A DNA stretch of 64,000 nt, taken from contig NZ_SRLA01000002.1 in assembly GCF_004745825.1 (NCBI RefSeq), positions 310,001 through 374,000 of the forward strand, written 5' to 3'. This DNA comes from Hymenobacter fodinae (GTDB lineage Bacteria > Bacteroidota > Bacteroidia > Cytophagales > Hymenobacteraceae). Below the pieces are notes generated by a model. It made no database searches, had not been told where the DNA came from, and worked only from the letters and a program-made list of their open reading frames with translations. Shown here piece by piece: positions 1 through 64,000 of the stretch (position 1 is the stretch's first letter; the number at the start of each line of letters is the position of its first letter). Position numbers and translations under genes: made by a program.

Positions 1-765
1 GTAGCGCCAGCTCTGGGCACCGGGACCCGTATCGGTGCGGCCATAGTCGAGGCGGTTCCGAATTTGGTGGCCCTGGCCTAGGAAGTTAATGTCGCGTAGG
101 CCAATGCCGCCGGCGCCCACATCGCGCAGCTGAAAGGAGCCACTGATGCTGAACACGTCCTTCGTGATGACCTGAATATCTACGCTGTCGGCGGTGGCAG
201 TGCGCTCATTCACGAACACGCGCGCATCCAGAATCTCAGAAGTTTGGCGCAGCAAACGCTCCGACTCCGACAAATCCTGCGGCTCCAGCTCGTCGCCCAC
301 CCGGAACAGCAGTACCTGCCGGATGCGCGAACGGGTGGTTTTGATGTGGAACGTGTTGCCCGTTTTCTCCAGAATGTTGCGCGGAATGCGCGTTGAGTCG
401 GTAATGCTGAAGCCGAAGGCATCGAGCGTGCGGATGTTGATGCTGCGCACAATCTTGTAGCTGTGCTGATCAAACTGTCGGTCTAGCAACACGGCGTCGA
501 GCCCGGCTTTGTCCTCGCGGCGCTCCGTGAAGTTGAACAGCGCCGACGTAATCTTACCCGCAATGGTCTTGCGCTTGGTGTAGGCCTTTAAGCTGTTGAG
601 CATACGCTCCTCATCAAAGCGCCGCCGCAGGGAGTCGCGCCGGGCCGCGGGCCGCGTAATAGTATCCGCGGGTGCCGCTGCGGGTGTGGTTTGGGCCACC
701 GCGGGTGCGGTCAGGCCTAGGCCTATCAGCCCCCACAAGACGCCCAAACATACCAGATACTTCAT
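1..765 (-). CDS. BamA/POTRA-type outer-membrane protein, N-terminal part (cut by window edge)
   Basis: The reading frame is open from an ATG at 765 down to base 1, so only the first 255 residues are present. Residues 1-25 form a typical signal peptide ending in AVAQ. After a Pro/Ala/Arg-rich linker and a basic segment there is a POTRA-like stretch (about residues 135-210: ESERLLRQ, then ARVFVNERT, then DIQVITKDVF), followed by the start of what looks like a beta-barrel (FLGQGHQIRNRLDYG). In this family POTRA domains precede a 16-strand barrel in the outer membrane. I infer an Omp85/TamA-like surface protein of Bacteroidota. Its exact role cannot be assigned from half a gene. It is divergent from the radical SAM gene at 987. 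Confidence 0.6.
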   Translation of the reverse strand, partial: MKYLVCLGVLWGLIGLGLTAPAVAQTTPAAAPADTITRPAARRDSLRRRFDEERMLNSLKAYTKRKTIAGKITSALFNFTERREDKAGLDAVLLDRQFDQHSYKIVRSINIRTLDAFGFSITDSTRIPRNILEKTGNTFHIKTTRSRIRQVLLFRVGDELEPQDLSESERLLRQTSEILDARVFVNERTATADSVDIQVITKDVFSISGSFQLRDVGAGGIGLRDINFLGQGHQIRNRLDYGRTDTGPGAQSWRY

Positions 766-986
766 AGGTCAACAGTAGCCCGCGGCTAGCCTCTTGCAAG
801 GTACAGCTTACGCCGCTTTTATGCTTGATTTCCTGCAGTGGCCTAGCGCCGCGTGGGCGCTAAAAAACACGAACAAAACCCAAGAGAAAGGAAGAGGTTG
901 CGGGAACATTTCTAAGGAAATTAGTCTTAAGATATATTGCGCAATCCGGCGCAAGCTGCTATTTTTAAGCCGACAAACCGCCCCGT

Positions 987-2252
987 ATGAACGAGCGTAT
1001 CCAGGAAAAGCTAAGTATTTTGGCAGATGCCGCGAAGTACGATGTATCGTGCTCCAGCAGCGGTGGTAAGCGCAAAAACGAGAACAAGGGCCTGGGCAAT
1101 GCCGAAGGGATGGGCATCTGCCACAGCTACACCGAGGACGGTCGGTGCGTGAGCCTGCTGAAGATCCTGCTGACCAACCATTGCATCTTCGACTGCGCCT
1201 ACTGCGTGTCGCGGAAGAGCAACGATGTGAAGCGTGCCGCCTTCACAGTAGATGAAGTGGTAGACCTGACCATGAACTTCTACCGCCGCAACTACATCGA
1301 GGGCTTGTTCCTGAGCAGTGGCATCTTTTCCTCGCCCGATTATACCATGGAGCGCCTCGTGCGCATCATCAAAAAGCTCCGCACCGAGCATAAGTTCAAT
1401 GGCTACATTCACGTGAAAGCCATTCCGGGTGCTTCGGAAGAGCTGATTCAGGAAGCCGGCCTGTACGCCGACCGCCTGAGTGTGAATATTGAGCTGCCTT
1501 CGGAGATGAGCTTACAAAATCTGGCTCCGGAGAAGAACTACGAGGAGATTCTGACGCCCATGGCCCAGATTCGTGACGGGATTCAGCAGAATAAGGAGGA
1601 GAAGGCGCTATTTAAGAAGGTGCCTCAGTTTGCCACGGCCGGCCAGAGCACTCAGCTTATTGTGGGCGCCTCCGCCGAGAATGACCATCAAATCATTCAG
1701 CTCACCGACTCGCTCTACAAAGGCTACGGCCTGAAGCGGGTGTACTACTCGGGCTATATCCCCATCACCGATGACGCCCGCCTGCCCCAGCTCACGCAGC
1801 CGCCCCTAATTCGGGAGCACCGCCTGTACCAAACCGACTGGCTCATGCGCTTCTACGGTTTTCAGGCCGATGAAATTCTGGACCCTGAGCACCCCTTCCT
1901 CGACCTGGAAGTGGACCCCAAGCTGGCCTGGGCCCTGCGCAACCGCCACGTGTTTCCGGTAGACATCAATACCGCCGACTACGAGATGATTCTGCGCATT
2001 CCGGGCGTAGGGGCCCGCTCAGCCAAGCGCATTGTGGCGGCCCGCCGGTTTGCCCCCATCACCCTCGATCACCTGCAGAAGTTTGGCGTGGTGCTTAAGC
2101 GCGCCCGCTACTTCATTACCTGCCGCGGCCAGGCATTGGAGAAGCGTGACTATGACGAGCAGACCATCCGTCGTCAGATTCTGTTCGGAGCTGGCTCCGT
2201 ACGCTCGGCGCTGGTTACTCAACAACTTGATTTGTTTGCCCAGGCCAGCTGA
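987..2252 (+). CDS. Radical SAM protein, putative DNA modification/repair (TIGR03916-like)
   Basis: The 421-residue protein carries the radical SAM cluster motif CxxxCxxC as C66, C70 and C73 (NHCIFDCAYC), which binds a 4Fe-4S cluster and S-adenosylmethionine. A helix-hairpin-helix segment near residues 326-356 (RIPGVGARSAKRI) suggests DNA contact. This pairing of rSAM core and C-terminal HhH matches the family called putative DNA modification/repair radical SAM protein, which is normally encoded beside a DUF4130 protein. Here that partner lies at 3499, two positions downstream on the same strand, after an inserted hydrolase gene. The substrate of the family is not established. Family assignment is confident and function is inferred. 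Confidence 0.88.
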   Translation: MNERIQEKLSILADAAKYDVSCSSSGGKRKNENKGLGNAEGMGICHSYTEDGRCVSLLKILLTNHCIFDCAYCVSRKSNDVKRAAFTVDEVVDLTMNFYRRNYIEGLFLSSGIFSSPDYTMERLVRIIKKLRTEHKFNGYIHVKAIPGASEELIQEAGLYADRLSVNIELPSEMSLQNLAPEKNYEEILTPMAQIRDGIQQNKEEKALFKKVPQFATAGQSTQLIVGASAENDHQIIQLTDSLYKGYGLKRVYYSGYIPITDDARLPQLTQPPLIREHRLYQTDWLMRFYGFQADEILDPEHPFLDLEVDPKLAWALRNRHVFPVDINTADYEMILRIPGVGARSAKRIVAARRFAPITLDHLQKFGVVLKRARYFITCRGQALEKRDYDEQTIRRQILFGAGSVRSALVTQQLDLFAQAS

Positions 2253-2603
2253 GTTGCCGGCAATGTGCTGCTAGTGAGATGAGCGGTGGAAGAGAAATGC
2301 AGCCACAGGAATACTACAGTAAACCAACATTCTTAACCCATAGCTCATCCAGTAAACACCACTTCCATGACTATCTCCCATCGCGCAGCCGACGCGTCGG
2401 CTACCACTACTGAAGTTGCTAAACCTATGAAAGTAGCCCGGATTGCCTGTTGCTGTAAACTTGCTGACTTACTCCCTTTGGTGCAGCAGTTGCATCAAGA
2501 AGCTGCCCGGGCTCATGCTGCTAAGCAGGGGCGACGCTCAGAGGCGGCTTAGAAACTGGCCTAGCAGCGCAACCCCACGCTGGGTGGAGCGGTAGGAGGG
2601 AAG
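2253..2603. other. Gap with one doubtful small ORF
   Basis: This 351-base stretch between the radical SAM gene and the hydrolase has no clear gene. An ATG-initiated frame at 2367-2552 (+) would encode 61 residues with a CCC motif (VARIACCCKL), but it has no recognised family and no strong ribosome site. It could be a small protein or chance. A purine-rich site (GGTAGGAGGG, 2591-2600) lies just before the GTG start of the next gene. Confidence 0.3.
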
Positions 2604-3488
2604 GTGACGTATGAACTTGAGTATACCTTCGTCCGCACCAATGGCCTGACGCTTCACGTGGTGCAGTGCGGCCCTGCAGAGGGGCCGTTGGTAGTGTTGC
2701 TGCACGGGTTTCCGGAGTTTTGGTACGGCTGGCGTCACCAGATTGAGGCGCTGGCTGCGGCCGGCTACCGTGTGTGGGTCCCCGATCAGCGTGGCTACAA
2801 TCTCTCCGACAAGCCGGCGGGCGTGGCTGCCTACCGCATAGATCAGTTAGGGGCTGACGTTCTAGGCCTGTTGGATGCAGCGGGTGAACAGCAGGCATTT
2901 ATAATTGGGCACGACTGGGGCGCGGCCGTCACGTGGTGGCTGGCCGCGCACCACCCCGAGCGGCTGAAGCGCGTGGCCATTCTGAATGTACCGCACCCAG
3001 CAGTGCTAGGCCAGGCGTTGCGCCGGGCACCTGGGCAACTGGTTAAAAGCTGGTACATCTTCTTTTTTCAGCTACCCTGGCTGCCCGAGCGGCTGTTCCG
3101 ACGCCATCAGTTTCAGTTTGGTCGGCGCGCTCTGCGGGGTACCAGTCGCCCCGGCACTTTCACCCGTGAAGACCTGAAGCAATACGTGGCGGCATGGGCC
3201 CGACATGGGGCCCTTACTGCCATGATCAACTGGTACCGCGCTGCTTTCCGCAAAGCCAAACGCGTAGGTCAGGTTGGGCGCATCAGTATTCCCGTCCGCA
3301 TTCTGTGGGGCCGAAAGGATGCGTTTCTGGAGCCCGAGTTGGCTCAGCTTAGTGTAAGCCAGTGTGACCATGCCGAGCTGACTTATTTCGACAAGGCCAC
3401 CCATTGGCTGCACCAGGAGGAGCCGGCGGCCGTGAATAAGCTGCTCCTAGAATTTCTGGCGGCTGACCCTACTTCTTCCTCTACTTGA
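2604..3488 (+). CDS. Alpha/beta hydrolase, epoxide hydrolase-like
   Basis: The 294-residue protein has the epoxide hydrolase / haloalkane dehalogenase signature: oxyanion-hole motif HGFPEFWYGW near residue 35, DQRGYNLSDKP, and the nucleophile elbow GHDWGAA with aspartate rather than serine, followed by a cap region and a late histidine in KATHWLHQEEP. Such enzymes open epoxides or cleave C-halogen bonds through an aspartyl ester. The start is a GTG at 2604, supported by an AGGAGGG sequence just upstream and by alignment of the N-terminus with the family. It sits between the radical SAM gene and its DUF4130 partner, 11 bases before the latter, so it is probably co-transcribed with DUF4130. A role in the repair pathway is only a guess. 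Confidence 0.85.
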   Translation: MTYELEYTFVRTNGLTLHVVQCGPAEGPLVVLLHGFPEFWYGWRHQIEALAAAGYRVWVPDQRGYNLSDKPAGVAAYRIDQLGADVLGLLDAAGEQQAFIIGHDWGAAVTWWLAAHHPERLKRVAILNVPHPAVLGQALRRAPGQLVKSWYIFFFQLPWLPERLFRRHQFQFGRRALRGTSRPGTFTREDLKQYVAAWARHGALTAMINWYRAAFRKAKRVGQVGRISIPVRILWGRKDAFLEPELAQLSVSQCDHAELTYFDKATHWLHQEEPAAVNKLLLEFLAADPTSSST

Positions 3489-3498
3489 ACTAGCCTGC

Positions 3499-4431
3499 AT
3501 GAGCCGTTCCCTCACCCCACCTCGTCGTAAACCAGCCCCAGCGTCTGCTGCAGTAGGGGCCGCCGGAGCCCGCCCTAAGGTGGCTGCGCTCAGCAACCCG
3601 CCGCTGGATTACGTGTACGATGGCTCGTTTGAGGGGCTGCTCTCGGTGTTGTTTGCCATATACGACCGCAAGGCCGCGCCCAACACTATTCAGCCGCTAG
3701 GCTCAGTGCAAGGTGGCCTCTTTGCGCAGCCCGTGCAGGTTGACACCGATGAAGCCACGGCGGCCCGCGTGTGGGATGGCCTGCTGCGTCACATGGACGA
3801 GGAGGCACGCACCCGCTTGTTTCACGTATTCCTGGGTGAGCAGCCCGACCGGGAACTGCTCATCTTCCGCTACGCCGACTTGGCCATGCGCACCGGCCGC
3901 GACATCTCCGAGAACTACGCCGATGACGATGTGCGCCGCGTGGCCCACATTGCCCAGCAGATGTACCGCGAAAAGCACCGGATGGAGGCTTTCGTGCGCT
4001 TTGAGAAAACCAGCGACGAGCTTTTTCATGCTACTATCGACCCTGATTTTGACGTGCTGCCGCTCATTGCGCCACACTTCACCAAGCGTTACGCCGACCA
4101 GCGCTGGCTGATTTTCGACAAGCGCCGCCGCTACGGTCTTTACTACGACCTCACGCGCACCGATGTGGTGGAATTTGAAAGCACCGCGCCCCAGCGCACC
4201 ACCGATATTTCGGCTACCGTGCTTGACGAACGGGAGCCGCTGTTCAAGCTGCTCTGGCAGTCGTACTTCGACCACGTGAACATTCCGGAGCGCAAGAATA
4301 TGAAGCTGCACCGCCGCCACATGCCCTTGCGCTACTGGCGCTACCTCAGTGAAAAGCAGCCCCGGGAGCAGCGCTTTGAGCCCATTAAAAACAAGCGCCC
4401 ACCCGGCGGGCAAGCAGCGCTAGGCCAGTAG
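3499..4431 (+). CDS. DUF4130 / TIGR03915 putative DNA metabolism protein
   Basis: The protein of 310 residues begins with a basic Pro/Ala-rich extension of about 36 residues, then YVYDGSFEGLLSVLFAIY, the hallmark opening of the TIGR03915 family, whose C-terminal half is DUF4130 and is related to uracil-DNA glycosylases. Members are encoded next to the radical SAM protein TIGR03916 and the two are thought to act together on DNA, but the reaction is unproven. Here the partner is at 987-2252 and an epoxide-hydrolase-like gene is interposed. The basic N-terminal extension looks longer than I expect for the family and could aid DNA binding (inference). The stop follows a CTAGGCC motif. Confidence 0.85.
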   Translation: MSRSLTPPRRKPAPASAAVGAAGARPKVAALSNPPLDYVYDGSFEGLLSVLFAIYDRKAAPNTIQPLGSVQGGLFAQPVQVDTDEATAARVWDGLLRHMDEEARTRLFHVFLGEQPDRELLIFRYADLAMRTGRDISENYADDDVRRVAHIAQQMYREKHRMEAFVRFEKTSDELFHATIDPDFDVLPLIAPHFTKRYADQRWLIFDKRRRYGLYYDLTRTDVVEFESTAPQRTTDISATVLDEREPLFKLLWQSYFDHVNIPERKNMKLHRRHMPLRYWRYLSEKQPREQRFEPIKNKRPPGGQAALGQ

Positions 4432-4638
4432 GCGAGAGAGACGGTGTTGTTACGACAGCGGTAATTGACTATTTCTACTGACAGGGGTGGCCTAGCTGCG
4501 TTGCAAACACAAGCATAACAAGGAGAGTAAAAATTTGCTGGATGGTCGATAGGCGAAAACCCTAAATTGCGGCCGAAACTACAGCAGGTGGCTGCGCCAT
4601 TAGTCTAGGCCACGCTCACCCTAAATCTCTCCGCAGTA

Positions 4639-5496
4639 ATGAGTAAAATAATTGTATTTGGTGCGTCTGGCCAGTTAGGACAGTGCTTGCAGCACGTGGC
4701 ACGGGAGAAAGGCATCACCGATATCGTGTTTCTGCCCGAGGAGCAAGCAGATATTCTAAAGCCGGAGGTACTACACGCCGCTTTTGCCCAGTACCAGCCA
4801 GCCTATTGCATCAATTGTGCTGCCTATACCGCTGTTGACAAGGCGGAAGATGACGTAGAAGTAGCCCGTAAAGTCAACCGCGACGGCGTGGCGAACCTGA
4901 GCAAGCAGTGCGCGGAGTTTGGTACCACGCTCATCCAAATTTCCACCGATTTCGTGTTTGCCGGCACCGGCAATCAGCCCCTGACGGAAACCGACGAGGC
5001 CGCGCCCATCAGCGTGTACGGCCTAACGAAGCTGGAAGGCGAGCAGGTAATATCAGAGTACACCGAGAAGTTCTTTGTTCTGCGCACCAGCTGGCTGTAC
5101 TCAGAATACGCCAACAACTTCGTGAAGACGATGCTGAAGTACGGACGTGAGCGGGATGAGATGAAAGTTATCTGGGACCAGGTAGGTACGCCCACTTATG
5201 CCATCGATCTGGCAGGCTGCATTCTCACCATCATTGAAACCCAAAACCAGCAGTACGGCATCTATCACTACAGCAACGAGGGTCTGACTTCGTGGTACGA
5301 CTTCGCCAAAGCCATCTTCGAGCTGAGCAACACCACCGTCCGGACGCTGCCCATTCGCACCGCTGAATACCCTACTAAAGCTACCCGCCCAGCCTACTCC
5401 GTTATGGACAAGTCGAAGGCCAAAGCACAGCTGGGCGTAGCCATTCCGCACTGGCGCGACAGCTTAGAACTATGCCTTAGCCGCTTGGAGGCCTAG
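4639..5496 (+). CDS. rmlD: dTDP-4-dehydrorhamnose reductase
   Basis: This is a short-chain dehydrogenase of 285 residues. The N-terminal NAD(P) binding motif is GASGQLG (residues 8-14), the SDR catalytic pair is Y127 and K131 in VYGLTKLEGE, and STDFVF precedes it, as in RmlD/RfbD. The enzyme carries out the last step of dTDP-L-rhamnose synthesis, used for surface polysaccharide. Length matches the family. The other rml genes are not in the window, so it stands alone. The TAG stop lies inside a GGCCTAG motif, and a strong hairpin terminator follows at 5521. Confidence 0.9.
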   Translation: MSKIIVFGASGQLGQCLQHVAREKGITDIVFLPEEQADILKPEVLHAAFAQYQPAYCINCAAYTAVDKAEDDVEVARKVNRDGVANLSKQCAEFGTTLIQISTDFVFAGTGNQPLTETDEAAPISVYGLTKLEGEQVISEYTEKFFVLRTSWLYSEYANNFVKTMLKYGRERDEMKVIWDQVGTPTYAIDLAGCILTIIETQNQQYGIYHYSNEGLTSWYDFAKAIFELSNTTVRTLPIRTAEYPTKATRPAYSVMDKSKAKAQLGVAIPHWRDSLELCLSRLEA

Positions 5497-5520
5497 TCAA
5501 CTTCAAGATAAATAATAACC

Positions 5521-5550
5521 AAAAGCCCCGGCCATTAGGTCGGGGCTTTT
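5521..5550. terminator. Bidirectional rho-independent terminator
   Basis: AAAAGCCCCG, a 10-base loop, then CGGGGCTTTT: a perfect 10-bp stem with an A-tract before and a T-tract after. It can end rmlD on the plus strand and the convergent desaturase gene on the minus strand. Confidence 0.9.
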
Positions 5551-5598
5551 GCTATTCAAGCTAGTTGTGGCCTAGCAAATCTTCTAGAGAAATAATCT

Positions 5599-6681
5599 TT
5601 AGGCGGTTCGGCCAAACTGGCGCAGCATGCGGTAGTGAGAACGTAAAGCCAGGAAGAACGAAGGGTTTTCCAGGTAGGGAAGCTCGAACTCTAAGGCAGT
5701 TTGCTGCACAATCTTGGCTAGAGCCGGATAGTGAATGTGGCAGATACGCGGAAATAAGTGGTGCTCAATCTGCCGGTTTAGGCCGCCGCACAGGAAGCTG
5801 GCAATTGCGCTGCGGGGTGCAAAGTTGGCCGTAGTCCGGAGCTGATGCACGGCCCAGGCTTCTTGCACGTCGCCGGTTTCATCAGGCGAGGGGAAAGCCG
5901 TGCCTTCTACCACATGGGCTAACTGAAACACCAGGCCTAGCACAAATCCTTCTACCAAATGCAGAGTTAGAAAGCCGATGATAAATTGCCACCAGGTGAT
6001 ATCCAGTACTACTAGCGGCAACACAATAAACAGCAGGTAGTAGAGCGCCTTGTAAACGAACAGATTCACATATTCCTTACGCGGGTGTTGCGGGGTGGGG
6101 TGCTGCCCGATTTTTGGCCTGAAAAACTTGATGTAGTCTTTGCGCAGCACCCAGGAAAGGGAAGCCAGCCCGTACAGCGGAAAAGCATACAGGTGCTGAA
6201 AGCGCTGCCAGGGCCGCACGGGCTCTTCCTCTGATAACCGAATTAGTCCGGGGGCTACCTCGATATCCTCGTCGTGGCCCGGAATGTTGGTATAGGTGTG
6301 GTGAACGATGTTGTGGGTAATCGTCCACACGTAGGGGTTGGCGCCAATCAGATTGAAGAGCAAGCTAAAGCCTTTGTTTACCCGTTTGTTGGCTGAAAAG
6401 GCGCCGTGGAGGGCATCGTGACAGATGTTGAAGCCGATAAAAGCGCAACAGGCGCCTAGCAGACCGGCTAAGAGCAACATTACCCAAGGGCCAAACTGCC
6501 CGGAGATAATCAACCCATAAAGTCCCGCAAAAGCTACCAGAAAAAGAACGGTCTTGGCCCACATGGCCCCGTTAGCGTGCCGGGAGAGGTCCTGGCTTTG
6601 GAAGTAGACATCAACTCGCTCGCGCACCGTGGCGAAAAAGGTAGAGCGGTTGGCATTAAGAAATTTGAGGGGCTTGGTCAT
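5599..6681 (-). CDS. Membrane fatty-acid desaturase (linoleoyl-CoA desaturase-like)
   Basis: The 360-residue integral membrane protein contains all three histidine boxes of the acyl-lipid/front-end desaturases: HDALH (H88, H92), HNIVHH (H123, H127, H128) and QIEHH (Q304, H307, H308). The glutamine in the third box is typical of delta-6/delta-5 type enzymes. These ligate a di-iron centre that inserts a double bond using O2. Hydrophobic segments lie near residues 42-85 and 200-245. There is no fused cytochrome b5 domain, so an external electron donor is expected. It probably adjusts membrane fluidity; the exact regiospecificity cannot be told from sequence. Confidence 0.9.
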   Translation of the reverse strand: MTKPLKFLNANRSTFFATVRERVDVYFQSQDLSRHANGAMWAKTVLFLVAFAGLYGLIISGQFGPWVMLLLAGLLGACCAFIGFNICHDALHGAFSANKRVNKGFSLLFNLIGANPYVWTITHNIVHHTYTNIPGHDEDIEVAPGLIRLSEEEPVRPWQRFQHLYAFPLYGLASLSWVLRKDYIKFFRPKIGQHPTPQHPRKEYVNLFVYKALYYLLFIVLPLVVLDITWWQFIIGFLTLHLVEGFVLGLVFQLAHVVEGTAFPSPDETGDVQEAWAVHQLRTTANFAPRSAIASFLCGGLNRQIEHHLFPRICHIHYPALAKIVQQTALEFELPYLENPSFFLALRSHYRMLRQFGRTA

Positions 6682-6892
6682 CGAAAACAGTGCTACGCTA
6701 AAGCAATGCGCACTGCCTTGGCCACTAAAAGAAAAATAAAGGTATCTGTTCTAACCCCAACGGTACCTATAAAGGTCCTGATTGGTATAGATTCATGAAA
6801 TTGTTCTGATCTGGTTCCAGTAATGCGGGTGGTATAAGGGGTTCGTGTTTAATTGATTATAAATCATATGTGTAGCAAGTAAATCCTAAACA

Positions 6893-6928
6893 TAACACAG
6901 CCTCAACCAAGCGGCTGAGGCTATGTTA
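6893..6928 (-). terminator. Hairpin downstream of the MFS gene
   Basis: TAACACAGCCTCA pairs with TGAGGCTATGTTA with a single mismatch, giving a 13-bp stem and a 10-base loop, 45 bases after the stop of the minus-strand MFS gene. The tract after the hairpin is only moderately T-rich, so termination is likely but not certain. Confidence 0.6.
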
Positions 6929-6972
6929 CCTGAACAGAAACTTCTTTCCGTCTTTTTTTACCTAAGCTTTCC

Positions 6973-8208
6973 CTAGGCCACCGTGCTGCTAGAGGTGTGG
7001 CCGTAGAAGCGGTTTAGCAGGTAAGCCAGTATAACAAAGGCTAGGCCTACGCCGCATACGCCCGGCCAGTGAAAATGGTCCCAGGCAATGCCGCCCAAGA
7101 AAGAGCCCATGGAGGCGCCAATGAAACAGGCTGTCATGTACACCGTGTTGAGGCGGCTGCGGGCCTCGGGGCGCAACGTGAAAATGCGGGCCTGGTTGGA
7201 AATGTGAGTCATCTGCTGGCCTACATCGAGGATGATAACCCCCACGATGAGGCCTAGCAGATAATAACCACCAAAGCCTAGCAGCACGTACGCACCTAGA
7301 AACAGCAAAATCCCGAGGTTGAGGGCGTAGTCGGCTCCTTTGCTATCAGCGCTTTTGCCGGCAAACGAGGCCGCAAAGGCTCCGCTGGCACCAATTAGCC
7401 CAAACAGACCGGCAATGTCGCTGCCGTAGCGGTAGGCAGGGCTTTCCAGGAAGAAGACCAGGGTGGTCCAGAAGGCGCTGAAGCCGGCAAACATGCACGC
7501 GCCCACTAGCGCCGAGCGGCGCAGTACCGGCAACTCCGTCGTGAGCGTGCCCAATGATCGGAGCAGACTACTGTAGCTTCCGGCAAACTGTGGTTGATTA
7601 CGCGGCAGCATGCGGGCCAGAATAGCCGTTAATACTACCATTACGCCGGCACCGGCCCAGAACATAGTGCGCCACCCAAAGTGGGCCCCCACGTAGCCAC
7701 TGATGGTGCGCGAGAGCAAAATCCCAATCAGTAGGCCACTCATTACCTTGCCCACTACTCGGCCGCGCTCCTCGTCGCTGGCCAGGGAAGCAGCCATCGG
7801 AATCAGGAGCTGCGGCACGGCCGAAAAGAGCCCAATGAGCAGGCTAGCCGCAGCCAGCAAGGCAAACGTGGGGGCAATGGCTGCTCCGGCCATGCAAATT
7901 GCAGCACACAGCAGCAGCAGCAGCGTCAGGCTTTTTCGTTCGCGCTTGTCGCCTAGTGGCACCACAAACAACAGGCCTAGCGTATAGCCAACCTGTGTAA
8001 TGGTGGCAATCAGGCTGACGCGACTCTCCGACAAGCCGAACGTACGTCCGATCTCGGCTAGCAGGGGCTGGTTGTAATAAATATTAGCTACTACCAGCCC
8101 GCAGGTGATGGCCATTAGCCAAACCAACGCCGGGGCGAGAGGGGTGGAAGAGGTAGGACGAACGTCCTCCATCACTGGCTGAACATCAGCCGCTGCTACT
8201 TCTTTCAT
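6973..8208 (-). CDS. MFS transporter (DHA1-like drug/metabolite exporter)
   Basis: The 411-residue protein has about 12 hydrophobic helices. The motif ANIYYNQPLL in the first helix and GDKRERKSL in the loop between helices 2 and 3 (motif A of the major facilitator superfamily) place it among proton-coupled exporters of the DHA1 type, where YNQPLL is a recurrent signature. Substrate is unknown. A polar N-terminal tail of about 25 residues precedes helix 1. The TAG stop is embedded in a GGCCTAG motif. It is encoded downstream of the AraC regulator on the same strand, separated by 146 bases, so a shared role is possible but not shown. Confidence 0.88.
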   Translation of the reverse strand: MKEVAAADVQPVMEDVRPTSSTPLAPALVWLMAITCGLVVANIYYNQPLLAEIGRTFGLSESRVSLIATITQVGYTLGLLFVVPLGDKRERKSLTLLLLLCAAICMAGAAIAPTFALLAAASLLIGLFSAVPQLLIPMAASLASDEERGRVVGKVMSGLLIGILLSRTISGYVGAHFGWRTMFWAGAGVMVVLTAILARMLPRNQPQFAGSYSSLLRSLGTLTTELPVLRRSALVGACMFAGFSAFWTTLVFFLESPAYRYGSDIAGLFGLIGASGAFAASFAGKSADSKGADYALNLGILLFLGAYVLLGFGGYYLLGLIVGVIILDVGQQMTHISNQARIFTLRPEARSRLNTVYMTACFIGASMGSFLGGIAWDHFHWPGVCGVGLAFVILAYLLNRFYGHTSSSTVA

Positions 8209-8354
8209 GAGGTAAATTAGAGCCGCTGCAAATGGGCCAGCGGCCTACGTGGCCTCAGGTAACAGAGTTTTGATACAGAAGGTTGTGCCAAAACCCGCAG
8301 GCAGAGGTAGCGGACAGGCCTAGCGGCACTAACGAAGGGAGTCAGTCCTTAACC

Positions 8355-9281
8355 TTATAGGCCATACTGCTTTTTATACAGGCCCGGCGTCATGCCCTCG
8401 TATTGCTTAAACAACTTCTGGAAATACGCCGTGTTGTTGAAGCCTGCCCGAAAACACACGTCGGCCACGGTGGAGAGCGGATTGCGGAGCAAGCGCTTGG
8501 CTTCAGCCAGCCGCTCTTGAATGATATACTCGACGGGAGTGAGGCCTAGCTCGCGCTTGAACACCCGAAAGAAAGTGGCTTTGCTCATGCACGCTAGTTC
8601 ACTGAGCTTTTCCACGGTGAGCTGCTCCGTGAGGTGCTGCTTGATGTACTGCACCACGTGCGCAAAGCGGTGGGAGGTGAGGTGCTGGGCGTAATTGTGG
8701 AAGAGCAGCTGCCGGGCCTGAGTTTGCATCAGGCGCACCAGCATTTCCTGAATTGTAAAGCCCGCCAGCACATCTTTTACGCGGCCCGTGTCGCGGGAGA
8801 GCTGCACTAGGCGCTCCAGGGTGCCCGTCAGCTCGGGCGTGTTCTGGAAGTGGGCGTGCTCCGTAGTATCTAGCTGCCAGGGCAGGTGCTCCTCGGCGCG
8901 GGGGTGCTCCTCGTTGAGCAGGTCCACGGTTTGCCGGATGGTGTCGGTAGGAATGGCCACGGCCAGGCACTGGGTGGGGTGAGCTTCGTCGGCATCCGGA
9001 AAGTCAATCACCATGGTCTGGTTCTCGCCCACAATCACCGACTCGCCGGGCAAGTACTCAAACGCCGGCTGGCCCGCCAGGTACATCACTTTCTTGCCGC
9101 GCAGCATGGTCGTAAGCACTAAGTTGCCCATACTTAGTGGTACTTGGTGCGCCGCTTGGTGGGTTTCAAACACGTTCAGCTCAAAGGCTTCCAAGGAGTA
9201 CACCGTGCGATTTTCCACCAGGCTAGTCAGCTTTTCAGGGTGGTGCAGAGCAATGGGAGCGGGCAGGTGGGAGTGAGGCAT
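8355..9281 (-). CDS. AraC-family transcriptional regulator
   Basis: The protein has 308 residues. The N-terminal 190 residues match the AraC-type N-terminal ligand/dimerisation domain often found with alcohol/aldehyde regulators. The C-terminal 100 residues hold two helix-turn-helix units (VEKLSELACMSKATFFRVFK and VADVCFRAGFNNTAYFQKLFK), ending in the usual MTPGLYKKQYG. It is transcribed away from the aldehyde dehydrogenase gene at 9461, leaving a 179-base shared promoter region with dyads. By position I infer that it activates the aldehyde dehydrogenase/DUF779 pair in response to an aldehyde or alcohol. Confidence 0.92.
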   Translation of the reverse strand: MPHSHLPAPIALHHPEKLTSLVENRTVYSLEAFELNVFETHQAAHQVPLSMGNLVLTTMLRGKKVMYLAGQPAFEYLPGESVIVGENQTMVIDFPDADEAHPTQCLAVAIPTDTIRQTVDLLNEEHPRAEEHLPWQLDTTEHAHFQNTPELTGTLERLVQLSRDTGRVKDVLAGFTIQEMLVRLMQTQARQLLFHNYAQHLTSHRFAHVVQYIKQHLTEQLTVEKLSELACMSKATFFRVFKRELGLTPVEYIIQERLAEAKRLLRNPLSTVADVCFRAGFNNTAYFQKLFKQYEGMTPGLYKKQYGL

Positions 9282-9332
9282 GGGCTGTTCTGAAAACGTA
9301 CTTGCCAGGATGAACGCGCAACTACTACAAGA

Positions 9333-9379
9333 TAGTAAGTCCTCACTTAGTACGCCACCAACTTGCGACGATAGGTGGC
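9333..9379. promoter_or_regulatory. Dyad-containing divergent control region
   Basis: Two inverted repeats lie between the AraC gene and the aldehyde dehydrogenase gene: TAGTAAGT-CCTC-ACTTAGTA (9333-9352, one mismatch) and GCCACC-N14-GGTGGC (9354-9379). They are candidate operators for the AraC regulator. This rests only on symmetry and position. Confidence 0.35.
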
Positions 9380-9460
9380 TTTTGTGAGAGAATAGGTGAA
9401 CCGTAGCCGACCGAAAGAGGCCTAGCTTGGGCTATCTAAACCTAACCGCCTACTCGCACC

Positions 9461-10987
<1,527 letters not shown>

Positions 10988-11070
10988 GCCAGTGGTCAGT
11001 ACACAAAGGGGCAGGCAGTGGCCTAGGCTACTATCTGCCCCCTTGTGTATTTATGTATTTCTCATCCCAT

Positions 11071-11484
11071 ATGCATATGTCTGCTGAACCCACCCCACGC
11101 GTGCTGGTTACGCCCGCCGCCGAAGCTACCATTGACCTGCTGCGCGACGAGCACGGCCCTCTCATGTTTCACCAGAGCGGAGGTTGCTGCGACGGTTCTT
11201 CGCCCATGTGCTTTGCGGCCGGAGAGTTCCGGGTAGGCGCCAACGACGTGTGGCTAGGCCAGATTCACGGCTGCGACTTTTTCATGAGCGCCGCGCAGTT
11301 TGACTATTGGAAGCACACGCAACTAACCATTGACGTGACCAAAGGCCGGGGCGCGAGCTTCTCCCTTGAGATACCGCTGGGTGTGCGGTTCCTGATTCGC
11401 TCACGCCTGTTCACTCAGGATGAAGAGCAGAACATGGCGCCCGTGTACGATGGGGAAGAGTACGTGAACCGGCCTGCCGATTGA
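11071..11484 (+). CDS. DUF779 protein, companion of aldehyde dehydrogenase
   Basis: The protein shows the DUF779 signature GPLMFHQSGGCCDGSSPMC and IHGCDFFMS, rich in invariant cysteines that may bind metal or a thiol cofactor. DUF779 genes are routinely found next to acetaldehyde-type dehydrogenases, as here, 83 bases after the dehydrogenase gene. The biochemical role is unknown. Three in-frame ATG codons compete (11053, 11071, 11077). I use the middle one because family members usually begin only a few residues before the first conserved segment (RVLVTPAA). Confidence 0.87.
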   Translation: MHMSAEPTPRVLVTPAAEATIDLLRDEHGPLMFHQSGGCCDGSSPMCFAAGEFRVGANDVWLGQIHGCDFFMSAAQFDYWKHTQLTIDVTKGRGASFSLEIPLGVRFLIRSRLFTQDEEQNMAPVYDGEEYVNRPAD

Positions 11485-11670
11485 GTAACTGGGGCTAGTT
11501 AAACAGTTGAGTTTGTAGTACAATGTACGGAGGCAAAACCGTATTAGCACGGAGGAAAACCCGTATTTACCCATCGGTAAGAAGCATGAAGGAGGGCGTA
11601 TAGCAATAGACTGGTCCACAACTACTAGTGGCCTATCTACTATTCCTTTCACCCATCACCTTACCACCTC

Positions 11671-12573
11671 ATGTTTTATCACGACCGAGAACTCCAGTAC
11701 AAAGTTCGGGTAGACAAGCCCAACCCCGCTTTCGCACGCATGCTCCAACAGGCTATTGGTGGCATTGAAGGGGAAATTCGCGTGTGCCTACAGTATATGT
11801 TTCAGGCCTGGGGTGCCCGTGGCCCAGTAAAGTACCGCGACATGCTGCTGGAAACTGGTACTGAGGAAATTTCGCACATCGAGATGCTGGCAACGGCCGT
11901 CGCCCTCAACTTAGAAGGGGCGCCTACCAGCATGCAAGACGAGTTTGCTAAAGATAAAGTAGTAGGCGCTGTGCTTGGCGGCATGGACCCCCGTCACATC
12001 CTGTCTTCGGGAATGGCGGCAATGGCCGTTGATGCTAACGGGGTGCCGTTTAATGGATCCTGGGTAGTAGGCAGCGGCAACTTGGCCGCCGATATGTACG
12101 CCAATGTAATGGCCGAAAGCACCGGCCGGGTATTGGCGACCCGCCTGTGGGAGATGACCGACGACCCTGGCATGAAAGACATGCTGTCGTTCCTGATTGC
12201 TCGCGACACTATGCACCAAAACCAGTGGCTGGCGGTGCTGGAAGAGCTGGGCGGCCTCCATAGTGTGCACCCCATCCCCAACTCCTTCCCGCAAAGCGAA
12301 GAAGTAAAAGACTTCAATTACGCCTTCGTGAGCACCTACATTGGTGACAAAACCACCGAAGGCGGCCGCTGGACGCAAGGCACATCTATTGATGGCAAAG
12401 GCGAGTTCCACCTAAAGAAAGCGGCCCCTCTCGGCGGCGAGCCCAAACTGGCGCCTCCAGTACCTGAAGGCCACGCCCAGAAGGAGCAAATGACCACTGC
12501 CGATACTGTAATTGGCACGGTTACCGACAAAATCAAAGGCACCTTGAGCGGCAGCGGCGGCTCTGCTGAGTAA
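11671..12573 (+). CDS. Manganese catalase (ferritin-like)
   Basis: The protein has 300 residues. The di-manganese ligands of the family are all present at near-canonical positions: E35 (GEIRVCLQY), E66 and H69 (EEISHIEM), E149 (NVMAES) and H182 (DTMHQNQW). These enzymes disproportionate hydrogen peroxide in the cytoplasm without haem. A Pro/Gly-rich tail after residue 250 is specific to this protein. It follows the aldehyde module on the same strand with a 186-base gap, so it probably has its own promoter. A perfect palindromic terminator follows. Confidence 0.93.
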   Translation: MFYHDRELQYKVRVDKPNPAFARMLQQAIGGIEGEIRVCLQYMFQAWGARGPVKYRDMLLETGTEEISHIEMLATAVALNLEGAPTSMQDEFAKDKVVGAVLGGMDPRHILSSGMAAMAVDANGVPFNGSWVVGSGNLAADMYANVMAESTGRVLATRLWEMTDDPGMKDMLSFLIARDTMHQNQWLAVLEELGGLHSVHPIPNSFPQSEEVKDFNYAFVSTYIGDKTTEGGRWTQGTSIDGKGEFHLKKAAPLGGEPKLAPPVPEGHAQKEQMTTADTVIGTVTDKIKGTLSGSGGSAE

Positions 12574-12585
12574 GCTGCCCCTTAT

Positions 12586-12629
12586 CAACAAAAAGAGGCC
12601 TGGCAATATTGCCAGGCCTCTTTTTGTTG
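12586..12629. terminator. 44-base perfect palindrome, bidirectional terminator
   Basis: The two 22-base halves are exact reverse complements with no spare loop bases; each arm begins or ends with an A5/T5 run next to the GC core AGAGGCCTGGC. It lies between the convergent Mn catalase (+) and lipoprotein (-) genes and can terminate both. Confidence 0.93.
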
Positions 12630-12650
12630 GGGGACTACAGTGGCCTAGGC

Positions 12651-13115
12651 CTAATTTTGCACCTTCACGGGCAAGCCTTCGAGCTGCACGTAGCTCAGCT
12701 TCCAGCTGTTGTTCTTCTGCTTTTTCCAGAGCAGGATAAAGTTGCCTTCACCTTCCCCGTGGGGCTGACCGGGGGCTTCAGGTAGCACATCTGTGGAGAA
12801 AGTACCCGCCTCGTACGCCGTATTAGCATCGGTGCCCGTGCTGGTGGTATAGGTCTTCAGGTCGGAGATGGTACCCATAGTGGCGCGCACCCATTTGTCC
12901 GATACTTCCGATTTGCCGTTGAAGCGCGTTTCGCCCTGGGCATACTGCACGTCGTCGGCCAGTAGTGTATCAAGCGCCGCCGTGTTTTTGGCGTTCCAGG
13001 CCCCAATAAACTGCTGATTGAGCGTTTGCACGTTTACCGCCGGGGCATCGGTTTTCTGACCAGAGCAAGAAGCTAGCAAGGCGCCTCCAAGCAGGAGGCC
13101 AAGAAAGGGTTTCAT
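12651..13115 (-). CDS. Lipoprotein with SnoaL/DUF4440-like (NTF2-fold) domain
   Basis: I start at the ATG at 13115 because it gives a clean lipoprotein signal (MKPFLGLLLGGALLASCSG, lipobox LASC); the longer frame upstream lacks one. The mature part of about 135 residues reads like the NTF2-fold DUF4440/SnoaL group: FIGAWNAKNTAALDTLLADDVQYAQG near the start, WVRATMG, and a C-terminal WKLSYVQLEG strand. Members bind small ligands or act as inert scaffolds, so no enzyme activity is claimed. It is convergent with the Mn catalase across the palindromic terminator. Confidence 0.75.
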   Translation of the reverse strand: MKPFLGLLLGGALLASCSGQKTDAPAVNVQTLNQQFIGAWNAKNTAALDTLLADDVQYAQGETRFNGKSEVSDKWVRATMGTISDLKTYTTSTGTDANTAYEAGTFSTDVLPEAPGQPHGEGEGNFILLWKKQKNNSWKLSYVQLEGLPVKVQN

Positions 13116-13169
13116 GGAAACAAGGGTTTGGTATGAGAGCAGAACGAGAAAAGAAAATGCTAAGTAACA

Positions 13170-13200
13170 CAAAGCCCAGGTGTAATGTACCTGGGCTTTG
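13170..13200 (-). terminator. Hairpin terminator of the glycine-zipper gene
   Basis: CAAAGCCCAGGT pairs perfectly with ACCTGGGCTTTG around a 7-base loop, 22 bases after the stop of the minus-strand gene at 13222. Confidence 0.82.
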
Positions 13201-13221
13201 GGCAACTAGCTTAAACTGAGA

Positions 13222-13755
13222 TTACCAGCTCTTACGACGCACCTCCGAAGAAGGATAAGCCGCATCGCGCTGACCGAAGCCAGGGTTAGGCAGGTAAGCC
13301 GAGCCCATGGCAAACGTGCTAGGAGCACCAGCAGCCGAGAAGCTGTTCATCATGGCCGGAGCAGCTGCAGCAGCCGGAGCGGCTGTTACGGGCGCAGCAG
13401 CCAGAGCAGTGTTGGATTTAGCACGAGCAGCACCCTGGGCCAGGCCTTTACGGTAGGCGGCAGCACGCTGCTGCTCGGCCCGACGGGCGGCAGCTACGCG
13501 GGCAGCCTCAGCCCGGCGCTTGTTGTCGGCGTTCCGACCGATGGCATATCCTAGGCCACCCCCGGCCACGCCACCTACGGCGCCACCCACTACGCGGTTC
13601 TTCTTGTTGATGAGGGCACCGGCAGCGGCGCCACCAATACCACCAATTACGGCGCCTTTAGCGCTAGAGCTTATTCTATTCTGTGCTTGCGCGTAACCAC
13701 TGAAGATAGTGGTGAAGAGAATCACAAAGGCGAAAATTACACTGACCTTTTTCAT
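13222..13755 (-). CDS. Glycine-zipper envelope protein (YMGG-like)
   Basis: The protein has 177 residues: a signal peptide (to GYAQAQ, about residue 25), then an alternating glycine/alanine segment (residues 34-72: GAVIGGIGGAAAGALI, GGAVGGVAGGGLGYAIG) that forms glycine-zipper helices in outer-membrane lipoproteins and stress proteins, then an arginine/alanine-rich helix and an alanine/proline-rich tail. The zipper family is recognisable but function is not. It has its own terminator and no operon partner. Confidence 0.7.
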   Translation of the reverse strand: MKKVSVIFAFVILFTTIFSGYAQAQNRISSSAKGAVIGGIGGAAAGALINKKNRVVGGAVGGVAGGGLGYAIGRNADNKRRAEAARVAAARRAEQQRAAAYRKGLAQGAARAKSNTALAAAPVTAAPAAAAAPAMMNSFSAAGAPSTFAMGSAYLPNPGFGQRDAAYPSSEVRRKSW

Positions 13756-13939
13756 GACTAAATACTTTAGGGTTCAGGAGGCTTGTGTTTAACTACGAAG
13801 ATTGCATTTACAAGCACCATGCCAATACGCAGGCTCTGCGCTTGAGGTTGAGAGCGTCCGCGCTCCTCGCAATGTTATGCTAGGCTAGTAAAAACGGCTC
13901 TGGTGAACTGGAAACGGGCTTTCAGGCGTATATAACTTT

Positions 13940-14251
13940 ATGAGTGACCTGCTATTGTTACAAGTGCGAGAAAGTGTAAGCCTCACGGGATTGGGCATTT
14001 TACTATTACCGGCGGCGGAAGCTCCAGGGTTAAACCGCTTCCCCCTGCACACGGCATTGCACCTGCACCTGCGCTACCCCAGTGGCCTAGCTGAAAACGC
14101 CGTTGCCTCCGTGGAAGAAATTACGCGCCCCAATAGCGAAGTCGGCTTGTCGGCGGCTGAACGAGTACTGATGCTCACGCAAGAAGGAGCCATAGCCCCG
14201 CCCGTGGGCACCCAAGTGTGGTGGACTGGTGAGGAAGCCAACTGGTGGTAA
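13940..14251 (+). CDS. Hypothetical protein, 103 residues
   Basis: I do not recognise this gene. The small soluble protein has a leucine-rich N-terminus (MSDLLLLQVRESV), an LHLRYPSG segment and a tryptophan-rich end (VWWTGEEANWW). It has no signal peptide or membrane segment. Codon use and GC look like the neighbours, and an in-frame GGCCTAG motif occurs inside it, which argues that it is long resident. It stands alone between a divergent glycine-zipper gene and the OmpA gene. Confidence 0.55.
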   Translation: MSDLLLLQVRESVSLTGLGILLLPAAEAPGLNRFPLHTALHLHLRYPSGLAENAVASVEEITRPNSEVGLSAAERVLMLTQEGAIAPPVGTQVWWTGEEANWW

Positions 14252-14480
14252 GCGCAGCAGATTGATTGAAATCGCAAATGGCTTTTAAGAGGATTATTTT
14301 GTGTTGATACGAGGAGGGGTTTGTTGTATTTAGGAAGTAGTAGTGGCTTGATTATGAGTATAATTATGTGATTATGGGCTAGAATGGCCTGTGCGGGCGT
14401 ATTGGTGATATTCGATTTTTGTGAACCGTAAAGTAGGACTATCTTAGTGGTTCAGTAGCTTGGTCATGGGCCGTATTTTG

Positions 14481-16184
14481 ATGAAGAAACCTCTACTTGC
14501 TTTTCAGATTTTTGTATTGCTGTTGGTGCTGCAGGCTGTTGCGCCTCTTGGTAGCCTAGCCCAAACCGCAGAGCGTCGTACCAGCATCGGTATCAATACC
14601 AGTGTGCTGCAATACAAAGGCAACTTTGGCTCCGATTACTGGAAGTTTACCAGCAATAAGCAATACGCTCCGGGTGTGGCACTGAACCAGTACTTGACCC
14701 GAGGTCTCGATCTGAATGCTCAGTTGTTTTACGGAGAGTTATCGGGGCAAACTACACCTACCACGCGCTTCAGCACCACGCTGGTGAATGCCAATCTGGG
14801 CCTTAAGCTGAAGCTTAACAATGGCTGGGCGCTCAAGGAGAGATTTCCGATTCAACCATACGTGCTGGCTGGCGGCGGCTGGACTTTCGCCACGCGGGCC
14901 GGGCAGCCCGACAGCAACCGCTTCGAGGAAAACCACGGCTATCTGGATGTATTGCTGGGAGCGGGTATCAACTTGCGCCTCGGGGGTGGGCTAAGCCTAT
15001 TTGTGCAAAGCAGCCAGCATACGCCCTTGCGCGCTAACCTCGATGGGTCGCGGGAGGCCAGCACGCCCCGCTGGTCTGACCGCTTTTTGCAGCACACGGT
15101 AGGCCTCACATTCAACCTAGGCCAGTTGCCCGACCAGGATGAGGATGGTGTGCCCGACGCCAAGGATAAATGCCCGAATACCTCGCGTGATGTAGACGTG
15201 AATGAGCACGGCTGCCCCCTCGATGATGACGAAGATGGCGTGCCAAACTACCAGGACCAGTGCCCTGACCAAGCCGGTACTGCCGCCACCAACGGCTGCC
15301 CCGACACCGATAATGATGGTGTAGACGACACCGACGATGTCTGCCCCGAAGTACCTGGCAAGCCGGAGCTACACGGCTGCCCCGACACTGATAACGACGG
15401 CATTGCAGACCAGGATGATAAGTGCCCAGATACGCCCACTGGCGTAGATGTAGACGGCAACGGTTGCCCAACGGCGGTTGTAACGGCGCCAGCTGCTCCA
15501 GAAGATACTGATGGCGACGGAGTGCCGAATGCTGAAGACCGCTGCCCGGAGCGCCCAGGCCCGGCAGCTAACCAAGGGTGCCCCGAGGTGAATGCGGCCA
15601 CGCGCCGCCGCCTGCAGGAAGCCACTAAGCTCATTGGCTTTGAGCTGAACAAGACCACCTTGTTGCAAGCTTCTTACCCAACTCTTGATACGCTGACCCG
15701 CATTCTCAACGAGTACCCCGACTACTCCCTCAGCATTGCCGGTCACACCGATAGCCGCGGCCCGGCGGCGTTTAACTTGCGCCTCTCGCGGGAGCGGGCG
15801 GCCACGGCCCGCCAATATATACTTACGCAAGGAATAGCCGACAACAGGGTGGAACTGCGGGGATACGGTGCCCAGCAGCCACTTGCCTCAAATGAGACTG
15901 AGGCCGGCCGGGCACAAAACCGCCGCGTCGAGTTTGACCTGTACCTGACTGGCAACCCCAGTGCAGCTCAGGTTAAATACGGGGCCGAGCCCACGCTTAC
16001 TTCAACTGCACCCACTAAGGCCAAGCCTGGTAAGACTGCCCCGGTCAAGAAAGCAGCACCTGCTAAACGGCCCGCACGGAAGACAGCGACGAGTAAGCGG
16101 CGGCCGAGCAAACCAGCTTCGGCAAACCGTAAAAAAGCGGCATCTCGTCCCGCTCCGAGAGCGGCTGCCAAACGCACTAACTAG
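14481..16184 (+). CDS. OmpA-family protein with thrombospondin-3 repeats and Lys/Ala-rich tail
   Basis: I start at the ATG at 14481, which gives a standard signal peptide (MKKPLLAF to GSLAQ). The 567 residues comprise: a barrel-like domain (about 25-212); acidic calcium-binding type-3 repeats (about 216-370, with DQDEDGVPDAKDKCPN and DTDNDGVDDTDDVCP); an OmpA C-terminal peptidoglycan-binding domain (about 383-490, with AGHTDSRG and NRRVEFDLY); and a tail of about 65 residues that is almost only K, A, P, R, S and T. The protein should span the outer membrane and anchor to peptidoglycan. The histone-like tail is unusual for this family. Confidence 0.9.
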   Translation: MKKPLLAFQIFVLLLVLQAVAPLGSLAQTAERRTSIGINTSVLQYKGNFGSDYWKFTSNKQYAPGVALNQYLTRGLDLNAQLFYGELSGQTTPTTRFSTTLVNANLGLKLKLNNGWALKERFPIQPYVLAGGGWTFATRAGQPDSNRFEENHGYLDVLLGAGINLRLGGGLSLFVQSSQHTPLRANLDGSREASTPRWSDRFLQHTVGLTFNLGQLPDQDEDGVPDAKDKCPNTSRDVDVNEHGCPLDDDEDGVPNYQDQCPDQAGTAATNGCPDTDNDGVDDTDDVCPEVPGKPELHGCPDTDNDGIADQDDKCPDTPTGVDVDGNGCPTAVVTAPAAPEDTDGDGVPNAEDRCPERPGPAANQGCPEVNAATRRRLQEATKLIGFELNKTTLLQASYPTLDTLTRILNEYPDYSLSIAGHTDSRGPAAFNLRLSRERAATARQYILTQGIADNRVELRGYGAQQPLASNETEAGRAQNRRVEFDLYLTGNPSAAQVKYGAEPTLTSTAPTKAKPGKTAPVKKAAPAKRPARKTATSKRRPSKPASANRKKAASRPAPRAAAKRTN

Positions 16185-16249
16185 GAGGCCTTAAGTACTA
16201 CTAGGCTTAGAAAATTGCCGCTGAAGCGCTAGGCCAGTTATGGGGCCGG

Positions 16250-17125
16250 TTACTCATTACCGACGGCCGTTTGCTCCTGAGCAGAGGTAAGAGTGGCCCC
16301 GGCACTAGCCAGCACAATAAGTCCCACGGCCAGCCACTGGCTGTGGGTTAGTTGCTCATCAAGCAAGATCCAGCCTGAAATAGCGGCCGCCACCGGCTCC
16401 AGGCTCATCAAAATGCTGAATGTGCGGGTGGGCATTGCTTTAAGGGCCTGCATTTCCAGCGTGAAGGGCAGTACGCTGGAGAATACGGCTAGCAGGCTTC
16501 CGAGCAAAAGCCAGTGGGGCGTTAAGTGCAAAAGCTGACCGCTGCCTAAGCCAAACGGTAGAATAAGCAGCGCGGCCACCAGCATCCCCACGCTCACGGC
16601 CACGGAGCCTGGCAGCACGGCGGCCGTGCGTTGGCTCAACACGATATACAGAGCCCAAGCCGCACCGGCCGCCAAAGCAAACACGAGGCCTAGCATATCA
16701 AGCCCATGCCCACTCCAAGGTGCAATAAGCGCGATGCCCGCCCCAGCTAGTACCACCCAAATGATATCCGTCCATCGGCGTGAGCCTGCCAGGGCCACCG
16801 CCAACGGCCCCACAAATTCCAGCGTCACGGCTAGGCCTAGCGGAATGCGAGCCAGTGCGCAGTAGAATAAAAAATTCATGCTCCCCAACGCGAGGCCATA
16901 GGGCACCACTGCGTGCCACTGTGCCCGCTGCAACTGGCCTAGTCGGGGCCGCACCACTATCAGCAACAGCAGCGCCGAAAACCCGATGCGTATGCTGGCG
17001 GTACCGGCCGCCCCAAGTACCGGAAACAGTCCTTTCGCAATAGCCGCCCCGCCCTGCACACTTACAATGGCAAGCAAAACGGCTGGTAATGGCGGTAGGG
17101 AGAAGCGGCGAGGTGGAACGGACAT
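16250..17125 (-). CDS. EamA/RhtA-type exporter
   Basis: This is an integral membrane protein of about 291 residues with ten hydrophobic helices in two EamA halves. The sequence (FLFYCALARIPLGLAVTLEFVGPL, then VLSQRTA, then SLEPVAAAISGWILL) resembles RhtA, an exporter of threonine and homoserine. I start at the ATG at 17125 (MSVPPRRF); the longer frame adds 15 unlikely residues. Substrate specificity is inferred from family resemblance only. It is convergent with the OmpA gene and divergent from the gene at 17374. Confidence 0.85.
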   Translation of the reverse strand: MSVPPRRFSLPPLPAVLLAIVSVQGGAAIAKGLFPVLGAAGTASIRIGFSALLLLIVVRPRLGQLQRAQWHAVVPYGLALGSMNFLFYCALARIPLGLAVTLEFVGPLAVALAGSRRWTDIIWVVLAGAGIALIAPWSGHGLDMLGLVFALAAGAAWALYIVLSQRTAAVLPGSVAVSVGMLVAALLILPFGLGSGQLLHLTPHWLLLGSLLAVFSSVLPFTLEMQALKAMPTRTFSILMSLEPVAAAISGWILLDEQLTHSQWLAVGLIVLASAGATLTSAQEQTAVGNE

Positions 17126-17373
17126 GCGTAGAGGGTAAAAGAGGGCTGCCAGCAGCGGTGCTGCGCCCACGCCACGAAGGTAGGGGCCGTGTCACACAGT
17201 TGCGCCCGCCTGTGCCCAGCGTAGCTAGGTAGCCCTCTTGGTCTGAACTGCCCCGCCACGGCTGCCTGCTCAGTGCAACGTGCGCCTACAGGCACAAGCC
17301 CGCTGAGGGTAGCTCGGTTTACCCGACTTTCCCAGTATCTTAGGGGAGTATCTGTGTCTTGTAGTTACTTCTT

Positions 17374-17832
17374 ATGTATTCAGAAAAGCAGGCTGACAGC
17401 ATTTCCGAGCCGGGCGCTGTCAAGCAAGTTTCCTGGGAAGCCTTACAATCATCCGCGGCCGAGCTCCCGACTGTGCCCGGCAAGCGCGATAAGCTGGCCA
17501 TAAAACTGGTTTCTACGGCTACTAAGCTGCGCCCCCTGTTTGAGTTGCTGGAAAAAATTCAGCCTCACTTAGAGAATGACTCAGTGTTCAGCTCGCGCCG
17601 GGAGAAGATCAGTACTCAACTAGCAATTGTGCGGGCGCAGCTGAAGTTGGAGCAGCCGAAGCACAGAGCCGTAGCAGAGGCTTTTCATATGCTGGGCGAA
17701 TTCGTACGCGAGGAAGCCCGCGAAGTCACCAAGGATGAAGTAAAGGAATCGGCGAAACGCTTTGTGCTGGCTACCGTCAAGAATGCGCCCTCCCTGATTG
17801 CTGCCGCCCGCCAGGCTGGAGTATTGCACTAA
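17374..17832 (+). CDS. Hypothetical helical protein, 152 residues
   Basis: I do not recognise a family. The sequence is charged and mainly helical (KLAIKLVSTATKLRPLFELLEKIQPHL, then AEAFHMLGEFVREEAREVTKDEVKESAKRF), with no signal peptide and no membrane segment. The last third resembles helices of small phage or abortive-infection-type proteins only in a general way, which is not evidence of function. It is convergent with the esterase gene at 17874, with 41 bases between the stops. Confidence 0.55.
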   Translation: MYSEKQADSISEPGAVKQVSWEALQSSAAELPTVPGKRDKLAIKLVSTATKLRPLFELLEKIQPHLENDSVFSSRREKISTQLAIVRAQLKLEQPKHRAVAEAFHMLGEFVREEAREVTKDEVKESAKRFVLATVKNAPSLIAAARQAGVLH

Positions 17833-17873
17833 GGCCGAGACCGACGGATTAAGGGCCACGGCACTCTAGGCCA

Positions 17874-18788
17874 CTATTTCAGCCAGCCACCGGCATCCAG
17901 CCAGTTCTGTAGGCGGTCGGTCCAGTTGTCTTTGGTGGTTTTGTTGTTCATGCCAAAACCGTGGCCACCCAGCGGGTATAAGTGCATTTCTACCGGCACG
18001 TTGTGGTGCAGGCAGGCCTCATAGAATACGAGGCTGTTCTGCACTTTCACCACTTTGTCGTCTTGGGCGTGCACCAGAAAGGTGGGTGGCGATTGAGCCG
18101 TTACCTGTAGCTCGTTGGAGTACAGCTTGGTTTGTTCCGCCGAGGGATTGTTACCGATCAGGTTGTCGCGGGAGCCCTTGTGCATTAGGCTATCCGAGAG
18201 GCTGATGACGGGGTAAATCAGCATAAGAAAGTCGGGCCGCACAGAGGTCTGGTCTTTGGTAGTGCCCACTGGCTTAGCGAAGTGCGTGCCCGCCGTAGAG
18301 GCCAGGTGCCCACCCGCCGAAAAGCCCATCAGGCCTACGCGGGTGGGGGTAATGCCGAACTCGGCTGCGCGCTGCCGCACCAACCGAATGGCCTGCTGCG
18401 CATCCAGCAGCGGCGTAATAGATTTATCTAGCTGAGTTTGGTCGTTGGGCAGGCGGTATTTCAGTACGAAGGCCGTGATGCCCATTTCGTTGAAGCGCCG
18501 GGCTACGTCGTGGCCTTCGTGGTCCATAGCCAGCATGGCGTAGGCCCCACCCGGACAAACAATTACCGCCGAGCCATTGGGCTTGGCTGCTTTATACACC
18601 GTGAGAGTGGGCTGCACCACTTGCGAAACGCGGGTGCTCCCGTCGGGCCGGGTAACGTTGGTTTCTTGCCCTTTGGTGGCTTTTGCATTGGGCACCGAGC
18701 CAGAGTAAAGCGGAATAACCGGCTGGTTTTGCGCCATCAGGGGAGTAAGGAAAAGGCTGAGTAATGCCGTGAGCAGAAAGGTTCGCAT
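17874..18788 (-). CDS. Secreted alpha/beta hydrolase (acetyl-xylan-esterase/lipase-like)
   Basis: The start at 18788 (MRTFLLTALLSLFLTPLMAQ) gives a clean signal peptide, so the enzyme is exported. The mature part follows the BD-FAE/esterase pattern: CPGGAYAMLAMDHEG (HGG-like oxyanion region, here PGG), LKYRLP, the serine nucleophile elbow GFSAGGHLAST, HAQDDKVV (acid) and GGHGFGM (histidine). Members deacetylate hemicellulose or other acyl sugars. It starts 26 bases after the DUF6493 stop on the same strand, so it may be the last gene of that operon, though no functional link is known. Confidence 0.88.
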   Translation of the reverse strand: MRTFLLTALLSLFLTPLMAQNQPVIPLYSGSVPNAKATKGQETNVTRPDGSTRVSQVVQPTLTVYKAAKPNGSAVIVCPGGAYAMLAMDHEGHDVARRFNEMGITAFVLKYRLPNDQTQLDKSITPLLDAQQAIRLVRQRAAEFGITPTRVGLMGFSAGGHLASTAGTHFAKPVGTTKDQTSVRPDFLMLIYPVISLSDSLMHKGSRDNLIGNNPSAEQTKLYSNELQVTAQSPPTFLVHAQDDKVVKVQNSLVFYEACLHHNVPVEMHLYPLGGHGFGMNNKTTKDNWTDRLQNWLDAGGWLK

Positions 18789-18813
18789 GGAAGGAGGGGG
18801 TAAGTACGATGAA

Positions 18814-21800
18814 TTACACTGCAAGTAAACTGCTGGCTGCCTTTTTCAGTGCTGCCGACTGGCTCCAGGCGTGAAGTTGTTGGGCTACAGCGGCTGGCAC
18901 GGGTTGGCTGGTACGGCTCTGCACATCGGCGTAGGCCTCTATTAGCTTGCGGGTGTTGCGCAGGGGCGCGGCAGTGGGCAGTAGCGGTAATAGGGTTTCC
19001 AGCAACTGGCGCACGGCATCATCAACCAGTGGGCTAATGGCGCGGGCCTGGGCCAAGGTATCACTGAGGCGCTGCACTGGCACAAAGCCTGCGTAGAGCA
19101 GTTTGCCCAACATTTGCCCCAATACCTCGGGTACTAGTCGGCCTGCATCAACAGACGCCAGCAGAGCTTCCAAGGCTATGGCTCTGCCTGCCGGCGTAGC
19201 GTGCGTGAGCCCTATGGCCAACAGCAGCGTTGCCGGCTCGCTAAACACTGGTCCGGGCGCCAGTAGGGAATGCAGCGCTGTTTGGACCGCCTCCCTGTCC
19301 GTTGAGTCCGACTCATCGGTGCGGCAGCTAAACCGAATCAGGTGCCAATACAGTGGGTCGGGGTTGAGCGGGAACAGGGAAAGCAGGAAAGGCAGCTCGA
19401 CTTGCAGCGACAAAACCGAATACCAATCGGTCGTTGATTTTGGGGGCTGTACGTAATGAGAGTACAACAGTAATGAACTAGGAAGCCCACGCGGTACCGG
19501 AGGAGTATGCACCGTCAGCTCCTGCCAGGTATTGGTTATTTCGGGCTGCTGCTTGTTCCAGCTTTGTTTGTAGGTGTGGGTTTTCTGCTCGAAGTGCCAT
19601 TCAGGGAGCCAGGGTTTCGCCACACCAGGGTAGTTGGCCAACGCGGCTAGCTCCGGCAGCTCTTGATAGGGGAAGCGCGTACGGGCCGCTACTACCCACA
19701 GCCAGGGCAGCGCATCAGCCAGGGCCAGGGGGGCCTCGGGGGTAGGCGTGCGTTTCAGAAACGGAATCAGCTTGCTTAAGCGCTCCGTGAATTCGCGAGC
19801 CACGGGTTTGTCCGTGGTTGGAGGGGTAGGTAGCGGCAGGGCTGATAACGCAGGATGTGGCGCCAGATACCACTCCAGGAGGGCACGAAGCTCGGGGTGC
19901 TGAAGCTGAGGAAGCAGCAGGCGGGCAGCGGCGGCATCGTCGGGGGCAGTTACGGCGGTGCGGGCTAGCGTCATAGCGAGGTCAGCAGTGGCGGGCTCTA
20001 TGCCAGCTGATTGGTAGGCCAGTAGGCGCTGCACCAGTACGGTAGGGGCCACCCAGTACGGGGCATGGCTTGGGGTGCTGAGCAGGGGTAGTGTGGGACC
20101 TTCGGTTTGCAGCCGACGCTCAAGCTCCGCCAGACGCGCCTGCTCCACGCGCAGCAGCGGGTCGGGGGCGCTGTATTGCTGGGGCTTTAGCATTACAAGC
20201 GGAACGTTGTTGTGCGAAAATCCCTGAAACCAGCTAATCAGCAGCGCCGACAACAACTCCCGGCGGCCCTGCCGTATTCCGTTGAAATTGTACACGCGGA
20301 AATATTCCTGAATTTCATCATCGGTCTTGTTCTTCAGATCCGAGGAAAACCGCACCAAATACGGCCGCAATTGGTGCGCATAGTCGGTGGGGTAGTGGCC
20401 GCGCAGGTGGCCTAGTCCATCGAGCCACCGCTCCACGCTGGCGGGGTCATTATGTTGTAGCACCTCACCGGTCAGGAATAACAGCTCGTGCCAGTCGCGC
20501 ACGGGCACAATGGCGGTGGCTTCTGAAATATCGGGCGTGAAGTTGGAGGTTGGTGTGTAGACAGCAGCCTGCAGGACAACGTCCTCGGTGGCGGGAAGTG
20601 CCGGTAAAAACGGCGCCAGTAAGGTGCGGGTAGCAGGGGTCAGCAGGTCGGCGTACAGCCCGATAGTATCGGTGGTTTCAGCTGCCTCCTCCGTAGTCAG
20701 CAACGGCTTCTTAGCGCCAAGAATAGCTTTCAGCAGCTTACCCGCCCGCTCCTGCACGCTGGCATCGGCGTTGGTAAGAGCCGTGGTACTGAGCCGGCTG
20801 AGGGTGGCCGCCAGGGTAGGGTGTTGCTTCAGGAGCTTCTCTAGGCCACCAAACAGCGTCCGGAGGCCAGTCTTCAGGTCTTGGCGAATAACCAAGGCAT
20901 CGGCGTAGAGCAGCAGCGAGGCGGTATCAAACTCCGGCTGCGTCCATAGCTCTTTCAGCTGATCTAGCGCAAAGTTGATAACCAACGGCAGCGGGTGAGC
21001 CAGCAAATCTATCAGCTGCGTCTGCCGGGCCGAGCGCTCTTCGGGCGTGGGCTGCAGTGCCAGAAACAGGTTCTTGAACCAGGTCAGGAGGGGGCGGCGG
21101 AAGTCGCGGCGCAGAGCCAGCAGGCAGCGGGTAAGTACCTCCGGACGACTCAGATGCCCTGACGCGACCAACTGCGGCAACAGTGTCAGCCAGTTAACCA
21201 GCTCCCGGTCCTTTCCACTAAACGTGCTGTCGGAATCCACCATGCTGTCATAGTCGAACACCTGCAGCAGGTCTCGTTCTAGCAAGGTGGTGTCGTTCTG
21301 CAGCTGACGCAGAATTTGCTGGTCGTAGTCTTCAATATCGCTTTTCTTGTGCTGGTTGCGCAGCCAGTTGTAGCGGGTAAGCTGATGGGCTACCGACTGC
21401 GTAAACAGCCACGGGTCGTGAGCCAGCAGGCCCCGGTCTTCCAGCTCCCGCAGCTGTTTGTAGGAAATAACCGCCCACTGGTTAGCGCGGGTCAGGCGAA
21501 TCAGCCATTCCTGCAGCCACTCGGGCCGGGCTAGCTCCAGCACCGCCATAAATTGCTGCTGATGGCCCTGCGGGTCCGGGCCCCGGTCGGAGAGGGTCCA
21601 GGGCAACAAGAAGCTACGGGCCTGGGCCTCCTTGCGCGAGTAGGTAGCTAGGCCACTAAGAAACAACATCATCTGCTGCTCGTGGGTGATCTGGTGCCGG
21701 TACTCCCATTGGCCCGGCTTCACCTCCGTGTGCACATAGCGGTCCAGCTCCCGCAACAGGCTCTTGGTTTTTTGCCGTACCGGCACAATATCAGACTTGC

Positions 21801-21879
21801 CGAGGGTGCTCAGGAACGGCACCAGTTCCCGGCCGCTCTGGTGGCGAATTATATGCTCGAAGGTTTCAACAGTAGTCAT
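18814..21879 (-). CDS. DUF6493 family protein, 1021 residues
   Basis: This long soluble helical protein reads as repeated helix pairs across its whole length (for example RTLFGGLEKLLKQHPTLAATLSRL), with no catalytic motif I can identify. It matches the Bacteroidota DUF6493 group, whose genes lie directly beside a SWIM zinc-finger gene, as here (66 bases downstream of it). The pair recalls the E. coli yehI/yehQ (DUF4132/SWIM) arrangement, which goes with MoxR ATPase and VWA proteins, but those partners are absent next to this pair. HEAT-like scaffold function is inference. Confidence 0.8.
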   Translation of the reverse strand: MTTVETFEHIIRHQSGRELVPFLSTLGKSDIVPVRQKTKSLLRELDRYVHTEVKPGQWEYRHQITHEQQMMLFLSGLATYSRKEAQARSFLLPWTLSDRGPDPQGHQQQFMAVLELARPEWLQEWLIRLTRANQWAVISYKQLRELEDRGLLAHDPWLFTQSVAHQLTRYNWLRNQHKKSDIEDYDQQILRQLQNDTTLLERDLLQVFDYDSMVDSDSTFSGKDRELVNWLTLLPQLVASGHLSRPEVLTRCLLALRRDFRRPLLTWFKNLFLALQPTPEERSARQTQLIDLLAHPLPLVINFALDQLKELWTQPEFDTASLLLYADALVIRQDLKTGLRTLFGGLEKLLKQHPTLAATLSRLSTTALTNADASVQERAGKLLKAILGAKKPLLTTEEAAETTDTIGLYADLLTPATRTLLAPFLPALPATEDVVLQAAVYTPTSNFTPDISEATAIVPVRDWHELLFLTGEVLQHNDPASVERWLDGLGHLRGHYPTDYAHQLRPYLVRFSSDLKNKTDDEIQEYFRVYNFNGIRQGRRELLSALLISWFQGFSHNNVPLVMLKPQQYSAPDPLLRVEQARLAELERRLQTEGPTLPLLSTPSHAPYWVAPTVLVQRLLAYQSAGIEPATADLAMTLARTAVTAPDDAAAARLLLPQLQHPELRALLEWYLAPHPALSALPLPTPPTTDKPVAREFTERLSKLIPFLKRTPTPEAPLALADALPWLWVVAARTRFPYQELPELAALANYPGVAKPWLPEWHFEQKTHTYKQSWNKQQPEITNTWQELTVHTPPVPRGLPSSLLLYSHYVQPPKSTTDWYSVLSLQVELPFLLSLFPLNPDPLYWHLIRFSCRTDESDSTDREAVQTALHSLLAPGPVFSEPATLLLAIGLTHATPAGRAIALEALLASVDAGRLVPEVLGQMLGKLLYAGFVPVQRLSDTLAQARAISPLVDDAVRQLLETLLPLLPTAAPLRNTRKLIEAYADVQSRTSQPVPAAVAQQLHAWSQSAALKKAASSLLAV

Positions 21880-21945
21880 TCACTAGCAGGACTTGCGCCG
21901 CAGTTCGTGCGGCCTTACGAATAGATAATACTAGGGGGCAGTGGC

Positions 21946-23286
21946 CTAGGCGAACTGTAGTTGGGCGGCCAGAATGTGCTTGCACGGGCCACGCTGCCCT
22001 TGGTGCTCACTGAACCAAGTGCAGGTGCACTGCGGAGGCTGGCTCACACCTACCAGCACGGTGTGCCACACCCCGCTGCCGCGCACCTGAGCCTGGGTGC
22101 GCCCATTTTCACCTACTCCCACCAGCTGCACCCCGTCGGCGGCGGCCAGCAGGGCCCGGGCATTCTTTAGGCGCGGGTTCAAGCTCAGAATCCGTTGCGT
22201 TTTGAAGGGGAGGCGGCGGTAGAAATAGTGGTTATCAACCAAATCGAAGCCCAGCAGGCCCATGGCCGAAAGGCTGGCGCAGAGCTTATCCACGGTGGCC
22301 GGGTCGAGGCCGTTTTCGTGAGCGAAGAGGGTAGGGTTGAAGGTTTCGTTGCCTCGGAACAGGTTGTTGGCGCCGGCAATCCACTCGGTGGGTAGTTCCT
22401 CCATCAGGGCATCTAGCTGGTTGCCTTCCCCCGAAAATCCGCGCCACACATCCGCCGACAATGCAAGCACAAACTGTTGCCCGCCGCCCAGCTCCAGCAC
22501 AAACGCCGAGGCCTGCCCGTCGGGGGTGGCGTACACGCGCAAAGCTTCGCAGAGGGGCAGCAGGCCTTCCAGCAGCCGTAGCCGGTGCGCGCCGCCTACC
22601 CGCACCGAGCCCGCCGTAGCCACCGGCGAAAAGCTGGGCCGCGGGCCGCGCAGCACCAGAAACACATCGGCTTTAGCGGCACCCGCTGGGAGGCCCTGCA
22701 CCAACTGCACAGCTTGCACGCGGGTCAGGCGCATCTTTTCCTCCATCAGAGCCAGGTAGGCTTGCACCGCCGTGAGGCCTTTAATCCAGCGTTCGGGCAG
22801 GGCTACTTTGCGCTCCGTTACGCGGCCCTCAGCCCGCTCCAGCACCACCTCCTTCTCACCTACCGACAGTAGCACCGGCTCAGTGCGTGAAATCCGGGCC
22901 AGGGCATTTACCATGGGCTCGTTGAAATCGACGTTGGTGGTGCCGCTACTCAGGAACTCGCCGTCCAAGGCATCGGGGCCTAAATCTAGGCGGGCGTACA
23001 CGCCGTTGCACGAAGAAAAGGCCTCAAAACGCAGCAAGCCTGCTCCCGCCGTTACAATTGGGTCGCGGAGGGCGGCGCTTTGGGGTACGAACCGCGAGGC
23101 TACCACTTTGGCTAAAGTACTTAGCCCGCGAGCCGCCAGCCAGGAGTTACGCAGTCTACCCCAGAAAAAACAGGAAGCATCAGACTCGACGGCCTCTTCG
23201 GCAAAAGCAGATAATAACAACGAATTGCCTTCCGGGCGGGCTTCCAGCGCAGAAGGGCGGGCGTAAGCATAAGCGAAATCAGACAT
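21946..23286 (-). CDS. SWIM zinc-finger protein
   Basis: In this protein of 446 residues the zinc finger sits at the very C-terminus: CTC, 12 residues, then CKH in PPQCTCTWFSEHQGQRGPCKH, the CxCx(n)CxH SWIM pattern that binds DNA or proteins. The remaining 420 residues form an unassigned domain that accompanies SWIM in this family. It is the first gene of a likely operon with DUF6493. Its TAG stop lies in a GGCCTAGGC motif. An 8-bp inverted repeat at 23349 sits in its AT-rich upstream region. Confidence 0.85.
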   Translation of the reverse strand: MSDFAYAYARPSALEARPEGNSLLLSAFAEEAVESDASCFFWGRLRNSWLAARGLSTLAKVVASRFVPQSAALRDPIVTAGAGLLRFEAFSSCNGVYARLDLGPDALDGEFLSSGTTNVDFNEPMVNALARISRTEPVLLSVGEKEVVLERAEGRVTERKVALPERWIKGLTAVQAYLALMEEKMRLTRVQAVQLVQGLPAGAAKADVFLVLRGPRPSFSPVATAGSVRVGGAHRLRLLEGLLPLCEALRVYATPDGQASAFVLELGGGQQFVLALSADVWRGFSGEGNQLDALMEELPTEWIAGANNLFRGNETFNPTLFAHENGLDPATVDKLCASLSAMGLLGFDLVDNHYFYRRLPFKTQRILSLNPRLKNARALLAAADGVQLVGVGENGRTQAQVRGSGVWHTVLVGVSQPPQCTCTWFSEHQGQRGPCKHILAAQLQFA

Positions 23287-23348
23287 GCGAAGTAGGGTAG
23301 TTTGATGACCTCAAGTTCGGTATTCTCGATGGTTTATACTAATTTTAT

Positions 23349-23367
23349 TAGCATAATGTTTATGCTA
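23349..23367. promoter_or_regulatory. Inverted repeat upstream of the SWIM gene
   Basis: TAGCATAA-TGT-TTATGCTA is an exact 8-bp dyad, about 63-81 bases upstream of the SWIM start codon in AT-rich DNA. It could be an operator; the evidence is symmetry and position only. Confidence 0.35.
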
Positions 23368-23513
23368 TTTTCTACGAAATGGCTATTTAGGTTAGTAGAA
23401 TATATGACAGTGATAATACGCTAAATTAAGCGCTGCGGTGGGTTCAAATAACCCTTAGTGTACAAGGGAAAATGTGCTGGACCACTGTAGGCCAGTCGCC
23501 ACCCACGCCCACG

Positions 23514-23570
23514 AAAAAGCCCCAATGGCACCGACAGCTCAACTGGAGCAGTATCGGCCACTGGGGCTTT
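23514..23570 (-). terminator. Terminator of the RND efflux operon
   Basis: AAAGCCCCA and TGGGGCTTT pair at the outer end, with a further GGC/GCC pairing inside after a two-base mismatch and a long loop between. It lies about 40 bases downstream of the RND permease stop on the minus strand. Confidence 0.65.
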
Positions 23571-23610
23571 CCGGCTACGGGCAACTAGGTGCCGTGGCTA
23601 TGGTACAGGC

Positions 23611-26600
23611 CTAGGCGGGGCTGGGCACGGCGGAGTGGTCGCCTTCACCGGCGCCTTCTTCTTTCGGGCCGCCGTGCTCTTCGTCGGGCTTATAATTGGC
23701 TTCTAGCTCAGCTAGCTTCTCTTTACCGTAGGCAAAGCGCGTGATGAGCACGTACAGCACCGGCACGATGAAGATGGCCAGCAGCGTAGCCGACAGCATA
23801 CCACCCAGCACCGTCCAGCCAATGGTTTGGCGGCTCTGGGCACCAGCGCCAGATGCGAATACCAGCGGCAATACACCCAGAATGAAGGCCAGCGAGGTCA
23901 TGACGATGGGGCGCAAGCGCAGGCGCACGGCTTCTAAGGTGGCATCTACCAGCGGCATGCCTTTGTCTACCCGCTCCTTAGCGAATTCGATAATCAGAAT
24001 GGCGTTTTTAGCTGACAAACCAATAAGCGTGATCAGACCAATCTGCGCGTACACGTTGTTGGTGAGCTTGGGCAGGAAGGTAAGCGCCAGAATAGCCCCG
24101 AAGGCACCCACCGGCACTGCCAGCAGCACCGAGAACGGCACCGACCAGCTTTCATACAGGGCCGCCAGGAACAAGAACACGAAGGCCAACGACAGGGCAA
24201 AAATGTACACCGTTTGGCCGCCGGCCAGCAATTCTTCACGGGTCAGGCCCGAAAACTCAAATCCGTAGCCGGCGGGCAACGACTGAGCAGCCGTTTCCTG
24301 CAGGGCCTTGATGGCATCACCGGAGCTGTAGCCAGGGGCGGCGTTACCGTTGATTTCCGCTGACCGGAACAAGTTATAGTGCGAAATAAGCGGAGCCGAT
24401 TCGGTGCGCTGGTAGCTGGTGAGCGTGCTGAGCGGCACCATGCCACCGGAGCTGTTGCGCACGTAATACTGGCCTAGGTTGCTAATATCGGCGCGGTACA
24501 TGGAGTCGGCCTGGGTTACAACCCTAAAGTTGCGGCCGTACACCGTGAAGTCGTTCACGTAGGCACTACCCAGGTAGGTGCGCAGGGAAGTACCAATATC
24601 GGAGATGGATACACCCAGCTTCTTGGCCTTTTCCCGGTCGATGGTGAGCTGATAACCGGGCGTGTTGGCGGTGAAGAACGAGAAGGGAGCCGCAATTTCG
24701 GGCCGCTTCCGCAGGGCGCCCAGGAAGTTCTGGAGCTGGGCATCGAAGTTCTTAATGTCGCCGCCGGCCTCACGCTCTTGCAGCACGAAGGAGAAACCTC
24801 CCGTGTTACCCAGGCCCGGAATAGCGGGGGGCGAAATAACCACGATGTTGGCTTCCCGCAGGCGGCTTAGGCGCTGCTGCACGGTAGCAATCAGGCTCTG
24901 CAGCTGCAACTCTTTGTCCTTGCGCTCTTCCCAAGGCTCGAGCTGGCAAAACACGGTACCGCTGTTCGATTTGGAGGAGAAGTTAACGGCGTTCAGACCG
25001 CCCAGACCCGCGTAGTGCCGAATGCCTTTGATCTGGCTCAGCTCTTTCATCACCTCGTTCAGCGTGCTCACTGTGCGCTCGGTAGAGGCGGCCTCGGGCA
25101 GGTTGAAGGTAACGATGATACGGCCTTCATCTTCCGTTGGGATAAAGCCGCCGGGCTTCTTAGCGAACAGTAGGCCAGTACCCGCCACAATGCAGATCAG
25201 GATGATGACTACAAAGCGGGAGTGCTTGATGCCGCGCTGCACACCGTTACCGTACTTGTTCGTCACCTTGTCAAACCAGGTGTTGAACTTGTAAAACAGC
25301 TTGTCGAGGCCCTTAGAGTTCTCACCGCGCTTGTGGGGCTTGAGCAGCAGCACGCACAAAGCCGGCGTGAGCGACAAGGCTACGAAAGCCGAGATAATCA
25401 CCGAAATGGCAATGGTGATGGCGAACTGCTGATACAGGCGACCCGTGATGCCCGGAATGAAACCTACCGGCACGAACACGGCCGCCAGAATCAGGGCAAT
25501 GGCAATAACCGGGGCCGAGATTTCGCGCATGGCCGTTAGGGTCGCATCCAGCGGGTTCATGCCTCGCTCGTTCATGTTGTGCTCCACGGCCTCCACCACC
25601 ACAATGGCGTCGTCCACCACAATACCAATGGCCAGCACAAAGCCGAACATGGTGAGGGTATTGATGGTGAAACCCAGCGGGATAAACATGATGAACGTGC
25701 CGATGATAGAAACCGGAATAGCCAGCACCGGAATGAGCGTGGACCTCCAGCTCTGCAGGAACAGGAACACTACAATAATTACCAGCACCAGGGCTTCAAC
25801 CAGCGTGTGCAGCACTTCCTCGATTGACACTTTTACTACCGAAGCCGCCTCAAACGGCACCACGTAGGCCAAGTCGGCGGGGAACTGCTTCTTGAGCTGC
25901 TCCATGGTGTTGTTTACATTCTCGTAAGTCTCCAGAGCGTTGGCGCCGGGAGCCTGGTACACGAGCAGATAAGCGGCCCGTTTGCCGTCCACGAAGGAGT
26001 TGTTGGCGTAGTTGAACTTGCCGAGCTCCAGGCGAGCCACATCCTTCAGGTACACTACCGAGCCGTCTTCGGGCCGGGTTTTTACCACCACGTTGCCAAA
26101 CTCCTCGGTATCGGTGAGGCGGCCTTTCACGAACACGATGTATTCAAACGTCTGGCCGCGCTGGGCAGGAGGGGCCCCAATGGAGCCGGCTGCAATCTGG
26201 GCGTTTTGCTCCTGAATGGCGGCCGTTACCTCCTGGGCCGTTACGCCCAGCTGAGAAAGCTTATCGGGGTTGAGCCACACGCGCATCGAGAAGTCATCGG
26301 CGCGCGATACAATATCACCCACGCCCTTAGTACGCAGCAAAGCGTCCTTAATGAAGACGTTGGCGTAGTTGTCGAGGAAGGTGGTGTTGTGCGTGCCGTT
26401 GGGCGCGTACAGGGCCACCAGCATCAGAATGCTGGGGTTCCGTTTACGCACTACCAGGCCTAGGCGCTGCACCTCCTGGGGCAGGGTGGGCAGGGCAATG
26501 CCCACGCGGTTCTGCACGTCGAGGGCGGCAATGTTGATGTCGGTGCCTACCTCAAAGTTCACCGTCATGCTCATCTGCCCGTTGCTGGTGCTATTGCTTT

Positions 26601-26838
26601 GCAGATAGGTCATGCCGGGTGTGCCGTTTACCTGCACTTCCACGGGCGTGGCCACCGTTTGCTCCACGGTTTGGGCATCGGCGCCGGTGTAGGTGCCGCT
26701 CACCGATACCGTGGGCGGCGTAATTTCCGGATACTGGCCTACGGGCAAGTTCAGGATGGCCAGCACCCCCACCATCACTATCACCAGGGAGGTGACAATG
26801 GCAGTAACGGGGCGCCGGATAAAGGTTTCTGCAATCAT
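23611..26838 (-). CDS. RND efflux permease (HAE1 / AcrB family)
   Basis: This is a 1075-residue inner-membrane pump. It opens with the family start MIAETFIRRPVTAIVTSL, has the NLPVGQYPEITPP periplasmic segment, the proton-relay aspartate pair in GIVVDDAIVVVEAVE, and twelve helices in two halves separated by large periplasmic loops. It drives export of hydrophobic drugs or metabolites using the proton gradient, as a trimer with the adaptor and TolC-like channel encoded just upstream. A charged Glu-rich tail of about 35 residues ends the protein. The TAG stop lies in a CCTAGGC motif. Substrate is unknown. Confidence 0.95.
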   Translation of the reverse strand: MIAETFIRRPVTAIVTSLVIVMVGVLAILNLPVGQYPEITPPTVSVSGTYTGADAQTVEQTVATPVEVQVNGTPGMTYLQSNSTSNGQMSMTVNFEVGTDINIAALDVQNRVGIALPTLPQEVQRLGLVVRKRNPSILMLVALYAPNGTHNTTFLDNYANVFIKDALLRTKGVGDIVSRADDFSMRVWLNPDKLSQLGVTAQEVTAAIQEQNAQIAAGSIGAPPAQRGQTFEYIVFVKGRLTDTEEFGNVVVKTRPEDGSVVYLKDVARLELGKFNYANNSFVDGKRAAYLLVYQAPGANALETYENVNNTMEQLKKQFPADLAYVVPFEAASVVKVSIEEVLHTLVEALVLVIIVVFLFLQSWRSTLIPVLAIPVSIIGTFIMFIPLGFTINTLTMFGFVLAIGIVVDDAIVVVEAVEHNMNERGMNPLDATLTAMREISAPVIAIALILAAVFVPVGFIPGITGRLYQQFAITIAISVIISAFVALSLTPALCVLLLKPHKRGENSKGLDKLFYKFNTWFDKVTNKYGNGVQRGIKHSRFVVIILICIVAGTGLLFAKKPGGFIPTEDEGRIIVTFNLPEAASTERTVSTLNEVMKELSQIKGIRHYAGLGGLNAVNFSSKSNSGTVFCQLEPWEERKDKELQLQSLIATVQQRLSRLREANIVVISPPAIPGLGNTGGFSFVLQEREAGGDIKNFDAQLQNFLGALRKRPEIAAPFSFFTANTPGYQLTIDREKAKKLGVSISDIGTSLRTYLGSAYVNDFTVYGRNFRVVTQADSMYRADISNLGQYYVRNSSGGMVPLSTLTSYQRTESAPLISHYNLFRSAEINGNAAPGYSSGDAIKALQETAAQSLPAGYGFEFSGLTREELLAGGQTVYIFALSLAFVFLFLAALYESWSVPFSVLLAVPVGAFGAILALTFLPKLTNNVYAQIGLITLIGLSAKNAILIIEFAKERVDKGMPLVDATLEAVRLRLRPIVMTSLAFILGVLPLVFASGAGAQSRQTIGWTVLGGMLSATLLAIFIVPVLYVLITRFAYGKEKLAELEANYKPDEEHGGPKEEGAGEGDHSAVPSPA

Positions 26839-27016
26839 ATATCTGAGCGGTTAGCTGAGGGCAGTTTGCAATCAGCGAATTCAGAACGTCTGGCTGAGCT
26901 TGGCCAAAGTGGCTGTTGCACAAGCGGAACAGAAGGCTTTGGCCGCAGCACCCAAGGTATTTTGGATGCAAGCTTGCGGTGCCGCGGGCTCAACCAGACG
27001 ACCTATAACTTCTTTC

Positions 27017-28195
27017 TTATTTGGCGCTGCCGCCCGCCGGGGGAGTACCGTTGCCGGTGCCCGTGCCCTGGGTGTTGGCTCCAGCCGGAGCGCCGGTCTG
27101 AATCTGGCCGCCGTCGCGCAAGCGCTGCAGACCCTCTGTTACTACTTGGTCGCCGGCCTTAATGCCTTCCATTACCACAATCTGGTCGCGCAGGCGCGGG
27201 CCCAGCTGCACTTTGCGCTGGTGAGCCTTGCTGCTGTCGCCGGCCACGAAAATGAAGTTTTCGCCCATTTGCTCTACCACGGCCTTGAAGGGCACTACCA
27301 CCCGGCGGCCCGACTGCCGGTTAAGCACGCGCAGCACGGTGCTCATACCATCTTTCAGCTGGCGCTTGGGATTGGCGAACTGCACCCGAATCTGCACGGT
27401 ACCCGTCTGCTGGTTTACGCCGCGGTCGATGGCGAGGATGCGTCCCGGCTCGTTATAGGCCGTGCCGTCGGGCAGAACGAGGCGGAAAGTAGAGTCGCCT
27501 TTTCCGCCGCCCTGGCGCTGCAAATCGGCAAAGCGGTTCAGGTCAGCCTCCGTAATTACGAAGTCAACGCCCATGGGGTCCTCAGCGCTGATGGTGTTGA
27601 GCAGGGTAGAACCGGGGCTAACCTGGGAGCCCAGGCGCACCTGCGAGATGCCGATGCGGCCCGAGAAAGGCGCTTTAATCAGGGAGTAGTCGAGGTCGGT
27701 GCGGGCGGCGGCTACGTTGGCCTGAGCCACGCCTACCTGCGCCTGCGCCGTGGCGTAGTTCGTGCGGGCGTTGTCCACAATCTGGCGGGCTACGGCGTCT
27801 TGCTCCAGCAGGCGCTCGTAGCGGTTCAGGTTAACCTGGGCGTTCTGCACGGTGGCCTGGGTGCTGCGTAGGCCTGCCAGGGCCTGCTGGTACGCAGCCT
27901 GGTACTTGCGGCGGTCAATTTCGTAGAGCGTTTTGCCCTTCTGCACCACATCTCCTTCCTTGAAGAAGATATTAGTGATGAAGCCCGCCACCTGGCTGCG
28001 CAGCTCCACATTGTTAATGGCTACTACCGTAGACGGGTACTCGTCGTAGTATACGGCGTCGGTGGCTTTGGCTTCTACCAGCGTAACGGGTGTAGCGGGC
28101 GGCGGACCAGCCGCTTTTTCATCTTCTTTTTTGCCACAGCTAGCCGCGGCAAACAGACCGGCGGCGTACGAAAGGGCAATAAGGGTCTTCTTCAT
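27017..28195 (-). CDS. RND periplasmic adaptor (membrane fusion lipoprotein)
   Basis: The start at 28195 (MKKTLIALSYAAGLFAAASCGKK) gives a lipoprotein signal with lipobox AASC, as in AcrA-type adaptors. The order is: barrel-sandwich (lipoyl-like) half-motif RSQVAGFITNIFFKEGDVVQKG, a helical hairpin (about residues 95-155), second lipoyl half LIKAPFSGRIG, and beta-barrel and membrane-proximal domains ending in GDQVVTEGLQRL. A Gly/Thr/Pro-rich tail follows. It links the RND pump to the outer-membrane channel. The gene is second of three in the operon. Confidence 0.95.
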   Translation of the reverse strand: MKKTLIALSYAAGLFAAASCGKKEDEKAAGPPPATPVTLVEAKATDAVYYDEYPSTVVAINNVELRSQVAGFITNIFFKEGDVVQKGKTLYEIDRRKYQAAYQQALAGLRSTQATVQNAQVNLNRYERLLEQDAVARQIVDNARTNYATAQAQVGVAQANVAAARTDLDYSLIKAPFSGRIGISQVRLGSQVSPGSTLLNTISAEDPMGVDFVITEADLNRFADLQRQGGGKGDSTFRLVLPDGTAYNEPGRILAIDRGVNQQTGTVQIRVQFANPKRQLKDGMSTVLRVLNRQSGRRVVVPFKAVVEQMGENFIFVAGDSSKAHQRKVQLGPRLRDQIVVMEGIKAGDQVVTEGLQRLRDGGQIQTGAPAGANTQGTGTGNGTPPAGGSAK

Positions 28196-28219
28196 ATACA
28201 TACGGGAGGCAGCGGAGGC

Positions 28220-29572
28220 TTAGAAGGAAGTGGGCAAATTGCCCTGGGCGCGCAGCAAATCAACTTTGCTGCTGAGTACCTGGAAAAGGGCGCTGTAATA
28301 GTTGAGCTGGGCCGTGCGCAGCGTAGTCTGGGCCACAATCACGTCGAGATAGGTCTTGATGCCTTCCCGGTACTGCAAGTCCACCACCGAGTACACTTCT
28401 TTCGACAAGGCGAGGTTGCGCTGCCCAATGAGGTAGTCGGTGTAATAGCCTTTGTAGGTAGATAGCGCCTGCTCAAACTCGGTGTTGATGCGGTTACGCG
28501 CGGCAATGATATCCTGGTCGATGCGCTGATCGAGGAGGCGTACGCGCCGCAGGTTCTGGAGGCGCCGGGTGCCCTGAAAAATGGGCAAGCTCAGCTGCAG
28601 GCCCGCGTAGGAGTTGGGGAAACGCTGGCTATACAGGTCGCGGAAGTTGTTGTTCTGGAATACCGCATTGTAGTTGCCAAACGCCGAGAGCGAAGGCAGA
28701 AACCCGTAGCGGTAGTAGCTGATCTGGGCCTCCTGCAGCACTTTCTGAGTTTGCAGTTGCTGCAGCTCAATGCGGTTGGTGGGGTCGAGGGCCACCGTAG
28801 TATCCAAAATGGCCTCGCGCATCAACTTCAAGGTGTCGTACTGTAAAGTCATGGGCTGGTTGCCCGCTACACCCATCAGTTCCTTCAGGTACGCCGACTT
28901 GGCTTTGATGGCCTCAATGGCCTGCTTGCGCGCTGCCACGGAGTTGTTCAGTAGAATTTCGGCCTGCTTATAATCGGTTTTGTCCACGATGCCGGCATCG
29001 TAGCGGGCTTTGGCATCCTTCAGGCTACGCTGCAGCCGCACAATGTCCTCATTTAGCACATCGAGCTGGCGCTGGGAGAGCAGTACGTCGTAGAAGGCCT
29101 TGCTCACGTCGCTCACCACATCAATGCGCACCCCGATAGTGTTCTGCTGGTAAAACTGCCGCGAGGGGCGGGCACTGCGCAGAGCCAGGAGCACATCGTT
29201 ATTATAGAGAGCCTGGGTGCCAGCTAGGCCTACGGTAGAGGTGTTCTTAAGACCAATTTGCCGGGGTACGCTCACGCCTTCCGCATTCGGAAACACGGTG
29301 TAAGGCAACTGAAAATAATGTTGGCCGGTGGCGTTGAGGTTGATTTGCGGAAGCCAGGCGGCCAGACCAATGCGGATGTTGGCTTCGTTGGTTTCCTCAT
29401 CAATGCGGGCCTGCCGCAATACGGGTTGATTTTGCAGGGCAACTTGCAAGCACTGCTCCAGCGTAAGCTGGCCATTGGGGGGAGGAGGGGCCGTAGGCTG
29501 TGCCCACGACCAGGCTGGGGCTAACAGAAGTAGACCCAGCAGTAGCCGAAGCGCCCGTTTCATATGTTTCAT
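28220..29572 (-). CDS. TolC-family outer-membrane channel
   Basis: The protein has 450 residues with a signal peptide ending at SWAQ and two outer-membrane efflux protein repeats: LTLEQCLQVALQNQP at the start of the first, and GLQLSLPIFQG with long coiled-coil helices in the second. Trimeric members form the exit duct of tripartite pumps. It is the first gene of the operon TolC, adaptor, pump, with 25 bases to the adaptor. Two nearby ATG codons (29572, 29563) are both possible starts. No regulator gene lies beside the operon. Confidence 0.93.
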   Translation of the reverse strand: MKHMKRALRLLLGLLLLAPAWSWAQPTAPPPPNGQLTLEQCLQVALQNQPVLRQARIDEETNEANIRIGLAAWLPQINLNATGQHYFQLPYTVFPNAEGVSVPRQIGLKNTSTVGLAGTQALYNNDVLLALRSARPSRQFYQQNTIGVRIDVVSDVSKAFYDVLLSQRQLDVLNEDIVRLQRSLKDAKARYDAGIVDKTDYKQAEILLNNSVAARKQAIEAIKAKSAYLKELMGVAGNQPMTLQYDTLKLMREAILDTTVALDPTNRIELQQLQTQKVLQEAQISYYRYGFLPSLSAFGNYNAVFQNNNFRDLYSQRFPNSYAGLQLSLPIFQGTRRLQNLRRVRLLDQRIDQDIIAARNRINTEFEQALSTYKGYYTDYLIGQRNLALSKEVYSVVDLQYREGIKTYLDVIVAQTTLRTAQLNYYSALFQVLSSKVDLLRAQGNLPTSF

Positions 29573-30119
29573 ATTCTAGTAAAAGCAGCTACTGCACTGC
29601 GTAGCTCAAATCTCGCTGGCCAACGCGTAGGCCAGTCCTCGTTCCAGACATCACGCGCAAGGACACTCTTACTGGCCCGCACGCTGCCCACAACCGTTAT
29701 TTTAATTTCAAAAACTTGCGCACCTCTTGATAGTCAGGTTAGTATCCGATTAAGCTTTTTTAGGACTGGATACTTCTCCTGGGTAGGATTACAAGGCTGG
29801 TAAACCAGCATCTTGCTAAAAGGTTATACCTGCATTAAAATGATTTTAACTAACAGCTGTATGTTTTCAGGATGCCACAGGGAGGGATACTGCCAGGTAG
29901 CAGAGTAAATAGTCGGAGGTGGTACAAGGCTTTGCCTAGCGTTCATGGCCCCTGGTATCTGCCTGTCGCCAAAGTGGCCTAGCTGACCGAAGCGCTGGAC
30001 ATAGCATAGCCAGGTCACTCGTGCTTCAGGTGTGGAAGCAGAGTTATTACACCGTCTTGTGTGCCCTTTGTCCTCACCCGACCCACTAGGAGAGGGGTGT
30101 GGGCAGCTCTATTACAGGC
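29573..30119. other. 547-base intergenic region upstream of the efflux operon
   Basis: I see no supported gene. It must contain the promoter of the efflux operon (nearest 150 bases) and the end of the PBP1C transcription unit. A stretch near 30070-30105 (CACCCGACCCACTAGGAGAGGGGTGTGGG) loosely resembles the CCCCTCC/GGAGGGG repeat at 43247 and may be a decayed copy. Short frames here on both strands lack family resemblance. Confidence 0.4.
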
Positions 30120-32456
30120 CTAGTCGAGCTCCGTCACCGTGATCAGTACATCGGTATTGCGACCGTGGTCATCGGCGCAGGAAATTTTCAGCGGACCGGG
30201 CGGCGGCTGAATGAACACGCGCTCGGTGGCGGTGGCGGCGCGCAGGAATTTGTCGTTGACATACCAGAACACTTGGCGCACCTCATTGTCGGTGGTGCAG
30301 GTGAGTAGCAGCTGCTGCTTGTCGTGGCGGTTGAGCACGTACTCGGTGTTGGCAGTGGGCGAAGTGATAGATGGCGCGCGCTCCTGCCCTCCACGCACCA
30401 GCTGGCATTGCGGGTTGTGGGGAGGCAGGCGGCGGTACGGAATGCCCTGTGCTTCCTTATAGGCCGCTACTTCTGGCAATAAATTAGGGTATAACTCACG
30501 CCGATACCCAGCGGCTGGCGCACAGGCCCGGCAGTAGGTGAAACTCCCATCTGCCGAAACCAACACTTCCCGCGTGTGCTGGCAGCGCTGCCCGTTGCTC
30601 ACGTTGGGCAGGAAGTAATCGATTACCTGATTTGGGCAATTTTCGCCCGGCACTAGGCCACTCTCGGCGCATACCAGCCGGAAGTCGAGCGCGGCCGGGG
30701 GCACAAACCAGTCGTTGGGTGAGTTGTAGGCTAGGGTATTAAACAGGTCAAAAAGCAAGGGCGTAGCCACGTCGGCACCCGTAAGCGCCGGGCTGCCCTG
30801 CCCGCTGAAATTGCCCACCCACACCCCAATGGTGTATTGCTTGTTGTAGCCAATGCTCCAGGCGTCGCGACGGCCGTAGCTGGTACCGGTTTTCCAGGCC
30901 ACTTTAGGCAGGCGCATGCTGCTGGCCGCGTTGATGGGCAGGTCGGGCCGCGTGAGTTGGCTCAGGATTTCGGTAACGAGAAATGCGGCGGAGGGTGAAA
31001 GAAGTTGTTGACCGGGCGTTTCATTTTGGTTTCCTCCTTTTCTGGAGAGGGAGGTTGAGGGCGAGACGAGTTGTAACCGCTCATATTGCCCCCCGTCAGC
31101 CAGCGTCACGTACAGGTTGGTCAGTTCCTCCAGGCTGGCCCCACAGCCGCCCAAAATGCTACTGAGCCCCAGCCGCGTACGGTTGCGCGTCACACTCTGG
31201 AAACCAGCCTGGTGGAGTTTATCGGTGAAGGTGGGCACGCCCAGCTGATTGAGCACACGTACCGCTGGGATATTAAGCGAGTAGGCCAGGGCGCGCTCCA
31301 GTGTCACTTCCCCGTTGCAGTGCTTATCGAAGTTCTCGGGGCGGTACCCCTGAAAGTTGGTGGGCACATCGGGCAGCAGTTGTTTGGGCGTAACTAGGCC
31401 TCTGTCCATAGCCAGCGCATACAAGAAGGGCTTGAGGGTACTGCCCGGCGAGCGGACGGCCAGCACGCCATCGTTCTGCCCCCGGCTGGCAAAGTCGCGG
31501 AAGTCGGCCGAGCCCACGTAGGCCTCTACCTGCCGGGTGCGGTTGTTCACAACCAGCACGGCCGCCTGCGTGATGCCCAGCTCATAGAGGCGGCGCACGT
31601 AGCCCAGGGTCAGGTCTTCGGCCTTGGCTTGCTTGCTGCGTTCTAGGCCACTCCGGATGATGGCCTGCCGGGGGTACTGCCGCACCAGCCGCCGCGAGAG
31701 ATGAGGTGCCAGGGCCGGAGCGGCGTGGCGCTGCACATCCAAGGGTTCCAGCAGGGCATCTGCCACGTCCTGTTTCGGAAACAAGCCCGCCTCGCCGAAG
31801 CGCCGGAGCCAGCGGTTGCGCTCCTGCAGCACGGCCGCATTGTTTTTGCCCAGCACCAAGCCCCTAGGCCTGTTCGGGATGATGGCCAGCGTGACGGTCT
31901 GGGCCAGAGAGAGGTAGTCGGGGGTTTGCTGGAAGTAGAGCAGCGCCACTGACTTGACGCCTTCCACGTTGCCGCCGTAGGGCACTAAGTTCAGGTAGAG
32001 CTGCAGAATTTCATCCTTGCTGTAATGCAGTTCTAGCTGTGTGGCTCGCAGCATTTCCAGCAGCTTATTACCAACAGTGCGCTCCTTGGGCTCCAGCAGT
32101 CGGGCCACCTGCATGGTGATGGTACTGGCCCCCGTGGTGCGGCCCGAGCCAAACAGGTTGCGCCCCGCTGCTTGCACCAGGGCTACGGGATTCACGCCCC
32201 AATGCCAACGGAACCACCGGTCTTCTTTTTCCAGAATGGCCTTGCGTAGCACCGGCGTAATCTCGCGCAGCTCGGTTTTCATCCGCCACTTCTGGGTGGG
32301 GTTGAGGTAGGCGTGCAGCACGGTGCCGTCAGCGGCCAGCACAATAGGCGAGTACTGCGGCGCGGCTGGCAGCGGAAACCACCAATCCAGGCCTAGCAAC
32401 AGCAGCAGCACGAGGCCTAGGGCCGCTAGGCCACGCGAAATGATACGCCGGTTCAT
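30120..32456 (-). CDS. pbpC: Penicillin-binding protein 1C
   Basis: The protein has 778 residues: one N-terminal helix (LAALGLVLLLLLGLDWWF), a glycosyltransferase family 51 domain (EKEDRWFRWHWGVNP, then TITMQVARLL), a transpeptidase domain with the active serine in SPGSTLKPF and KTGTSYGRRDAW, and a C-terminal PBP1C domain (about residues 690-778). PBP1C polymerises peptidoglycan in the periplasm. In many bacteria it is linked to an alpha-2-macroglobulin gene; here that gene is at 36572, after a protease and an inhibitor-like gene. The TAG stop overlaps GGCCTAG. Confidence 0.95.
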   Translation of the reverse strand: MNRRIISRGLAALGLVLLLLLGLDWWFPLPAAPQYSPIVLAADGTVLHAYLNPTQKWRMKTELREITPVLRKAILEKEDRWFRWHWGVNPVALVQAAGRNLFGSGRTTGASTITMQVARLLEPKERTVGNKLLEMLRATQLELHYSKDEILQLYLNLVPYGGNVEGVKSVALLYFQQTPDYLSLAQTVTLAIIPNRPRGLVLGKNNAAVLQERNRWLRRFGEAGLFPKQDVADALLEPLDVQRHAAPALAPHLSRRLVRQYPRQAIIRSGLERSKQAKAEDLTLGYVRRLYELGITQAAVLVVNNRTRQVEAYVGSADFRDFASRGQNDGVLAVRSPGSTLKPFLYALAMDRGLVTPKQLLPDVPTNFQGYRPENFDKHCNGEVTLERALAYSLNIPAVRVLNQLGVPTFTDKLHQAGFQSVTRNRTRLGLSSILGGCGASLEELTNLYVTLADGGQYERLQLVSPSTSLSRKGGNQNETPGQQLLSPSAAFLVTEILSQLTRPDLPINAASSMRLPKVAWKTGTSYGRRDAWSIGYNKQYTIGVWVGNFSGQGSPALTGADVATPLLFDLFNTLAYNSPNDWFVPPAALDFRLVCAESGLVPGENCPNQVIDYFLPNVSNGQRCQHTREVLVSADGSFTYCRACAPAAGYRRELYPNLLPEVAAYKEAQGIPYRRLPPHNPQCQLVRGGQERAPSITSPTANTEYVLNRHDKQQLLLTCTTDNEVRQVFWYVNDKFLRAATATERVFIQPPPGPLKISCADDHGRNTDVLITVTELD

Positions 32457-32810
32457 ACACTCAAATATACCGGCTACCTAATAACTGTGCTGCTCATCAA
32501 GCAAAGCAAAAATAACGAGCTACTCATGCCAGCGACTGTCAGGAGAGCAAATTGTTAGGCGAAGCTTTGTATTGCTTATATGGTAGTATTTAGCCTTTTA
32601 AGATAAAATTATTTCAATCAAACTCGTCAATAGTTAAAAATATTTCAAAAAGACAAAACCGCATTATGAAGACTATTCGTAGATATGCCCTGACAGTGCA
32701 GTGCCAGTATCAGCTGCCGTTGATTGCCTTCCGCAACTCAGTCAACGATACGTACGCCGCGCTGCGGTCATCCTTTCACCCTTACCCTCTCCTTATTCCA
32801 CAACCGCTAC
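32457..32810. other. Divergent promoter region of PBP1C and S8 protease
   Basis: The centre (32575-32665) is strongly AT-rich and probably carries both promoters. The right end contains an open frame at 32666-32821 of 51 codons whose stop overlaps the protease start codon; see the separate entry. Nothing else is recognised. Confidence 0.45.
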
Positions 32811-32821
32811 ATGAAACGTAA
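32666..32821 (+). CDS. Possible leader ORF overlapping the protease start
   Basis: ATG at 32666 opens a frame of 51 codons (MKTIRRYALTVQCQY...) that ends with TAA at 32819-32821, overlapping the ATG of the protease at 32811 in a different frame. It follows directly after the AT-rich promoter-like segment. It could be a translated leader that couples to protease translation, or a chance frame in the 5' untranslated region. No family is recognised. Confidence 0.25.
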   Translation: MKTIRRYALTVQCQYQLPLIAFRNSVNDTYAALRSSFHPYPLLIPQPLHET

Positions 32822-35561
32822 ACTTTTCCTCTCCCTCGTGCTGGCCGGTGCCAGCATCAGTGTATCGTTTGGGCAAGCTACCGTCGACCCCGAGTTGCGG
32901 GCGGCCTTGGCCACCAATCCTACGGCACAGGTAATCGTCACTTTCAAGGGCAATGGAGCTCCCGGCCTCACCCAGCGGAGCCTGTTGCAACGGCTTGGCA
33001 TTACGCGCGGCATTACCCTGCAGGCCCTACCCGTAGCCGGCGTTATTGCTACGGCGGCCCAGGTAAATGCGCTGGCGCAAAGCCCGGAGGTACGTTCCCT
33101 CTACATCAATAAGCGGCTGGAGTACTACAACTACGAAGACACGCACCTAACCGGCGTGAAGCGCCTGCGCACCGACCAGCAAATGACAGCCCGTAATGGC
33201 GGGATGCCGGTTTCGGGCAAGGGCGTTGGCGTACTTATCAACGACAGCGGCGTAGATGGCACGCACGAAGATTTAAAGTTTGGTACCCACCTCGTGCAAA
33301 ACACGCTCGGCTCCACCAATCTGAACTCCCTGAGCACCATGCTGCCCGTTACGTACCTGGAAGGAGTGCCGAACACGGATACTAACTCTGGCCACGGAAC
33401 GCACTGCGCTGGCACGGTAGGTGGCACGGGGGCCCGCTCGGGCGGGAAGTATGAAGGTGTAGCACCGGGCGCCTCGTTGCTGGGCTATGGCTCTGGTGGC
33501 GCGCTGTTGGTGCTCGATGCCATGGGCGGCTTCGACTATGCCCTTACCCATCAGTTTCAGTACAACATCCGGGTAATCAGTAATTCGTTTGGCAGCAGCG
33601 GCGACTTTGACCCCAACGACCCGCTGAACGTAGCTACCAAAAAGTGCTACGACCGCGGCATGGTGGTAGTGTTTGCCGCCGGCAACGAAGGTCCCGGGGC
33701 TGATACCCACAACCCCTACGCTATTGCCCCCTGGACCATTTCCGTAGGCGCTGGCGACCGAAACGGGCTGCTGGCAGAGTTTTCCTCGCGCGGTGTGCGG
33801 GGCGAGCAGGGCACCTTCACGGTAGATGGCGAAACCTGGACCTTTAAGAACGAGCCCGCAATTGTGGCACCCGGCGTTGATGTAATTTCTACTCGCGCTA
33901 TTGCACCAGTATCGTCGCTTGGCGCTCAACAAGACATTGAGGTGTTGCAGCCAGGCGAGGTTCCCTTCTATACTCACAGCAGCGGTACCTCCATGGCTAC
34001 TCCGCACGTAGCAGGTATTGTGGCCTTGTTGCTGGAAGCCAAACCCACGCTGAACCCGGCACAGATAAAAGAGATACTGCAAAAAACGGCTACCAATATG
34101 CCCGGCCGCGAGTCGTGGGAGGTAGGATCTGGCTACGTGAACGCCTATGCCGCCGTAGATATGGCCTTCCGCGCTTCTACCTATGGCTCTACCGTAAATG
34201 CCAGCCGCCGCTTCAACAGCAGCGTAGATGCCCGCACCACGGCCGTGCCCTTTACCATCAACTACAACCCCGCGCTGGCCGCTGGCAACCAGTTTACCTT
34301 CCCGGTAGGAGCCGGCACCAATAGCATAGAAGTTAAAATATCCTCCACGGGCCTGCTAGGGCAAACAGGTAACCTCACCAACCTGATTCTGGTTGACCCC
34401 AACGGCGTGGAATACCGCTCGGGTATTCCCGTCACCTTCACACTCTCCACCGACCGCAGCGTGGCGGTGGCCTCGCCCGTAGCCGGCACCTGGACGCTGA
34501 AAGTAGATGGCCTGCAGGGTGTGGCTCTGCCCGAAACCATCAGCGGTAATATTACCATGCTGACGGCCGCCGGCACCTCCAACCTTAACGACATCGTAGG
34601 CCACCCCGCAGAGGCTTCCATCAAGATGGCCGTTGCTAACCGCTTGGTAGATGGCCTGAGCAACGGCTTCCGCCCCGATGCCCCGCTCACCCGCATTCAG
34701 CTCGCCGACTATCTGCTCATGGGCCAGGGCATCCGGCAACTGCTTCCCTTCAGCAGTGCTCGCACGTTCACCGATGTATCTACGCCGGCTGAAATACTGC
34801 TAACCGAATCGGTAGTGGCCAAAGGAGCCGCCCTGCGCGACCGGTACAACGTGGCTGGCGGTGTAATGCAGCCCACGGCTACCGGCATCTTCTCCCCAAA
34901 TGGCCTAGTAAACCGCGCTTCCCTGGCTTACTCGCTGGTGCAGAGCCTGGGCTTCCAGGAGCAGGCGCTGGCCCGCAACAGCCAGCCCCTGACGGTGCAG
35001 GTAAATGGGCAAACCATTCCAGTAGATGATGCCGCCAACGTGCCGGCCGCCCTGAAGGGCTACGTCAGCATTGCGCTGGAGCTGAATCTGATCAATGCCT
35101 ACTACTCGCTCACCCAAGGCGCCTACGACCAGCAGCCCACGCTACACGCTACCTTCAAGCCAAACCAGAACGTGTCGCGCGCTGATTTTGCCGTCATCGT
35201 AAGCCGGACATTCCCGCAGTATGATGCCGTAACGCAACCCACTGCTGCGCGTGGCACTGCTAGCTCGGCTACTGCTGTTGCTACGCCATCTGCCGCAACG
35301 GTGCTGGCGCAAAGCACGGGCGCTTACCCCAACCCATTCAGCGGCGCTACTACCATCAGCTACCACCTAGCTCAGCCCGGCCCCGTTAGCGTAGAGGTAT
35401 ACAACACGCTCGGCCGCAAAGTGCAAACGCTGGTATCGGGGGTGGAAGCGGCTGGCAACCACCAAGTGCGGTTTGATGCCGCCAACCTGGCCCGCGGCAC
35501 TTACCTGTTCAAAGTAACGAGCGGTGCCGCCGTTACTACCCAACGTCTGGTGCTTCAATAA
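32811..35561 (+). CDS. Secreted S8 (subtilisin-like) protease with SLH-like modules and T9SS sorting domain
   Basis: I start at 32811 (MKRKLFLSLVLAGASISVSFGQ), which yields a signal peptide; the longer frame is in the leader. The 916 residues comprise: an I9-like propeptide (about 25-105); S8 catalytic domain with D145 (NDSGVDGTHED), H195 (SGHGTHCAG) and S394 (GTSMATPHVAG); a beta domain (about 455-590); three SLH-like units (about 598-805, with FRPDAPLTRIQLADYL, FTDV and FKPNQNVSRADFAVIV); and a type A T9SS C-terminal domain (839-916, YPNPFSG). The enzyme should be exported by type IX secretion and held on the surface or released. Confidence 0.92.
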   Translation: MKRKLFLSLVLAGASISVSFGQATVDPELRAALATNPTAQVIVTFKGNGAPGLTQRSLLQRLGITRGITLQALPVAGVIATAAQVNALAQSPEVRSLYINKRLEYYNYEDTHLTGVKRLRTDQQMTARNGGMPVSGKGVGVLINDSGVDGTHEDLKFGTHLVQNTLGSTNLNSLSTMLPVTYLEGVPNTDTNSGHGTHCAGTVGGTGARSGGKYEGVAPGASLLGYGSGGALLVLDAMGGFDYALTHQFQYNIRVISNSFGSSGDFDPNDPLNVATKKCYDRGMVVVFAAGNEGPGADTHNPYAIAPWTISVGAGDRNGLLAEFSSRGVRGEQGTFTVDGETWTFKNEPAIVAPGVDVISTRAIAPVSSLGAQQDIEVLQPGEVPFYTHSSGTSMATPHVAGIVALLLEAKPTLNPAQIKEILQKTATNMPGRESWEVGSGYVNAYAAVDMAFRASTYGSTVNASRRFNSSVDARTTAVPFTINYNPALAAGNQFTFPVGAGTNSIEVKISSTGLLGQTGNLTNLILVDPNGVEYRSGIPVTFTLSTDRSVAVASPVAGTWTLKVDGLQGVALPETISGNITMLTAAGTSNLNDIVGHPAEASIKMAVANRLVDGLSNGFRPDAPLTRIQLADYLLMGQGIRQLLPFSSARTFTDVSTPAEILLTESVVAKGAALRDRYNVAGGVMQPTATGIFSPNGLVNRASLAYSLVQSLGFQEQALARNSQPLTVQVNGQTIPVDDAANVPAALKGYVSIALELNLINAYYSLTQGAYDQQPTLHATFKPNQNVSRADFAVIVSRTFPQYDAVTQPTAARGTASSATAVATPSAATVLAQSTGAYPNPFSGATTISYHLAQPGPVSVEVYNTLGRKVQTLVSGVEAAGNHQVRFDAANLARGTYLFKVTSGAAVTTQRLVLQ

Positions 35562-35584
35562 GTCAAACTTACCTGGCAACAAAC

Positions 35585-35615
35585 AAAAGGCCCGCTCCAT
35601 AAAGCGGGCCTTTTT
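35585..35615. terminator. Rho-independent terminator after the S8 protease
   Basis: AAAAGGCCCGCT, six-base loop, AGCGGGCCTTTTT: a strong GC stem with flanking A and T tracts, able to stop the protease transcript and the convergent inhibitor-like gene. Confidence 0.93.
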
Positions 35616-35652
35616 CGTGGTAGGGGCCTAGGCCACTCGGGCTGGCTAGTGC

Positions 35653-36429
35653 TTATTTAGGTGGCTCGGGCACCTCCACCTCCAGCTCGAAGTCGCGCTT
35701 GGGTGGGGCTTCGTTGTTGGCGGCGTTGCGGTAGAGGAAGCGGAGCGTGGTTTTGCCGGGGTTCAGGGCCTGAAACTGAAACGTTACGTCCTCCTCACGG
35801 CCTGCTTTTACTTTCTTCTTGGGCTTTTTGCCAGCCTGGGCGGGCGGAGGCGTTATCAGCTGTATCACGTTATCGGCAATCGGCATCACCTCCCATTGGT
35901 ATTGTGAGCCTGCCGTATTATCAAGCCGAATAGCCAGTTGGTCGCCCTTGTTTACTTTCACCCGGCTATGGTTGCCGTACTCCGTAACGTTCACGTTTTT
36001 AGCTACGCCGGGCTTGTCGATGGTGACAAATACGTGGAAGAAGCCATTCAAGGTAGAATAGCTGGTGCCCGGCTGCGCCGACACCAAGGCCAGGTCTAAG
36101 CCACCCGTGCCTACTGCCTGAAAGTGAATCTCGAACGTTGCTGGCGCGCCCGGCACGCCGCTGCTGAGCCCTGGCAAGCTGTGCACAGTTGATACCGCCA
36201 ACTGCCCTGGGTACGCCTGCGTCAGGCGCCAACCAAACCGCGGCGAAATAGTTGGCAGCCGAATAATTAGTTGGTCGCCTACGTTCAGCTGCACCTGCTT
36301 GCCATTGTCATTGGCGTTGAGGGTTACAATGTCGGCCTGGGCGGGAGTAGAAAAACCAAGCCCGCCGCATACTAGGAGCAATACCGTCGCTAGGCGCAGA
36401 GTGAGGGAGAAATGAGATGCCAGTTTCAT
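35653..36429 (-). CDS. Secreted protein with two chagasin-like (I42) domains
   Basis: The start at 36429 gives a signal peptide (MKLASHFS to TPAQA). The mature 230 residues read as two copies of a chagasin-like beta domain. Copy 1: NVGDQLIIRLP, SPRFGWRL, then VGTGGLDLAL. Copy 2: NKGDQLAIRLDNTAGSQYQW, then LNPGKTTLRFLYRN and a final beta strand. In the I42 family three loops (NPTTG, GxGG, RPW) block papain-type protease active sites. Here the frame is recognisable but loop 1 and loop 3 are degenerate (NTAGSQ, YRNAA), so inhibition is inferred. A KKPKKKVK insert separates strands in copy 2. It is upstream of nothing on its strand except the terminator and follows the alpha-2-macroglobulin start region. 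Confidence 0.6.
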   Translation of the reverse strand: MKLASHFSLTLRLATVLLLVCGGLGFSTPAQADIVTLNANDNGKQVQLNVGDQLIIRLPTISPRFGWRLTQAYPGQLAVSTVHSLPGLSSGVPGAPATFEIHFQAVGTGGLDLALVSAQPGTSYSTLNGFFHVFVTIDKPGVAKNVNVTEYGNHSRVKVNKGDQLAIRLDNTAGSQYQWEVMPIADNVIQLITPPPAQAGKKPKKKVKAGREEDVTFQFQALNPGKTTLRFLYRNAANNEAPPKRDFELEVEVPEPPK

Positions 36430-36464
36430 AGCGCGGTGCTCGAAATAGTGTGTAAACAGCAACA

Positions 36465-36492
36465 CAGCCGGCTACTTAGAAAGCGCCGGCTG
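36465..36492 (-). terminator. Hairpin between alpha-2-macroglobulin and inhibitor-like genes
   Basis: CAGCCGGC, 12-base loop, GCCGGCTG: an exact 8-bp GC stem just upstream of the inhibitor-like start codon. It lacks a T tract and may attenuate read-through rather than terminate. Confidence 0.4.
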
Positions 36493-36518
36493 CGGTAGAA
36501 ATTCTACGGATGTGAGGG

Positions 36519-36540
36519 TAAAAAGCTGCAGTTGAGCTTT
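36519..36540 (-). terminator. Terminator of the alpha-2-macroglobulin gene
   Basis: On the minus strand AAAGCT, seven-base loop, AGCTTTTTA gives a short stem followed by Ts. A second hairpin (GACGCAA-ACTG-TTGCGTC, 36553-36570) lies between it and the stop codon. Confidence 0.55.
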
Positions 36541-36571
36541 GCAGGATGCAGTGACGCAAACTGTTGCGTCT

Positions 36572-39500
36572 CTATCGCACCCGCACTATGCCGCTGCCTG
36601 CGTAACTGTGATACTCGGCGTTGTACATGGCATCGGCGCTGACGGGGCCGAGCTTAAACGTGCCCTTGCTCACGGCCCGGCAGAGGTAGTAGAAAGACTT
36701 GGCCTTGGGCGTAGCGGTAGTAAACAGGTTAATCCGGTCGTCGCGCACGTCGAGGTAGTCGGGTTGGGCGGCGTCCTTAGCCCAGGTCAGCTCCCGCATG
36801 GCCCCGATGCGCGGGTTTTCGATTTCCAGGCCGGCGGGCAGTAGGTCCGTGATGGCCACGTTCTTGACTTCACCCGCAGTTTCAGCCGACTGGATGGTGA
36901 TTTTAACTACTACCAGGTCGTTTTGCTTGAAGGTGGTAGAGCCCACCGGGTTACCGTTGCGGTCCAGGAACTGGCGGCGCACTTGCAGGTAGGCGTCCTC
37001 CTCGCGCACCTGGCCGATGGGCGAAATGCCTTCGGTTTCCCAGAAGTAGTAGAGGCTGCCTTTGCCGCTGGTGCGTAGGGCCAGCTGGCGGTTAGCCACG
37101 TTGCTTACCGTAAGGTCCTTGCCTGAGAAGTTGCCAATTGCCTTGCCATCGGCCAGCAAACTAGCCACTACAGTGCTACCCGCGTTTTTCTTCGCCAGCT
37201 TACCTAGGGCTAGCAAGGCAAATGACCGTTCCTGGGTGTTGAGCCAACCAGCCTGCTTTACCTGGCGGCTGAGCTGACGAGCCAACGTGCTTACCTGGGG
37301 GTTGGCGGGGTCAGCGGCGAGCAGGGCATTGAGCACTAAGGCCTCGTCGCGGATAGGGGAGGAGAAGGCGCCATCGAGCTGGCGGCCGGCAATGCTGGGC
37401 GCGGCTCCGAAGCGGGTGGGCACGGTGCTTTGGTAGCCGCGCTGGTTGCCGCTCAGGGCGAAGGCCGCCGCCAGCAGGTAGCGCGAATCCTCGGCCAGCT
37501 GGGGGCGGTTGGCTTTGTAGTAGTTGAGGCCTACAGCATCGGGGCGGCCGGCAAGGGCCAGCACGTAGAGCGAGTAGGCCACTTCCTTCTTGGCCAGCGT
37601 AACGAGCTGAATCACGCCGCCGGTCTGGATGATGTTGTAGGTGTCGGTTTCGCGCTTGCGCACCCGGGCCTGCAGGTAGCGCAGGACTCTATCGAGGACG
37701 TTCTTGTTCACATCAAAGCCGGCTTGCTGGGCTTCCAGCAGGAAGTGGGCGGCGTAGGTGGTGGCCCACCAGTTGTCGTAGTCGCCGCCGGGCCAGTAGC
37801 TCAAGGAGCCGTTGTACATCTGTTGGGCTTCCACCTTCCGGATGGCTTCTTGCACGTGGTAGTTGGGGTTGAACAGGCCCGCCTTACCGGGCTTGCCTGA
37901 TTTCTGGCCTAGCGTGGCGGCTAAGTCACCGTAATACAACTGCGGGAAAGCGGCCGACACGGTTTGCTCCAGGCAGCCGTAGGGGTATTGCAGCAGGTAG
38001 CGCAGGTCCTTGGCAAACTCCGTCATGGGCGAGCGGCTCACCACCAACTGGCTCCGCAACGACGAAGGCAGAAAGTCAGTGCGCAGGTTCAGCTGCTGAG
38101 CCGCACCGCCCGCCACCACCCCCGCCCCCGTGCGCTTCTGCAGCGGCGAAGCAGGACGGATAGGCAGCTCGATGGTTTCGGTGAAGGTTTCGGTGATGCC
38201 TTTGATACCCCTGACATTAATCTTGACAATCCCATTACCAATAGCCGAGGTGGCTTTGAAATGCAAGGTCACTCGTTGTTCATTGTTAGGCTTAAGCTTA
38301 ACTGCATAGTTTTCGTCTTTCTCAGTGACGCCGCCCTCTGTATGAGGAAGAATGTGGTCTTGCTCAGCTGAAACGATTGGGCCAGATAGTATAGGCTTTA
38401 CCTCTACCAACATTTCCTGATTAGTCGTATTAGTCAGCGTTACGGGCACGTCAATTGTGTCGCCGGGGCTGAGGAAGCGGGGGAGGGCGGTGCTGATTAC
38501 TACTGGGTCGGCGACGCGCATGGTGTGCTCGGCGGAACCGAAGGCGTCGTTCTTGTAGGCCACGGCCATGATGCGCACGGCCCCGCTGAACTGGGGCACT
38601 TGCAGTTTGTAGCGCACTTTGCCGCTGGCATCGGCGGTGAGCACGCCGCTCCATTTGGCAAGCAGTTTCACGCGGCGGTTGGGCACGGGCGTGGTGCGGC
38701 GCGAGAGGTCGTAGCCGTCGCCGCCAGTGCTGCTGGTCCCGAGTTCGGGCAGCAGGAAGGGGTAGACGTCGTAGGCCTGTACTTCCAAGGCGCGCTTCTG
38801 GTAAAAGTAGCTGTAGGGGTCGGGCGTGCGGAAGTCCTTCATCTGCAGAATGCCCTCGTCCACCATCGCCAGCGTCACCTGGGCGCCGGGGGCGGTGGTT
38901 ACCTCAATGGTTTGGGTAGTCTGGGAGCGGCTTTGCGCGGGGGCTTTAATAGCCACTTGCAGCTTGGCGCCAGGCTTTTCTACCGTGAGCGGCACGAAGC
39001 CGCGGGCCACCGTGAGGGGTAAGCGGTTGTCCTTGATTTCGCGGATGGCGGTGGCCGTCACGTAGACGTTGGGCACGTGGCCGGTACGGATGGGAATGCT
39101 CACGCGGGCCGATTTCTCGTCGGTGTTCACGTAGAAGTGGTCCAGCACCCGGTCTCGCTCCACGGTCACGAGCACGCGGCCGGGGAAGGGCGTTTTCAGT
39201 AGGAGGTTGGCCGTTTCGCCGGGCTGATATTTGGGCTTGTCGGCCTCAATGGTCACCTCGCCCTCGTTGTTCACCTCGAAGGAGTTGCTCTGGGTGTCGC
39301 CGTAGCCGTAGGCGTACACGCGCTGGGCCACATAGGTCACGGCCCCTGGCCTAGAAACCCGGATTTCGTACTCGCCGGAGTAGGTGGGCGTGAAGCCCAG
39401 ACCCGCATCGGAGCCGCCGCTGGCTACCGTCACGGTGCGGCTCAAGACCACCTGCTCGCGCTTCTGCGAGTTGTAGATGTAGCGGCCGCCCTGGCGCTCA

Positions 39501-42121
39501 ATAACCGTTTCCCAGAGCAGGCGCACCACGCGCACCGTGGCCTGGGCCGAGGTAGGCTGGCCGGCCGGTGTGAGGGCCACCAGCCGCACCGGCAGGGCCT
39601 GGCGGGTTTGCACCAGCTCTTCCATATTTCTCACCCCAAACAGCACCGGCTGAGTCTGCACCTCAAAGGTGGCGAGGCGGTTTACCGGGCGGCCGGTTTC
39701 ATCGAATACCGTGGTGAAAGCGGCGCCTTCCAGAATGCCTAGGTCACTGTAATCGGGCACCTCGTAGGTGGCGGTGCCACGGCCGGCGGCGTCGGTAGTG
39801 CCTTCGCGGGTAGTCTTCTCGAACCGGTCGGAAATGGGCGTGGAAACCTGGTCGCCATATTGGCCGCGCTGCTTGTCCCCGCTATTGATGGCGAAGGTGT
39901 AGTCGGCGTAGTTTTTCGGATTGAAAGCTTTTTCCTTGAGCGAAAACTCCACCTCAAACTTGCGGTCAGCGGCGGGAGGGCCGAACAGGTTCTGGGCCGT
40001 AATCTGGGCATCCACCGTCTGGCCGGGCTTCACAACTGGCCTAGAGGCCTTCACGGTCACCTTCAGGCGGTCCGGAATGAACTCCTCCACTGAGAGCTTG
40101 CGTGAGGTCAGCAGCACGTCGTTCCCAGTCAGCACTTCCAGAGTGTAGAGACCGGTCATTACGGCCGGGGGTAGGAGGAAGCGGGCCTCGAAGGAGCCGG
40201 CCGCGTTTAGCGTTTTTTGCAGGCTGGCGTACTCCTTGCCGGTGGGCAGCAGCAGCCTGATTTTCACCGGGAGGCCCTTGGGCGGTGCCTGCCAATCCTC
40301 GGTCCGGATGACAGTGTTGGTCTGGATGGTGTCGCCGGGGCGGTACAGGTCCCGGTCGCCGTAGAGGAAGGCCTGGTAGCGGGCGGCATTGCTTTGTAGG
40401 CCACCCACCTCGAAGCGGGAGGTTTCTACGCGGCTGCGGCTCAGATCGAGGAAGGTGAAATCATTGCCCTGCTGGGCCATCACCATGCCCAACCGGAAGC
40501 GGCCATTCTGGGCGGTGCTGTCAAATTTCGCTACCCCCTCGCCGTTGGTGAGGCCGGTGCCCATCACCTGGTTGTTGGTGCTGATAAAGCGCATTTCCAC
40601 GCCGCTCAAGGCCTTGGCGTTGCGGATAGAGTTGGCAAATACCAGCGTGCTGCCGGCCTTGCCTTGCTTCACAATCAGCCCGATATCCGACACGGCCACC
40701 AGCTTGCTCACCTGCAGCCACTGGCGCTCCGTGTCCTGCACCCTGATGATGTAGAGACCCTTCAGGCCACCGGAAAACTCCAGGTCCTTGAGGTTCAGGT
40801 TCAGCAGCCGCAGCCCTTGCGCCTTCGGCAGCCCCGACACGGTGTAGGTGCGTTCTGTGAGCACGTTGCCCAGGTTTTCTACATCGTAGTACTGGTAGGA
40901 GCGGTCCACGTATCCGCCTTCCTCACTTTCTTCCTCATCACCAGATTCTTCCCCATCGTAGCCGGGGTAGCCGTACTGGGTGCCGCCGCGGAGAAGTTGC
41001 TGGATGTTGTTGGCGTAGACCTTGGCAATGGTCACCTTCACCTTATCCACCTCGTTGATGCGCACGCCCAAATTGCGCGAACCCAGCGCGTCGAGGTACA
41101 TGGCTTTCTCGGCGCTGGCGAAGCTGATGGTCGGGCGCTCATCGGAGAAGCTTACTGTTTGGGTGAAATCCTCGCTGAGATGTCCGCCTAGGCCACCCCG
41201 CAACCCCTGGCGCAAGCTCACCTGGTAGCTTTTGCCTACCTCGAAGCCACCCTTGAGCCGGAAGCCACTTTCCAGCTCCTCCACCTCGTAGGCCACCTGC
41301 GGCGACACCGACAGAGCATTCTGCAAGTCGCCCGTGGTGACCGGCTGGCTGGTCAGGATGGTGATGACCGGGTCAGCCGCTTGCAGGGTGCCGGTGATGG
41401 AGCGTATTTCCAGTTCCTCCGGGTCGGGTACCTCCACCTGCTTTTCGTAGTCGGAAGTAGAGGCTTGGTCGCTGCCCTGGGCACGCAGGCCCTGGCCTAG
41501 CGCCACCGTGAGGGGGCTGCCGGGCCGCACCTGCTGGTTGAGGCTCACGCGCACCACTTGGCCCGGCTCGGTGCTGGCTACTTCGAAGGCTACGGGCTGC
41601 CCATCCTGGGTTACGCGCAGCAGAGGCTTCACGTCAGAAGGCTTCACGCTGTAGTTGAAGGGTAGCTCCACGCGCATTTCGGCCGTGCCGGCGGCCCGCT
41701 CCGAGCGACCCCAGAAGGCCTGCGGCTCCTGCAACTGCAGGTAGGGGGTGTAAAACTTCTGGCGGTTCTCGGGCAACTCCACGCCTTGCTTGTCTTCCGG
41801 CAGGGCCTCTTTGCGCAGCGTGGCCGTAAAGGCGGTGCTAGGCCGGAAGGGCGTGCTGGGGGAGAAGATCAACTCTCTATCCGAAGTCCACTTGAACTTG
41901 CCGCGCACGGCCGGCTCAAACTTCACCACCTGCACCGTATCCCAGCGGTCCTGCTGCTCTGGGCTGGCCACGGCATCAGCAAACTGAAACACCAAGTTCT
42001 GGTACGGGTCTATTTCCTCACCATTAGGGTCCTGGCTGGCATCGGAGCCCGACTTAGAGCAGGCGCACACCAAAGCCAGCAGCACCAGCAGCGGCAGGCG
42101 AGAAACGGAACGGAATAGCAT
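36572..42121 (-). CDS. Bacterial alpha-2-macroglobulin (thioester protease trap), lipoprotein
   Basis: This is a giant 1849-residue protein. The signal ends in the lipobox VCAC (LLALVCACSKSG), so it is lipid-anchored in the periplasm. It holds a long series of macroglobulin beta domains, a bait-like region and, at C1383, the thioester motif GCLEQ within YPYGCLEQTVSAAFPQ, the same CLEQ as in E. coli YfhM. Proteases that cut the bait are trapped covalently. YfhM-type proteins are typically paired with PBP1C and guard the periplasm during wall damage. Here PBP1C is 4 kb away, beyond a protease and a chagasin-like gene. An acidic Glu/Ser loop (about residues 390-405) is distinctive. Confidence 0.93.
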   Translation of the reverse strand: MLFRSVSRLPLLVLLALVCACSKSGSDASQDPNGEEIDPYQNLVFQFADAVASPEQQDRWDTVQVVKFEPAVRGKFKWTSDRELIFSPSTPFRPSTAFTATLRKEALPEDKQGVELPENRQKFYTPYLQLQEPQAFWGRSERAAGTAEMRVELPFNYSVKPSDVKPLLRVTQDGQPVAFEVASTEPGQVVRVSLNQQVRPGSPLTVALGQGLRAQGSDQASTSDYEKQVEVPDPEELEIRSITGTLQAADPVITILTSQPVTTGDLQNALSVSPQVAYEVEELESGFRLKGGFEVGKSYQVSLRQGLRGGLGGHLSEDFTQTVSFSDERPTISFASAEKAMYLDALGSRNLGVRINEVDKVKVTIAKVYANNIQQLLRGGTQYGYPGYDGEESGDEEESEEGGYVDRSYQYYDVENLGNVLTERTYTVSGLPKAQGLRLLNLNLKDLEFSGGLKGLYIIRVQDTERQWLQVSKLVAVSDIGLIVKQGKAGSTLVFANSIRNAKALSGVEMRFISTNNQVMGTGLTNGEGVAKFDSTAQNGRFRLGMVMAQQGNDFTFLDLSRSRVETSRFEVGGLQSNAARYQAFLYGDRDLYRPGDTIQTNTVIRTEDWQAPPKGLPVKIRLLLPTGKEYASLQKTLNAAGSFEARFLLPPAVMTGLYTLEVLTGNDVLLTSRKLSVEEFIPDRLKVTVKASRPVVKPGQTVDAQITAQNLFGPPAADRKFEVEFSLKEKAFNPKNYADYTFAINSGDKQRGQYGDQVSTPISDRFEKTTREGTTDAAGRGTATYEVPDYSDLGILEGAAFTTVFDETGRPVNRLATFEVQTQPVLFGVRNMEELVQTRQALPVRLVALTPAGQPTSAQATVRVVRLLWETVIERQGGRYIYNSQKREQVVLSRTVTVASGGSDAGLGFTPTYSGEYEIRVSRPGAVTYVAQRVYAYGYGDTQSNSFEVNNEGEVTIEADKPKYQPGETANLLLKTPFPGRVLVTVERDRVLDHFYVNTDEKSARVSIPIRTGHVPNVYVTATAIREIKDNRLPLTVARGFVPLTVEKPGAKLQVAIKAPAQSRSQTTQTIEVTTAPGAQVTLAMVDEGILQMKDFRTPDPYSYFYQKRALEVQAYDVYPFLLPELGTSSTGGDGYDLSRRTTPVPNRRVKLLAKWSGVLTADASGKVRYKLQVPQFSGAVRIMAVAYKNDAFGSAEHTMRVADPVVISTALPRFLSPGDTIDVPVTLTNTTNQEMLVEVKPILSGPIVSAEQDHILPHTEGGVTEKDENYAVKLKPNNEQRVTLHFKATSAIGNGIVKINVRGIKGITETFTETIELPIRPASPLQKRTGAGVVAGGAAQQLNLRTDFLPSSLRSQLVVSRSPMTEFAKDLRYLLQYPYGCLEQTVSAAFPQLYYGDLAATLGQKSGKPGKAGLFNPNYHVQEAIRKVEAQQMYNGSLSYWPGGDYDNWWATTYAAHFLLEAQQAGFDVNKNVLDRVLRYLQARVRKRETDTYNIIQTGGVIQLVTLAKKEVAYSLYVLALAGRPDAVGLNYYKANRPQLAEDSRYLLAAAFALSGNQRGYQSTVPTRFGAAPSIAGRQLDGAFSSPIRDEALVLNALLAADPANPQVSTLARQLSRQVKQAGWLNTQERSFALLALGKLAKKNAGSTVVASLLADGKAIGNFSGKDLTVSNVANRQLALRTSGKGSLYYFWETEGISPIGQVREEDAYLQVRRQFLDRNGNPVGSTTFKQNDLVVVKITIQSAETAGEVKNVAITDLLPAGLEIENPRIGAMRELTWAKDAAQPDYLDVRDDRINLFTTATPKAKSFYYLCRAVSKGTFKLGPVSADAMYNAEYHSYAGSGIVRVR

Positions 42122-42230
42122 GGATAGGGAGGAGCTTAAATAGACGCCGGAAGGTATAGAAAAACGGCGTTTTTGCTATGTTTTGTATAGGTTTGAGAGG
42201 GAATAAATCTATAAAATAAGACCTGCCTGG

Positions 42231-42560
42231 ATGAGTGATGTAACTAACCTGATGATAACGTTCAGCTCTAGTGAAGATGAAGTAGGAATTATAAAAAGCC
42301 TGCGTGAATACAAGCATAGAGGCTTATCGTTTCATATCGTTTCTGTAGAAGATGAACAGTTGCCAAAAGGCTGGTATGGTGGATCAAAAAATCTAGAGTG
42401 TTCTATCTTGATTGGGGCTTATAATCATCTACATCTTAAGTCTCTGATTGAATTTATGCGTGCTATGGAATGGGAAAATCCAGAAGACGTGCAGCTAATT
42501 GTTCTAAAGCAATGGGAATCAAAGTTTCGAATAATTGACGTGTTTCCAGAAGAGCAATAG
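42231..42560 (+). CDS. AT-rich orphan gene, 109 residues
   Basis: I do not recognise this soluble acidic protein (MSDVTNLMITFSSSEDEVGII, then LPKGWYGGSKNLE, then WENPEDVQLIVLKQWESKF). Its DNA is visibly richer in A and T (near 40% GC by eye) than both neighbours and contains no GGCCTAG motif, which suggests recent acquisition. Size and acidity are like small immunity proteins of toxin systems, but no toxin gene is adjacent and this is speculation. The start codon follows an AT-rich promoter-like stretch. Confidence 0.55.
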   Translation: MSDVTNLMITFSSSEDEVGIIKSLREYKHRGLSFHIVSVEDEQLPKGWYGGSKNLECSILIGAYNHLHLKSLIEFMRAMEWENPEDVQLIVLKQWESKFRIIDVFPEEQ

Positions 42561-42687
42561 TAGTCCTGGCTTCTGTTATACCCCCTTCTAACACTTTCGT
42601 CTGCTCAATACCAAACTGGGCAGAGTGTGCATCAAACTGAGGCCGAGCGTATAAAGCTCGCAACGCGCCTCGTTACTTTTTGTGCCT

Positions 42688-43218
42688 ATGCCCTCACCTA
42701 ATATTCTTATCGTGCCCGGCTTGGGCAATTCTGGTCCTGAGCATTGGCAAACTTACTGGACACAGCATTACGGTTACCCGCGCGTCCAGCAGGGCAATTG
42801 GGATAATCCGGTTCTCGCCGATTGGGTGCAGACGTTATCAGACGCCGTGAAAGCGGCCGGCCCCGACGTGATATTAGTCGGGCACAGTCTAGGGTGTATC
42901 ACTATTGCGCACTTGGCCAGCACTGCGTCGCACCGCATTAAAGGGGCACTATTGGTGGCGCCTGCCGATGTTGACCGCCCTGACATGCCCGCGGAAGTAA
43001 TGAATTTTGCGCCCATACCGCTGGCGCGGCTGCCTTTTCCAGGCATCGTGGTGGCTAGCACAAACGACGAGTATATGACGCTGGAGCGGGCACAGGTGCT
43101 GGCGCAGGCATGGGGAAGCCAATTCGTGAATATGGGGGCACTAGGCCACATCAACTCCGATTCTGGCTTGGGCCTGTGGCCGCAAGGCCATGCCCTGTTG
43201 CGAGAGTTGGTAGGGTAG
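42688..43218 (+). CDS. RBBP9/YdeN-type serine hydrolase
   Basis: The protein of about 176 residues is a small alpha/beta hydrolase: IVPGLGNSGPEHWQTYW near the N-terminus is the RBBP9/YdeN signature, the nucleophile is in VGHSLGC, the acid is likely in STNDEYM, and the histidine is in LGHINSDSGLG. The family includes serine hydrolases of unclear substrate. I choose the ATG at 42688 over the GTG two codons earlier. A large inverted repeat follows the stop. Confidence 0.88.
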   Translation: MPSPNILIVPGLGNSGPEHWQTYWTQHYGYPRVQQGNWDNPVLADWVQTLSDAVKAAGPDVILVGHSLGCITIAHLASTASHRIKGALLVAPADVDRPDMPAEVMNFAPIPLARLPFPGIVVASTNDEYMTLERAQVLAQAWGSQFVNMGALGHINSDSGLGLWPQGHALLRELVG

Positions 43219-43246
43219 AAATTAGTGCAGGCTAAGCTAGAGTCTC

Positions 43247-43381
43247 AGCTAGGCTCCCCTCCTCAGATGAGGAGGGGCTGGGGGTGGTTGATTAATTGAT
43301 GAACATCCACTAGCTCTAGTTTCTAATTCTAATTTTTCAACCACCCCCAGCCCCTCCTCATCTGAGGAGGGGAGCCTAGCT
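43247..43381. repeat. 45-bp inverted repeat with nested palindromes (REP-like element)
   Basis: Arms at 43247-43291 and 43337-43381 are exact reverse complements of 45 bases, separated by a 45-base AT-richer spacer. Each arm itself contains CCCCTCCTCA-GA-TGAGGAGGGG, a 10-bp hairpin, followed by CTGGGGGTGGTT. The element fills the gap between the hydrolase (+) and proA (-) convergent genes. It resembles intergenic REP/BIME elements, which are often mobilised by Y1 transposases. No transposase is nearby. Confidence 0.9.
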
Positions 43382-43401
43382 ATAATCCTAGTCTTAGCTT
43401 G

Positions 43402-44658
43402 TTAATTGTTGCGCACCTGACCATTACCGCGTACCTGCCATTTGTAGCTGGTGAGTTCTTCCAGGCCCATGGGGCCGCGAGCGTGGAGCTTTTGGGTGCT
43501 GATGCCAATTTCGGCGCCGAGACCAAACTGAGCGCCGTCGGTGAAGGCGGTGGAGGCGTTGGCGTACACGGCGGCGGCATCTACTTGGTTTAGGAATTGC
43601 TCAATGTGAGTGGCATCTTCTGAAATGATGGCTTCGCTGTGTTTAGAGCTGTGGGCGGCAATGTGGCCTAGGGCGTCGGCTAGGCCTGTTACTGTTTTCA
43701 CGGCGAGCTTCAGTGACAGAAACTCAGTGCCAAAGTGCTCCTCGGTGGCGGGGTGCAGCAGTTCGGTGGGGTAAGTGCCAGTTAGGGCTTCGTAGGCCTG
43801 GGTATCGGCGTAGAGCAGTACTCCCGACTGGCCTAGCGGGGCCAGTAGCCTGGGCAAATCAGCTACACGAGCCTCGTGTACCAACAAGCAGTCGAGGGCA
43901 TTGCAGACGCTGACGCGGCGGGTTTTGGCGTTATGAATGATGGCCTGGCCTTTCTGCAGGTTGGCGGTTTCATCGAAGTAGGTGTGCACGATACCGGCGC
44001 CGGTTTCGATGACCGGTACTTTGGCGTGTTGGCGGACGTAGTCGATGAGTTGCTGACTGCCGCGCGGAATCAGCACGTCTACGTACCCAACGGCATGCAG
44101 CAAGGCTTCCGTGGCCTGGCGGTCGGGGGGGAGGAGGGTGACGCAGTTGGCATCGAGGCCGTGGTGGCCTAGCACCCGCTGGAGTATGGTGCTGATAGCC
44201 TGGTTGGAGTGGGCCGCATCAGAGCCACCCTTGAGCAGGCAGGCGTTGCCGGTTTTCAGGCACAGCGCCGCCACATCGAAGGTCACGTTGGGGCGAGCTT
44301 CGTAAATAACCCCCACTACCCCCAGCGGTACCCTGATTTTAGACAGATGCAGCCCGTTGGGCAACGTTTGCTGCTGCAGTACTTGGCCTAGCGGCGAGGG
44401 CAGCGCGGCCACAGTTCGGATATCCTCGGCTATAGCCGCCACGCGGTCCGCGGTCAGGCGCAACCGGTCGTACTTGGGGTCGTGCAGATTCATGCGTGCC
44501 AGATCCTTCTCGTTTTCCGCCAGGATGAACGGGGTTTCAGCTATTGCTGCCGCGGCCACATCCAGCAGTACCGCTCGGATGGTTTCGGTCGAGACCTGGC
44601 CTAGCGTGCGGCTGGCAACCTGCGTGGCCCGGAAAGTTTCTTCGAGGTGCATGGGCAT
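43402..44658 (-). CDS. proA: Glutamate-5-semialdehyde dehydrogenase (gamma-glutamyl phosphate reductase)
   Basis: The protein has about 418 residues with the ALDH-like motifs of Pro[43 protein letters not shown] and the catalytic cysteine region [15 protein letters not shown]. It reduces gamma-glutamyl phosphate to the semialdehyde, the second step of proline synthesis. I start at the ATG at 44658; the TTG nine bases earlier is less likely. It is the second gene of a proBA operon, 12 bases after the proB stop. Confidence 0.96.
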
Positions 44659-44670
44659 AAAAGTCAAGGG

Positions 44671-45762
44671 CTAGCTGATATCGGCCGACAGAAACAGGTA
44701 GTCGTAGTGCACTAAGGGCTTTTGGTTTTGGTGGCCTAGCCGCTCTAAGGCCTTGTCGGAGCCGTACTCAGCCAAGCCCAAGCCCAGTGGTTTGCCGGCT
44801 TCGTCCAGAATGCGGATGATGTCGCCCTTCTGAAAAGTGCCCAGAATGCCCAGAATGCCCACGGGCAGTAGGCTGGTAGCTTTGTGTGGCTCCGTGAGGG
44901 CAGCCTTGGCCCCGGCGTTGATCTGCACAGCACCTTTGGCAGCCAAGTCGGAGTGGGCAATCCACTTCTTCTTATTAGAAGCCGTTTTGTTGGGCAGGAA
45001 GCGCGTGTTTGCCACCTCCTGCGCCAGCAGGCGGGGCAGCACGTTCTCGGTTTTGCCGTTGGCAATGTGCACCGCAATGCCCAGCTGCGCCACCTTGTGG
45101 GCCATGTGGCACTTGGTAATCATGCCACCGCGCCCGAACTGCGACCGTTGCGTAGTCACGAACGACGAGAAGCTGGTGGTAGTCGGCTCAATTTCTGGGA
45201 TGAGCTCGGCGGCCGGGTCTTGGGGGCTGCCGTTGAAAATGCCGTCCACGTTGCTCAAAATCAGCAGGGCATCGGCATTGAGCATGGAGGCCACCAGGCC
45301 CGCCAGCTCGTCGTTATCAGTGAACATGAGCTCCGTGACGGAAATCACGTCGTTCTCATTTACAATGGGAATGATACTGTTCTGCAGTAAGGCCCTGAAG
45401 CAGTTCTGCATGTTCAGATAGTGCTGCCGGTCGCGGAAATCTTCCTTGGTCACCAGCACCTGGGCGCAGAGCAGCTCGTGGTGGCCTAGCAGCTCGGCGT
45501 AGGTAGCCAGCAGCTTCACCTGCCCCACAGCGGCCAGCACCTGCCGGCTGGTTACGGCATCGGCCTTTTCCGGCACTTGCACCAAGCTGCGGCCCGAAGC
45601 CACTGCTCCCGACGACACCACAATAACCTCTTTGCCCTGCTTTTTCAGGCCTGCAATCTGCTCTACTAAGTGGCCAATGCGAGCCTGATCAGGCAGGCCG
45701 TTTGCCTGGGTCAGGACGTTAGAACCGATTTTGACAATGATCCGGTGGTAAGGAAGCGCCAT
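44671..45762 (-). CDS. proB: Glutamate 5-kinase
   Basis: The protein has 363 residues: an N-terminal amino-acid kinase domain (IIVKIGSNVLT, VVSSGAVASGR, ILSNVDGIFNG, GRGGMITK) and a C-terminal PUA domain (about 275-355, AKGAVQINAGAKAAL, FQKGDIIRI). It phosphorylates glutamate, the first and feedback-inhibited step of proline synthesis. Length with the PUA domain equals the E. coli type. It leads the proBA operon. Confidence 0.96.
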   Translation of the reverse strand: MALPYHRIIVKIGSNVLTQANGLPDQARIGHLVEQIAGLKKQGKEVIVVSSGAVASGRSLVQVPEKADAVTSRQVLAAVGQVKLLATYAELLGHHELLCAQVLVTKEDFRDRQHYLNMQNCFRALLQNSIIPIVNENDVISVTELMFTDNDELAGLVASMLNADALLILSNVDGIFNGSPQDPAAELIPEIEPTTTSFSSFVTTQRSQFGRGGMITKCHMAHKVAQLGIAVHIANGKTENVLPRLLAQEVANTRFLPNKTASNKKKWIAHSDLAAKGAVQINAGAKAALTEPHKATSLLPVGILGILGTFQKGDIIRILDEAGKPLGLGLAEYGSDKALERLGHQNQKPLVHYDYLFLSADIS

Positions 45763-45842
45763 AGCTGATCAGTAGGGTCTGGGCCGTAAGGTAGGCAGAG
45801 AGAATGGGTTAGCCATATCAGCCCGCTGCCCGTTTACTAGGT

Positions 45843-46838
45843 ATGCATCTTCTCCGAAGCTATGGATACGGGCTGCTGGTAGCACTGCTACCGCTCCTGG
45901 CCTGCGAGCACAACAGCTCGCAGCGCAGTCCGCATGCCAGGGCTCTTTCTTCCCAATCTGATACCACTATGGGTGCCGATCAAAACCGCCTCTACGCCGA
46001 CGTGAAGTTTCTAACGTCCCTCAAACCTGCCCGCCATTACCGCAACCTACGGTCGCTGAATGAAGCCGCCGACTACATAAAAGCGGAGTTTGAGAAGCTG
46101 GAAGTTGAAGATGGCGGGGTGGAGGAGCAAACGTTCAAGGCCGATGGGCGGCAGTACCGCAACATCATTCTGGCGTTTGGCTCGCGTGATGCGCCGCGCC
46201 TAGTGGTAGGCGCCCACTACGATGTGTGCGGCGAGCAGCCCGGTGCCGACGACAACGCCAGCGCCGTAGCGGGCCTGCTGGAAACCGCGCGCCTGCTGCA
46301 CATCTATGGCTCTAACCTGAAGTACCGTGTTGAGCTAGTGGCCTACCCCAACGAGGAGCCACCCTACTTCGCCACCCAATACATGGGCAGCGCGGTACAC
46401 GCCAAGTCCCTGCACGATGCGGGTGTGCCCGTGCGGGCCATGCTCTGCTACGAGATGATTGGCTACTTCCGGGATGAGCCTGGCTCCCAGCGCTTCCCCA
46501 ATGAGCAACTGGCGGCGCTGTACCCCAACACCGGCAACTTCATCACGGTAGTGGGCCGCACCGGCCAAGAGGGTTTCACGCAGAAAGTGCAGGAGTTGAT
46601 GCAAACCAAGGCCAACGTAGACGTGCAGCGTATCAATCTGCCTGCCGAAATGGGCCTAGCCGGCCTCTCCGACCACCGCAACTACTGGAAGTATGGCTAT
46701 GAGGCCCTCATGATCAACGACACCTCTTTCCTGCGCAACCCCAACTACCACCAACCCTCCGACACCATCGAAACGCTCGATTTCAAGCGCATGGCGGAAG
46801 TGGTGAACGGTGCGTATGCCGCCATTCTGGGCCTCTAG
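45843..46838 (+). CDS. M28-family zinc peptidase, lipoprotein
   Basis: The protein of 331 residues starts with a lipoprotein signal (LLVALLPLLACEHN, lipobox LLAC), so it is anchored in the envelope. The co-catalytic zinc site of M28 is present: H125 with D127 (GAHYDVCG), D136/D137 (GADDNASA), the E171/E172 pair (YPNEEPPYF), the M28 SDHRNYWKYGYEAL segment and the late histidine in NPNYHQPSDTIETLD. Members are aminopeptidases or glutaminyl cyclases; which applies here is open. The TAG stop overlaps CTAGGCC. It is divergent from proB. Confidence 0.9.
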   Translation: MHLLRSYGYGLLVALLPLLACEHNSSQRSPHARALSSQSDTTMGADQNRLYADVKFLTSLKPARHYRNLRSLNEAADYIKAEFEKLEVEDGGVEEQTFKADGRQYRNIILAFGSRDAPRLVVGAHYDVCGEQPGADDNASAVAGLLETARLLHIYGSNLKYRVELVAYPNEEPPYFATQYMGSAVHAKSLHDAGVPVRAMLCYEMIGYFRDEPGSQRFPNEQLAALYPNTGNFITVVGRTGQEGFTQKVQELMQTKANVDVQRINLPAEMGLAGLSDHRNYWKYGYEALMINDTSFLRNPNYHQPSDTIETLDFKRMAEVVNGAYAAILGL

Positions 46839-46915
46839 GCCACTTGCTGCGCTACGCATAAATCCTGTTCCTTTGCCTACGTTCACGCTCCTGTATCTCC
46901 CGAACTGGCCTAGGC

Positions 46916-47821
46916 ATGCTTTCCCATCCGCACGAAATATTCCTGGAAGTAGCTCGCCAGCTCAGCTTTACCAAGGCGGGGCAAGCGCTGTTCCTGAGCC
47001 AGTCGGCGGTGAGCAAGCAAGTAAAAGCCTTGGAAGAGCACTACAAAACCGGCCTGTTTGAGCGCTTGGGCAATAGTGTGGTGCTTACGCCCGCCGGCGA
47101 GTTACTCTACCGCAAACTGCTGGTGGCAAAGCAGCTACAGCATGAGCTGCACCAAGAGTTTACCGAACTCAGCCCCGACTTTTCGCCTCAGGTGCACATG
47201 GTCATTGGGGCCAGTACCACCATCTCACTCTACGTGATTCCGCCGGTGCTGTCGGCGTACCTAGGCCAGTTCCCAAATACCCAACTCACCCTTAAAAACC
47301 GCAACTCCGAGAATATCCTGAAAGCGCTGCTGGAGCATGAGATTGACCTCGGCATCATCGAAGGAATCCATAAAGTCAGCAACGTCACCTACACGCCTTT
47401 GCTGACTGATGAAGTAGTGGCGGTTTGCTCGGGCCGCAACCCGCTGTATCGGCAGGAGCTGGAGGCGCGGGACCTGCTGCGCGTGCCAGTAGCGCTACGT
47501 GAAACTGGCTCCGGTACGCTGGCGGTGCTGGAAGAAGCCCTTGCTGAAAAACACATCAAGGTCACTGATCTGCCGGTGAAGGTGAGGCTGGGTGGCACCG
47601 AAGCGCTTAAAAACTTTGTGCGGGTAGATACGTGTCTAGCGTTTCTACCGCGCCAGTCGGTAATGAAGGAGCTGGCTTCGGGGGAGCTGATGGAAGTGAA
47701 AGTGCGCGACCTAAACCTTATGCGCCACTTTGATTTTGTGCAGCGCAAAGGCACGGAGAACAATATGCCTTATAAAGACTTCGTGCAGTTCGCGCGACGA
47801 TATTATTCCAGAAAGGAATAG
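46916..47821 (+). CDS. LysR-family transcriptional regulator
   Basis: The protein has 301 residues: an N-terminal winged helix (HEIFLEVARQLSFTKAGQALFLSQSAVSKQVKALEEHY), a linker helix, and a two-lobed effector-binding domain (about 90-295) with VHMVIGASTTISLYVIPPVL. Its start codon directly follows a GGCCTAGGC motif. The stop codon lies within a TATTCC/GGAATA dyad, and the threonine synthase gene begins 65 bases downstream in the same direction, so it may regulate that gene. The effector is unknown. Confidence 0.93.
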   Translation: MLSHPHEIFLEVARQLSFTKAGQALFLSQSAVSKQVKALEEHYKTGLFERLGNSVVLTPAGELLYRKLLVAKQLQHELHQEFTELSPDFSPQVHMVIGASTTISLYVIPPVLSAYLGQFPNTQLTLKNRNSENILKALLEHEIDLGIIEGIHKVSNVTYTPLLTDEVVAVCSGRNPLYRQELEARDLLRVPVALRETGSGTLAVLEEALAEKHIKVTDLPVKVRLGGTEALKNFVRVDTCLAFLPRQSVMKELASGELMEVKVRDLNLMRHFDFVQRKGTENNMPYKDFVQFARRYYSRKE

Positions 47822-47853
47822 CCTATTCCAAATAGCCGTTTGTTTCAGGAATA
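47804..47853. promoter_or_regulatory. Paired TATTCC/GGAATA dyads before threonine synthase
   Basis: TATTCC-N5-GGAATA (47804-47820) overlaps the LysR stop codon and is followed by TATTCC (47824) and GGAATA (47848). Two nested copies of the same dyad directly upstream of the threonine synthase gene look like LysR operator half-sites. Confidence 0.5.
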
Positions 47854-47886
47854 GCAGCCGAGGAGTTTTGCGTTGAACTCTCCGTT

Positions 47887-49083
47887 ATGCACACTCTTCT
47901 CGACACCCAAACGCGCCTGCAGGATCTGCACTGCGCCGCCTGCGATACTCCGTACTCTGCCTACCAGCTTCAGCGGGTATCGGCCTGCTGCGGCCAGCCG
48001 CTGGTAGCCCGTTACGATCTGCACGAGCCACTAACTCGCGCCTCAGGCATAGACCAGGCGGAAAACTCCATGTGGCGCTATCATGCCTTGCTGCCCCTCC
48101 TCGACGATGCCAACCGCGTGAGTTTGGGTGAAGGCTGGACGCCCATGCTGCAACTCCAGCGTCTGGGCAGCCGTTACGGCCTCCGCGACCTGCGGCTGAA
48201 GGACGAAGGCTTAAACCCAACTGGCTCCTTTAAGGCTCGGGGGCTGAGTATGGCCATTTCCAAAGCTAAGGAGCTGGGCGTGACGGGCTGCATCATCCCG
48301 ACCGCTGGTAACGCGGGCGTGGCCATGGCCGCCTATTGCGCTCGGGCGGGCATGCGCGCCGTGGTGGCCATGCCCAGTCATACGCCCAAAGCTTTTAAAG
48401 AAGAGTGCTACTGGTACGGGGCCGAGGTGCACCTAGTAGATGGCCTGATCAACGATTGCGCCGCCCGAGTACGGGAACTCAATGCCGACAACTCCCTACT
48501 TGATGTATCGACCTTGAAGGAGCCTTACCGCCTGGAGGGCAAGAAGACCATGGGCTATGAGCTGGCTGAGCAACTCAACTGGACGCTCCCTGACGTGCTG
48601 CTCTACCCCGCTGGCGGCGGCACCGGCCTTATTGGCATCTGGAAAGCATTGCGCGAAATGCAGGCCCTGGGCTGGCTCCCCGCTGATGCCAAGCTGCCTC
48701 GCATGGTGGCAGTGCAGTCGGCCAACTGCTGCCCGCTAGTGGAAACCCGCGCTGGCCGTCAAGCCAACTGCCACAGCTACGTAGGCCAGCCCACTATTGC
48801 GAATGGCCTGGCCGTGCCCCGCCCCCTCGGTGAGCCGCTAATGCTGCAGGTTCTCGAAGAATCAAATGGCCTAGCCATTGCCATCACCGATGAGCAAATG
48901 CTGGAAGGCATGCGCGAGCTTGCCCGCTTAGAGGGCATGTTCGTCGCTCCCGAAGGGGCTGCCGTCTGGATGGCCGCCCGCCAGCTATTAGAAACGGGCT
49001 GGCTGCGTCCCGAGGAACAAATCTTGCTGCTCAACACTGGCTCCGGCCAGAAGTACCTCGACAACGTGGAGGGCCGCTACTAA
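47887..49083 (+). CDS. thrC: Threonine synthase
   Basis: The protein has 398 residues: an N-terminal cysteine-rich segment (CAACDTPYSAYQ, then ACCGQPLVARYD) that forms a small zinc-ribbon-like cap in this class, and a fold-type II pyridoxal phosphate core with lysine K116 in NPTGSFKARG, a glycine-rich phosphate loop (PAGGGTGLIGIWKAL) and GSGQKYLD at the end. It turns O-phosphohomoserine into threonine. It stands apart from other threonine genes and follows a LysR gene. A cysteate-synthase-like function is a less likely alternative. Confidence 0.85.
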   Translation: MHTLLDTQTRLQDLHCAACDTPYSAYQLQRVSACCGQPLVARYDLHEPLTRASGIDQAENSMWRYHALLPLLDDANRVSLGEGWTPMLQLQRLGSRYGLRDLRLKDEGLNPTGSFKARGLSMAISKAKELGVTGCIIPTAGNAGVAMAAYCARAGMRAVVAMPSHTPKAFKEECYWYGAEVHLVDGLINDCAARVRELNADNSLLDVSTLKEPYRLEGKKTMGYELAEQLNWTLPDVLLYPAGGGTGLIGIWKALREMQALGWLPADAKLPRMVAVQSANCCPLVETRAGRQANCHSYVGQPTIANGLAVPRPLGEPLMLQVLEESNGLAIAITDEQMLEGMRELARLEGMFVAPEGAAVWMAARQLLETGWLRPEEQILLLNTGSGQKYLDNVEGRY

Positions 49084-49112
49084 TACTCCCCAATTCCACA
49101 ACCTCCCCATTC

Positions 49113-49158
49113 ACGGACTGGCCTACGGCATCTCACCAGATGTTGTAGGCCAGTCCGT
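49113..49158 (+). terminator. Long hairpin after threonine synthase
   Basis: ACGGACTGGCCTAC pairs with GTAGGCCAGTCCGT without mismatch, and the inner bases GGCATCT/AGATGTT continue the stem with G-T pairs, leaving a 4-base loop: 46 bases in all. The downstream T tract is weak. Confidence 0.75.
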
Positions 49159-49420
49159 TGTATTTGGGGCATGCTGGTATAAGATAAGGTGTAAGTAAAT
49201 CAGGCATAGAGGTAGGCTAACGTCACTTCCTGCTAGGAGGCATTCATCAATTACCTACATGGCAAATGACTTATTATGCGAGCAGCGTCTGTCGTTATGC
49301 CTGACAACAGGTACCTGTAGCTAATAACTGTAGTAAAAGTTTGTAATGCCTATCCAAGATTGAATAGGTGCTGTTTATAGGGTGTGTAATTGAATTATAC
49401 GGGTTGTTTATATGAAATGA

Positions 49421-49435
49421 CCCTAAAATTTAGGG
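49421..49435. promoter_or_regulatory. Operator-like palindrome upstream of the ammonium transporter
   Basis: CCCTAAA-A-TTTAGGG, a perfect 7-bp dyad, lies about 75 bases before the amt start in AT-rich DNA. It may bind a nitrogen-responsive regulator; this rests on symmetry and position only. Confidence 0.35.
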
Positions 49436-49509
49436 CGTATGAGAAGAATGTAGATGATTTTGGTTTATCTTGCCTATGAAATAAAGGGTGGTATCAAAAA
49501 AGTAGTACA

Positions 49510-50898
49510 ATGAAGTCTGACACACTTGCTCTCCGGCCTAGCTATAGTTTGTTTTCGCTCATTGCCTTATTAGGCTTAGCAATTCTGGCCGCAGTTTATC
49601 AAGTACCGCATCCGGCGGCAGCACCGGGCTCACTCAATGCCGCTGATGTAGCCTGGATGCTCACGGCAACAGCCTTCGTCCTGATCATGACTCCGGGCCT
49701 GTCGTTCTTTTACGGCGGTATGGTGCGCCCCAAAAACGTGATCAGCACCATGCTGCAGAGCTTTGTTGCACTAGGTGTGATTTCGGTGCTGTTCTATTTC
49801 GTAGGGTTCTCGCTCTGCTACGGCGACTCCTGGCACGGACTCATTGGCAACCCTTTCACGTTTGCCATGCTGCGCAACGTGGGCACGGCGCCCAACCCGG
49901 CTTTTGCTGCCAGCATCCCGTTTGTGCTCTACTTCGCGTTTCAGCTCAAGTTTGCCATCATCACGCCTGCCCTGATTACCGGCTCATTTGCCGAGCGCGT
50001 GCGCTTCAAAGGGTATCTGGCGTTTATGGTGTTGTTTAGCCTGTTTATTTACTGCCCTTTGGCCCACTGGACGTGGCACCCCGAGGGGTTCTTGCATAAG
50101 TGGGGTGTGTTGGATTTTGCAGGCGGCACGGTGGTGCACATCTCGGCGGGCGTTGCAGCGCTGGCCGGCGCCATGGTGCTGGGCCGCCGCTCAGCCAACC
50201 TACGCCCTACTTCCTTTTCAACGCCCAACGTGCCTTACGTAATGCTGGGCACGGGCCTGCTGTGGTTTGGCTGGTTCGGGTTTAATGCCGGCTCGGCGCT
50301 GGGTGCCAACGAGTTGGCGGCCGTGTCGTTCGTGAATACCAACCTCGCTTCAGGCGCCGCCCTCATTGCCTGGATTTTGGTAGAAATAGTGCGGGGCGGC
50401 AAGCCCACGGCCGTAGGCGCGTGCACTGGTGCGGTAGTAGGCCTAGTGGCCATTACGCCCGCCGCGGGCTACGTTGATTATGGCCAGAGCATCCTGATTG
50501 GGGTGATTGGCGCCTTGGTGAGCCACGCCGCTGTGCACTGGCAGAACTCGCGTACCACCATCGACGACACCCTGGATGTATTTCCTTGCCATGGCCTTGG
50601 GGGCATTGTGGGGATGCTGCTCACGGGTGTTTTCGCCGCCAACGATGGGTTATTCTACGGCAAAACCAGCCTGTTTGGGTACCACGTGCTGGGCCTCGTG
50701 ATTGTAGTAGCCTACTCGTTCATCGGAGCGTGGGTACTGCTGAAAGTTACGGACCGCATCTTCGGGCTGCGCGTGAAGCTGCAGGAGGAAGAACTAGGCC
50801 TCGACCTCAGCCAGCACGAAGAATCTACTTACCACATCGATGAAGAATTTGAGCGCACCTACCGCCGCGAGCCAATTGCGGAAAAGGTGACGCTTTAA
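49510..50898 (+). CDS. amt: Ammonium transporter
   Basis: The protein of 462 residues has about 12 hydrophobic segments: a non-conserved N-terminal one, then the Amt core beginning AADVAWMLTATAFVLIMTPGLSFFYGGMVR, the GGTVVHISAG and WFGWFGFNAGSA motifs with the pore histidine, and CHGLGGIVGML. It imports ammonium. No glnK gene follows, though amt and glnK are usually together, so regulation must differ or act in trans. A soluble acidic tail of about 50 residues ends the protein. Confidence 0.95.
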   Translation: MKSDTLALRPSYSLFSLIALLGLAILAAVYQVPHPAAAPGSLNAADVAWMLTATAFVLIMTPGLSFFYGGMVRPKNVISTMLQSFVALGVISVLFYFVGFSLCYGDSWHGLIGNPFTFAMLRNVGTAPNPAFAASIPFVLYFAFQLKFAIITPALITGSFAERVRFKGYLAFMVLFSLFIYCPLAHWTWHPEGFLHKWGVLDFAGGTVVHISAGVAALAGAMVLGRRSANLRPTSFSTPNVPYVMLGTGLLWFGWFGFNAGSALGANELAAVSFVNTNLASGAALIAWILVEIVRGGKPTAVGACTGAVVGLVAITPAAGYVDYGQSILIGVIGALVSHAAVHWQNSRTTIDDTLDVFPCHGLGGIVGMLLTGVFAANDGLFYGKTSLFGYHVLGLVIVVAYSFIGAWVLLKVTDRIFGLRVKLQEEELGLDLSQHEESTYHIDEEFERTYRREPIAEKVTL

Positions 50899-50960
50899 GA
50901 AGCATTCAGTAGCTCCCCCCTGAAGGGCAAAGCGCAGATATAGAAAGTAGCGTGGGAAAG

Positions 50961-50994
50961 AAAAGGCCACCGGGTGGGGAACCGGTGGCCTTTT
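50961..50994. terminator. Terminator between amt and TPR gene
   Basis: AAAAGGCCACCGG, 8-base loop, CCGGTGGCCTTTT: an exact 13-bp stem with A and T tracts, bidirectional between two convergent genes. Confidence 0.92.
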
Positions 50995-51022
50995 CGTGTG
51001 CGGTGACTAAGGTAAATGCCGG

Positions 51023-52231
51023 TCAGCTCAAGGCCGTCGTCCAGATAAACAGGAGCCAGATGATAAATAGCAAGCCCATGGCGCCGGTAGCAGCTTGGGA
51101 GTCAGGGGTAACCAACTGTAGGCCTGCTCCCAACAGGCCTAGCAGCACAAGGGCTACCGTAGCGGCTAAGGCCCAACGCTGAGTCCGTTTGGCTACGCGA
51201 GGGCGCAGGGTTACCGTGAGGGGAAAGAGGGCGGCCAGCAGGCCCAGGCCAATAGAGCCCAGCCAGGCTTGGCGCGCCAGGGCAGCGGTTGTGAAGGCTG
51301 CCGTGGCACCAACCAGCATCACCAGGAAGCCAAGCGCCTGGCGGCGTTGCCCATCGGAAAGCGCATGGCGCCCATAAGGGTTAAGCAGCAACAACCCATT
51401 GAACAAGGGATCGGCAAACCAGCTCATGAATACCAGCGGCAGGTACAGAGGCAACAGCAGCGGTACGAAGCGCACCAAAATATACAGGCCAATGAACAGC
51501 AGCCGCCGGGCCATGCCATTCAGGTTCTCGCTCCAGACGCTAAAGCGCAGAAAGACCCGGTACAACCAGTAGCGAGCTTTTAGGGCTTCTACTAGGCCAC
51601 TGCGCGCATATTCCGAAGTAGGTGCCAGCCGTAGCGCACTTCGGAAGTGCTCTAAGGCCTCCTGGTGCCGACCAGTTTCCAAGGCTACCCAACCGGCATC
51701 GGCGTGGGTGCCAGCATCGTCGGGGTCGTAGTGCAGGGCTTGGGTGAGGGAACTGGCGGCATCCTCGGAGCGGCCGAGGCGGGCCAGACAGCGGGCCCGC
51801 AGGCCTAGGCAGTCTACGTGCTCGGGGTCGTAGGCCAGGCCCATTTCTGCGGCGCGTAGGGCGGCAGCCCACTGGCCCTGTGTGAAGCGCAGAATGCCCA
51901 GCGTGTGGTGATAGTTAGGGTCGGTGGGGTCGAGGGAAAGGGCTTGTTCAATAGCCTCGCGGGCTGCCCCCGTGTTCTGTAGGCGCTGCTGGGTTAGGCT
52001 CAGCAGGTAATAGGCAAAGTCGTGCTCTGGAGCCAGGCCTACTGATGTTTGCGCATGCGTAAGAGCTTCTTCAGCACGCTGCTGCTCCAGCAGCGCCAAC
52101 GCCATAAGAGCATGCGCGTGGGCATCGTTGGGGTCGGCGTGCAGCACGCGGTGCAACTCCTGCTCGGCCTGCGCGGCGCGGCCCTGCCGGAGCAGCAGCA
52201 GAATACGGTCGGGCCAGTTGGCTTGTTCCAT
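51023..52231 (-). CDS. TPR protein with membrane C-terminus (paralogue A)
   Basis: The protein has 402 residues. The N-terminal half (about 5-205) is a run of tetratricopeptide repeats (AEQELHRVLHADPNDAHAHALMALALL, then AIEQALSLDPTDPNYHHTLGILRF). After WLYRVFLRFSVW the rest is about six hydrophobic helices. It is paralogous to the next gene upstream (same order, same VFLRF/QFMRLDAW joint). Last of three genes behind the TPR-AAA gene. I do not recognise a function; a membrane-anchored assembly factor is inferred from the repeats. Confidence 0.75.
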   Translation of the reverse strand: MEQANWPDRILLLLRQGRAAQAEQELHRVLHADPNDAHAHALMALALLEQQRAEEALTHAQTSVGLAPEHDFAYYLLSLTQQRLQNTGAAREAIEQALSLDPTDPNYHHTLGILRFTQGQWAAALRAAEMGLAYDPEHVDCLGLRARCLARLGRSEDAASSLTQALHYDPDDAGTHADAGWVALETGRHQEALEHFRSALRLAPTSEYARSGLVEALKARYWLYRVFLRFSVWSENLNGMARRLLFIGLYILVRFVPLLLPLYLPLVFMSWFADPLFNGLLLLNPYGRHALSDGQRRQALGFLVMLVGATAAFTTAALARQAWLGSIGLGLLAALFPLTVTLRPRVAKRTQRWALAATVALVLLGLLGAGLQLVTPDSQAATGAMGLLFIIWLLFIWTTALS

Positions 52232-52268
52232 GCGAGTATCTCAGGCGTCTGACTGTTTAGATAGGAGA

Positions 52269-53438
52269 TTAGCTGTGTTGCTCATGCCTGATGATGAGTG
52301 CGATGCCTGCCGTCATAGCAACTAAAAGAAGGCCAATGGTAAGGCCAGAAGCAGTTTGCACCCAGACCACAAACCAAAGCAGCCCCGCAAACATAACTAG
52401 GCATGCCACTCCTAGAAAGAGAGTATAAACTACCCTTACTACAGTGAAAGTGCCTTGGTTTAACATGACCACATCTGGGTGAAACCGCCACTGTATAGCG
52501 GCCCAGATAGAAAGAAAAATCAACGGAAGGCAAAAGAGCGCGACTAGAGGTGTTAGCACTAAAAAATAAAGAATCCAGGCGTGTTCATTCTGTAAGCTTG
52601 CCGACCAAGCATCAAGGCGCATGAATTGGCGCTTCAACCAGAAGCTTTCTTTCGCTAGTTGTTCCAGCCCTCGACGGGCGTCTGTATTGCCTGAGTTCAG
52701 CTGCCACACCTCCAGAAAATACCGGCGTGCTTCTTGATGATTTCGCTGGCGTTGCGCTTCCTGGCCTAGATGCACTAACAGCGGCAAGAGTCGCCGTTGG
52801 GTGGGCTCATTTGTAGGATTTAGGCGAATAGCTTCGCGGAAATGATTTTCTGCGGCTAATAGCTGCTGCGTCCGAAGAGCTTCTTCGCCCAGTTGGGCAT
52901 GAGCCACCGCTAAATTTGGGTGCCAGCGTACTAGCTGTTGCAGCGTTACTCTGGCCAACTCATAACGGCCCAGTTGCTTAAGCGCCCGGATGCGTTGGTA
53001 CAGACATTCTACATGCCCTGGATCTAGAAACAGGCCTTGAGCAGCGGTTTCTAGTGCTGCCTCCGGTTGCTGCTGCGCATTAAGGATTACGGCCTTATAG
53101 CCCACATACGTGGCATTGAAGCTGTTTAAGCGCAGGGCCTCGTTGATAGCCTCTAGCGCCGCACTTGGCCAGTCAAGCCGCAGTGATACAATGCTGTGGA
53201 AGTAGTGCGCATCGCTGCTCTGCGGATCGAGGGCCAACGCCTGCCGGATTGCAGTAAGCGCCTCATGAGCCCGCCACTTTTGGTTGAGCAGCACTAGGCA
53301 TAGCATCTCATGCGCGGCAGCCTCTTGGGGGTGCTGCGTTAACCTACGCAGCACTAGCTGCTCGGCCTGTTCCGGGCGGTTCACCCGCAGCAGATGCTGT
53401 ACGGCCTCCTGCCATTGCTCGTTGTCAGCGTGTTTCAT
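52269..53438 (-). CDS. TPR protein with membrane C-terminus (paralogue B)
   Basis: I start at the ATG at 53438 (MKHADNEQWQEAVQ); the longer frame overlaps the upstream gene and reads as its shadow. About 389 residues: TPR repeats (about 8-255, EAVQHLLRVNRPEQAEQLVLRRLTQHPQEAAAHEMLCLVLL), then after QFMRLDAWSASLQN at least four hydrophobic helices. It resembles paralogue A throughout. The gene is between the AAA ATPase gene (19 bases) and paralogue A (37 bases). Function unknown. Confidence 0.75.
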   Translation of the reverse strand: MKHADNEQWQEAVQHLLRVNRPEQAEQLVLRRLTQHPQEAAAHEMLCLVLLNQKWRAHEALTAIRQALALDPQSSDAHYFHSIVSLRLDWPSAALEAINEALRLNSFNATYVGYKAVILNAQQQPEAALETAAQGLFLDPGHVECLYQRIRALKQLGRYELARVTLQQLVRWHPNLAVAHAQLGEEALRTQQLLAAENHFREAIRLNPTNEPTQRRLLPLLVHLGQEAQRQRNHQEARRYFLEVWQLNSGNTDARRGLEQLAKESFWLKRQFMRLDAWSASLQNEHAWILYFLVLTPLVALFCLPLIFLSIWAAIQWRFHPDVVMLNQGTFTVVRVVYTLFLGVACLVMFAGLLWFVVWVQTASGLTIGLLLVAMTAGIALIIRHEQHS

Positions 53439-53457
53439 GCTGTGACTCGGGAGCCGC

Positions 53458-54828
53458 CTAGGCCGAGGGCTTCTTGATGCCGAGGTACACCAGAATGTCG
53501 TCGTAGAGGCCGCCTTCGTTGGAGTAGAGGGCGTAGTTTTTGGCCGTAGCAAACCACTCCCGGGTGCTGGGGCGCACTTTCCCGATGGCATCCTGCAGGG
53601 TGCGTTGCTCCAGCGGCAGGGGCTTGCCAGCCTTCATCGACTCGCGCAGGCAGCTTTCAATGGCCACGTCTACTACGGCCTTTAAGTCGGCGCCGGAGTA
53701 CCCGGCAGTTTGGGCGGCCAGTTTTTGCAAATTGAGGGACTGGCCTACGGGCTTCTCGCGCAGCAGCAGCTCCAGCACGGCCGCGCGGGCGGGCTCGTCG
53801 GGGGGCGTTACCAGCAGGATTCGGTCGAAGCGGCCGGGGCGGCGGAAGGCGCCATCGAGCTGCCAGGGAGCGTTGGTGGCGGCCATAATGAGCACGCCCT
53901 CGTTGGAGCGCGTGGCCCCATCGAGCTCCGAGAGAAACTGGTTGATAACGGTGCGGCCGGCGCTCTGGCGTAGGTCGTGGCGGTTAGCGGCCAGGGCATC
54001 TACCTCGTCAAAAAACAGCACGCATGGTGCCTGCAGGCGGGCCTGCTCAAAAATCTGGTGCAGATTCCGCTCGCTGTTGCCCAGCCACATATCCAGTATG
54101 TCGTTGATGCCAACGTGGATAAAGGAGGCCTTCACCTCGCCGGCCGTAGCGCGGGCCAGGTACGTTTTGCCGCAGCCGGGCGGACCGTAGAGCAGCAGTC
54201 CGCCGCCGGTGGCCTTACCGTAGGCCTTGTACAAGTCCGGAAACTGCAGAGGGTGAATAATCTTCAGGCGAATTTCCTCCTTCAGGCTTTCCATGCCGCC
54301 CACATCTGAGAAGTTGATGCTGGGCTGCTCTAGGCCACCAAACAGCGTCTGCTCGTTGATAAGGTCGTGGTCGTTGGGCGAGGCGGAAAATGCGGGAGAC
54401 GGGCCACCCTGGGCTGTTGCACGTCCTCGCAGGCGGGAAGAAAGCTCCGCATCCTCCAGGGTAGGGTTAAAGGACAACGCTGTTTGGTAGGCCTCAGTGG
54501 CGGCCGCCAGATCAGTATCGGCCAGCAGGCGGGCGTGCAGCAGGTGGGCGCGGGCGTGCTCGGGCTGGGCCTCTAACAGTTCCTCTACCACTACAAAAGC
54601 CGCTGAAGTTTTGCGCAGGCCGGCGTAGGCTTCGGCTAGGCCTAGCTGCAGGTCGGCATCCTGCGGGGCTTGGCGTAGGCCGGTGCGGTAGAGCTCTTCG
54701 GCTTCGAGTAGGCGCCCGCTTTGCAGCAGCAAACCAGCCACGTGCTTGCGCAGGGCCAAGTTATCGGGAGAGAAAGCCAGGGCTTCTAATAGCGGTTGAA
54801 TAGCAGCAGGATCGGGAGGAAGGGCCAT
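53458..54828 (-). CDS. AAA+ ATPase with N-terminal TPR (CDC48/SpoVK-like)
   Basis: In this protein of 456 residues, residues 1-130 are TPR helices (LRKHVAGLLLQSGRLLEAEELY). The AAA module has Walker A GPPGCGKT (215-222), pore loop DMWLGNSE (246-252, aromatic W248), Walker B LFFDE (271-275), sensor 1 N319 and arginine fingers near R329-R333 (FRRPGRFDRI). All catalytic residues are intact, so it should be an active hexameric unfoldase or remodeller. It heads an operon with two TPR-membrane proteins, which may be its membrane receptors. The TAG stop lies in a CCTAGGCC motif. Confidence 0.88.
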   Translation of the reverse strand: MALPPDPAAIQPLLEALAFSPDNLALRKHVAGLLLQSGRLLEAEELYRTGLRQAPQDADLQLGLAEAYAGLRKTSAAFVVVEELLEAQPEHARAHLLHARLLADTDLAAATEAYQTALSFNPTLEDAELSSRLRGRATAQGGPSPAFSASPNDHDLINEQTLFGGLEQPSINFSDVGGMESLKEEIRLKIIHPLQFPDLYKAYGKATGGGLLLYGPPGCGKTYLARATAGEVKASFIHVGINDILDMWLGNSERNLHQIFEQARLQAPCVLFFDEVDALAANRHDLRQSAGRTVINQFLSELDGATRSNEGVLIMAATNAPWQLDGAFRRPGRFDRILLVTPPDEPARAAVLELLLREKPVGQSLNLQKLAAQTAGYSGADLKAVVDVAIESCLRESMKAGKPLPLEQRTLQDAIGKVRPSTREWFATAKNYALYSNEGGLYDDILVYLGIKKPSA

Positions 54829-54971
54829 AGCGCGGGTATAATCTGATACCGCAAGCTACGAAGGAGTGAGGAGGTACTGAGGCAAAGAGGTGATGAAATG
54901 ACAAAGTGTTAATAGGGCAATAGGTCTAGGCCATTACATTACCTCAGCACTTTATTTCAAGCATCCAAAAC

Positions 54972-55769
54972 CTAGCTGCCCAGCTTGCTCAGTACAAACG
55001 ACACCAGAAACCCAAGCACGGTGATCAGGCCGGTAAAGTTGTGGGCCACCTCGAAGGCTTCGGGAATCATGGTGTCGGCAATCATGGCCAGCACGGCACC
55101 CGCCGATACGGCCATGGTAGCGGCTACTACATTGGCCGAAAACCCACTGAAAATAGTGTAGCCCAGCAGCGACGAGACACCCGAAATAACCATGATGCCG
55201 GCCCACAGCAACAGCACATACTGAGGCGTGCGGCCGGCTTTTTTCATACCGGCGGCGCTGGACAGCCCCTCGGGTAGATTAGACAAGAAAATGGCCACTA
55301 CGGCCACCATGCTCACGGCTCCACCGGCCAGCATGCTCAAGCCAATAACTATGCTTTCCGGAATGCCATCGAGCAGTGCCCCAATGGCCAGCGCCATGCC
55401 GTTGTCGTCGCCAGTGTCAGTGGCTTCTTTCTGGCCCGACTGCACAGCGGTACGTTCTTCTTTTTGCTGGTCGCCGGAGCGTTTGCGGTGCTTGGCGCCG
55501 TAGCGGGCCAGCAGCCAGTTAGCGAAAGTGTAGGCGGCCGCACCGCCCACGAACCCGATGGCCGTGGCATCGAAGCCGCCTTTCTTGTAGGCCTCTTCCA
55601 TGAGCTCTAGGGAGAGAGTAGAGATGAGGACGCCGCTGCCAAATGCCATGATGGCTGCCACCAGCCGTTGCGGTACCTTCAAAAAGTACCCAATAGCTGC
55701 GCCCACTAGCAGCGCCGAGCCCGATACCAAGCCCCAAAAGCCGGCCACGGCCCAGGTAGGGAAATTCAT
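54972..55769 (-). CDS. ZIP-family metal transporter
   Basis: The protein has 265 residues with eight hydrophobic helices. ZIP signatures: the DGIPESIVIGL segment in place of the usual HNFPEG-type motif, and SNLPEGLSSAAG in the next helix, which ligate the metal. A long hydrophilic, charged loop (about residues 92-123) lies between helices 3 and 4. Zinc or another divalent ion is the likely cargo; direction is not told by sequence. It stands alone. Confidence 0.88.
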   Translation of the reverse strand: MNFPTWAVAGFWGLVSGSALLVGAAIGYFLKVPQRLVAAIMAFGSGVLISTLSLELMEEAYKKGGFDATAIGFVGGAAAYTFANWLLARYGAKHRKRSGDQQKEERTAVQSGQKEATDTGDDNGMALAIGALLDGIPESIVIGLSMLAGGAVSMVAVVAIFLSNLPEGLSSAAGMKKAGRTPQYVLLLWAGIMVISGVSSLLGYTIFSGFSANVVAATMAVSAGAVLAMIADTMIPEAFEVAHNFTGLITVLGFLVSFVLSKLGS

Positions 55770-55848
55770 ACGATAGAAAGTTGAGGGGAGAGAAGATAGA
55801 TCTTGCCCCTCACGTACGGCCCAGTTGCCACTGAGTTTTGCCCTAGGC

Positions 55849-56121
55849 CTAGGCCTCCCGAAACCGCTCCAGCGTGGCCTGGAAGGCTTCCTCCGTCAGG
55901 CCCGAGACGTCTACTTTTTTGAACGGGGCCGTGTGCCCTGATACCAAAGTCAGCGCTGACTTAGCTACGCCAAATACCTCGGCCAGGTAGGCCAGTAAGC
56001 AAGTGTTGGCCTTACCATCCTGAGCGGGCGCCTTTAGCCGAATGGTTACAGTGCCATCGGGCGCTACCGAAAGGTGGTTGGCGCGGGCGTTAGGCTTGGC
56101 TTTGAGGTGAAGAACGGGCAC
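55849..56121 (-). CDS. DUF167 protein (YggU-like)
   Basis: The protein has 90 residues matching the DUF167 family end to end: LHLKAKPNARANHL at the start, IRLKAPAQDGKANTCLLAYLAE, and SALTLVSGHTAPFKKVDVSGL. The fold is known from YggU but the function is not. Its TAG stop lies in a double CCTAGGCCTAG motif. It follows the small membrane gene by 9 bases and is probably co-transcribed with it. Confidence 0.9.
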   Translation of the reverse strand: MPVLHLKAKPNARANHLSVAPDGTVTIRLKAPAQDGKANTCLLAYLAEVFGVAKSALTLVSGHTAPFKKVDVSGLTEEAFQATLERFREA

Positions 56122-56130
56122 GTAAGGCGG

Positions 56131-56340
56131 TCAGGACGGCGAGTTATAAGCGTCGTACACGTTCCAGGCCCAGATCAGGAAGGGCACCACCAGCGTCCAG
56201 GCCAGCAAAAAGCCCAGTACGCCGCCCACGGCCCAAATCAAAAACGCTTTGATAAACTGACCCTTTACCAATTGGCCTAGGCCAGGTACGAACAGGGAAA
56301 GAAGAGCGGGCAATCCATACGTCTGCTTCATGCGTGACAA
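56131..56340 (-). CDS. Small membrane protein, 69 residues
   Basis: Two hydrophobic segments (LPALLSLFVPGLGQLVKG and a longer one, FLIWAVGGVLGFLLAWTLVVPFLIWAWNVYDAYN) resemble small TM2/DUF5683-like proteins in which a PGLGQL turn precedes membrane helices. Function unknown. A second ATG at 56331 is also possible. It starts a two-gene unit with DUF167. Confidence 0.72.
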   Translation of the reverse strand: MSRMKQTYGLPALLSLFVPGLGQLVKGQFIKAFLIWAVGGVLGFLLAWTLVVPFLIWAWNVYDAYNSPS

Positions 56341-56401
56341 GGGAGCTAGGGGCCGGAAAAGGCTAGAGGTGGCGCAGGACTGCCATCCGCCAGCAAACTA
56401 G

Positions 56402-57190
56402 TTAAAATAACGACAGCTCGGGCGCTGGGGTTTGCTGGGTGCGGACCTGGCCGGTGGGGCAGCGCTCGAGTAGCACGCAGCGCCCACAGGCGGGCGTGTG
56501 GAAGTAGCAGCACTTCTGCCCGTGAAACATGAATGCCTCGTGGTGGTCGTACACCTGCTGGGCATCCCAGCCGGGCGGTAACAGAGCCTCCAGCTGCGCG
56601 TGGGCGGCGGCCTCGCCTACCTTTGGCCCAATGAGGCCTAGGCGCTGCGCTACGCGGTGGTGGTGACTATCGACGGGCATGGCGGGGCGGCGCAGAGTGC
56701 TGAACAGGAGCACGGCCGCGCTGGTTTTGGGTCCCACGCCGGGCAGCGCCTCCAGCCAGGCTCGGGCTTCCGGAATGGGCATATCAGCCAGAAACTCCAG
56801 GTTGCATGGGCCGCCGCAGCGGTGGCCTACCTCACGTAGCACATGCTGCAGGCGGGGCGCCTTCTGCTCGGGCCAGGTGCAGGGACTGATGGCATCTTGC
56901 ACTTCCTCCGTGGGGGCATCGCGCACGGCATCCCAGGTCTGAAACCGGGCCCGCAGCTGTTGGTAGGCCCGGTGCGACTCCTGGTTGCGGGTGCGGTGAG
57001 ACAGCAGGGCGCTGATCAGCTCGCTGAGCGGATCTTTGGTACTGAAAAAAGCGAATGGGGCGCCATACTGGGCGCACAGCCGCTCGTGGGTCCAGAGGGC
57101 CAACTCGCGGCGGGTGTCTAGCTCGGCTACGGAGGGTGGGTAAGGCTTCACGTGCTTGCTACGCACTAGGCCGCCGTTGAGGTTAGGCAA
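56402..57190 (-). CDS. Endonuclease III-like HhH-GPD DNA glycosylase
   Basis: The protein has 262 residues. The helix-hairpin-helix LPGVGPKTSAAVL with K155, the catalytic D174 (VDSHHHRV) and the iron-sulphur motif C228-x6-C235-x2-C238-x5-C244 are all intact, as in Nth. It should remove damaged bases and nick abasic sites. The N-terminal 40 residues extend beyond standard Nth, and the YFHTPACGRC cluster end is like the Bacteroidota subgroup. It is encoded alone. Confidence 0.87.
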   Translation of the reverse strand: MPNLNGGLVRSKHVKPYPPSVAELDTRRELALWTHERLCAQYGAPFAFFSTKDPLSELISALLSHRTRNQESHRAYQQLRARFQTWDAVRDAPTEEVQDAISPCTWPEQKAPRLQHVLREVGHRCGGPCNLEFLADMPIPEARAWLEALPGVGPKTSAAVLLFSTLRRPAMPVDSHHHRVAQRLGLIGPKVGEAAAHAQLEALLPPGWDAQQVYDHHEAFMFHGQKCCYFHTPACGRCVLLERCPTGQVRTQQTPAPELSLF

Positions 57191-57202
57191 ATCCTAAAAT
57201 AA

Positions 57203-57231
57203 ACCCCCACCCGGCCTAGGCCAGGTGGGGG
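57203..57231 (-). terminator. Hairpin after the Tyr/Gly-repeat gene
   Basis: CCCCCACC and GGTGGGGG pair around CGGCCTAGGCCA, which is itself nearly palindromic, and on the minus strand is followed by a T-rich tract. Confidence 0.7.
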
Positions 57232-57255
57232 CACGGTGCAGGCGTAAGAACGGGG

Positions 57256-58248
57256 CTACTGTCCGCGGTTGTAAAGTAAAATGGCTTGCTTGATGCTGTT
57301 CTGCTGCTTTCCACCAATAACCAGGGGCACAATGGCCAGCGGAATGGCTGCGTATACCAGCGGCGACACAGAGAAGCCGTTGCTGCCCCCAAAGCTGGAG
57401 AGCGTGCCGGCTAGCATCAGGCCACCAGCCGCTATGTAGCTGAGGGTGGTGTATGTGCCGTAACGGCGGGCATCCTGCAGCAGCTTCGCACTGCCGGGGT
57501 TGTCGGAGGTGGCTATCTGCAGGTTTTTGATGGTCAGGTTTTCAATGGGGCCGTTGTCTTTGCTGAAGTAGTCGGTTTTTACCGTGCGGTAGCCGCCGTA
57601 AGGGTAGCCACCATACGGGTACCCGCCGTAGCCGTAGCGGCCATACCCAAAGCCCCCTAGTCCCCCGTAGGGGTTGTTCATGTACTGGGTGCTCGTAATA
57701 GAATACAGGCTGATGCGGCCTACCCGGTCGCGGCGCAGCGTAGACTCGCGGTTGGAGCGGCCGGGCAGGGTAGTACGCACGTAGAAGCCGGTTTCATCCT
57801 CATAGTAACGCACCTGGTCTAGGTCGAAGCGCTGCTGGCCATCTACGAGCAGGAAGCTGCGCCCAAACACCGGCTGTTTGATTTCCACATCATACCCCCG
57901 CACTACTTGGCCCGTCTTCAGACCTACGGCGTAGCGGGTAGTATTGGCGGGCGGAATGGCCATTTGCTGCCGGCGCTGTTGCTGTTGCTCGCGCACTGAA
58001 TCGGGCAGGACGGGCGGGACCGCCACGGCGCGTTGCGCCGGGCTTACCCGCCGCGCCGTATCGGCAGGGGCAGCGGTGGAAGAAGGGAGTACGGCCGGTG
58101 ACGAGGTGGCGGGGGGCACCACGGGGGTGGTAGTGGGCGCCGGAGTGGGGGCACCGGGCAGTGTGTTAAGTTGGCGGGGCGTCTGTTGGGCCAGGGCCGA
58201 AGCCGAGACAGTGCAGAGCGCGGCTAGTAGGAGAGAGCGGAGCTGCAT
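57256..58248 (-). CDS. Exported protein with Tyr/Gly/Pro repeat, unknown function
   Basis: The protein has 330 residues: signal peptide to ALAQQ; a Pro/Thr/Ala/Val-rich linker (about 25-100); a beta-rich domain (RYAVGLKTGQVVRGYDVEIK to DLDQVRYYEDETGFYVRTTLPG); a repeat region with GGYPYGG units (about 198-222); and a C-terminal part with hydrophobic helices (SYIAAGGLMLAGTLSSFGG, SPLVYAAIPLAIVPLVIG). I do not recognise a family. The repeat resembles sequences of adhesive or flexible envelope proteins. It is followed by a terminator hairpin and preceded by a 520-base gap. Confidence 0.7.
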   Translation of the reverse strand: MQLRSLLLAALCTVSASALAQQTPRQLNTLPGAPTPAPTTTPVVPPATSSPAVLPSSTAAPADTARRVSPAQRAVAVPPVLPDSVREQQQQRRQQMAIPPANTTRYAVGLKTGQVVRGYDVEIKQPVFGRSFLLVDGQQRFDLDQVRYYEDETGFYVRTTLPGRSNRESTLRRDRVGRISLYSITSTQYMNNPYGGLGGFGYGRYGYGGYPYGGYPYGGYRTVKTDYFSKDNGPIENLTIKNLQIATSDNPGSAKLLQDARRYGTYTTLSYIAAGGLMLAGTLSSFGGSNGFSVSPLVYAAIPLAIVPLVIGGKQQNSIKQAILLYNRGQ

Positions 58249-58768
58249 AGAGGAACTTTAAGTAGCAAGAAACTAAAAAAGCCAGGAGAGGTGGAAATCA
58301 GGTGAAGACTGCCCCACCGCTCGCAAACTAAGCCGCCGAGGCGGCATACGTACGCCCTGCGCAACATAAAAAATGTAAGCAGAAGTTGCGCGCCGCCGAG
58401 CGAAGGTATCTCAACTGGTGAGACACCGCTAGCCGCAGGATCGTGCCACGCGGTGAAAAGTTGCAAGTGGCGCGTAAGTATGCTGAGCCTGGGGGCTTTA
58501 TGACAAGCATAACGAGTAGAGCATCAGGGTAGTGTGCCAGCCACTTGTCAGGTGCCACACACTGAGTGGCCGCCTAACAACTGAGCAGTAGGCGGCACCT
58601 CAGCCAACTGGCCTAGCGCTCTTCAGTCAGAAACCTGCTTAAGAGGAAATGCTGCGAAAGCACAGTGCCCCTGGCCTACCGCAAGGGAAAAAACTATAAA
58701 ACCGGCGGGCCTCCCTGGTGAAGAGATGCCGCGCCGGTTTGTAGCAAGCCATGGTACGTGGGCTGAAC
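58249..58768. other. 520-base gap between the repeat-protein gene and the response regulator
   Basis: No gene is supported. It should hold the promoter of the minus-strand gene at 57256. Two stem-loops are visible: GCCGCCTA-12-TAGGCGGC at 58569 and the terminator at 58698. Short open frames on both strands have no recognisable product. Confidence 0.4.
58698..58740 (-). terminator. Terminator of the histidine kinase/response regulator unit
   Basis: AAACCGGCG pairs with CGCCGGTTT (minus one bulge), and on the minus strand the hairpin is followed by TTTTATAGTTTTTT. It lies about 30 bases downstream of the response regulator stop. Confidence 0.75.
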
Positions 58769-59179
58769 CTATTTCAGTAACCGCTCCAGCAGGTTCATGC
58801 TGTCTACCATATCCGAGCTGGTCTCGAAATCGAGGGGCTTAAGAATGTAGCCGCTTACGCCCAGGTTTTGGGCATTGAGGCGGTCAACGTCCATGCCCGA
58901 GGTAGTAGTGATGAACACCGGAATCTGGCTGAACTCAGGCATGCTGCGCAGCTCCGCCAAAAACTCGTGCCCGTTCATTTTGGGCATATTCAGGTCCAGC
59001 AGAATTACTTCGGGCAGAGGCCGGATGGGCTCTACATCGTTACGGCCCAGCAGCAAATCCAGAGCCTCAATGCCATTGAAAGCCGTGTACAGCTTATGCG
59101 GCACACTGAAACGCTCGAAGGCCTTCTGGGCCGTCATGGTGTCAAAAAAATCGTCCTCGACCAGTAGTACGGAGCGCAT
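58769..59179 (-). CDS. Single-domain response regulator (CheY/Rcp-like)
   Basis: The protein of 136 residues is a receiver domain only: acidic pocket D9/D10 (VEDDFFD), phosphate-accepting D62 (LLDLNMPKMNG), switch T92/T93 and K114 (YILKPLDF). There is no DNA-binding output, so it acts by protein contact. It lies 31 bases downstream of a histidine kinase, the typical arrangement of Rcp-type pairs in Bacteroidota. Confidence 0.92.
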   Translation of the reverse strand: MRSVLLVEDDFFDTMTAQKAFERFSVPHKLYTAFNGIEALDLLLGRNDVEPIRPLPEVILLDLNMPKMNGHEFLAELRSMPEFSQIPVFITTTSGMDVDRLNAQNLGVSGYILKPLDFETSSDMVDSMNLLERLLK

Positions 59180-59210
59180 ATAAAGAAGAAGTGTGGCCTA
59201 GCGAATAAAG

Positions 59211-60725
59211 TTACGAGGCGACCGAAGTTGGTACCGGGGCTGGCTTCGGCCACGTAAAGATAAAGGCCGTGCCCTCGCCTTCCGCGGAATCTACCCGAAT
59301 ACTGGCTTTTTGTTCGTCGAGAATTTTTTTCACGATACTGAGCCCAATGCCCGTGCTCTCGGCCGTGTTTCGGTCGCGCAGGGTCTGGAACATCAGGAAG
59401 ATTTTCTCGTGAAACTGAGGCGCGATGCCGGGTCCATCGTCGCGGACGGTGAACTCGTACTCGTTCTTCAACTCCTGGCAGCTCACCGTGATGGTGCCCT
59501 CGGGCTTGTGGTGGTACTTGGCGGCGTTGCCCATGAGGTTGGTAAACACCTGCTGCAGGCTTAGGCGGTCGGTAACTAGCGTGGGCATGTTGGTAGGTAT
59601 TTCTACCCTGAAGCTGGCGGGTACCACCATTTCCTGCACCTCCCGCACCAACTGGCCTACGTGCACTTCCTCCAGTTTCTGCTCGGTGCGGCCCACCCGG
59701 GCGTAGGCCAGTAGGCCATTAATCAGGTCTTCGAGGCGGTGCAGGCGGCCCTTCATCATGTCCAGGTACTGGCGCATCTGGTCGCTGAGTTCGTTGGGCA
59801 ACTCGCTCTCAATCCACTTTACCACCGTTACCACGCCCCGCAACGGTGCCTTCAGATCGTGAGAGGCTACATAGGCAAACTGGTCGAGCTCCTTGTTGCG
59901 GGTTTCGAGCATGGTGAAGTTCTCATCCAGCGTTTGGGTCATGCGGTTGAGGGAAGTAGCCAGGTTGCCCAGGCTGTCCTTACCTCGGTCCTTGATTTTT
60001 ACTTTGTAGTCGCCCTGCACCACGCGCTCTGCCAAGCTCTCAATCAGTTGAATCCGGCGTGCCACTTCCTCGTTGGTTTGCGTGAGCTGTTGCTGCAACT
60101 CAGCATTGGCCTTAAGCTCCTGAAAAATCTTGTTGAAAAGCCACAGCACAATGATGGCGGCCAGCACCGCCGACACAATAATGGCCGCGGGGGTGGTGTG
60201 CTCATAAATGCCTTGGCGCTGGCGGCGCTGGCTTAACAACCCCTCTTCCTCGGCCTTCATGTGCTCCACTAACAGCCGAAGCTTTTCCTGCATTGCCCGG
60301 TCGCCGATAACTAGGCGTTGCACCGCCGATACTGAGGGTTTTTCCTGCAGGAAGTTGCTCAGATAGTCGGTTTCCTGGGCAATAATGGTTTTCAGGGTAT
60401 CTAGGCGTAGCTGCTGGGAGGGGTTATCAGAGGTCAGGACGCGGAGGGTGTCGTGGTCTAGGCGAGCCTGCTGCAACACCGCCTGAAACGTAGTTTTCTG
60501 CGTGGAGTCATTCAGGAGCAGGTAGCCGCGCACTTGGCTTTGGGCATCGCGCATGCGCATGCGCAGGTCGGAGGTGCGCTGCAGCACCTGGTAGGTGTGC
60601 TCTACTCGTTGGGTGTAGTAGCTGAGCTGCTGAATACTGTACCAAGCCAGCAAAGACGTCAGCAGCAGCATGCTCACGGCAATGGTAAAGCCCAGAATAA
60701 TCTTGGTGTTTAGCTGTAAACGCAT
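59211..60725 (-). CDS. Sensor histidine kinase (CHASE3-HAMP)
   Basis: The start at 60725 (MRLQLNTKIILGF) yields 504 residues: transmembrane helix 1 (about 8-30), periplasmic helical CHASE3-like sensor, helix 2 (about 180-200), HAMP and coiled-coil, dimerisation helix with phosphate-accepting H289 (VASHDLKAPLRG), and HATPase domain with NLMGNAAKYHHKPEG, RDDGPGIAP and TGIGLSIVKK. It should autophosphorylate and feed the single-domain regulator encoded just downstream. The signal sensed is unknown. Confidence 0.92.
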   Translation of the reverse strand: MRLQLNTKIILGFTIAVSMLLLTSLLAWYSIQQLSYYTQRVEHTYQVLQRTSDLRMRMRDAQSQVRGYLLLNDSTQKTTFQAVLQQARLDHDTLRVLTSDNPSQQLRLDTLKTIIAQETDYLSNFLQEKPSVSAVQRLVIGDRAMQEKLRLLVEHMKAEEEGLLSQRRQRQGIYEHTTPAAIIVSAVLAAIIVLWLFNKIFQELKANAELQQQLTQTNEEVARRIQLIESLAERVVQGDYKVKIKDRGKDSLGNLATSLNRMTQTLDENFTMLETRNKELDQFAYVASHDLKAPLRGVVTVVKWIESELPNELSDQMRQYLDMMKGRLHRLEDLINGLLAYARVGRTEQKLEEVHVGQLVREVQEMVVPASFRVEIPTNMPTLVTDRLSLQQVFTNLMGNAAKYHHKPEGTITVSCQELKNEYEFTVRDDGPGIAPQFHEKIFLMFQTLRDRNTAESTGIGLSIVKKILDEQKASIRVDSAEGEGTAFIFTWPKPAPVPTSVAS

Positions 60726-60911
60726 GCAGGAAGTAAGGTGAGAAGTGCTTTGGCTACAATGATACAAGCTGAAGCACAGTAGTGGCCTACAACGAAGCGC
60801 AGCACTGGCGGGTTGGCCTGTGTATCTTCGCGGCGCCGACGTGCCCGGTTAGTCGGGCGCTGCTTGCCCGCCGGGCACCTCCACCTTTTCTGTTCTCACC
60901 CCGCTGCTCCC

Positions 60912-61718
60912 ATGCCCGACGCCATCACCAGCCCCCAGAATCCGCGCATCAAGAACCTGCTGAAGCTGCAGCAAAAGTCTTCGGAGCGCCGGGCGCAGGG
61001 CCTTACTATCATCGAGGGCCTGCGGGAGCTAACCATTGCCCGCGGCGCCGGAGTAGCGGTGCCAGCCTTGTTTGTGTGCCCCGAGCTAGCCGGCGAGCAG
61101 CGCCAGCAGGAACTGCGGGCCCTATTTGGCAAAGGCGAAACCGAGTGGTTTGAGGTATCGAAGGCGGTGTTTGAGAAGGTGGCCTACCGCGAAGGTTCCG
61201 ATGGCGTGCTGGCTCTGGCTAAGCCGCCCCTGCGGACGCTAGGCCAGTTACAGCTGCCCGCCACGCCCCTGCTGTTGGTGCTGGAAGCCGTGGAAAAGCC
61301 TGGCAACCTGGGCGCCATTCTGCGTACCGCCGATGCGGCCCAGGCTACGGCCGTTATCGTCTGCGACCCACGCACCGATTTGTTTAACCCCAACGCCATC
61401 CGGAGCAGCATTGGGTGCTCATTTACGGTGCCCACCGTAGCCACCACCCGCGAGGAACTACTGTCCTGGTGTAAGCAAAACGGCATCAAGACCTACGCCG
61501 CCGCCCTCACCGACCGGGCTGTGGCCTACACCACCTGCGACTTCCGGGGCCCCACGGCCCTGGTAATGGGTACCGAAGCCGACGGCCTCACGCCCGAGCT
61601 CATGCAGGCCTGCGACCAGACCATCATCATTCCCATGCGCGGCGCCATCGACTCGCTCAACGTGAGTACGGCTACTGCTATCCTCACTTTCGAAGCCGTA
61701 CGCCAGCGCGAAGGGTAA
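60912..61718 (+). CDS. SpoU/TrmH-family RNA methyltransferase
   Basis: I start at the ATG at 60912 (MPDAITSPQNPRIKNLLKLQ); about 268 residues. An N-terminal substrate-binding part (QKSSERRAQGLTIIEGLRE) precedes the knotted SPOUT domain: LEAVEKPGNLGAILRTADAA, then the cofactor loop ALVMGTEADGL and IPMRGAIDSLNVSTATAI. It transfers a methyl group to 2'-O of rRNA or tRNA; the exact site is not clear from sequence. The stop is one base from the end of the convergent DUF2071 gene. Confidence 0.92.
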   Translation: MPDAITSPQNPRIKNLLKLQQKSSERRAQGLTIIEGLRELTIARGAGVAVPALFVCPELAGEQRQQELRALFGKGETEWFEVSKAVFEKVAYREGSDGVLALAKPPLRTLGQLQLPATPLLLVLEAVEKPGNLGAILRTADAAQATAVIVCDPRTDLFNPNAIRSSIGCSFTVPTVATTREELLSWCKQNGIKTYAAALTDRAVAYTTCDFRGPTALVMGTEADGLTPELMQACDQTIIIPMRGAIDSLNVSTATAILTFEAVRQREG

Positions 61719-61719
61719 G

Positions 61720-62463
61720 CTACACCCGCTTCAAGTTCATCACCCGCACATCAACCCCATCAGCGGCCAGCAAATGTGGCGGCCCAACGGGCGTGGGCAA
61801 GCCATGTGATTCAACCAGCGTAGAGTTCCACTGGTGCAGCGTGGCCTGGCGCAGGGGCCAGGGCTCGTGCCAGAGTGTGCCGCGCCAGAGTTGCGGGCCT
61901 TTAATATCGTGCAGGAGGTTAGGGCCCGAGGTATACAGGTGGTAACGCTCGGTGAGAAAGTATTCCAGGGAGCCGGGTTGGGCCGGAGGTAAGGCGACGC
62001 CGGGCGTCCAGGAGGCGGCAAACGTCGCCGCCGGCATCTGGCGGTGCGTTCTGACAGCTTGGAACTGCAGGCCATCGGCTTGCTCGCTAAACGACATGCG
62101 GGCGTGCAGGTAGGGCAGATGAAACAGGCTGCGGGCTAGCTCCACGGCCGGCCAGCTGTTGGCATCCAGCGAAAGAAACCACACGCCGGGCACACCATCA
62201 AGGGTGGCGTAGGTGCGCACGTTTAGCTCGTGCAAGGAGCGCAGCCCCGGCACCGCCGGCACGCCCGGAGGTCGCACCCCACTCATGGAAAACGGCACCA
62301 CGCCCAGCCACGCCTGCCCCTCAAACAGATCCAGCTCTAGGCGCGGGGGGAGGTAGGGCCGCAGCACCTCCGGTGCAGTAGGCCAGTGGGCAAATAATAA
62401 GTTGCTCCACCGCTGATGCAGCAGCGGAATACGAGTGGGGCGAGTGGGGTGAGTTTCGGGCAT
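61720..62463 (-). CDS. DUF2071 protein (YqjF-like)
   Basis: The protein has 247 residues and matches the DUF2071/YqjF family: WSNLLFAHWPTAPEVLRPYLPPRLELD at the start, GQAWLGVVPFSMSGVRP, then ELNVRTYATLDGVPGVWFLSLDANS. The fold is related to acetoacetate decarboxylase, but most members have no shown activity. It is convergent and almost abutting with the TrmH-type gene (1-base gap), so the two transcripts overlap at their ends. Confidence 0.88.
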   Translation of the reverse strand: MPETHPTRPTRIPLLHQRWSNLLFAHWPTAPEVLRPYLPPRLELDLFEGQAWLGVVPFSMSGVRPPGVPAVPGLRSLHELNVRTYATLDGVPGVWFLSLDANSWPAVELARSLFHLPYLHARMSFSEQADGLQFQAVRTHRQMPAATFAASWTPGVALPPAQPGSLEYFLTERYHLYTSGPNLLHDIKGPQLWRGTLWHEPWPLRQATLHQWNSTLVESHGLPTPVGPPHLLAADGVDVRVMNLKRV

Positions 62464-62562
62464 GTCTAGTCAACAACGCAAGCAGGCTTTCAGCTACGAT
62501 AGTACTGATTCAGCGCCGTGGACAAGAAAAGCGAGTGCCAATTGTAGGCTCAACTGCTAGTC

Positions 62563-63690
62563 CTAGTGCCAGTGCAACTCGCCGCGGCGGGCAGTTGCAT
62601 GTACCTGCAAGCCAGCATCAAACAGAAAGAAATCGGCGGCAAACCCTTCGCGTAACTGGCCTAGCTGCTGGTCTTGCGTAATTACCCGGGCGGGGTAAAG
62701 AGTGGCCATACGCAGGCTTTCTTCTAGGGGCAGACCTACGTGCTCCACGCAATTGCGCACGGCCTGGGGCATGGTTAGGGCCGAGCCACCCAAAATGCCT
62801 TGCTCGTCCACGTAGTAATTGTCGCGCAGCTGGAAACGGTAGGCGCCCTGGCGGCTGTCGGTAACGGCATCGGTGATGAGGAACAGGCGCTCCTGCAGAA
62901 TTTTCTGGCTGATGCGCACCGAGGCGAAGTCGCAGTGCACCCCGTCGGCAATGATGCTGGCCTGCGCATTAGCGGCGTCATAAATAGCACCCACCATGCC
63001 CGGCTCCCGGCCCTGCAGCGCCGACATAGCATTGAACAGGTGCGTGGCGGCCGTAAACCCTTCCCGGAAACCAGCCGCGGCCTGCGCATACGTAGCGTTA
63101 GAATGTCCCGCCGACAGTATTACGCCGGCCTCCCGCAGCCGTGCTACTACCGCGGGCGTAGATACCTCGGGGGCCAGGGTCATGATTTTCAATACGCCAT
63201 CAGCCAGCTTCAGCAGTTCATCGACCTCAGCTACGGTGGGCACATGAATGAATTCCTCCTGATGGGCGCCCTTCTTGATGGGGTTGATGTAAGGCCCTTC
63301 CAGATGAATACCCAACAGGCCTAGCGTCGGGTGGCGTCGCTGAAACTCACGCCCTACTTCTAGGGCCGTGCGCATCATCTCCCAGGAGTTAGTGGGCATG
63401 GTAGCCATGAAGCCGGTAGTGCCGTGCCGGAAGGTATGGTGCGCCAACGCCTCCAGGGCTTCTAGGTCAGGTTCCACCGAGAAGAGTAGCCCGCCCGCAC
63501 CGTAAATCTGCAAATCAAGCAAACCCGGCGCTACGTTCAGGCCCCGGCCATCCACTACGGGTACATCGGTCGGCAGGCTAGCAGAATCAGGCAGCAAAGC
63601 GCTGATGTTGCCGTTTTCAATCAGCAGCGCGTGATGGGCAAGTACGGCCGTGCCGGTGTAGAATGTGCAGTTGCGAAGCAGGTAGCGCAT
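62563..63690 (-). CDS. nagA: N-acetylglucosamine-6-phosphate deacetylase
   Basis: The start at 63690 (MRYLLRNCTFYTGT) gives about 375 residues. Amidohydrolase features of NagA are seen: GLLDLQIYGAGG, HLEGPYINPIKKGAH with the metal-binding E, SAGHSNATY with histidine, and TDAVTDSRQGAYRFQ with the catalytic aspartate. It removes the acetyl group from GlcNAc-6-phosphate in amino-sugar recycling and uptake. The usual partner nagB is not in the window. Confidence 0.93.
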   Translation of the reverse strand: MRYLLRNCTFYTGTAVLAHHALLIENGNISALLPDSASLPTDVPVVDGRGLNVAPGLLDLQIYGAGGLLFSVEPDLEALEALAHHTFRHGTTGFMATMPTNSWEMMRTALEVGREFQRRHPTLGLLGIHLEGPYINPIKKGAHQEEFIHVPTVAEVDELLKLADGVLKIMTLAPEVSTPAVVARLREAGVILSAGHSNATYAQAAAGFREGFTAATHLFNAMSALQGREPGMVGAIYDAANAQASIIADGVHCDFASVRISQKILQERLFLITDAVTDSRQGAYRFQLRDNYYVDEQGILGGSALTMPQAVRNCVEHVGLPLEESLRMATLYPARVITQDQQLGQLREGFAADFFLFDAGLQVHATARRGELHWH

Positions 63691-63797
63691 AAGCAAGGGG
63701 AGATGAGGCGTAGGGTGGAATAGAACGGACGCAAGCGGCCAAACGACCCGTTTCACTAATTGTTTCGTACAAGCACCCAATCAAAACTACCGATTTC

Positions 63798-64000
63798 ATG
63801 TCCATCCAACATCGCACCATTCACGTGCACGGCCGCGTACAGGGCGTTTTCTACCGCCAAAGCACCCGCACCGAAGCCCGCCGCTTAGGCCTAGCAGGCA
63901 CCGTGTGCAACAACGAAGACGGCACCGTCACGATTGAAGCTGAAGGGCCATCTGACGCCTTGGATGCCTTGGAAGCGTGGTGCCACCAAGGGCCACCCGC
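63798..64000 (+). CDS. acyP: Acylphosphatase, N-terminal part (cut by window edge)
   Basis: The first 67 codons are present: [26 protein letters not shown], with the catalytic arginine in the GVFYR loop and the GTV...NNEDGTV segment with the catalytic asparagine region of this fold. Acylphosphatases of about 90-100 residues hydrolyse carboxyl-phosphate bonds. Truncation is by the window end only. Confidence 0.9.

Follow-up and report, generated by a model that had tools for sequence, protein, structure and literature searches.

A chagasin-fold protein encoded beside the alpha-2-macroglobulin–PBP1C pair of Hymenobacter: a candidate accessory in a gap shared with an S8 protease

Introduction

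When a protease gene lies among genes for proteins expected to hold proteases in check, do these genes work together or do they only share a place? The question is raised by a locus of Hymenobacter fodinae found in the window, a stretch of 64,000 nucleotides (positions 310,001 to 374,000 of contig NZ_SRLA01000002.1, assembly GCF_004745825.1), in which an S8 protease gene and a gene for a chagasin-like protein (hereafter I42) are placed between the genes for PBP1C and an alpha-2-macroglobulin (A2M). The original prediction saw in this island a coupled protease/anti-protease unit at the envelope, by which the cell may be protected from its own or foreign proteases.

Type I A2Ms of bacteria are generally treated as one half of an A2M–PBP1C pair that has no further partners. 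The pairing, correctly named in the original prediction, and its proposed trap-and-repair role are already described in the available portions of PMC4498604 and PMC5764988. A literature search, whose reach excluded most subscription papers, found no paper joining Hymenobacter and macroglobulin and none on I42 inhibitors of cysteine peptidases in Bacteroid- taxa, and the accessible part of PMC12620975, which brings together chagasin, macroglobulin and bacteria, does not treat the Hymenobacter locus.

Gene Organization of the Locus

Open reading frames and profile matches bear out the four predicted genes, in the order PBP1C (−), S8 (+), I42 (−) and A2M (−). The PBP1C (PbpC) gene (30120..32456, − strand) encodes 778 aa with SxxK at S339, SLN at 393 and KTGTS at 522; its product scores 718.6 bits against the TIGR02073 PBP_1c equivalog (cut-off 494.2) and carries transglycosylase, transpeptidase and BiPBP_C domains according to Pfam and NCBIfam. 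Antisense to the other three, an S8 subtilase of 916 aa with SLH repeats and a T9SS type A tail is encoded at 32811..35561 (+ strand, ATG start). The I42 gene (35653..36429, − strand, ATG start) encodes 258 aa with a signal peptide recognized by eye, and is the next gene downstream of the A2M gene (36572..42121, − strand), whose product of 1849 aa begins with a lipobox-like sequence, LVCAC, likewise recognized by eye. Between the convergent I42 and S8 genes lies a putative terminator (35585..35614) with a 13-bp stem and a T-run on both strands; it was predicted on the − strand as the best stem of 13 hits, a total not above that of shuffled sequences, and the T-run on the + strand was read from the sequence. 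The number of promoter predictions in the region is also not above that of shuffles.

A search for this four-gene order in other genomes, the check that the original prediction had called for, found it in 10 of 120 Hymenobacter genomes, the window genome included (G000, G418, G430, G438, G439, G456, G469, G476, G478 and G484). The intervening genes are thus not confined to the window genome. All four frames are unbroken in seven of the ten, while A2M is broken in G438 and G439 and S8 in G484. In a further genome, G016, the positions of S8 and I42 are swapped relative to the window order.

The A2M–PBP1C Pair

MG2, bMG3, bMG5, bMG6, bait-region, A2M, TED and bMG10 domains are all found above the Pfam cut-offs in the A2M of the window, and its closest solved structures are SaA2M (4u48, E 8.1e-95) and E. 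coli YfhM (E 3.7e-85 to 4.3e-85). The order of MG, bait-region and TED domains agrees with Pfam and with the alignment to 4u48. The thioester had been predicted at C1383; indeed, CLEQ begins at this residue, directly after YPYG, and the codons of residues 1383–1386 (PYGCLEQ) are located at 37964..37975 on the − strand. PYGCLEQ is found in 109 of 111 A2M sequences of the genus, the remaining two being fragments of 832 and 881 aa. From its CXEQ thioester motif, its domain order and its linked PBP1C gene, the protein is classified by sequence as a Type I A2M, and protease trapping is predicted for it. Apart from this gene, a bMG10 domain is found in a second frame of the window genome, of 2112 aa (G000:C7:1183297-1183671), which represents a second, larger macroglobulin-like protein.

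The pair is widespread in the family. In a 110-genome family sample, A2M is present in 83 genomes and missing from 27, and all 83 also carry PBP1C; PBP1C is found in 84, and the additional copy is a fragment from a genome that is 78% complete. Among 120 Hymenobacter genomes, A2M is found in 116 and PBP1C in 118.

The same arrangement is known from E. coli YfhM (ECAM)–PbpC and Salmonella SaA2M, which share with the window a Type I A2M, the CLEQ thioester, the tyrosines of YxYGCLEQ and an adjoining PBP1C gene, as far as the available text of PMC4498604 describes them. The Hymenobacter lineage has an extra chagasin-fold gene between A2M and PBP1C, to which certain of its species add an antisense S8 gene. 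Neither gene is known to accompany the YfhM–PbpC pair of E. coli.

A precedent for a partner of A2M is given by the mag operon of Pseudomonas aeruginosa, in which the Type II A2M MagD is encoded with its neighboring, dedicated accessories MagA, MagB and MagF (PMC5764988, in the part available). MagD has no thioester, whereas the A2M of the window is of Type I and linked to PBP1C; a chagasin-fold member of the mag operon is not described in the accessible text of the same paper.

The Chagasin-fold Protein and Its Loops

I42 matches PF09394 with 65.4 bits in two stretches (cut-off 27.2). Its structure was taken from one AlphaFold model built on a 10-sequence alignment (mean pLDDT 76.1, pTM 0.60) and compared by VIA-align 2. 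Domain 1 of this model (residues 34–138; 36016..36330, − strand) resembles amoebiasin-1 (6cjz) with a Z score of 10.0, and domain 2 (residues 149–254; 35668..35985, − strand) resembles EhICP2 (3m88, Z 11.6) and chagasin (2nqd, Z 10.8). Both domains are thus modeled with the chagasin fold, in line with the original prediction of a secreted protein with two chagasin-like domains. Foldseek alone put unrelated Ig-like proteins first, while chagasin-family entries were ranked at the top by VIA-align 2; weak similarities to filamin and to bMG10 were taken as chance Ig-like resemblance.

With the chagasin/ICP family, MEROPS I42 (PA-ICP 2wgn, chagasin and the amoebiasins), the protein has PF09394 and the fold in common (Z 8.2 to 11.6). 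It differs from the family in its two tandem domains and in the loops. Chagasin contacts papain-type peptidases by three loops, L2 with NPTTG, L4 with GxGG and L6 with RPW/F, according to the available portion of PMC2607524. In pattern scans of the 32 A2M-linked I42 copies, no NPTTG-type motif of L2 and no RxW of L6 was found (0/32 each). GxGG is present in all 32, yet it is located near residue 107, after strand E, so that it does not lie at L4; the L4-equivalent reads GVPGAPAT. A loose RxWE/RxFE pattern placed an L6 motif in 28 of the 32, and these matches were rejected because they are RDFE or RTFE, which lies in the last strand some 11 residues beyond L6. As a control, the same patterns were applied in six frames to 20 other Bacteroidota stretches, in which 21 of the 37 I42 matches from the phylum sample are located, and 14 of the 20 match all three loop motifs. 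Therefore, of the inhibitor fold proposed for this locus, the fold itself stood in both domains, but the motifs for binding cysteine proteases are missing from the 32 copies, and an annotation as “inhibitor I42” made from the fold alone can mislead.

In the L4-equivalent loop of domain 1 (PGLSSGVPGAPAT), the top-residue share reaches 0.95, compared with 0.83 for the whole domain, and it is exceeded only in the linker between the domains, the most conserved stretch of the protein (0.96). The L4-equivalent loop of domain 2 is variable and Lys-rich, with a share of 0.61. By inference, the conserved loop of domain 1 would be a conserved, re-purposed binding surface. The best reading of these sequences is that the function of I42 is non-canonical and that its cysteine-protease-binding loops have been rewritten. 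As for peptidases of the C1 family, the only PF00112 match in the window genome covers 43 positions in a 796-aa frame with no evident signal peptide (G000:C13:204924, L002).

Distribution of I42 and Its Linkage to A2M

I42 is found in 10 of the 110 family genomes, namely in six of Hymenobacter and four of a sister genus. In the larger Hymenobacter set, it is present in 28 of 120 genomes and absent from 92; therefore, A2M does not need I42. Where I42 occurs, it follows A2M downstream, in the same orientation, in 27 of the 28 Hymenobacter genomes and in all four of the sister genus, 31 of 32 in total. The exception is G482, whose A2M is on another contig, with none within 10 kb of I42. A2M and I42 are separated by 0.1 to 1.3 kb in 30 of the 31 linked genomes, and by 3.7–3.8 kb in G016, because there the S8 gene sits between the two. 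On the other side, PBP1C starts about 100 bp after I42 where cargo is missing between them.

At 17 named I42 loci, with flanks limited to 10 kb and without independence from the 120-genome set, A2M and PBP1C are each retained at 16, against seven with the RND-efflux neighbors and seven with the upstream hydrolase. I42 is still found where A2M identity is as low as about 67%, and also at loci without conserved outer flanks. Nevertheless, the linkage of A2M and I42 could reflect plain vertical inheritance. In 296 Bacteroidota genomes, I42 is found in 34, bMG10 in 133 and both in 12, and no phylum-wide association was found: among the matches listed, the two are side by side only in the window genome. 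In eight of the 12, they are on different contigs, some near contig ends, where adjacency is possible, and in three the bMG10 position is not among the matches listed. The pairing is therefore shown only for Hymenobacter and the sister genus.

The S8 Protease

The S8 protein matches PF00082 with 146 bits, the T9SS tail PF18962 with 40.9 bits (cut-off 27) and TIGR04183 above its cut-off. In addition, SLH repeats, which the original prediction had missed, are found in two stretches (PF00395, 52.6 bits). A triad of D145, H195 and S394 was assigned by motif; in the genomes where the gene has not moved, HGTH is present in 31 of 31 sequences and GTSxATPH in 29 of 31. With its type A sorting domain, the protein is a predicted T9SS cargo. 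Its domains are the same as those of other Hymenobacteraceae S8 subtilases with SLH repeats and T9SS tails, from which the copies in the A2M–PBP1C gap stand apart as a clade of their own: the 30 locus proteins group together with an SH-aLRT of 97, and neither the 13 non-locus genes nor the G426 copy falls among them. The single clade fits one entry followed by many losses. In one locus, L072 of G096, two tandem antisense S8 copies are found inside the gap.

A close S8 relative is present in 36 of the 120 Hymenobacter genomes, 30 of them at the A2M–PBP1C locus and six solely elsewhere (G104, G409, G410, G036, G426 and G470). In all 30 genomes that have it at the locus, it runs antisense to A2M and PBP1C, or to their remnants; 12 of the 30 also carry I42 and 18 lack it. 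The genes also decay separately. S8 is intact in G445 and G446, where only A2M fragments and a broken PBP1C remain, and in G417, where A2M is gone and PBP1C is fragmented; conversely, in the presence of A2M, I42 and PBP1C, the S8 frame is broken in G484 and reduced to 179 residues in G481. In the family sample, A2M is present in 33 of 45 genomes with S8 and in 50 of 65 without it (Fisher p 0.82), that is, it is missing from 12 and 15 of them, respectively.

A link of S8 with I42 is seen in the raw counts of the 120 Hymenobacter genomes, in which the locus S8 is commoner with I42 (12/28) than without it (18/92; Fisher p 0.023). On the A2M tree of 111 sequences, 11 independent pairs divide into 4.6 in which the two genes agree, 0.1 in which they are opposite and 6.3 undecided, with a median p of 0.06. 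This link is weak, and co-deletion of neighbors would give the same pattern.

The A2M–PBP1C Gap as an Insertion Site

The contents of the gap were surveyed in 40 stretches from 39 genomes, with Pfam run on one representative of each. Y1-type transposases (five genomes), Uma2 nucleases (five), an unassigned family of 295–342 aa (eight), TonB/SusD genes (two), an SPFH protein and a BamE-like protein (three) are found, and a block of genes of 17–21 kb, common to G068 (L058, L087) and G044 (L060), fills the gap in these genomes. Since the gap holds such varied cargo, adjacency within it is weak evidence of shared function, except where it is constant, as for I42.

Interpretation

We consider it somewhat better than even, at a probability of about 0.55, that the locus consists of the known A2M–PBP1C pair, a lineage-specific chagasin-fold accessory of non-canonical function and a passenger S8 protease in an insertion-prone gap. 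The core would be an envelope pair, in which the Type I A2M acts as a thioester protease trap and PBP1C in wall repair. I42 would be secreted, probably into the periplasm, and has been inherited right after A2M in Hymenobacter and the sister genus. Because the residues that bind papain-type peptidases are lost while the L4 loop of domain 1 is strongly conserved, the most likely reading is that I42 has a different binding partner, for which A2M, PBP1C or a protease from another class would be plausible, and that it serves as an accessory of the A2M trap. The S8 gene, transcribed from the other strand, would have entered the gap in effect once in this lineage, and its product, exported by T9SS, would be a passenger that serves a function of its own, probably protein digestion outside the cell. 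A more specific and less likely form of this reading is that a Type I A2M has gained a dedicated accessory from the chagasin fold, whose three inhibitory loops were all rewritten in the process. Such a protein would correspond to the Mag accessories of Pseudomonas and might, for instance, guard the thioester or the bait region, or connect A2M with PBP1C.

Not far behind this specific form in plausibility, I42 may still be a protease inhibitor whose loops were rewritten for another target, either another cysteine protease family or an exogenous protease that comes from a predator or a competitor; A2M and I42 would then form a two-layer periplasmic shield. The fold kept in both domains, the nearly invariant domain-1 loop and the constant pairing with a protease trap are as expected of such an inhibitor, whereas the loss of the L2 and L6 motifs from every copy argues against it, as does the single short C1 match in the window genome, C1 being the only family searched. 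In either case, a gene linked to A2M in 31 of 32 genomes after losing the known inhibitory residues makes I42 a concrete candidate, be it for a partner of A2M or for an inhibitor directed at a new target. We regard it as improbable that I42 and S8 are both neutral cargo and that I42 has simply not moved. The variety of genes in the gap and the absence of I42 from most Hymenobacter genomes would suit such neutrality, but I42 is retained at distant A2M identities even where the outer flanks are not conserved, and its place beside A2M varies far less than the place of S8, which six of the 36 carriers in the genus have solely elsewhere.

The proposal that A2M and I42 shield the cell from its own S8, or from foreign proteases released with S8, in a coupled offence/defence unit is equally improbable. 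It draws on the ten genomes with all four genes together and on the co-occurrence of S8 with I42, both in the counts and in the independent pairs. Against it, S8 is antisense in every locus and separated from I42 by the putative terminator in the window, it survives or disappears regardless of A2M and I42, with 18 of the 30 locus copies lacking I42 and 12 of the 45 S8-bearing family genomes lacking A2M, and the known targets of chagasin-family inhibitors are papain-type cysteine peptidases rather than S8, in the part of PMC2607524 available. In particular, self-protection from the cell's own S8 was set aside because S8 outlives both A2M and PBP1C in three genomes and shows no dependence on A2M in the family sample. 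As the case of S8 illustrates, the adjacency of protease and anti-protease genes in the A2M–PBP1C gap need not mean coupling.

A Repeat Upstream of A2M

An inverted repeat is located upstream of A2M at 43247–43381, with arms of 51 nt that are 96% complementary. Exact copies of its 22-nt core are found in 9 of 228 loci, including the A2M–I42 gaps of three sister-genus genomes (L078, L081 and L082). Judging from these features, it is a predicted MITE- or REP-like element.
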